In this document: positions 1-32,103 of the stretch, in pieces
Position numbering within the stretch: the stretch's first letter is position 1
Layout: each line of letters opens with the position of its first letter
Assembly (NCBI GenBank): GCA_023266695.1
Contig: JAHFPO010000003.1
Span: 1-32,103, forward strand
Direction of reading: 5' to 3'
DNA length: 32,103 nucleotides
Source of the DNA: Hyphomicrobiales bacterium
GTDB taxonomy: Bacteria; Pseudomonadota; Alphaproteobacteria; Rhizobiales; Xanthobacteraceae
Program-made: the position numbers and the translations under genes
Notes under the pieces: model-generated
The model's input: only the letters and a program-made list of their open reading frames with translations
Database searches by the model: none
What the model was told of the DNA's origin: nothing

Positions 1-252
1 GGACATGAGGTTACAGCCGTCCATGACCCTATTTGGACATATCGGGCTCGCCTCCCGCTACGGCCATCCCCCCATATGCGGCATACGGGGTGGCTTGTGC
101 GCGCTGGAACAGAAGCCTACGCTATCCGCAGTTGGTCGAGGCCGCTGCTACTCGCACCTCATAGCATTCTAGTGAGAACAGCTACCAAACCCAAGATGGT
201 GGAAGCGTCTTCATCGTTCCCGGATTTTCGGGATAAAACAGGAGGGTGTTGG

Positions 253-594
253 TTGATCGTAAAATCAACAATCTATGCACTATGTGGGTTCTGCTTCGTT
301 GTTGCTATAGGACCTCAATCTTTCGCGGCACCTCCCGACCGTCCCCCCGTTACCAGCTCTCCATACACCCAGCCCAAGCCCCCACCTGCATTTATCCCTC
401 CTATTTTTCAATTACCCCCTCAACAGAGAGAGAGAGAACTTCTCAGGCGCGATTGCCTTTCCTTGTGCCAAAATACATTTTCCGCATGCTGGCGGCTTTG
501 CTCTCGTCGCTATTCATATCCTTACAATTATGGCCGAGATAGTTGCATATCCCGATGTGGTTTATCATTTGATTCTTGCCGGAGTGAATGTTGA
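253..594 (+). CDS. Small secreted cysteine-rich hypothetical protein (TTG start proposed; the ORF can be extended upstream to 76)
   Basis: The ORF 76..594 contains an in-frame TTG at 253 preceded by GGAGGG at 241-246. From there the protein starts (M)IVKSTIYALCGFCFVVAIGPQSFA, which looks like a signal peptide. A Pro-rich linker and a C-terminal domain with 8 regularly spaced Cys follow. Confidence 0.6.
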   Translation: MIVKSTIYALCGFCFVVAIGPQSFAAPPDRPPVTSSPYTQPKPPPAFIPPIFQLPPQQRERELLRRDCLSLCQNTFSACWRLCSRRYSYPYNYGRDSCISRCGLSFDSCRSEC

Positions 595-1069
595 CTAGCT
601 CTTGCTCGTTAGGCGCTACTATTTTGATGTTTGTCGCCTTGTATCAGGGATGCACGGGACATATGTCCGTACATGATCAGTAATAGGCAGATGAGAGTCT
701 GGGTCTTTTGTTACCGCTCCAAGCCGAACCTCCGTTCGGTACCTTTCTAGCGCTCACCCCAACACCGACTGACCCAAACGAGCCATCGCCTGACGTACAT
801 CTCAAGCGGAGAGGCGCCTGACGCTGCCCTCCGCTCCTGCTCATAAAGCTGAGATGCTTTCTCGATGAAGTTCGCGACACTCTAGCTTGGCCACCGACAA
901 GCCCGCCGGAACCCCTTCGGACGCCGGATGTCTGCTTATGGCACAGAGCGGACGCTAAACTCTGAGGTAGCCCTTCAGTTCACGTTATTGCCGGGAGAAT
1001 GAATCAAATAATCAACTCCCCGCCGCCCCCGCCAAAAACTCCCCGCAGCCGGGCGCGAGCGACAGGCGC

Positions 1070-1627
1070 TCACGACCCGGAAAATCTCCGGACCCAATCC
1101 ATCACCCGCCCGCCGTCGATGAAAGCGAATGCGGCCTCCTCCGAGGACGGCGAGAGCTCGCGCTCGCTCACGACCATCGCCACCAAAGCGTCGCACCGGT
1201 TCGCGAGCGCAATGCCGATCGCATGGCGCCGCGGCTGATTGAACTGGGCGACGGAAAACCGCCGCACGCGCCCGCTGAGGCCGCCGAGCTCGAGCGGCCG
1301 CCCCACCGCCTCCGCCCGGTATTCTCCGCCGAGGAGCGCGAGATCGCCCACCCGATCGATCTCGTCGTCGTCGGCGACGCCGCTATAGCAATTGCAGAAT
1401 CCGAGCTTCAGCCGGAGATAGAGATCGACTTTCTCCGCGCAGGCGGGCGGCGCGCAGGAAAACGCGCGGCCCGCCGGCCAGGCATCGGTGAGGAACGGCC
1501 AGGCGACCTCGCTCCACGCTAGCTCTGCGCCGGCGCGCTCGCCGGAGGCCGAACGATCGAGGGCGGCCGCGCCGAGGAGGAGAGCGGCTGTGAGCATCCA
1601 TCCGATCGCGAGCGCCCGGGCGTTCAT
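1070..1627 (-). CDS. Hypothetical protein with N-terminal hydrophobic signal/anchor (MNARALAIGWMLTAALLLGAAAL...)
   Basis: Frame of ORF 1070..1804, with an ATG at 1627 lying 8 nt downstream of the preceding same-strand gene. Signal-like N-terminus; CNCYSG motif. Confidence 0.6.
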   Translation of the reverse strand: MNARALAIGWMLTAALLLGAAALDRSASGERAGAELAWSEVAWPFLTDAWPAGRAFSCAPPACAEKVDLYLRLKLGFCNCYSGVADDDEIDRVGDLALLGGEYRAEAVGRPLELGGLSGRVRRFSVAQFNQPRRHAIGIALANRCDALVAMVVSERELSPSSEEAAFAFIDGGRVMDWVRRFSGS

Positions 1628-1635
1628 CGCCGGAT

Positions 1636-3117
1636 TCAGTTGGGGGCGAGGCCGGCGATGGCGCGCGCCTCGCCCGTCACCTCGAGAATGTGCAGGCCGG
1701 TATTGGCGCGGTCGACCACGTAGATGTAGCCGCGCTCGTCGGTCTCCACGTTGTTCGACTGGATCGCGACCTTGCAGCGGTCCTGGCCGTCGACCTTGAC
1801 GCAACGCTTGTCGGTCGCCGCCGTGATCGCCGGGATGAAATAGCCGACTTCGCTCGGATGATAGGGATCGCGCACGTCGACCGCCCGCACCCCGGCATTG
1901 AAGAAGGTGATGAAGACGAGCTTCTTGTAGAACACCGGCGCCATGCTCTCGTTCGAGGAATGGGCGCCGAAGCGGCCGCCGCGCTGGCAGAAGTTCCCGC
2001 TCGCCTCCGCCGCGGTATAGCTAGAGATCACCATCGGCTTCGATTCCACCGTGACGTCGACGAACCACACCATCTGGCGCGGTTCCTGACATTCGTTGAT
2101 GAGCGACTCGTTGACGATCATCACGATGTCGCGCTCGTGGCCGAGCTTGTCCCGGGCGAATTCGGCGATCTTCATGTTGCCGAGCGGGAATGTCGTATGC
2201 GCGCCGGTGAGCGGCAGCAGTTCGAGGCGGCCGACCTCGGGATAGAGGAGGTTCTCCGGCGTCGGCGCGGTCGGCCCCTTCAACAGCTTCTCGCGATCGA
2301 TGATCTGCAGGACGCCGCCCTTGTTGGTGCCGTAGCCGTAATAGATGCGGTTGCCCTTTGGTCCGGTCGAGATCGGGCCGTGCAACTCGGTCGGCACGGC
2401 GCCCGCGGTGCCCGGCTGCTGTCCCGGCCGGCCGAAGTCGCGAATCTTGACCGGACGGGCGGGATCGCCGAGATCGTAGACTTCCGTCATCCGCCGGGTG
2501 CGCCAGCCCTCGACGCCGGAAACGAGGTAGGCGATGCCGGTGTCGCATTCCCACCAGCTCTTGTGGGTGTCCTTCAGTTTCTCGCCGATGCGGACGACGA
2601 GCTTGGGCGCCGCCGGATCGGCGACGTTCCAGATTTCGTGCTCCTTGCCGCCGAAGGTGCGCAACAGATAGACCGCGTTCACGTCGCCTTTGGGCAGCGT
2701 TTTGCCGTCGCACACGCGCGTCATTTGCCCGCCGCCGCCTTCGTATTTCCCTTCGAGCCCCGGGATATGAAACAGATATTTCGGTTTCATCGGATCGGTC
2801 ACGTCGACGATCGAGGTGCCGTTGAACTTGGGCTGACCGGTCAGGGGATTGTTCGGCTTCGGCACCGCATCGGTGCCGCCGTGATGGCCGATATAGGCGA
2901 TCCAGCGCTCACCCTGGCGATGAATGGTGGGCTGATAGGCGCTCCTCGCCTGCAGATCGTGGTGGCCGACGAGCCGCATGTTCTGCGCCTCGGGGGCGTC
3001 GCCGATCTTTTGCGACTGGGCGAGCGCGGGGCCCGCCGCGAGCGAACTCAACAGGATGCAGATGGCGTAACGCCGAGAAATGATTCCGGCTTCATGCGTT
3101 AGCGACCGCGCGCTCAT
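1636..3117 (-). CDS. Secreted LVIVD-repeat-like / beta-propeller-type protein
   Basis: 493 aa ORF with a signal peptide (YAICILLSSLAAGPALAQ). Repeated segments of the form 'TSIVDVTDPMKPKYLFHI', 'EIWNVADPAAPKLVVRI', 'EVYDLGDPARPVKIRDF', 'RAVDVRDPYHPSEVGYF' resemble LVIVD repeats. Confidence 0.75.
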   Translation of the reverse strand: MSARSLTHEAGIISRRYAICILLSSLAAGPALAQSQKIGDAPEAQNMRLVGHHDLQARSAYQPTIHRQGERWIAYIGHHGGTDAVPKPNNPLTGQPKFNGTSIVDVTDPMKPKYLFHIPGLEGKYEGGGGQMTRVCDGKTLPKGDVNAVYLLRTFGGKEHEIWNVADPAAPKLVVRIGEKLKDTHKSWWECDTGIAYLVSGVEGWRTRRMTEVYDLGDPARPVKIRDFGRPGQQPGTAGAVPTELHGPISTGPKGNRIYYGYGTNKGGVLQIIDREKLLKGPTAPTPENLLYPEVGRLELLPLTGAHTTFPLGNMKIAEFARDKLGHERDIVMIVNESLINECQEPRQMVWFVDVTVESKPMVISSYTAAEASGNFCQRGGRFGAHSSNESMAPVFYKKLVFITFFNAGVRAVDVRDPYHPSEVGYFIPAITAATDKRCVKVDGQDRCKVAIQSNNVETDERGYIYVVDRANTGLHILEVTGEARAIAGLAPN

Positions 3118-3221
3118 GGTGGTTCTCCCGGGCCGTCCCTCTCAAAAGGTCGAGACCATTCGCCCGCCGAAAAGGATATTCCGAACATCGGTTTTGGCAA
3201 TAGGACCGGAGGCGAGATGAA

Positions 3222-5114
<1,893 letters not shown>

Positions 5115-5203
5115 CTGCCCCTCTTACCCGTCGCGGCGCCCCAACCGCCGCCCCTTGGTACCATCCGGCGCCCGTTCCGCCATGACACATTAGGCGGAGA
5201 CCT

Positions 5204-6523
5204 TTAGGCAAAACCCTTGGTGGCGAGCGCCGCGGGCTTGGGCCCCCCGGTCGCCCAGTCGAGCAATTCCACCGTGTGGACGACCGGGATCGCGGTCGCG
5301 CTTGCGATCTGGACCATGCAGCCGATATTGCCGGTGGCGACGATCTCAGGATTGATCTTCTCGATATTCGCGGCCTTGCGGCGGGCGAGCAGGCTGGCGA
5401 TCGCGGGCTGCAGCATGTTGTAGGTGCCGGCCGAGCCGCAGCAGAGATGGCCCTCGGGCACCTCCTTCACGGTGAAGCCCGCCTTGGCGAGGAGCTCCCG
5501 CGGTTCGCGATCGATCTGCTGGCCGTGCTGCATGGAACAGGCCGAGTGATAGGCGACGACGCGGCCGCTCGCGCGCTTGGGCTTGGCGAGGCCGAGCTTC
5601 GCCATATATTCCGAGATGTCCTGGGCGAGCGCCGAGACCTTCGCCGCCTTTTCCGCATAGGCGGGATCGTTACGCAGCATATAGCCGTAATCCTTGACCG
5701 TGGTGCCGCAGCCCGACGCGGTGATCAGGATGGCGTCGAGGCCTTTGTCGATCTCGCGGGTCCAGGCGTCGATATTGTTGCGCACGAAGGAAAGCGCCTC
5801 CGCCTCGCGGCCCATGTGATGGGAGAGCGAGCCGCAGCAGGCTTCGCCTTCGGCGAGCACCACCGCGATGCCGTGGCGGGTGAGAAGGCGGATCGTGGCT
5901 TGGCGGATCGCCGGCGCCACCACCTGATCGACGCAGCCCGACATCAGCGCGACGCGGCCCTTGTTGCGGCTCTTGTTGCGGCCTTTGGCCGGAATCGTTC
6001 TCGATCCCAGGGGCGCCGCGCGCGGCGTCCACCAGGGCGCGAGGCGCAGCATCGCCGCGATGCGCTTCATTCCGAGCGCGGCGATGAGCGGCGCCAACGG
6101 CTTGGCGAGCGGCACCGCCGCGAGCGCGAGGCGGAAGCGCGCGGGATGAGGCATCAGCCAGGCGAGGAGCGCGCGCATGGCGCGGTCGAGGAACGGGCGG
6201 CGGAAGGTTTTCTCGATGTGCACGCGGCCGTGATCGACGAGATGCATATAGTGCACGCTCGAGGGGCAGGTCGTCATGCAGGCGAGGCAGGAGAGGCAGC
6301 GGTCGATGTGCTTCACCACTTCCGCCGTCGCCGGGCGGTCGTGCTCCAGCATCTCCTTGATCAGATAGATGCGCCCGCGCGGGCTATCGAGCTCGTCGCC
6401 GAGCAACACGTAGGTGGGGCAGGTGGCGGTGCAGAATCCGCAATGGACGCAGGAGCGCAGAATCTTGTCGGCCTCCGCGATATTCGGATCGGCGAGCTGG
6501 GCGAGGGTGAAGTTGGTTTGCAT
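5204..6523 (-). CDS. glcF: Glycolate oxidase iron-sulfur subunit GlcF
   Basis: Two 4Fe-4S motifs (CVHCGFCTATCPTY; CLSCLACMTTCPSS) and two cysteine-rich CCG domains (EACCGSLSHHMG; LCCGSAGTYN). Adjacent to glcE and glcD. Confidence 0.93.
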   Translation of the reverse strand: MQTNFTLAQLADPNIAEADKILRSCVHCGFCTATCPTYVLLGDELDSPRGRIYLIKEMLEHDRPATAEVVKHIDRCLSCLACMTTCPSSVHYMHLVDHGRVHIEKTFRRPFLDRAMRALLAWLMPHPARFRLALAAVPLAKPLAPLIAALGMKRIAAMLRLAPWWTPRAAPLGSRTIPAKGRNKSRNKGRVALMSGCVDQVVAPAIRQATIRLLTRHGIAVVLAEGEACCGSLSHHMGREAEALSFVRNNIDAWTREIDKGLDAILITASGCGTTVKDYGYMLRNDPAYAEKAAKVSALAQDISEYMAKLGLAKPKRASGRVVAYHSACSMQHGQQIDREPRELLAKAGFTVKEVPEGHLCCGSAGTYNMLQPAIASLLARRKAANIEKINPEIVATGNIGCMVQIASATAIPVVHTVELLDWATGGPKPAALATKGFA

Positions 6524-6563
6524 CAGTCGATCTTACTCGCTGCCGGTTTCGCAAACACATTTT

Positions 6564-6586
6564 CCCTCCCCCTGAAAGGGGGAGGG
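6564..6586. repeat. Perfect 10-bp inverted repeat (CCCTCCCCCT-GAA-AGGGGGAGGG) in the glcE-glcF intergenic region
   Basis: Read directly. Arms 6564-6573 and 6577-6586, 3-nt loop. Confidence 0.9.
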
Positions 6587-6598
6587 ATAGAGAGTGCA

Positions 6599-7816
6599 TC
6601 ACACCCCCGCCCACATCCGCCCCGGATTGAGAATGCCGCTCGGATCGAAGCTCTCCTTGACGCGCCGGGTGAGTGCCGCGAGCGCGTCGTCCTGCGGCTC
6701 GAAGGCGGCGGCGCTCGCCCGCACCGAGGCGTCGGCGCGGATGAGCAGCGCGTGACCGTTGCCGCCGAGCGCCGCCCGCACCGCGTTTTCCTCCGCGATC
6801 GCGGTCGGCATTTCGACCCACACGAGGCCGCCGGCCCAGTCATAGAACACTTCCGCGCCGGTGGCGGCGACGATCTTGCCGGCGACGGTCGCGCCCGCGG
6901 TCGCCGCGGTCGAGACGCGCCAGAGCGCGCGGAGCGACCCGTCGGCGAACGGAGCCGCGTCGCGCACCGCCCGCCACAAGCGGAGCGAATCTTCCCGGCC
7001 GAGCGCCGTGAGCCGGCCGAACGGGCGCATGAGTTTTTCCAGCTGTTTCCGGCGGTAGGCGATCGAGGCCGGAATGCCTTCGAGCCGAAGCGCGGTCACG
7101 CCGCGGCCGGCCTTGGCGAGCGCGGCCACGGCGGACTTCGCGGCGATGCGCGCGGGCAAATGCGCGGCGCCCGAGACGTCGCAGGAGGAGCCCATCGCCG
7201 CCGTCATTGCGGCATTGGCGCGGGCATCATCGAGGCCGAGCACAAGTACGGTCGTTACATCCTCGGCGCGCGGCAGCACCTTGACGGTGAGATCGGTCAT
7301 CACCGCGAGCGTGCCCCAGGAGCCGGCGACAAGCTTGGAGAGGTCGTAGCCGGTGACGTTCTTGACGACGCGGCCGCCCGACTTGAAGCGCTCGGCCCTC
7401 CCGGAGACGGCGTGAACGCCCAGCGTGTGATCGCGCGCGGCACCCGCCTTCGGCCGGCGCGGGCCGGAAAGATTGGCGGCGATCACGCCGCCGAGGGTGC
7501 CCCTCCCCGTCTCGCCGCCGAGAAGCGGCCCGCAATCCATCGGCTCGAAGGCGAGCTCCTGATTTTTGTCGGCGAGCAGGCGTTCGATCTCGGCGATCGG
7601 CGTCCCGGCCTTGGCCGACAGGATCAGTTCCTCGGGCTCGTAGAGGGTGACGCCGCTGATGCCGGAGAGATCGAGGGTGAGATCGGTCTGGGCGGCGCGG
7701 CCGATCAGGCGCTTGGAGCCCTGGCCGACGATTTCGAGAGTCTTCTCCTCGACCAGCGCCCAGGCGACGGCTTCGACCACATCGGCCTCGTCGCGGGGTT
7801 TGAGCGTATCGGCCAT
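6599..7816 (-). CDS. glcE: Glycolate oxidase FAD-binding subunit GlcE
   Basis: Starts MADTLKPRDEADVVEAVAWALVEEKTLEIVGQGSKR. FAD-binding motif GGVIAANLSGPRR..GAARDHTLG..VVKNVTGYDLSKL. The ATG at 7816 overlaps the glcD stop by one base. Confidence 0.92.
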   Translation of the reverse strand: MADTLKPRDEADVVEAVAWALVEEKTLEIVGQGSKRLIGRAAQTDLTLDLSGISGVTLYEPEELILSAKAGTPIAEIERLLADKNQELAFEPMDCGPLLGGETGRGTLGGVIAANLSGPRRPKAGAARDHTLGVHAVSGRAERFKSGGRVVKNVTGYDLSKLVAGSWGTLAVMTDLTVKVLPRAEDVTTVLVLGLDDARANAAMTAAMGSSCDVSGAAHLPARIAAKSAVAALAKAGRGVTALRLEGIPASIAYRRKQLEKLMRPFGRLTALGREDSLRLWRAVRDAAPFADGSLRALWRVSTAATAGATVAGKIVAATGAEVFYDWAGGLVWVEMPTAIAEENAVRAALGGNGHALLIRADASVRASAAAFEPQDDALAALTRRVKESFDPSGILNPGRMWAGV

Positions 7817-9306
7817 CAGAACCGCGGAATATCCGGGAACGGCAGCTTGCCGGCGCGCACGTGCATGCGGCCCAATTCGGCGCAGCGGTGGAGCGTCGGA
7901 AACACCTTGCCGGGATTCAACAGCCCCTTGTCGTCGAAGGCGCATTTCACCCGCTGCTGCTGATCGAGGTCCTCCTTGGAGAACATCGTCGGCATCAGAT
8001 CGCGCTTCTCCACGCCGACGCCGTGCTCGCCGGTGAGCACGCCGCCGACCTCGACGCAGCAGCGCAAAATATCGGCGCCGAACTTCTCCGCGCGCTCCAG
8101 CTCGTCGCCCTTGTTGGCATCGTAGAGAATGAGCGGATGCAGATTGCCGTCGCCGGCATGAAACACGTTGGCGACGCGCAAGTCATATTGCTGCGACAGC
8201 GCGCGGATGCGGGCGAGCACCTCGGGCAGCCGCGCGCGCGGAATGGTGCCGTCCATGCAGTAATAATCGGGCGAGATGCGGCCGACCGCCGGAAACGCCG
8301 CCTTGCGCCCGGCCCAGAACCTCAGCCGCTCTTCTTCCGAAGTCGAGGCGCGCAAGGTGGTCGAGCCGCTCTCCTTGGCGATCGCGCTCACGCGCGCGAG
8401 CAGGGAATCGACCTCGGCCTCCGGCCCGTCGAGCTCGACGATCAGGAGCGCCTCGACGTCGAGCGGATAGCCGGCATGGGCATAGGCCTCGGAGGCGTGG
8501 ATCGCGGGCTTGTCCATCATCTCCATGCCGCTCGGAATGATGCCGGCGGCGATGATCTTGGCGACGCAATCGCCCGCCGCTTCCGAGGTCGGAAAGCCGA
8601 CGAGGGCGGCGCGCGCGCCTTCGGCCTTCTTGAGGATGCGGACGGTGACCTCGGTGACGACGCCGAGCAATCCTTCCGAGCCGCAGACGAGCGCCAGCAA
8701 ATCGTAGCCGCCGCAGTCGAGATGCTTGCCGCCGATGCGGACGACCTCGCCGGTCATCAGCACCAGCTCGACGCCGAGCACGTTGTTGCTGGTCATGCCG
8801 TATTTCAGGCAATGCACGCCGCCGGAATTCTCGGCGACGTTGCCGCCGATGGTGCAGGCGATCTGCGAGGAGGGATCGGGGGCGTAGTAGAAGCCCGCCG
8901 CCTCGACTGCGTGGGTGACGCCGAGATTGGTGACGCCCGGCTGCGCCACCACCACGCGGTTGTCATAATCGATTTCGAGAATGCGGTTGAACTTGGCGAG
9001 CCCCAAGAGCACGCCGTCGGCCAAGGGCAGCGCGCCGCCCGACAATGAGGTGCCGGCGCCGCGCGGCACCACCTTCACCCCTTCCCGATGGCAGTAGCGC
9101 AGGATCTTCGAGACCTCATCGGTCGTCTGCGGCAGCACCACCACCATCGGGAGCTGGCGATAGGCGGTGAGGCCGTCGGACTCGTAGGGCCGCATCTCGG
9201 CCTCGGTTTCGATCACGCCCTCGCCCGGCACGATCGCACGCAGCGCCGCCACGATCGCGGCGCGGCGCGCGAGCACGGCCTCGTCGGCTGCCGGCATGGC
9301 GACCAT
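7816..9306 (-). CDS. glcD: Glycolate oxidase subunit GlcD (FAD-linked oxidase)
   Basis: FAD-binding motif (VVPRGAGTSLSGGALPLADGVLLGLAKFNRILEID) and C-terminal VFHAGDGNLHPLILYD and TGEHGVGVEKRD motifs. Confidence 0.95.
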   Translation of the reverse strand: MVAMPAADEAVLARRAAIVAALRAIVPGEGVIETEAEMRPYESDGLTAYRQLPMVVVLPQTTDEVSKILRYCHREGVKVVPRGAGTSLSGGALPLADGVLLGLAKFNRILEIDYDNRVVVAQPGVTNLGVTHAVEAAGFYYAPDPSSQIACTIGGNVAENSGGVHCLKYGMTSNNVLGVELVLMTGEVVRIGGKHLDCGGYDLLALVCGSEGLLGVVTEVTVRILKKAEGARAALVGFPTSEAAGDCVAKIIAAGIIPSGMEMMDKPAIHASEAYAHAGYPLDVEALLIVELDGPEAEVDSLLARVSAIAKESGSTTLRASTSEEERLRFWAGRKAAFPAVGRISPDYYCMDGTIPRARLPEVLARIRALSQQYDLRVANVFHAGDGNLHPLILYDANKGDELERAEKFGADILRCCVEVGGVLTGEHGVGVEKRDLMPTMFSKEDLDQQQRVKCAFDDKGLLNPGKVFPTLHRCAELGRMHVRAGKLPFPDIPRF

Positions 9307-9452
9307 GGACGATTCCTCCCAGGCTCATCCTAGCAGATCGAGGGCCCGTGCGCGGAACGCCGTCGCCGCGGGCCACGCGGCGGACGGCCTGCAACGCTCT
9401 TGCTGGCGGCGCGGAGGAATGAATTCGCGATCGACCCCGTGGGCGGACAGGA

Positions 9453-10148
9453 TCAGAGGGGAGAGCGCTGCCCGGCGTTTCCGGTCTTGGGCTTGGCGGG
9501 GATGGCCGCGGAAGCGGGCCCCGCGGCCTTGGACGACATCGCCTGCTGGATGTACGAAATCGCCTGCAGGTGCAGCTTGCCGACCTTGTCGATATTGAAA
9601 TGGTTGATGTCGGCGGCCTTCGCGATATCGACGTTGTTCACGCTGCCGCGGTAGCCCGCCCCGCGCTCGACGTGAGCGCCCCAGCCGTTGTTCGACTGGT
9701 AGAAATTCACCACGCTGGCGACGTTGCCGGGCGCCGTGTGGGTCGCGACGGGATCGAAGGCGACGATGAGCCGAACCGGGACCTTCAATTCTTCCAGCCG
9801 GGCGGCCATCAAGATCGCGGTATCGGCCCCGATCGAATGACCCACGATGATGATCGGGTGCTTGTGAGCGCCGGCCTTGTATTTCTCGGCGACGAAATCG
9901 GCCAAGGCGTAATATTCCAGATGAGAATAGACCGCGGCCTTGATGCCCTTTTTATTGAGCTTGTCGGTGAGATCGTCCATCCCGAGCGAAAAAACGTCGA
10001 GCCAGCCGCGCATCAGATAGACCTGATTGACGCGGACCGGATAGCTGGTGGGGCTCTGGGTCTTGGACGCGTGCTGCGCCTCGGCTCCCGCCATCGACAG
10101 GGTGAGCGCGACCGCCAGCAATCCAACGACCCGCAGGAACCGCATCAT
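9453..10148 (-). CDS. Secreted alpha/beta-hydrolase-like protein, paralog 1 of a tandem triplet
   Basis: Signal peptide; GHSIGA nucleophile elbow; FDP and DINHFNID motifs shared with the two neighbouring paralogs. Confidence 0.8.
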   Translation of the reverse strand: MMRFLRVVGLLAVALTLSMAGAEAQHASKTQSPTSYPVRVNQVYLMRGWLDVFSLGMDDLTDKLNKKGIKAAVYSHLEYYALADFVAEKYKAGAHKHPIIIVGHSIGADTAILMAARLEELKVPVRLIVAFDPVATHTAPGNVASVVNFYQSNNGWGAHVERGAGYRGSVNNVDIAKAADINHFNIDKVGKLHLQAISYIQQAMSSKAAGPASAAIPAKPKTGNAGQRSPL

Positions 10149-10199
10149 GGTCGATCCGTTTTCCGTTGCGCGAGAATATTTCCGTCCGGTGCGGCGCGA

Positions 10200-11003
10200 T
10201 CAAAGCGGTGGGCGTTTCTCCGGCCCTGAAGCGGGCGCCCGCGAGGATGCCGGCGCGGGCTCCTTGACGTCCGATGAGGTCGAAGGCGCGGGCTGCGGGG
10301 CCGCCGCCTGCCTGCTGCCGCCGCCGAGGGACTGGATGTAGCCGATCGACTGCATGTGCAGTTTGTTCGACTTGTCGATGCTGGCGTGGCCGAGGTCGCT
10401 GTCCCTCGCCAGATCGATGTTGCCGAGCGAGCCACGGAACCCGGGCCCGGCCACGACCCGCGCGCCCCAGCCGTTGTTCGATTGATAGAAATTCACCAGG
10501 CGCGATACGTTTGCCGGCGCGTTTTCCACGACGGTCGGATCGTAAGTGATGACCAGCGGCACGGGGACCTTGAGCTCGCCGAGTCTGGCGGCCATTTGCA
10601 CGGCGGCATTGGCGCCGAGCGAGTGGCCGATGATGACCACCCGTTCCCCGCGGCCGGTCCGGTAGCGGGCGGCGATGGCATCGGCAAGCGCGTAGTATTC
10701 CATGTGACCATGGACGCTCGCCCGAATTCCCCGGCGGTTGAGCTTGGCGGTGAGGTCGTCCATGCCGGTCGAGAACACGTCCAGCCAGCCGCGCAGCAGA
10801 TAGACGTGCGTGCCGCCTGTGGGCGTCATGGTCGGAGCGGACTTCGCCTCCGATTTGGGCGCCCGCTTGAACGCCGTTTTGGGCGCCGGCTTGGGCTCCG
10901 CCATTACTTGCCTCTGTGCCTCAGCCGGCGGGCTTCCGACCGCCAGGGTCGATGCCGCGAACGCCAAGCCCAGGAATCCGAAAAATCGTGCCAACCGCAT
11001 CAT
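10200..11003 (-). CDS. Secreted alpha/beta-hydrolase-like protein, paralog 2 of a tandem triplet
   Basis: THVYLLRGWLDVFSTGMDDLTAKLNRRGIRASVHGHMEYYALADAIAARYRTGRGERVVIIGHSLGANAA; near-identical blocks to paralogs 1 and 3. Confidence 0.82.
   Translation of the reverse strand: MMRLARFFGFLGLAFAASTLAVGSPPAEAQRQVMAEPKPAPKTAFKRAPKSEAKSAPTMTPTGGTHVYLLRGWLDVFSTGMDDLTAKLNRRGIRASVHGHMEYYALADAIAARYRTGRGERVVIIGHSLGANAAVQMAARLGELKVPVPLVITYDPTVVENAPANVSRLVNFYQSNNGWGARVVAGPGFRGSLGNIDLARDSDLGHASIDKSNKLHMQSIGYIQSLGGGSRQAAAPQPAPSTSSDVKEPAPASSRAPASGPEKRPPL
10315..10383. repeat. 69-bp perfect direct repeat, copy A (inside hydrolase paralog 2)
   Basis: CTGCCGCCGCCGAGGGACTGGATGTAGCCGATCGACTGCATGTGCAGTTTGTTCGACTTGTCGATGCTG, identical to 11302-11370. 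Confidence 0.88.
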
Positions 11004-11195
11004 GATCGAACCGTTGCGTCGGGAATGTTTGCCGTCCCGGTCGAGACTGCGAGCCGGGATCGGGGAAGCCCCGCCCGTGGCTTTCTTAGCATGCCGCGCC
11101 GGAACAGCTAGCCCCGTGGAACTGCGGCATAATCTTTCGACCGAAACTGTGGCGAATAAGTCACGGCCGGGCGGTCCGAGCGCGGCACGGCACGA

Positions 11196-11954
11196 TCAAA
11201 GCGGAGGCCGGCTCGCAGCCGATGATGCCGGCGCCTGCGAGGTTACCGGTGCCGCCCCGTCCTCGCCCGACGACGCCGCGGGCTTCGACTCCGCAGCCGG
11301 CCTGCCGCCGCCGAGGGACTGGATGTAGCCGATCGACTGCATGTGCAGTTTGTTCGACTTGTCGATGCTGACGTGGCCGAGGTCGCTATCCCTTGCCAGA
11401 TCGATATTGCTCAACGACCCTTGAAAACCGGACCCCGGCACCACGCGCGCGCCCCAACCGTTGTTCGACTGATAGAAATTCACCAGGCGGGAAACGTTCC
11501 GCGGTACCGATATGGTCACGGTCGGATCGTAAGTGATCACCAGCGGCACATGGATCTTGTGCTGGCCGAGTAGCGCGGCCATCCGTACCGCATCGTTGGC
11601 GCCGAGCGAGTGACCGACGATGATGACCCGTTCCCCGCGACCGGCCCGATGGCGGGCGGCGATCGCTTGAACGAGGCCGTAGTGTTCCGTGTGATTATAG
11701 ACGCTCGCCCGAATGCCGCGGCGGTTGAGCTTTTCGGCGAGGTCATCCATTCCGGTCGAAAACACGTTGAACAAGCCGCGCAGCAGATAGACGTGGGTGG
11801 CGCCCGCGCGCGGCTCGTTGGATGAGGACTTGGCGGACGTCTTGGCCGCTGCTGGCGCTTGGGTCTGTGCCACCGCCTGGAGATTTCCTCCCGCCAGGAA
11901 CAACGCCGCGCACGCAAAGCTCAAGGACCGGGAAATTCGCAGAAACCGCATCAT
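11196..11954 (-). CDS. Secreted alpha/beta-hydrolase-like protein, paralog 3 of a tandem triplet
   Basis: THVYLLRGLFNVFSTGMDDLAEKLNRRGIRASVYNHTEHYGLVQAIAARHRAGRGERVIIVGHSLGANDAVRMA; signal peptide. Confidence 0.82.
   Translation of the reverse strand: MMRFLRISRSLSFACAALFLAGGNLQAVAQTQAPAAAKTSAKSSSNEPRAGATHVYLLRGLFNVFSTGMDDLAEKLNRRGIRASVYNHTEHYGLVQAIAARHRAGRGERVIIVGHSLGANDAVRMAALLGQHKIHVPLVITYDPTVTISVPRNVSRLVNFYQSNNGWGARVVPGSGFQGSLSNIDLARDSDLGHVSIDKSNKLHMQSIGYIQSLGGGRPAAESKPAASSGEDGAAPVTSQAPASSAASRPPL
11302..11370. repeat. 69-bp perfect direct repeat, copy B (inside hydrolase paralog 3)
   Basis: Identical to 10315-10383. Similarity continues with few mismatches past the end. Confidence 0.88.
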
Positions 11955-12069
11955 GTTCGACCCGTCGTGGTGAGGATGTTTTCGTCCCGTCTGGACATTC
12001 CGGCGGAGAGGAGGACCCCGGGGGAGTCTTTATATGCAAGCCCGGCCGGGACGGCTAGTCGGGGTCGCC

Positions 12070-12654
12070 TCAATAAATCCACGGCACCACCCGCGCCGTC
12101 CGTGCCATGTAGGCGCGATATTCCTCGCCGAAAGTCTCGAGCATCAGGCGCTCCTCGCGGCCGACCCGGAACCAGAACAGGATACCGAAGCCGATCAGGC
12201 CCGAGAGGCCCGCGACCCAGTTCGGCAACAGCAGGCCTTGGGCGACGGCCCACAGAAAAAAGGCCGAATACATGGGGTGGCGGACATAGCGATAGACCCC
12301 GCTGGTCACCAGCCGGTGCTGGTCGCGCACCTCCAGCGAGACCGACCAGTTGCGGCCGAGCTCCCGGTGCGTCCAGTAGAACAGCCAGAGCGAGGCGAGC
12401 GATGGGACGATGCCCGCCCACGCCAGCGCCGGCATGAACGCACGGTCGGCGATGCGGGGAAACCCGGTGAACACGAAGATCATCGGCACGATCCCCAATC
12501 CCGCGAGCGAGACCACGAGCAAGATCCACTCGCCGGCGTCGCGGCCGCTCCTGGCGACCGCGGCTGTGCGCGCCCGGCGCTCATGGGGATAGCGGATGAT
12601 CCACCAGGCGATCACGCAGGCGAGCCAGATCGCCTTGGCGATGGCGACGGTCAT
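12070..12654 (-). CDS. Isoprenylcysteine carboxyl methyltransferase (ICMT)/PEMT-like membrane methyltransferase
   Basis: Multi-TM protein with C-terminal GVYRYVRHPMYSAFFLW..., FRVGREERLMLETFGEEYRAYMARTARVVPWIY, the ICMT/PEMT signature. Confidence 0.85.
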   Translation of the reverse strand: MTVAIAKAIWLACVIAWWIIRYPHERRARTAAVARSGRDAGEWILLVVSLAGLGIVPMIFVFTGFPRIADRAFMPALAWAGIVPSLASLWLFYWTHRELGRNWSVSLEVRDQHRLVTSGVYRYVRHPMYSAFFLWAVAQGLLLPNWVAGLSGLIGFGILFWFRVGREERLMLETFGEEYRAYMARTARVVPWIY

Positions 12655-13907
12655 CGCTCACCGCCTTTCTTGCCTGCCGCGGCATGATCGGCTCGATCGG
12701 CCGGTTGTTTCGCGACCATGCCCGGATCGAACGCGCCATCGGGGGCGAAGGCCGCGACCGAGGCGTTCGGATCGGCGACCCTGAGGGCGAGCGGAACCGG
12801 CCCGCAGCAGATCATGTAATAGTCGTAGAAGTAGCGCGTCTCGTTCGCCATCACGAACTGGCGGTGAACCCGGAAGAAATCGCGGCGGATCGCCTCGTAG
12901 GTCTCCTCGCTCAGCATGTGGCGGATGCGGGCGATCTGCACGACCGGCTTGCCGGTGGGCGGTAGGCCAAGATCAGTGACCGGATTCGACTTATAGAAAT
13001 TGATGATATCGATGAGGGCCTGGTACTCGATCCAGAAAACATCGGGGTCGTTCGCGACCTCGCGCACCGCCGCCCGCAGCCCGGCCGCAGCCGGATGCAG
13101 GCCGATCTTCAAGAGAGATGAGCCGATGGTGAGGATCGAGACCGGCGTGCCGCGCTTGGCGAATTCGGGATCGAGGCGCTTGGCGCGGGCGACCACGTCG
13201 ACCACTTGCACCGCGCCGAGCGAGTGGCCGACGAGCACGACCTCGTCGGCGGCGGTCTCCCGCACATGGTCCATGAGCTCGCGCGCGAACCGATCGAGGC
13301 GCTCGTCGAGGGCCGGGCGGCGATGGCGTACGAGATCGCGGGCGAAGCTCCAGTCGCCCAGGAGATAGCCGAGATAGAGCGGCCGGGCCGGCAAGGCGAG
13401 CAGCGCGAAGACGCAGCCGATGCCGAAGAGCGCCGCCCATAGCTGCGGCCACGGCAGTCTTTGCCCGATCAGGTAGGAGGCGAGATAGAAATTGCCGACG
13501 GCGACCAGGATCAGGAAAACATAGGGATAGAGGAAAAAGAGCGCGTAGCGCCAGTTGGTGCGGAAATAGGCGAACAGGATCCCGGAAAACAGGAAATCGA
13601 AGAACGCCGCGAACCCGAGCACGAGCCGCCGCCAGTTCGGCATCTCGAAATCGGGGGTGATGATGTCGCCCCACCACAACACCCGGTATTCGGTCTCCAC
13701 GCGCCAGTTCGGCCCCCGGGTGTCGAGCCGCCACAGGCCGATATGCCGCTCCGGATCGAGCGCGCACGGCGACTGCTCGCTTTTCACGTTCCAGGTCTTC
13801 TCGAACACGGGCAATTCCCGTCCGAAGCGACGGTGATGCACGTCCGGCGGCGCGATCTCGTAGCCGCAGAGGAAGACCACGCTGCGCTTGGTGACGACCC
13901 GATTCAT
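12651..13907 (-). CDS. Membrane-embedded alpha/beta-hydrolase-like protein
   Basis: RSVVFLCGYEIAPPDVHHRRF strand, several predicted TM helices, then DEVVLVGHSLGAVQVVDVVARA. ATGA overlap with the ICMT gene. Confidence 0.75.
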   Translation of the reverse strand: MNRVVTKRSVVFLCGYEIAPPDVHHRRFGRELPVFEKTWNVKSEQSPCALDPERHIGLWRLDTRGPNWRVETEYRVLWWGDIITPDFEMPNWRRLVLGFAAFFDFLFSGILFAYFRTNWRYALFFLYPYVFLILVAVGNFYLASYLIGQRLPWPQLWAALFGIGCVFALLALPARPLYLGYLLGDWSFARDLVRHRRPALDERLDRFARELMDHVRETAADEVVLVGHSLGAVQVVDVVARAKRLDPEFAKRGTPVSILTIGSSLLKIGLHPAAAGLRAAVREVANDPDVFWIEYQALIDIINFYKSNPVTDLGLPPTGKPVVQIARIRHMLSEETYEAIRRDFFRVHRQFVMANETRYFYDYYMICCGPVPLALRVADPNASVAAFAPDGAFDPGMVAKQPADRADHAAAGKKGGER

Positions 13908-13953
13908 CCGCTTACCGTCTCCATATCCCCGTGTTCGATCCCGCCGGCCGGCG

Positions 13954-14631
13954 CTACGGCTCGCCGACGATCAGCACATGCAGGCTCCGCGGCCCGTGGG
14001 CGCCGAGGAGATGCGTTTGCTCGATGTCGGCCGAGCGCGAGGGGCCGGTGATCCAGTTGACGGTGCGCGGCATCTTGCCGGCGCCGAAGCGGGCGCGGAT
14101 CGCGTCCCACACCGTTTCGTAGTCGCCGGCGATGTCCTTGGCATCGACAACGACGAGATGGTGGTCGGGCAGAAAATTGAGCGTGGTCGGATTGTCCGGC
14201 CCGGAGACGAGAACGAGCGTGCCGGTCTCGGCGACCGCGCCGAGGGCGTGCGACACCGAGACGAGATCGCTTCCATCGGAGTGGCCGGATGAGACTCCGA
14301 GCGCGCGCTCGTTCTGCCACGGGATCGCATCGAGGCGCGGGTCGCTCCCGCGGCGCACCGCCATCGGAAGATTCTTGGAGCGCAGATAGTCCGCGACCGC
14401 GGCCGGCACCCGTTCGGGCGAGGCGAGCTCCACGGTGGTGCCGTGCGCGCCCTCGACCATGGTCTGGAAGAGCTTCATCCGCGACGGCGCCGGCCGATCG
14501 CCGCGTTTCGGCACGACCCCGCGCGGATGCAGGCTGAGCCGCGCCTCGATCGCGGTGCGGCGCGGCGTCTCGCTGCCGGTGACTCCGAGCGAGCTGCGGA
14601 TCGTGGCGAGCACGGTGTCGCGGGCGCTCAT
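13954..14631 (-). CDS. lutC: LUD-domain protein, LutC-like
   Basis: MSARDTVLATIRSSLGV...; VSHALGAVAETGTLVLVSGPDNPTTLNFLPDHHLVVVDAKDIAGDYETVWDAIRARFG...; RTVNWITGPSRSADIEQTHLLGAHGPRSLHVLIV. ATGA overlap with lutB. Confidence 0.9.
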   Translation of the reverse strand: MSARDTVLATIRSSLGVTGSETPRRTAIEARLSLHPRGVVPKRGDRPAPSRMKLFQTMVEGAHGTTVELASPERVPAAVADYLRSKNLPMAVRRGSDPRLDAIPWQNERALGVSSGHSDGSDLVSVSHALGAVAETGTLVLVSGPDNPTTLNFLPDHHLVVVDAKDIAGDYETVWDAIRARFGAGKMPRTVNWITGPSRSADIEQTHLLGAHGPRSLHVLIVGEP

Positions 14632-16055
14632 GCCTTCTTCTCCCGCCGTTTCCACGCGGCCTGAAAGGTGACGCCTTCCGGCGCCGGGAAATTACGGTAC
14701 TTGGTCCAGCCGCGCGCGAACGGAAGCCAGCGAAAGCGCCCGAACCCAAGACTGAGAAGCGAAAGCATCTTCATCGCGATCCGCGTGGCGAAGCGGTAGA
14801 GGCGTGGACGGCGCGCGAAGGCGGCCCATAGGCCGAGGCCCCAGCGCATCGCCGCCGGGGAAAGATGCCGTTCGAATTCGCGCTCGCGCCAGTGACGCAT
14901 GAGCTTGGGGAGCGGAATGCGCACCGGGCAGACTTCCTCGCAGCGCCCGCAAAACATCGAGGCGTTGGGGAGATGCCCGGCCTTGTCGATGCCGACGAGC
15001 GAGGGCGTCAGCACCGCGCCCATCGGGCCGGGATAGACCCAGCCGTAAGCGTGGCCGCCGACCGCGTGATAGACCGGGCAATGGTTCATGCAGGCGCCGC
15101 AGCGGATGCAGCGGAGCATCTCGCGAAACTCACCGCCGAGCATGGCCGAGCGGCCGTTGTCGAGAATGACGACGTGATATTCGCCGGGGCCGTCCGGGTC
15201 GCCCGCCCGGCGCGGGCCGGTGGAGAAAGTGGTGTAGACCGACATTTCCTGGCCGGTCGCCGAGCGCGCGAGCAGGCGCAGGAACAGCGAGACGTCCTCG
15301 AGCGTCGGCACCATCTTGTCGACCGAGGCAAGCACGATGTGCGCCTTGGGCAAGGTCTGGGTGAGGTCGCCGTTGCCCTCGTTGGTCACGATGATCGAGG
15401 TGCCGGTCTCGGCGACGAGGAAATTCGCGCCGGTGATGCCGACGTCGGCGGCGAGGAATTTCTCCCTGAGCACCGAGCGCGCCTCGGCGAGCAGACTGGT
15501 CGGCTCCTCGAGGTTGCGCTCGGCGGGGAACCCGGTGTGGACGCGGCGGAAGTCGGCCTCGATCTGCTCCTTGTTGAGATGCACCGCGGGCGCGATGATG
15601 TGCGAGGGCGGCTCGTGGCGGAGCTGGATGATGTATTCGCCGAGATCGGTCTCGACTGCGGCGATGTCATGGCTCAAGAGAAAATCGTTCAATCCGATTT
15701 CCTCCGAGATCATGCTCTTGCCCTTGGTGACGAGCCGGGCGCCCAGCCGCTGGCAGATGTCGAGCACGACACCGCATGCCTCCTCGGCCGTCACCGCCCA
15801 ATGCACTTGGCCGCCCGCCGCGGTGACACGGCGTTCATAGGCCTCGAGATAGAGGTCGAGATGGGCGAGCGTATGATCCTTGAGGTCGCGGGCGGCGTCG
15901 CGCAGGAGATCGAACTCCGGGAGCTTCGCCGCCACCTGCCGCCGTTTTTCGATGAAGTTCTGCTCGACATTGCCGAGCGCCTTCTGGAGCTGGCGGTCGG
16001 CAAGCGCGCGGCGCGCGTTTTCCTTGAATTGCGGCGAGGTGACCCGGAGCGTCAT
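14628..16055 (-). CDS. lutB: Lactate utilization protein B (LutB-like, LUD domain + 4Fe-4S ferredoxin)
   Basis: GKSMISEEIGLNDFL, GANFLVAETGTSIIVTNEGNGDL, CIRCGACMNHCPVYHAVGGHAYG and CGRCEEVCPVRIPLPKLMRHWR. Confidence 0.93.
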   Translation of the reverse strand: MTLRVTSPQFKENARRALADRQLQKALGNVEQNFIEKRRQVAAKLPEFDLLRDAARDLKDHTLAHLDLYLEAYERRVTAAGGQVHWAVTAEEACGVVLDICQRLGARLVTKGKSMISEEIGLNDFLLSHDIAAVETDLGEYIIQLRHEPPSHIIAPAVHLNKEQIEADFRRVHTGFPAERNLEEPTSLLAEARSVLREKFLAADVGITGANFLVAETGTSIIVTNEGNGDLTQTLPKAHIVLASVDKMVPTLEDVSLFLRLLARSATGQEMSVYTTFSTGPRRAGDPDGPGEYHVVILDNGRSAMLGGEFREMLRCIRCGACMNHCPVYHAVGGHAYGWVYPGPMGAVLTPSLVGIDKAGHLPNASMFCGRCEEVCPVRIPLPKLMRHWREREFERHLSPAAMRWGLGLWAAFARRPRLYRFATRIAMKMLSLLSLGFGRFRWLPFARGWTKYRNFPAPEGVTFQAAWKRREKKA

Positions 16056-16609
16056 CGGCTCCCTCCCCGCTTGCCGTCCGCGGGATCGTCATCCGGGACG
16101 TCGATGAGCTTCTCGGCGATCACGACGTCGCGCCATTCTCCGTCGAGCTTGGCGTGGCGCCGATAGGCGCCGACTTCGCGAAAGCCGAGCGAGGCGAGCA
16201 GCTTGCGGCTCGCGGCATTCTCCGGAAACAGCCGCGACAAAAGCTTCCAGTCGCCGCGCGCGCGGGCGGCCGCAATCAAGCCTTCGAGCGCCGTCCGCCC
16301 AAAGCCGCAGCCGCGATCTTCGCGCGCGACATAGACCGAGAACTCGCGCACCCCGGCATAGCAGGCGCGCGTGCGATAGGAGAACGCGGCGGCATAGGCA
16401 CGGACGCGCCCTTCCACCTCCACCACGACGAGGGTGCGGCCCTCGTCGAACCAGCCGAGCACGTCTTTCTCCGTGCGCGGGTCGATCTCGAAAGTGGCGA
16501 CGCGATCCTCGATGCCCTGGTTGTAGATGCGGGCGATGGCGGCGGCGTCCTCGCGCTGCGCCCGTCGGGCGTGAATCTTCGCCCGCTCTGCGGCGGCGAT
16601 CCCGTTCAT
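16052..16609 (-). CDS. GNAT N-acetyltransferase (phosphinothricin/ArsN1-like family)
   Basis: ARIYNQGIEDRVATFEIDPRTEKDVLGWF...VSVYVAREDRGCGFGRTALEGLIAAARARGDWKLLSRLFPENAASRKLLASLGFREVGAYRRHAKLDGEWRDVVIAEKL. The ATG at 16609 gives an ATGA overlap with lutA, and its stop gives an ATGA overlap with lutB. Confidence 0.82.
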   Translation of the reverse strand: MNGIAAAERAKIHARRAQREDAAAIARIYNQGIEDRVATFEIDPRTEKDVLGWFDEGRTLVVVEVEGRVRAYAAAFSYRTRACYAGVREFSVYVAREDRGCGFGRTALEGLIAAARARGDWKLLSRLFPENAASRKLLASLGFREVGAYRRHAKLDGEWRDVVIAEKLIDVPDDDPADGKRGGSR

Positions 16610-17391
16610 GGCCGCTTCGCCTTCGCCGGTTCGCCGATCGCTGGTTCTTGCGCCATGCCGGCGAGCACCTCGGCGACATGTCTCACCGCGACGGTCTTGC
16701 CCATGCGCTGCAGCTTGCCCGCCATGTTCATGAGGCAGCCGAGGTCGCCGGCGAGCAGCGTGGGCGCGCCGGTGGCGACGACGTTCACCACTTTTTTCTC
16801 GACGATGGCGTTCGAGATGTCGGCATACTTGACGCAGAAAGTCCCGCCGAACCCGCAGCAGACGTCGGGATCCTTCATCTCGGCGAGGGAGAGGTTGCCG
16901 ACGCTGGTCAAGAGCTTGCGCGGCTGGGTTTTGACGCCGAGCTCGCGCAGGCCCGCGCACGAGTCGTGATAGGTCACGGTGCCGTCGAAGATCACATCGA
17001 CGCGCTCGACCTCGATCACGTCCACGAGGAAGCTCATGAGCTCGTGCACGCGGCGGCAGAAGGCCTCGACCCGCGGCGTCCAGTCCGGATCGCCGGCGAA
17101 CAGCTCGGGATAATGCACGCGGATCATGCCGGCGCAGGAGCCCGAGGGCGCGACCACATAATCATAGGGCTCGAAGGCGGCGATCACCTGCTCGGCGATC
17201 GCGCGCGCGCTCGCCCGGTCGCCGGAATTGAAGGCGGGCTGGCCGCAACAGGTCTGGCTCGGCACCTCGACGAGGCAGCCCGCGTCCTCGAGGAGCTTCG
17301 CCGCGGCGAAGCCGATGCGCGGGCGGATCAGGTCGACGAGGCAGGTGACGAAGAGCCCGACGCGCGGGCGCGAGCCGGTCGCGGCGGCCAT
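16606..17391 (-). CDS. lutA: Lactate utilization protein A (LutA-like, CCG-domain (Fe-S)-binding protein)
   Basis: RVGLFVTCLVDLIRPRIGFAAAKLLEDAGCLVEVPSQTCCGQPAFNSGD...; VTYHDSCAGLRELGVKTQPRKLL; VCCGFGGTFCVKYADIS. ATG chosen at 17391. Confidence 0.92.
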   Translation of the reverse strand: MAAATGSRPRVGLFVTCLVDLIRPRIGFAAAKLLEDAGCLVEVPSQTCCGQPAFNSGDRASARAIAEQVIAAFEPYDYVVAPSGSCAGMIRVHYPELFAGDPDWTPRVEAFCRRVHELMSFLVDVIEVERVDVIFDGTVTYHDSCAGLRELGVKTQPRKLLTSVGNLSLAEMKDPDVCCGFGGTFCVKYADISNAIVEKKVVNVVATGAPTLLAGDLGCLMNMAGKLQRMGKTVAVRHVAEVLAGMAQEPAIGEPAKAKRP

Positions 17392-17604
17392 TCGGCTTAC
17401 TCCCTCGACCCCGGCGGCACGGCGCACCGGTGCCGAGGCATGAACAGAGGCACCAATTTGGACGAAGGACACGGCCCATGCAAGGCGGCAACCATCGCGC
17501 GCATTCTTTTCGCCGGCTGAAATTGCCGAGCTTTTCATGCGGTTGGATCGGCGTTTCCGGCCGCCATTCTCGCCCGCGCCATCCCTCCATGCCTAGTCTG
17601 GGTG

Positions 17605-17610
17605 TTGACA
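17605..17610 (+). promoter_or_regulatory. Possible -35 element (TTGACA) upstream of the TRAP operon in the divergent lutA/TRAP intergenic region
   Basis: Exact TTGACA; no strong -10 could be assigned by eye. Confidence 0.25.
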
Positions 17611-17679
17611 CGAGAGGCGATTGAGAAGGATGGTTTTCATTCAATAACAAGCCGCTAGGGCGGTTGGGGGAGGAAGATC

Positions 17680-18750
17680 ATGATCATTCGCACTCTGGTG
17701 CAAGCGTTCATTGTCGCCGCGTTGGCGTTGGCGGGCGCGTCCGCGAACGCGCAGGAGACGATCCGGCTCCGGATCGCCTCGGGCCACCCGCCGGTGAACA
17801 CTTACGTCAATCTGATGCAGAACTTCTTCGTGCCGGAGGTGACCAAGCGGGTCGCCGAGAAGACGAAGCACAAAGTCGAGTTCGTCGAGGGCTATGGCGG
17901 AGCCATGGTCAAGGTCGCCGACACGCTCGAAGGCGTGCAGGCCGGCATCATCGACATCGGCGGCTACTGTTTCTGCTTCGAGCCGTCGAACCTGCCGCTG
18001 CATGCGTTCCAGATCATGCTGCCGTTCGGCACCATGGACCCGGTGGTGAGCCTGAAAGTGGCGCGCGCGGTCTACGACAAGGTTCCGTACATGTCGAAGG
18101 TGTTCGAGGACAAGTTCAAGCAGAAGCTGATCGCGCTCATCGCCGACAACGGCTACAACCTCGGAACCAACTTCGATTGGAACAGCGTCGCCGATCTGAA
18201 GGGCCAGAAGATCGCCGGCGCCGGCCTCAATCTGAAATGGCTGGAATATGCCGGCGCGACGCCGGTGCAGTCGTCGCTGCCCGAGGCCTACACGTCGATG
18301 CAGACCGGCGTCTACAACGGCTGGATCATGTTCCCGTCGGGCTACGTCAATTTCAAGCTCTACGAAGTCGGCAAGTACTACACCGAGATCGGCTTCGGCG
18401 CGATCACCTGGCACGGCTTGACCATCAATTCGGCGCGCTGGGCGAAGCTGCCGAAGGAGGTGCAGGACATCATCCTCGAGGTCGCCAAGGAATACGAGGC
18501 GAAGACCGGCACGGTGAACAAGGAGAACTATCCGAAGCAGCTTGTCGACCTGAAGGCCAAGGGCGCGGTGGTCCGTCAGCTGCCCGACAAGGTCCGCCAG
18601 GACTGGGCGAACTCGCTCGCCGCCTGGCCGGCCCAGAAGGCCAAGGAGCTCGACGGCCAGGGCCTGCCCGGAACGCAGGTGCTGGAGATCGCGTTCAAGG
18701 CGGCGGAGGATAATGGCCACAAGTGGCCAATCCAATATAAGGTCAAATAG
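17680..18750 (+). CDS. TRAP transporter periplasmic solute-binding protein (DctP-type)
   Basis: Signal peptide, RIASGHPPVNTYVNLMQNFFVPEVTKRV..., typical DctP-like organisation. Followed by the small and large TRAP permease genes. Confidence 0.92.
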   Translation: MIIRTLVQAFIVAALALAGASANAQETIRLRIASGHPPVNTYVNLMQNFFVPEVTKRVAEKTKHKVEFVEGYGGAMVKVADTLEGVQAGIIDIGGYCFCFEPSNLPLHAFQIMLPFGTMDPVVSLKVARAVYDKVPYMSKVFEDKFKQKLIALIADNGYNLGTNFDWNSVADLKGQKIAGAGLNLKWLEYAGATPVQSSLPEAYTSMQTGVYNGWIMFPSGYVNFKLYEVGKYYTEIGFGAITWHGLTINSARWAKLPKEVQDIILEVAKEYEAKTGTVNKENYPKQLVDLKAKGAVVRQLPDKVRQDWANSLAAWPAQKAKELDGQGLPGTQVLEIAFKAAEDNGHKWPIQYKVK

Positions 18751-18813
18751 AGGGCGAACGCGGGCGGCCGGCAGCGTCGGCCGCACGCTTCCCTTGCCTC
18801 CCGTGCCCGCGAG

Positions 18814-19347
18814 GTGCAAGTGCTTCAGAACTTGAATGCCGGGATCGTCCGCGTGCTGCTCGCAGCCGCGGCAGCGATCATTTTTCTCCTCGGCTTTCTC
18901 GTCTGCGCCGACGTCATCGGCCGCGCCATCTTCAACTCTCCGGTCAAGGGCACGCCGGAGATCGTATCGATGTCGATCGTCATCATCTGCTTCCTGCTCG
19001 CCGGCTACGCGGTGCAGAGCGGCAGCATGATCTACACCGATGTCCTGGTCTCAATTTTCGGGGCGCGCGGACGAGCCTTTGCCCTACTGTTGTCGGCCGT
19101 GCTTGGCATCCTCTTCTTCGGACTCATTGTCTGGGGCAGCTTTGAGCCCACACTGTACGCCTGGACGAGCGGTGAGTACGAAGGCGAAGGAGCGCTCCGG
19201 GTGCCGGCTTGGCCGGCCCGTACTATCGTGCTGATCGGCGCAGCGCTCGTGATTGTCAGTTACGTCATGCACGCGGTCCGTGCGGTGGGCACGCTAGTGA
19301 CTGGCCGGGCGGACGACGACATCCCCTCGGCGCCAACTCCCATTTGA
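18814..19347 (+). CDS. TRAP transporter small permease (DctQ-like), GTG start
   Basis: 4-TM protein (ADVIGRAIFNSPVKGTPEIVSMSIVIICFLLAGYAVQSGSMIYTDVL), located between the SBP and the large permease. Confidence 0.88.
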   Translation: MQVLQNLNAGIVRVLLAAAAAIIFLLGFLVCADVIGRAIFNSPVKGTPEIVSMSIVIICFLLAGYAVQSGSMIYTDVLVSIFGARGRAFALLLSAVLGILFFGLIVWGSFEPTLYAWTSGEYEGEGALRVPAWPARTIVLIGAALVIVSYVMHAVRAVGTLVTGRADDDIPSAPTPI

Positions 19348-19359
19348 CGGCAGCGCATC

Positions 19360-20721
19360 ATGCTCGGCCACTTCGACATGATCGCCATCGTGATCATCCT
19401 GCTCGCGCTCGTGTTCGCGGGCGTCCATATCGCAATTTCGCTGGGAATTACCGCGGCGCTCGGCGTTTATCTCATGACCCGCGATATCGAGGTGGTACGC
19501 GCCTTTGTCGCCAGCACAGCTTACGAGGCGTTGCGCGACTACGTGTTCGCCGTCATCCCGCTGTTCATGCTGATGGGCGACTTTTTGGCAAAATGCGGGG
19601 CGGCGCGCGATCTCTACGCGCTCGGGAATCGCGTGAGCAAATGGCTGCCGGGACGGCTCGCTGTCGCGACCATCGTCAGCAATGCCTTGTTCGGTTTCGT
19701 CACCGGCGTCAGCATCGCGGCCGCTGCCGCGTTCTCGCGCATCGCCTATCCGGAAATGCGGCGCTACGGCTACCGGCGCGATTTTGCGCTCGGCTGCGTC
19801 GCCGGCAGCGCCTGTCTCGGGATGTTGATACCGCCGTCGGTCCTGATGATCGTGTGGTGCGTGCTGACGGAGCTCTCGATCGGTAAGCTGTTCCTGGCCG
19901 GTGTCATTCCCGGATTCATCGCGGCCGGCGGGATGATCGCCTATGTGGTTGTCGCGGCCAAGCTCAAGCCCGAGCTCGTCGGCGGAACAAGCTCCCGTTT
20001 AGCTACCCGCCCGCTCAGCGCGGACGTCGCCGGCGCGCGCGCCTCGCCTTCGATCGAGGACGAGGAATCGATCGGCGCCATGCTCGCCAGCACCTTGCTC
20101 GTCGTCCTTCTCGTTGCCGGCACGCTCGGTGCGATCTGGCTCGGCCTCTGCACGCCGACCGAGGGTGCCGGTGTGGGGGCGGTCGGAGCGCTCATCCTCG
20201 CGGTGATCAAGGGGATCAAGCCGCGCGAGGTCTGGCAGGTGGTCCTGGACGTCGGCCGCACCTCCGGCCCTCTGCTGTTGCTCTTGTTCTGCGCCCAGCT
20301 CTATTCGCGTGTCTTGTCGATGACCGGATTCACCGAAGCGGCCAAGACCTTCCTGCTTGCCACCGGCGCCGGCCCATGGGGCATCCTGCTGGTGATGGTG
20401 GCGATCTGGTTCGTGCTTGGTTGTTTGATCGACTCGATCTCCATCATTCTCCTGACCGTGCCGATCTTCGCGCCGATCGCGATGCAGCTCGGCTTCGATC
20501 CGCTCGCGTTCGCGATCATGGGCATTCTGGCGATCGAGACCGGCCTGCTGACGCCGCCGTTCGGCATCCTGGTGTTCACGGTGAAAGCCGCGGTACCCGA
20601 CCGGAACGTGGAGCTCGCCGAAATCTTCCGCGGCTCGGTCCCCTATTGGATCGTGCTGTTGGCGGTGGTCGTCGCGCTCGCCGTGTTTCCGCAGCTCGCG
20701 ACTTTCCTTCCAAGCCTCTGA
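19360..20721 (+). CDS. TRAP transporter large permease (DctM-like)
   Basis: Multi-TM protein: FAVIPLFMLMGDFLAKCGAARDLYALGNRVSKWLPGRLAVATIVSNALFGFVTGVSIAAAAAFSRIAYPEMRRYGY..., LTPPFGILVFTVKAAVPD. Confidence 0.93.
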   Translation: MLGHFDMIAIVIILLALVFAGVHIAISLGITAALGVYLMTRDIEVVRAFVASTAYEALRDYVFAVIPLFMLMGDFLAKCGAARDLYALGNRVSKWLPGRLAVATIVSNALFGFVTGVSIAAAAAFSRIAYPEMRRYGYRRDFALGCVAGSACLGMLIPPSVLMIVWCVLTELSIGKLFLAGVIPGFIAAGGMIAYVVVAAKLKPELVGGTSSRLATRPLSADVAGARASPSIEDEESIGAMLASTLLVVLLVAGTLGAIWLGLCTPTEGAGVGAVGALILAVIKGIKPREVWQVVLDVGRTSGPLLLLLFCAQLYSRVLSMTGFTEAAKTFLLATGAGPWGILLVMVAIWFVLGCLIDSISIILLTVPIFAPIAMQLGFDPLAFAIMGILAIETGLLTPPFGILVFTVKAAVPDRNVELAEIFRGSVPYWIVLLAVVVALAVFPQLATFLPSL

Positions 20722-20747
20722 GCCGAGGCGCGCAAGAGGCATGAAGC

Positions 20748-22082
20748 ATGGCCGCGAACGAGGTCACGATCGGCAAGGGCGCGGCACTCGCCGCCCACCC
20801 GCTGCGCGGCGCCGTGCTCGGCGAATTGCACGCGCGCCCCTTCACCCCGATCGAGACGCCCCGGCGCGTCCTTCATTTCGCCTTCCTCACCGATAGCGCC
20901 CAGGCGCAAGCCGACCGCAGCGCGCTCTCCGGCTTGTGCTCCACGCGCGGAATGATGCTACCGCCCGCCGGCGCCAAGCATCATCGCTGCGGCTTCGACG
21001 GCGGCGCGCTGCGCTGGGAGAGCCACGCCGAATTCTCGACCTATACCTGGGAGCTGCCGGCGCAGAGGCCGTCCGGTGCGGCGCAGCCGTTCGACCCGCC
21101 GGCCGCCATGCTGGCTCATCCCATGGGCCTCCTGCCCCAGCCCGGCCCGCTGCTCGTCGCGATCGACCTCCATCTCGTCATCTCCGATGCGAGCATCGTG
21201 GTCGAGGATATTTTCGATCATGCCAGCCGGGCGCGCGCCGAGGTGCACGAGGGCGCGGCCGAGATCGCGACCGACTTCCAGACCGACGAAGCGGGTTTTG
21301 TGCGCATTCTCGTGCTCGACCGCGCTCTCGGCGCCGATCGCGCGGGCGCGCTGGTGCAACGCGTGCTCGAGCTCGAGACCTACCGCACGCTCGCGCTCCT
21401 CGGCCTGCCGGAGGCGGGAAGGCTCGCGCCTTCGGTGCGCAAGATCGAGACCGGGCTCGCCGCGGTGACCGAGAAGATGCGGACGAGCGAGGGCCTCGCC
21501 GCCAATCACGAGCTCTTGGACAAGCTTACCGCGCTCGCCTCCGAGCTCGAGGCGGGCGCCGCCGCTTCGCAATTCCGCTTCGGCGCCAGCCGCGCCTATT
21601 ACGAGATCGTGCGCCTGCGCCTCCAAACGATCGGCGAGAAGCCGGTCAAGGGCTTTCCGACCTGGTCGCAGTTTCTCGACCGGCGGATGGCGCCGGCCAT
21701 GCGCACCTGCGTGACCCTGGAGGAACGGCAGGAGAATTTGTCGGAGAAGCTCGCGCGCGCCGCCCAGCTCTTGCGCACGCGCGTCGACATCGCGCTCGAG
21801 CAGCAGAACCGCGACCTCCTCACCACCATGAACGAGCGGGCACGCATGCAGCTCCGCCTGCAACAGACGGTCGAAGGCCTGTCGGTGGCGGCGATCAGTT
21901 ATTATCTGGTGGGACTGATCGGCTATCTCCTGAAGGGCGCACACGACGCCGGCTTCAAGCTCAATGTCGAGCTTGGAACCGCGATTTCGGTTCCGGTCGT
22001 CGTGCTCTTCGTCGCCCTCGTCGTATGGCGCATCCGCAAGCGCTACGACGAGCGTTCGGGCGCAAGTGGTGCTGGCGTATAG
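20748..22082 (+). CDS. DUF3422 family membrane protein
   Basis: HPLRGAVLGELHARPFTPIETPRRVLHFAFLTD N-terminus and a C-terminal TM pair (VAAISYYLVGLIGYLLKG...ISVPVVVLFVALVVWRIRKRY), typical of DUF3422. Confidence 0.85.
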   Translation: MAANEVTIGKGAALAAHPLRGAVLGELHARPFTPIETPRRVLHFAFLTDSAQAQADRSALSGLCSTRGMMLPPAGAKHHRCGFDGGALRWESHAEFSTYTWELPAQRPSGAAQPFDPPAAMLAHPMGLLPQPGPLLVAIDLHLVISDASIVVEDIFDHASRARAEVHEGAAEIATDFQTDEAGFVRILVLDRALGADRAGALVQRVLELETYRTLALLGLPEAGRLAPSVRKIETGLAAVTEKMRTSEGLAANHELLDKLTALASELEAGAAASQFRFGASRAYYEIVRLRLQTIGEKPVKGFPTWSQFLDRRMAPAMRTCVTLEERQENLSEKLARAAQLLRTRVDIALEQQNRDLLTTMNERARMQLRLQQTVEGLSVAAISYYLVGLIGYLLKGAHDAGFKLNVELGTAISVPVVVLFVALVVWRIRKRYDERSGASGAGV

Positions 22083-22183
22083 GGTTTCCGTCTTTCGAAC
22101 CACGGACGCGGCACATAATCCCACGGCTGATCCAACAATCGACCGTGTATACTCGGCCGTCGTTTCAACGCCGGGTATCCCTC

Positions 22184-23920
22184 ATGCGCCGCGCTCTCGA
22201 AATTCTCCGCGTTTTTCTCGCTTTGTCGCTCCCCTACTTCCGCTCCGAGGAGCGCTGGCGGGCCCGCGGCCTCCTCGCCGGCGTCGTGGTCGCGGAATTC
22301 GGCGTGGTCTACGCCCTCGTCGTCTTCAATCACTGGAACGGCTACTTCTTCAATGCGATCCAGGACCGCAACTGGGACGCGTTCCTGTTCTCGCTCGTAC
22401 TCTTCATCGGGATCGCGGCGTGGACGGTCCTCGCCACCAGCGCGCAGTTCTTCTTCGGCCAGCGCCTGATCCTCGGCTGGCGGCGCTGGCTGACCGAGCA
22501 CTTCGTCGGCCTGTGGATGGCGAACGGACGCCACTACCGCGTCGAGCAGCGCTATCCCGAAATCGACAACGTGCACTTGAGGATCGCCAACGACATTTTG
22601 ATCTTCCTGCAGAAGACCCATGACCTCGGCTACAATCTCTTGGGCAGCCTGATCGCGCTCACCTCGTTCGCCTATATTTTATGGGGCCTATCGAACGTGG
22701 CGCCGTTCGTCGTGTTCGGCACCGATCTCACCTTTCCCGGCTATCTGTTCTGGATCGCGATCGTCTACGCCGGCGCCGGCACGCTGATCGCCCACCTCAT
22801 CGGCCAGCCGCTGATCCAGCTCAACTTCAACCAGCAGCGTTTCGAATCCGACTATCGCTTCGCGATCGTGCGCGTGCTCGACCACGCCGAGCCGGTCGCG
22901 CTCATGCGCGGCGAGGACATCGAGCGCGGCGTGCTCGACCGGCGCTTTTCGAACCTGGTGCGCAATTGGCTCAACCTCATCCGCCGCGGCACCGGGCTCA
23001 CCGGCTTCACCGCCAGCTACGCCCAGGCCTCGGTCGTGTTTCCGTTCCTGGTGGCGAGTCCCGCTTATTTCGTCGGCGTGATCCCGCTCGGCGTCCTCAT
23101 GCAATCCGCGCTCGCCTTCCAGCGGGTCGACATCGCCTTCGCCTTTATTCTGCATTCCTACGCGCGGATCGCCGAATGGAAGGCATCCATGGACCGGGTG
23201 GCGCAGCTTCGCGCCGCGTTGAAGACCGTGGATGCGCCGCGCGATCCGGCGAGCGAGATCGCCGTTGCGTTCCGGCCGCAAGGGGGAATTTCGGTCAAGG
23301 ACCTGGTGGTACGGACGCCGTCCGGCGCGCCGATCGCCCGGGTGCCTGACTTCGCGCTCAAGGCGGGCGAGCGGGCGCTCATCACCGGCCCCTCGGGCGC
23401 GGGCAAGTCGAGCGTCTTGCGCGCGCTCGCGGGCCTGTGGCCGAACGGCCATGGCCGGATCGAGCTGCCGCACGGGCTCGAATTCCTGGCGTTGCCGCAG
23501 CAGATGTATTTCCCGCTCGGGACCTTGCGCTCGGCGATCACCTACCCGCTGCCGCCGGAGAAGGTCGGCAAGGAGCGCTTGCGGTCCGTGCTGGAGTCGT
23601 TCGGACTCGGGCATCTCATCTTGCGCCTCGACGAGGAAGGCGACTGGTCGGTTCTGCTTGCGGGCGGCGAGCAGCAGCGCGTCGCCTTCGCGCGCGCCGT
23701 GCTCAGAGAACCCGATCTTCTGCTGCTCGACGAGGCGACCTCGAATCTCGACGAGGCGACGAGCCGGGGGCTCTACCGCGCGCTCTGCGATGAACTGCCA
23801 CGGGCAACCGTGATTTCGTTCCGGCGGTCGGCGGGGCCAGCCGATCCCCACTGGCACACGATCGAGCTTCCGGCCGGCTTGGGCCTGGCGCCGGCGCGCG
23901 CGGCGGTCGCGCCCGCCTGA
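22184..23920 (+). CDS. ABC transporter, fused TM domain + ATPase (YddA/SbmA-BacA-like)
   Basis: ATG at 22184 inside ORF 20936..23920. LALSLPYFRSEERWRARGLL, NHWNGYFFNAIQDRNWDAF, Walker A GPSGAGKSS, signature LAGGEQQRV, Walker B LLLLDEATSNLDE. Confidence 0.9.
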   Translation: MRRALEILRVFLALSLPYFRSEERWRARGLLAGVVVAEFGVVYALVVFNHWNGYFFNAIQDRNWDAFLFSLVLFIGIAAWTVLATSAQFFFGQRLILGWRRWLTEHFVGLWMANGRHYRVEQRYPEIDNVHLRIANDILIFLQKTHDLGYNLLGSLIALTSFAYILWGLSNVAPFVVFGTDLTFPGYLFWIAIVYAGAGTLIAHLIGQPLIQLNFNQQRFESDYRFAIVRVLDHAEPVALMRGEDIERGVLDRRFSNLVRNWLNLIRRGTGLTGFTASYAQASVVFPFLVASPAYFVGVIPLGVLMQSALAFQRVDIAFAFILHSYARIAEWKASMDRVAQLRAALKTVDAPRDPASEIAVAFRPQGGISVKDLVVRTPSGAPIARVPDFALKAGERALITGPSGAGKSSVLRALAGLWPNGHGRIELPHGLEFLALPQQMYFPLGTLRSAITYPLPPEKVGKERLRSVLESFGLGHLILRLDEEGDWSVLLAGGEQQRVAFARAVLREPDLLLLDEATSNLDEATSRGLYRALCDELPRATVISFRRSAGPADPHWHTIELPAGLGLAPARAAVAPA

Positions 23921-23968
23921 AAAATCCGGCAGGGTGTGATAGTCGTGGCCGCCCGAGGAGACGCGCCC

Positions 23969-24538
23969 GTGAACAAGCTGAACTACTACACCGACGGCTG
24001 GCCGCTGATCGTGGAGATGTGCCCGTGCGACGTGCACTTCACCGATTTCCTGGCGGAACGCGGCATCAGGAACGCCTCGATCTTCCATTTCGGCACCGGC
24101 ACGCACCATCACGTCGGCATCACCTGCGCCGAGAACGGATCGAACAACGCGGTCATGGGCATCACCGCCTCGATCGAGGAGGCCGAGGCCTATACCAAGC
24201 TCGCGATCGAGAAGCCGAACGTCTCGCGCAGCTACAAGGCCTTCTTCGGCGACATCTATCTGCTCGATCGGCGCCTGCTGCCGGAGTTCGACGTGGTCGC
24301 GCTCTTTCACCTGTGCGAGTTCTGGGGACCGGAGAGCGCCGCCTATCACGCCATGACCGACCGGCAGATGCTCGACTTGCTCACCGAGAAGACGCGGCCG
24401 GGCGGGCATATTCTCTTCTATACGAAGTCGATGGCGTTCGACCGCGCCGGGCTGGTGATCGCCCAATGGGCGAAGGAGCGCCCGGTCGAGCGCGAAGGCG
24501 AGTTCAAGACGCTGCTCGTCTATCGCAAGAAGAAGTGA
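23969..24538 (+). CDS. Conserved-looking hypothetical protein, possibly SAM-methyltransferase-like fold (GTG start)
   Basis: MNKLNYYTDGWPLIVEMCPCDVHFTDFLAERGIRNASIFHFGTGTHHHVGITCAENG...; LLTEKTRPGGHILFYTKSMAFD resembles a late methyltransferase strand. Confidence 0.6.
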   Translation: MNKLNYYTDGWPLIVEMCPCDVHFTDFLAERGIRNASIFHFGTGTHHHVGITCAENGSNNAVMGITASIEEAEAYTKLAIEKPNVSRSYKAFFGDIYLLDRRLLPEFDVVALFHLCEFWGPESAAYHAMTDRQMLDLLTEKTRPGGHILFYTKSMAFDRAGLVIAQWAKERPVEREGEFKTLLVYRKKK

Positions 24539-24541
24539 GCC

Positions 24542-25162
24542 TCACATCGGCGGCGTCAGCCCGTCGCGACCGACGTTGATGTTGGCGGCCTCGAACGTGC
24601 CGTCCTCCTTCTTGGTCGCCCTGGGAATCATGATCTTGGCGCCCGGCTTCAGCTCGCTCTTGTCGCCGGGCGCATAAGCGACGATGGGAGCATCGGCAGG
24701 AAGTAGAATCTTCTGCTCGCCGTCCTTGTACTTGAGCGTCAAGGTGTGTCCGCCGCTGACCGACACGACCTCGGCGAGGGCGGCATTGGTCATGGTGCTG
24801 CGGGGCGCGAGATCGAAGGGCTGGTCACCCTCGCCCGTTCCCCGCATGGCCTCGGGGAATATGTGTACGTGGAGGGCGCGCCGGCTGCCGTCGGCCTGCG
24901 GGATGGCGGAGACGCCCACATAAGTGCCCGGCTTCAGGCCCGCGAGCGAAGCCTTGACGAGTGCGCGCACGCTCACGTTGTCCGCTAGCTTCACCTTCAA
25001 TTCGGAACCGTCGCGGGATTTTACGGTCAGTATCTGGCCGTCGACCTTCTCGATGGTACCGCGGATACGGACGGGCGGCTGCTGCGCCGATACCGCCGAT
25101 AGGGCGAGGACCAGCGCCAAGCCGGCCGCGCCAAGCGATTGCAGGATCATCTTGTGTCGCAT
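24542..25162 (-). CDS. Secreted DUF5666-like hypothetical protein
   Basis: Signal peptide (AGLALVLALSAVSAQQ) followed by beta-rich VRIRGTIEKVDGQILTVKSRDGSELKVKLADNVSV. Confidence 0.65.
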   Translation of the reverse strand: MRHKMILQSLGAAGLALVLALSAVSAQQPPVRIRGTIEKVDGQILTVKSRDGSELKVKLADNVSVRALVKASLAGLKPGTYVGVSAIPQADGSRRALHVHIFPEAMRGTGEGDQPFDLAPRSTMTNAALAEVVSVSGGHTLTLKYKDGEQKILLPADAPIVAYAPGDKSELKPGAKIMIPRATKKEDGTFEAANINVGRDGLTPPM

Positions 25163-25239
25163 GTCTTCCTCCCGGATGCACGTCGGGCGGCTTTCCGCCC
25201 TTGGCTCGACCCTAGAACCCCGGGTCGAGGTGGATTATT

Positions 25240-25905
25240 TCAATGCTTGATCGCTTTCGGCGCCCCCGGCTGCTTGAGCGGATGGGCGCGGGCGAAGGCG
25301 TCCTCCTGCAAGCAAGCCTCGGCGATGCGGTGGCAGGTCGGATAGGCCTTGGGATCGAGGTCGAAGAATTGACCGCCCACGGTGTGGCTGACCAGGCAGA
25401 GGTCGGCGAGGGTGACGCGGTCGCCGTGGCAGTAGCGCCCGGTCTCCCTGTCGCGGGCGAGGTGCGTCTCCAGCGCCTTGAAGCCCTCGATGAACCAGTG
25501 GCGCACCCACTTCGTCCGCGCCGGCTCATCCAGCTTCAATTCATGCTCGAGATAATTGCGCACCCGCGGCACGATCAGCGGATGGGCGTCGCAGGCGACG
25601 ATCTGGGCGAGCCCGCGCACGCGGGCGCGCGCGCGCGGCTCCTTCGGCAGGAGCGGCGGCTTGGGATGGATCTCGTCGAGATATTCCAGGATGGCGAGGG
25701 ACTCGTAGAGCACATGGCCGTCGTCCTCCACCAGTGCCGGGATCACCATCAGCGGATTGATCTTGTGATATTCGGCCTTGTTCTGCTCGCCCTGCAGAAG
25801 ATTGACCGGAACCACCTCCGCCTCGACGCCTTTCAAGTTGAGGGCGATGCGGACGCGGAAGCTCGCGAGCGAACGCCAGAACGAAAAAAATTTCATCGCA
25901 TTCAT
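25240..25905 (-). CDS. maiA: Glutathione S-transferase family, maleylacetoacetate isomerase-like
   Basis: KFFSFWRSLASFRVRIALNLKGVEAEVVPVNLLQGEQNKAEYHKINPLMVIPALVEDDGHVLYESLAILEYLDE; zeta-class-like SxxSxRVRIAL motif. Confidence 0.8.
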   Translation of the reverse strand: MNAMKFFSFWRSLASFRVRIALNLKGVEAEVVPVNLLQGEQNKAEYHKINPLMVIPALVEDDGHVLYESLAILEYLDEIHPKPPLLPKEPRARARVRGLAQIVACDAHPLIVPRVRNYLEHELKLDEPARTKWVRHWFIEGFKALETHLARDRETGRYCHGDRVTLADLCLVSHTVGGQFFDLDPKAYPTCHRIAEACLQEDAFARAHPLKQPGAPKAIKH

Positions 25906-25922
25906 CCCTGCTTGAAGCCGAT

Positions 25923-26360
25923 CTAGCCGGCGCCGACCTGGGCCTTGAAGCCCGCCGCCTCGATCCCGGCCACCGCGCAGACCTCGTCCTTGTCGGAGGT
26001 ATCGCCGGAAATGCCGACCGCTCCGACGAGTTCGCCCGCCGCGGTCCGCACGAGAACCCCGCCGGGCACGGGCACCAGGCGTCCGCCGCTCACGGTGACG
26101 ATCGCCGAGACGAAGTGCGGCGCCTTTTGCACGCGTTCGAGGTACTCGCGCGAGCCGAAGCCCATGCCGAGTCCGCCCCAAGCTTTGCCGAAGGCGATGT
26201 CGAAGCGCAGGATCCCGGAGCCGTCCTCGCGCTTGCAGGTGACGAGATGGCCGCCGGCATCGAGCACGGCGACGGTGAGCGGCGCGCATTTGGTTTCGCG
26301 GCCCTTCTTCAGGGCTTCATCGACGATGGTGCTGGCTTGTTTGAGAGTGAGTGCAGGCAT
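25923..26360 (-). CDS. GlcG/HbpS family heme-binding-like protein
   Basis: LTLKQASTIVDEALKKGRETKCAPLTVAVLDAGGHLVTCKREDGSGILRFDIAFGKAWGGLGMG..VPGGVLVR..GAVGISGDTSDKDEVCAVAGI. Confidence 0.88.
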   Translation of the reverse strand: MPALTLKQASTIVDEALKKGRETKCAPLTVAVLDAGGHLVTCKREDGSGILRFDIAFGKAWGGLGMGFGSREYLERVQKAPHFVSAIVTVSGGRLVPVPGGVLVRTAAGELVGAVGISGDTSDKDEVCAVAGIEAAGFKAQVGAG

Positions 26361-26393
26361 GACGACTCCTCGATGACGACGTAGAGCGGCGGA

Positions 26394-27281
26394 TCAACCC
26401 GCCTTGCGGTTTGCCCAATAGACCGAGAGACCAGAATTCTCCCTCGGTCCGAGGCCTTTGCGGCTCGCCTCCTCGAAACAGGCGAGCGTGCGTTCGGTGA
26501 GCGGCAGCTCGACGCCCAGCGCCTTGCCTTCGGCCAGCATCGAGCGGAGGTCCTTGAGCCCGCCGTCGATGTTGAAGGTCACCGGGCCGGGATCGCCGCC
26601 CTTGAGCATGGTGGCGATCGCGGGTCCGCGCACTTTCAGCACATTGGCGCCGCCGGACGTATCGGCGAACAGATCCATCAGACGCACCGGATCGATGCCG
26701 AGCGGGCGGCAGAGCGCCAGCGCCTCGCCGAGCGCCTGCCAATAGATCATGAGCGGAAGATTGATCGCGAGCTTCATGGTGGCGCCGGCGCCGACCGGAC
26801 CCACATGCTCGAGCCGGCGGCAGAGCTCATTGAGGATGGGCTTGGCGCGTTCGGCGTCGGCCGCTTCCGCGCCCAGCAAGCCGATGAGCTTGCCCTGGCG
26901 CGCCGGGCCGACGGTGCCGCCGACCGGACATTCGGCGAAGGCCGCGCCCCTGGCGCGCACCTTGGCGGCGAGCGCCACCGCGGTCTCGGGCCGCACCGTG
27001 CTCATATCGATGAAGAGCTTTCCCTTCACGTCGCCGGCGAGCAGGCCCTTGGAACCGTCATAGACCTCGTCGATCGCCGCGGCGTCGGTGAGGATGGTGA
27101 TGACGGTCTCGACCTTGCTCGCGAGCTCCTGGGGGGAGGCCGCCACCGTGGCGCCCGCATCGGCGAGCGCCTTCGCCTTGGCCGCGCTGCGGTTCCATAC
27201 GGCGAGCTTGTGGCCGGCCTCGATGAGACGCGCGCCGATCGCGGCGCCCATGCGGCCGAGACCGGCGATCCCGATCACCAT
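26394..27281 (-). CDS. NAD(P)-dependent oxidoreductase, 3-hydroxyisobutyrate dehydrogenase family
   Basis: N-terminal Rossmann motif IGIAGLGRMGAAIGARLIEAGH and FAECPVGGTVGPARQGKL; MKLAINLPL. Confidence 0.9.
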   Translation of the reverse strand: MVIGIAGLGRMGAAIGARLIEAGHKLAVWNRSAAKAKALADAGATVAASPQELASKVETVITILTDAAAIDEVYDGSKGLLAGDVKGKLFIDMSTVRPETAVALAAKVRARGAAFAECPVGGTVGPARQGKLIGLLGAEAADAERAKPILNELCRRLEHVGPVGAGATMKLAINLPLMIYWQALGEALALCRPLGIDPVRLMDLFADTSGGANVLKVRGPAIATMLKGGDPGPVTFNIDGGLKDLRSMLAEGKALGVELPLTERTLACFEEASRKGLGPRENSGLSVYWANRKAG

Positions 27282-27389
27282 GACAAGCTTCTCCCCTCCC
27301 CCGCAGCGGTGTTGTTGTGACTGGAGCAGCAATTGCCACCGTTAGCACGCGCGAGCGGCGGTGCCAACGCAACGGCCGGATTCGCCCGC

Positions 27390-28793
27390 TCAAACGGCGA
27401 CTTTTACGAGGAAGCTTTCGATCTCGGCGCGGAGATTCGAGGCGGCGGTCTCGACCGCCTGCGAGGCGGTGAGCACCGTCCCGGCCGACGCGCGCGTCTC
27501 GGTCGCGGCTCCCGCGACCTCGCTCAGCACCGAGACGACCATCTCCGTCCCGCGGGCCGCGTTCGCCACATTGCGCGAAATTTCGCCGGTTGCCGCGCTT
27601 TGCTCTTGCAGGGAAGTGCTCACCGACGAGGTATATTCGTTGATTTCCCGCATGCGTTCCGAAATTCGACGGATCGCCTCGACCGCGCCGGTGGTCGAGG
27701 TCTGCACCGCCAGGATCTGGGCGGCGATCTCCTCGGTCGCCTTCGCGGTCTGCACGGCGAGCGACTTCACTTCCGACGCGACGACCGAAAAACCCCTGCC
27801 CGACTCGCCCGCGCGCGCCGCTTCGATCGTGGCATTGAGGGCGAGAAGGTTGGTTTGCCCGGCGATGTCGCGGATCACGCCCACCACGTCGCCGATCTTC
27901 TGCGCGGCCTCGGCGAGCCCGATGATCTCGTCGTTGGTCGCCTGCGCCTCGCTGGTCGCAATCTGAACCACGTTGCTGGTCTGGGCGAGTTGCTGATTGA
28001 TCTCCGCGATCGAATACGACAATTCCTCGGCGGCGCTCGCCGCCGTCCCGACGTTGCCCGACGCGTCGTTCGACGTGGAAACCGCCCCTTCAGCGCGTTG
28101 CGAGGTTTGGCTGGAGGAGGCGGAGAGCGTGGCCGCGGTCGAGCGCATGGCCACCGCGCTGTCGTTCACGGTCTTGAGCACGGTCTCGACCCGCTCGCGG
28201 AACGAGACGATGGCGGCGTCGACCAACTTGCGGTGCTGCTCCTGCTCGAACAGCGTGGCATTCTGCTTCTCGGCACGCTGTCGCTCGGTGATGTCGTCGT
28301 GCGTGGAGACCCATCCACCGTTCGGCATCGATTTGTTGGTGATGGAGATGGTCCGTCCGTCGGGAAGCTCGATCATCTTGGTTTCGGCTCTTTCGTCGCC
28401 GAACTTGGCGATGTCTGGATCTCCCCTGAAGTTCCCGGCCTGGTCGACGAATTTGGCGGCGTATTGGCCCGGATTCCCTTTGAAGGTCCCGGCCGTCTTC
28501 CGAAGTTGCAAAAGATCGCGAAGCGTGCAGCCGAGCTTCACATTCTCAGGTGACAACTTGTACATCTGAACGTACTGCTTGTTGCAGATGATCAGTCGCC
28601 CCTTGGAATCGAACATGCAAAGGCCCTGCGACATATTGTTGAGGGCCGCGGTAAAATGCAGATTTTGCTCGCGCAGTCGGCGGCTGACGAAGGCGCCGAC
28701 GAGATACAGCACGAGGAGCGACAGAGTGCCGACCGTGACAACAATCAGCTGCCAGTCGTGCTCGCCCGCGAAGGAGGAGAGAAATTGGAACAT
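27390..28793 (-). CDS. Methyl-accepting chemotaxis protein with a single N-terminal TM and a PAS domain
   Basis: TM segment [61 protein letters not shown] hairpin [40 protein letters not shown]. Confidence 0.92.
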
Positions 28794-29305
28794 GGCTTGT
28801 TTCGTGCGCTCGAATTTCCGAAACGAGTGGCTCGTCTTGGGTTTAAAAATAGCCGGCGACCGGTATGTTTGTGGTTAATCGGCGGTTGAGGGTGCCGGCC
28901 ATTGAGGTAATTAAATACCTTTTTGCGCGGCGAACTTGTCGATGGGGCGGACCTGCAATGGCGGCCGCAGCTGCTTGTCCCAGCCGTTGTTCTCGCCCTT
29001 GAGAGAATAGTGAGTGCTCGGTGCCGTGCGCCTTGAGCAATTTCTGTATCGAGGCGGCGCGGGCGGCGAGCCGTTCCTGCACGACGATCCGCTCGACCGG
29101 CCGGCAGCGATCTTCGGCGGCATAACGACGCTCCATTTCGGCAGGGGCCGGCAAGCCTATCTGCTGGTGCCGGTGCTTCCGCCGGCGAGCCGCAAAGGGC
29201 GGCCGGCAAGAACTCTTTTACCTCCAGGCGGGCGGTCCGTTCCGCATTGTCAAACCCCCGGGGAGGCGGCACCATGGCGGCCCATCGGCGCAAGGACACC
29301 CAGCC

Positions 29306-30034
29306 ATGACGGCCGTCGAAATCGTCGACCGCTCCACGATGATCGGCAGGCTCCAGCGCGGCCTGATCCTCAAGCCGCGCGAGACGGCGATCGTCACCGT
29401 CGACATGCACCGCGGCCACCTCGACCCCGCGATCGCCACCATGGCGGCCAAGCCCGACGACTCCCGGCGCGTCATCGCCGCCGCCAAAGAACTCTTGGAT
29501 TTCGCCCGCGTCCGGCAAATTCCCGTCATCCACGTCAAGCTCGTCTACCGGAAAATTCCGGGCCTCGGCAGCGAGGGCATGATCCAGCCGTTCTGGCGCG
29601 CGCTCCATGATATGACCACGGAGGAGGACCGGCTCACCCCCGGTCGACGCTCGACGGTCGACGGGCACAATCTCGAGGGCTCGCCGGGGACCGAGATCAT
29701 CCCGGAGCTCTACGCCAAAGCCGATTACGTCATCGACAACAAGAAACGCCTCGACTGCTTCTATGGCACCGATCTGCGCGGTCTGCTCGACACGCTCGGC
29801 GTGAAGAGCGTCTGCCTGATGGGGATCAACACCAATACCTGCGTGCTCAACACCGCCTTCACCGCGTTCAATTTCGACTTCCGGGTGGTGGTGTTGTCGG
29901 ACTGCGTCGCCAGCATGTACGGTGACGACCTGCACGTGTTGGGGCTACAGAACGTCGCCCGCTGCCTCGGCTGGGTGCTCGCCAACGACGAGTTCAAGGA
30001 GAAGATCGAGGAAGGGGCCGCCCGCAACGATTGA
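29306..30034 (+). CDS. Isochorismatase-family cysteine hydrolase
   Basis: IVTVDMHRGHLDP, ADYVIDNKKRLDCFYGTDLRGLLDTLGVKSVCLMGINTNTCVLNTAFTAFNFDFRVVVLSDCVAS. Confidence 0.88.
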   Translation: MTAVEIVDRSTMIGRLQRGLILKPRETAIVTVDMHRGHLDPAIATMAAKPDDSRRVIAAAKELLDFARVRQIPVIHVKLVYRKIPGLGSEGMIQPFWRALHDMTTEEDRLTPGRRSTVDGHNLEGSPGTEIIPELYAKADYVIDNKKRLDCFYGTDLRGLLDTLGVKSVCLMGINTNTCVLNTAFTAFNFDFRVVVLSDCVASMYGDDLHVLGLQNVARCLGWVLANDEFKEKIEEGAARND

Positions 30035-30117
30035 GAAATTCCGGAAATGCACCACACGGCCAAATCCCGGCCTGACGAGGGCGCGGGCAAGGAAATGCGA
30101 AAGGGAGGAGAAAGTCC

Positions 30118-31362
30118 ATGTCAGTAAGACGCAGAACAGTCCTTAAAGGGTTGGCGGCGAGCAGTGCCGTTCTCGCGATGCCGGCGGTCCTGCGCGCGCA
30201 GGCGAGCGCATTCAAGATCGGCTTGCTCACCGTCAAGACCGGACCGCTCGCCCAGGGCGGCATCCAGATGGAGCAGGGCATCATCACCCTGCTGAAGGAG
30301 AAGAACTACACCTTCGCCGGGCGCAAGATCGAGCTGATCTCGGCCGACACCGGCGGCAATCCGGCCGGCGCCAAGACCAAGGCACAGGAAGTGATCGAGC
30401 GCGACAAGGTCAACGTCATCCTGGGTCCGCTCGCCGCTTTCGAATTGTTGGCAATCACCGATTACGTCCGCGACAATCAGACGCCGCTGATGAGTATCGC
30501 GGCCGCGGAAGACGTGACGCAACGCAAGGCCAATCCATTCGTCATTCGCCCGTCGGCGACCTCGGCGCAGTGCTGCCACGCCATGGGCGATTACGCCGCG
30601 AAGGAACTGAAGTACAAGCGCGCGGCGACGATCTCCGAGGACTTCGCTTTCGGCTACGAGCAGATGGGCGGATTTCTGCGGGTATTCGAGGACAACGGCG
30701 GCAAGGTGGTGAAGAAGCTGTGGCCGCCGCTGGTGACGCCGGACTACACACCGTACATCGCGCAGATCCAGAACGTCGATTGCGTGTTCAACGGCTTCGC
30801 CGGCTCGAACCCGGTGAAGTTCATGCGTGCCTATGCCGATCTCGGCTTGAAGGGGAGAATCCCGCTGCTCTCCGGCTGGACCGCGATGGACGATGCTCTC
30901 TTGCGCAGTCTCGGCGACGAGGCGGTGGGCGTGATTTCGGCCGCCTTCTACTCGGCCGAATTCAAATCGGAGAGCAACAAGCGCTTCATAGCGGCGATGC
31001 AGAAAGACTACGGCGTGCTCCCCGGCGGATATTCGGCGGGCATGTACGTGGCCGGCCTGTGCGTCGAAGCGGCGATGCAGAAGCTCGGCGGCAAGGCCGA
31101 CGACCGCAAGGCTCTCGCCGACGCCTTGCATCAGGTCTCGTTGACCGACACTCCACGCGGCGCGATCAAGTTCGACAAATACGGCAACGTGATCGGTGAC
31201 GTCTTCATCCGCCGATGCGAGCGCAAGGGCAGTCAACTGGTGAACACGGTGATCAAGACCTATCCGAACGTGAGCCAGTTCTGGACGTACAACGAGAAGG
31301 ATTTCCTGGCGAACCCGGTCTACGCGCGGGACTATCCGCCGGCGAAGAACCTCGAACAGTAG
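30118..31362 (+). CDS. ABC transporter substrate-binding protein (branched-chain amino acid / LivK-like, twin-arginine-like signal)
   Basis: MSVRRRTVLKGLAASSAVLAMPAVLRAQ leader and type-I periplasmic-binding fold sequence (FKIGLLTVKTGPLAQGGIQMEQGI...). Upstream GGAGGAGAAA ribosome-binding site; followed by a LivH-like permease. Confidence 0.9.
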   Translation: MSVRRRTVLKGLAASSAVLAMPAVLRAQASAFKIGLLTVKTGPLAQGGIQMEQGIITLLKEKNYTFAGRKIELISADTGGNPAGAKTKAQEVIERDKVNVILGPLAAFELLAITDYVRDNQTPLMSIAAAEDVTQRKANPFVIRPSATSAQCCHAMGDYAAKELKYKRAATISEDFAFGYEQMGGFLRVFEDNGGKVVKKLWPPLVTPDYTPYIAQIQNVDCVFNGFAGSNPVKFMRAYADLGLKGRIPLLSGWTAMDDALLRSLGDEAVGVISAAFYSAEFKSESNKRFIAAMQKDYGVLPGGYSAGMYVAGLCVEAAMQKLGGKADDRKALADALHQVSLTDTPRGAIKFDKYGNVIGDVFIRRCERKGSQLVNTVIKTYPNVSQFWTYNEKDFLANPVYARDYPPAKNLEQ

Positions 31363-31378
31363 AATGCGCGTCCCGGCG

Positions 31379-31403
31379 CGGTGCGGCGAGAAACGCCGCA
31401 CCG
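31379..31403. repeat. Perfect 10-bp inverted repeat / hairpin 1 in the SBP-permease intergenic region
   Basis: CGGTGCGGCG-AGAAA-CGCCGCACCG, read directly. Confidence 0.85.
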
Positions 31404-31407
31404 TCAG

Positions 31408-31438
31408 CCGGGATTCAAGAACCAAATAAGAATCCCGG
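31408..31438. repeat. Perfect 9-bp inverted repeat / hairpin 2 in the SBP-permease intergenic region
   Basis: CCGGGATTC-(13 nt)-GAATCCCGG, read directly. Confidence 0.82.
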
Positions 31439-31498
31439 ACGTGCAGCGCGTCTGCCAGGACGCGTTGAGGCACCGGGAAGCGGGCGGGATCATTGTAG

Positions 31499-32103
31499 AT
31501 GAGCCTGTGGTTGACCTTGGCGGTGAACAGCATCGCCCTTGGCGGATTGCTGTTCCTGCTCTCCGCCGGGTTTTCGTTGATTTTCGGCCTGATGCGGATT
31601 CCCAATCTGCTGCACGGCTCATTCTTCATGCTGGGCGCCTATTTCGGCGTTTCCTTCCTATGGCAGGGCGTGAATTTCTGGGTGGCCGCGCTGCTTAGCG
31701 GCCTGGCCATAGCCCTCATCGGCGGGCTGATCGAGCGCTTCCTGCTACGCCGGCTGGAGGGACAGATTCTTCCGCAGGTCCTGCTGACGCTGGGCCTTGC
31801 CTTCATCGTCGGCGACGTCTGTCTGATGATCTGGACCGGCGACCCGTGGCAGCCTGCGACTCCCGACCATCTGCGCGGCGCGGTGCAGGTGGCGGGTCTG
31901 TTCTTTCCACTCTTTCGCCTGGTGATCGTCGGCGTTGCCGTAATCGTTGCCGTGGCGCTCTGGCTGATGGTCGACTGGACGCGGCTCGGCGCCATGATCC
32001 GCGCCGGCGTCGACGACCCGCAGATCGCGCGGGTGGTCGGCATCAAGGTGTCGCAACTCTTCACCCTGATCTTCGCTCTGGGCGCGGCGCTCGCAGGCTT
32101 CGC
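31499..32103 (+). CDS. Branched-chain amino acid ABC transporter permease (LivH-like), truncated by the window end
   Basis: ATG at 31499: MSLWLTLAVNSIALGGLLFLLSAGFSLIFGLMRIPNLLHGSFFMLGAYFG...LERRLEGQ-like region...GAMIRAGVDDPQIARVVGIKVSQLFTLIFALGAALAGF. No stop before the end, so it is absent from the ORF track. Confidence 0.9.
   Translation, partial: MSLWLTLAVNSIALGGLLFLLSAGFSLIFGLMRIPNLLHGSFFMLGAYFGVSFLWQGVNFWVAALLSGLAIALIGGLIERFLLRRLEGQILPQVLLTLGLAFIVGDVCLMIWTGDPWQPATPDHLRGAVQVAGLFFPLFRLVIVGVAVIVAVALWLMVDWTRLGAMIRAGVDDPQIARVVGIKVSQLFTLIFALGAALAGF

Follow-up and report, generated by a model that had tools for sequence, protein, structure and literature searches.

The alpha-hairpinins of plants are helix-loop-helix defence peptides (PMC11591084; PMC7191063). 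Their cores have either four cysteines (4C, CX3C-X4-20-CX3C) or six (6C, CX3CX3CX4-20CX3CX3C) (PMC11591084, Table 1), and sequences with at least three extra cysteines are dropped during curation unless these form another such motif (PMC11591084). The small Tim chaperones of mitochondria, with their twin CX3C motifs, are likewise helical hairpins closed by CX3C pairs. Diversity-generating retroelements (DGRs) pair a reverse transcriptase (RT) with a neighbouring exported gene that varies on a fixed scaffold. RTs of the UG4 class adjoin fimbrial genes in 66% of cases (PMC8934634). That fimbrial association is published; the variability of the RT 3' neighbour and a breakpoint near the conserved RW codons were seen here, and neither is mentioned in the portions of the UG4 literature examined.

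The window, by which we mean the whole 32,103-nucleotide stretch of DNA analysed (contig JAHFPO010000003.1 of a Hyphomicrobiales bacterium, assembly GCA_023266695.1), carries an open reading frame (ORF) at 253-594 on the forward strand, which an initial annotation had described as a small secreted protein with eight regularly spaced cysteines. The ORF is real in translation and encodes 113 residues, LIVKSTIYALCGFCFVVAIGPQSFA/APPDRPPV...RRD-CLSLCQNTFSACWRLCSRRYSYPYNYGRDSCISRCGLSFDSCRSEC, the final one being a cysteine. It starts with a TTG at 253, 6 nt behind the ribosome-binding site GGAGGG (241-246, forward strand), and this site is kept in a second copy of the gene on another contig of the same genome, C77, where it precedes an ATG start. 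A longer ORF from 76 was ruled out, because the two copies align from the 253 start and its ribosome-binding site. The signal peptide MIVKSTIYALCGFCFVVAIGPQSFA (253-327, forward strand) is hydrophobic and of Sec type, with an AxA-like cleavage site that was judged by eye in both copies, and its first codons are conserved between them (codons 2-12, pN 0.08, pS 0.35). The product is probably exported, as had been proposed; a lipoprotein was ruled out, since no lipobox was seen by eye. The leader is followed on the same strand by a proline-rich linker (328-453), also noted previously and diverged between the copies, by a 46-residue cysteine domain (454-591), and by the stop codon (592-594), which comes immediately after the last cysteine in both copies. 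The charges of the two proteins, +3 and +1, are not strongly antimicrobial. The ORF has a GC3 of 0.39, and the cassette has a GC content of 0.53 in a neighbourhood of 66% GC; being AT-rich for the host genome (0.53 vs 0.66), the cassette is suggested to be of foreign origin. Elsewhere in the window, ordinary metabolic neighbours occupy 3222-9306 (malate synthase, then FAD-oxidase and Fe-S genes that look like those of a glycolate oxidase set), and three consecutive ORFs on the reverse strand (9453-11954) show weak alpha/beta-hydrolase matches, of which only Lipase_3, for the first ORF, lies above curated cut-offs.

The cysteine spacing, C-x3-C-x6-C-x3-C-x14-C-x3-C-x6-C-x3-C, is exactly the 3-6-3-14-3-6-3 first reported. 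At the DNA level, the window has a single instance of this pattern and 0/100 shuffles have any, and a second exact match within the genome lies on C77, in the paralogue. That paralogue, the one partner with which conservation could be assessed in a fragmented genome (231 contigs, 81% complete), is 34% identical overall, mostly in leader and linker, and has the same spacing with all eight cysteines in register, so that the proposed check on cysteine retention in homologues returned 8/8 in the sole homologue. Both cassette loci lie at contig ends. Outside the cysteines, identity within the domain falls to 2/38 (only a Q and a D), which is chance level against a shuffle mean of 2.7. Coincidence of eight cysteine columns would be expected with a probability of about 4e-9 given both compositions, or about 1e-7 with the end cysteine fixed. 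Four of the eight shared cysteine codons differ synonymously, which argues that selection acted on the protein. A full cysteine match with a chance-level remainder in two ORFs argues strongly for a real protein whose cysteine framework is what selection kept; judged from these two sequences, protein-level purifying selection within the domain is confined to the cysteines.

The domain had been taken for an exact internal duplication, and this holds for the spacing but not for the sequence. Of 12 non-cysteine residues, the two halves share 2 in one copy and 1 in the other, a level also reached by shuffles, and a true internal sequence duplication is therefore not supported. The palindromic 3-6-3 makes the layout mirror-symmetric as well, with all cysteine pairs summing to the same position, which is what one antiparallel hairpin requires. 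On a helical wheel, the four cysteines of each half (positions 0, 4, 11 and 15) fall within 60 degrees, on one face. AlphaFold, working in both cases from an alignment of two sequences, predicted helix 13-34, a loop and helix 41-61 for the paralogue domain (pLDDT about 93-95), and the same topology with modest, lower confidence for the window protein (helix 56-85, loop, helix 92-112). The models thus point to a single long helical hairpin with four cysteines per helix; the hairpin of the initial annotation survives, while its two tandem hairpins were rejected. Four nested rungs, C1-C8, C2-C7, C3-C6 and C4-C5, are suggested by the mirror symmetry of the spacing rather than by model coordinates. 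Fold searches brought up nothing more specific than generic hairpins, Rop for instance, and no match had E < 1.

Compared with the alpha-hairpinins, the central pair of CX3C motifs fits the 4C core with n = 14 and each half fits it with n = 6, the four further cysteines not making a 6C core. The predicted helix-loop-helix, confident for the paralogue domain and less so for the window protein, agrees with the plant architecture, and the likeness would extend to export, to paired CX3C motifs stapling two helices, and to non-cysteine residues that are free to vary. In contrast to the plant peptides, the protein is bacterial, carries eight cysteines arranged 3-6-3 / 14 / 3-6-3 (the 6C core adds its CX3C with x3, not x6), would have four rungs instead of two or three, and shows no sequence relation to them in Pfam, NCBIfam or PDB. 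It is best read as a hairpin built like an enlarged alpha-hairpinin, a likeness of architecture. The resemblance to small Tim chaperones is one of spacing only, as had been stated from the outset: these have four cysteines, reside in another compartment and show no sequence relation, and neither protein matched any Pfam family, small Tim included, at the E limits given below.

Searches for a named family, none of which had been recognised before, gave no Pfam match for the window protein (E up to 1) or the paralogue (E up to 5), and no match to the cysteine protein in NCBIfam, PDB or other family libraries. A protein search in 60 relatives yielded chance matches only, the upstream DNA was found in its own genome only among 300 family genomes, and the 8-Cys DNA pattern retrieved from 399 family genomes the two own copies and TGC repeats only. 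A profile built on the cysteine protein found nothing in genome contigs or viral contigs, pattern matches in viral contigs were repeats, and the plasmids and phages searched held no homologue. The pattern followed by a stop codon occurred in 29 genome contigs, as cysteine-repeat or out-of-frame artefacts with one exception. In that exception, L273 around position 7467 (UBA1177; UBP6 genome), the 8-Cys spacing recurs inside a larger protein, probably by chance. The best reading is that the cysteine protein is an orphan within the collections searched, with no homologue beyond its own genome.

The DNA of the two copies forms a mosaic. Sliding identity is 67-97% at 31-210 (0.87-0.97 at 61-210) and 62% at 211-240, stands at 80-83% where the leader begins (first codons, 241-300), drops to 30-53% over 301-600 and 37-74% over the non-coding 601-780, recovers to 80-97% at 781-900, and is about 40% (0.40-0.42) beyond. 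In all, roughly 180 bp of upstream DNA and the leader codons are for the most part 80-97% identical. Within the upstream block common to both copies (24-252, forward strand), the longest uninterrupted exact match measures 33 bp and starts at 146; the block yielded neither a structured RNA (fold z -0.1) nor an Rfam match. The downstream block is the decayed 3' tail of an RT (774-910, reverse strand), convergent with the ORF and homologous to the second copy from about 780. Identity is lost in the window at a W codon (about 780) that corresponds to the RW codons of UG4 RTs. In C77 the reading frame of the tail stays open over about 84 residues, and that of the window copy is frameshifted; an intact catalytic domain is absent from both copies, of which the C-terminal 36-84 residues remain. 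The C77 tail matches Salmonella plasmid RTs, among which the one with the best coverage reaches E = 2.8e-136 against RT_UG4, and tblastn with the UG4 protein of G108, a genome of the host's own family, gave 5e-24 for C77 and 2e-8 for the window; by these matches the remnant is assignable to the UG4 class. Since neither copy has an intact RT, any action of it would lie in the past. Both cassettes end in short intergenic DNA with GGACAT/ATGTCCGC words (window 901-990 and L006:6475-6600), stretches which we take to resemble dispersed repeats of related bacteria.

Silent sites within the cysteine domain are saturated as well, so the contrast between flanks and domain is beyond the reach of amino-acid selection alone. 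The alternatives are a replaced middle or homogenised flanks. Of these, exchange of a cassette between the conserved flanks fits the mosaic best. We lean, by a modest degree of belief, towards an exported, cysteine-stapled hairpin that acts as a recognition module and whose 3' coding part was replaced or diversified between the upstream/leader block and the UG4 RT tail. Such a protein would consist of a leader, a disordered proline-rich spacer and a C-terminal antiparallel hairpin, its cysteines oxidised by DsbA-type enzymes of the host, in whose genome DsbA-family genes are present. The rungs would free the fold from the remaining residues, so that the outer surface could vary, and the changing surface of the domain suggests recognition of something variable. 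The most likely role would be a surface-exposed or secreted binder of adhesin-like kind, an inhibitor or an antagonist peptide. The RT may have had a part in the exchange.

The main rival, which we consider improbable though worth weighing, is that the copies are old duplicates that diverged everywhere, gene conversion having reset the upstream/leader and RT-tail blocks and the cysteines being the sole structural requirement. Neither exchange machinery nor a diversifying function would then be needed, and the strong divergence of synonymous sites and of the non-coding 601-780 fits age and not amino-acid selection; with a longest exact common run of just 33 bp, any conversion would itself be old. 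However, this reading requires conversion to have acted on both sides and to have stopped two times, and an upstream block without other features to have been conserved, and it turns similar breakpoints in Salmonella UG4 loci into coincidence.

Those breakpoints belong to a wider pattern. In plasmid records, the ORF abutting the 3' end of a UG4 RT is usually exported and adhesin-like (signal peptides judged by eye), on the same strand in fimbrial operons and convergent in Salmonella inverse-autotransporter loci and in Photobacterium. Mostly unannotated or 'hypothetical', usually exported ORFs abut the RT 3' end at L187, L188, L189, L193, L194, L290, L292, L294, L296, L297 and L302, the last (G932) being a whole-genome example from outside the plasmid collection that fits the pattern; at L290 and L295 the annotated start of the neighbour shows no signal peptide. 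Twelve such neighbours are mutually unrelated although their RTs are 46-98% identical, and this holds also where the RTs reach 87-98%, the sole similarity being 30% over 67 residues between loci with 98% identical RTs, and fimbrial-locus neighbours differ completely even where RTs are 93% identical (L292 and L294). In Salmonella plasmids, UG4 RTs and inverse-autotransporter genes are convergent at L155:4200-10210, L287:6001-12738, L288:6001-11646 and L156:4710-10201; among these, the RTs are 82-97% and the autotransporter 5' parts 72-86% identical, with the 3' parts largely unrelated. On NZ_CP019190.1 the same inverse autotransporter (identical protein accession) occurs twice (98632-104349 and 137427-143144); one copy adjoins a full UG4 RT, the other a truncated RT tail, a layout like that of the two cysteine cassettes.

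From this pattern it could be argued that the UG4 RT itself diversified or exchanged the adjoining exported gene, as a retroelement unlike DGRs, and that the two loci are relics; we hold this to be more doubtful than old duplication. In its favour, Salmonella RTs are 97% identical up to codon 330, after which the 3' part of the autotransporter gene (about 3.1 kb) shows no detectable similarity, and the 5' part is 86% identical again. Seven pairs of closely related RTs lose their DNA identity, down to background, at the conserved RW codons or a few tens of nucleotides after them, and the abutting genes look exported in most cases and are unrelated across the 12 loci. Against it, no template repeat was found for either cysteine ORF in its contig, nor for any tested UG4-adjacent gene, and three UG4 loci have no exported 3' neighbour: G108, which holds an intact UG4 RT, and the weaker UG4-like genomes G842 and G961. 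Even where no RT is present, tip adhesins and autotransporter passengers vary, and the tails of RTs diverge in any case beyond the last conserved motif, for which reasons the neighbour pattern is a lead and not a demonstration. A DGR was rejected for want of a template; moreover, UG4 is not a DGR-class RT, and the core differs everywhere rather than at adenines only. The cysteine locus resembles the UG4-adhesin loci in having an exported product, a variable part that abuts the RT 3' end and a boundary near the same RT motif, but those loci encode large adhesins beside mostly intact RTs, whereas here 113 residues accompany a remnant. It seems unlikely, if conceivable, that a UG4 retroelement generally exchanges or diversifies the part of an exported gene against its 3' end with a boundary near a fixed RT codon, and a system that spans fimbrial tip adhesins, inverse-autotransporter passengers and an alphaproteobacterial cysteine-stapled hairpin is put forward equally tentatively.

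A metal- or haem-binding protein, whose clustered cysteines would hold a cofactor instead of disulfides, is very improbable: other proteins can bind metals through CX3C pairs, but this one is probably exported, has no CXXC and no conserved His or Met (outside the cysteines, only the Q and the D), and the mirror register of its eight cysteines across two facing, predicted helices suits cystine rungs.

Taken as a recognition module with an exchanged 3' part, the pair of copies, in which only eight stapling cysteines are kept, would show, in nature, a fold that has become independent of its sequence. The layout is comparable to that of plant hairpin defence peptides and may offer a template for stable binders. 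The mosaic with its conserved flanks, in turn, would give a concrete handle on the UG4 RTs.
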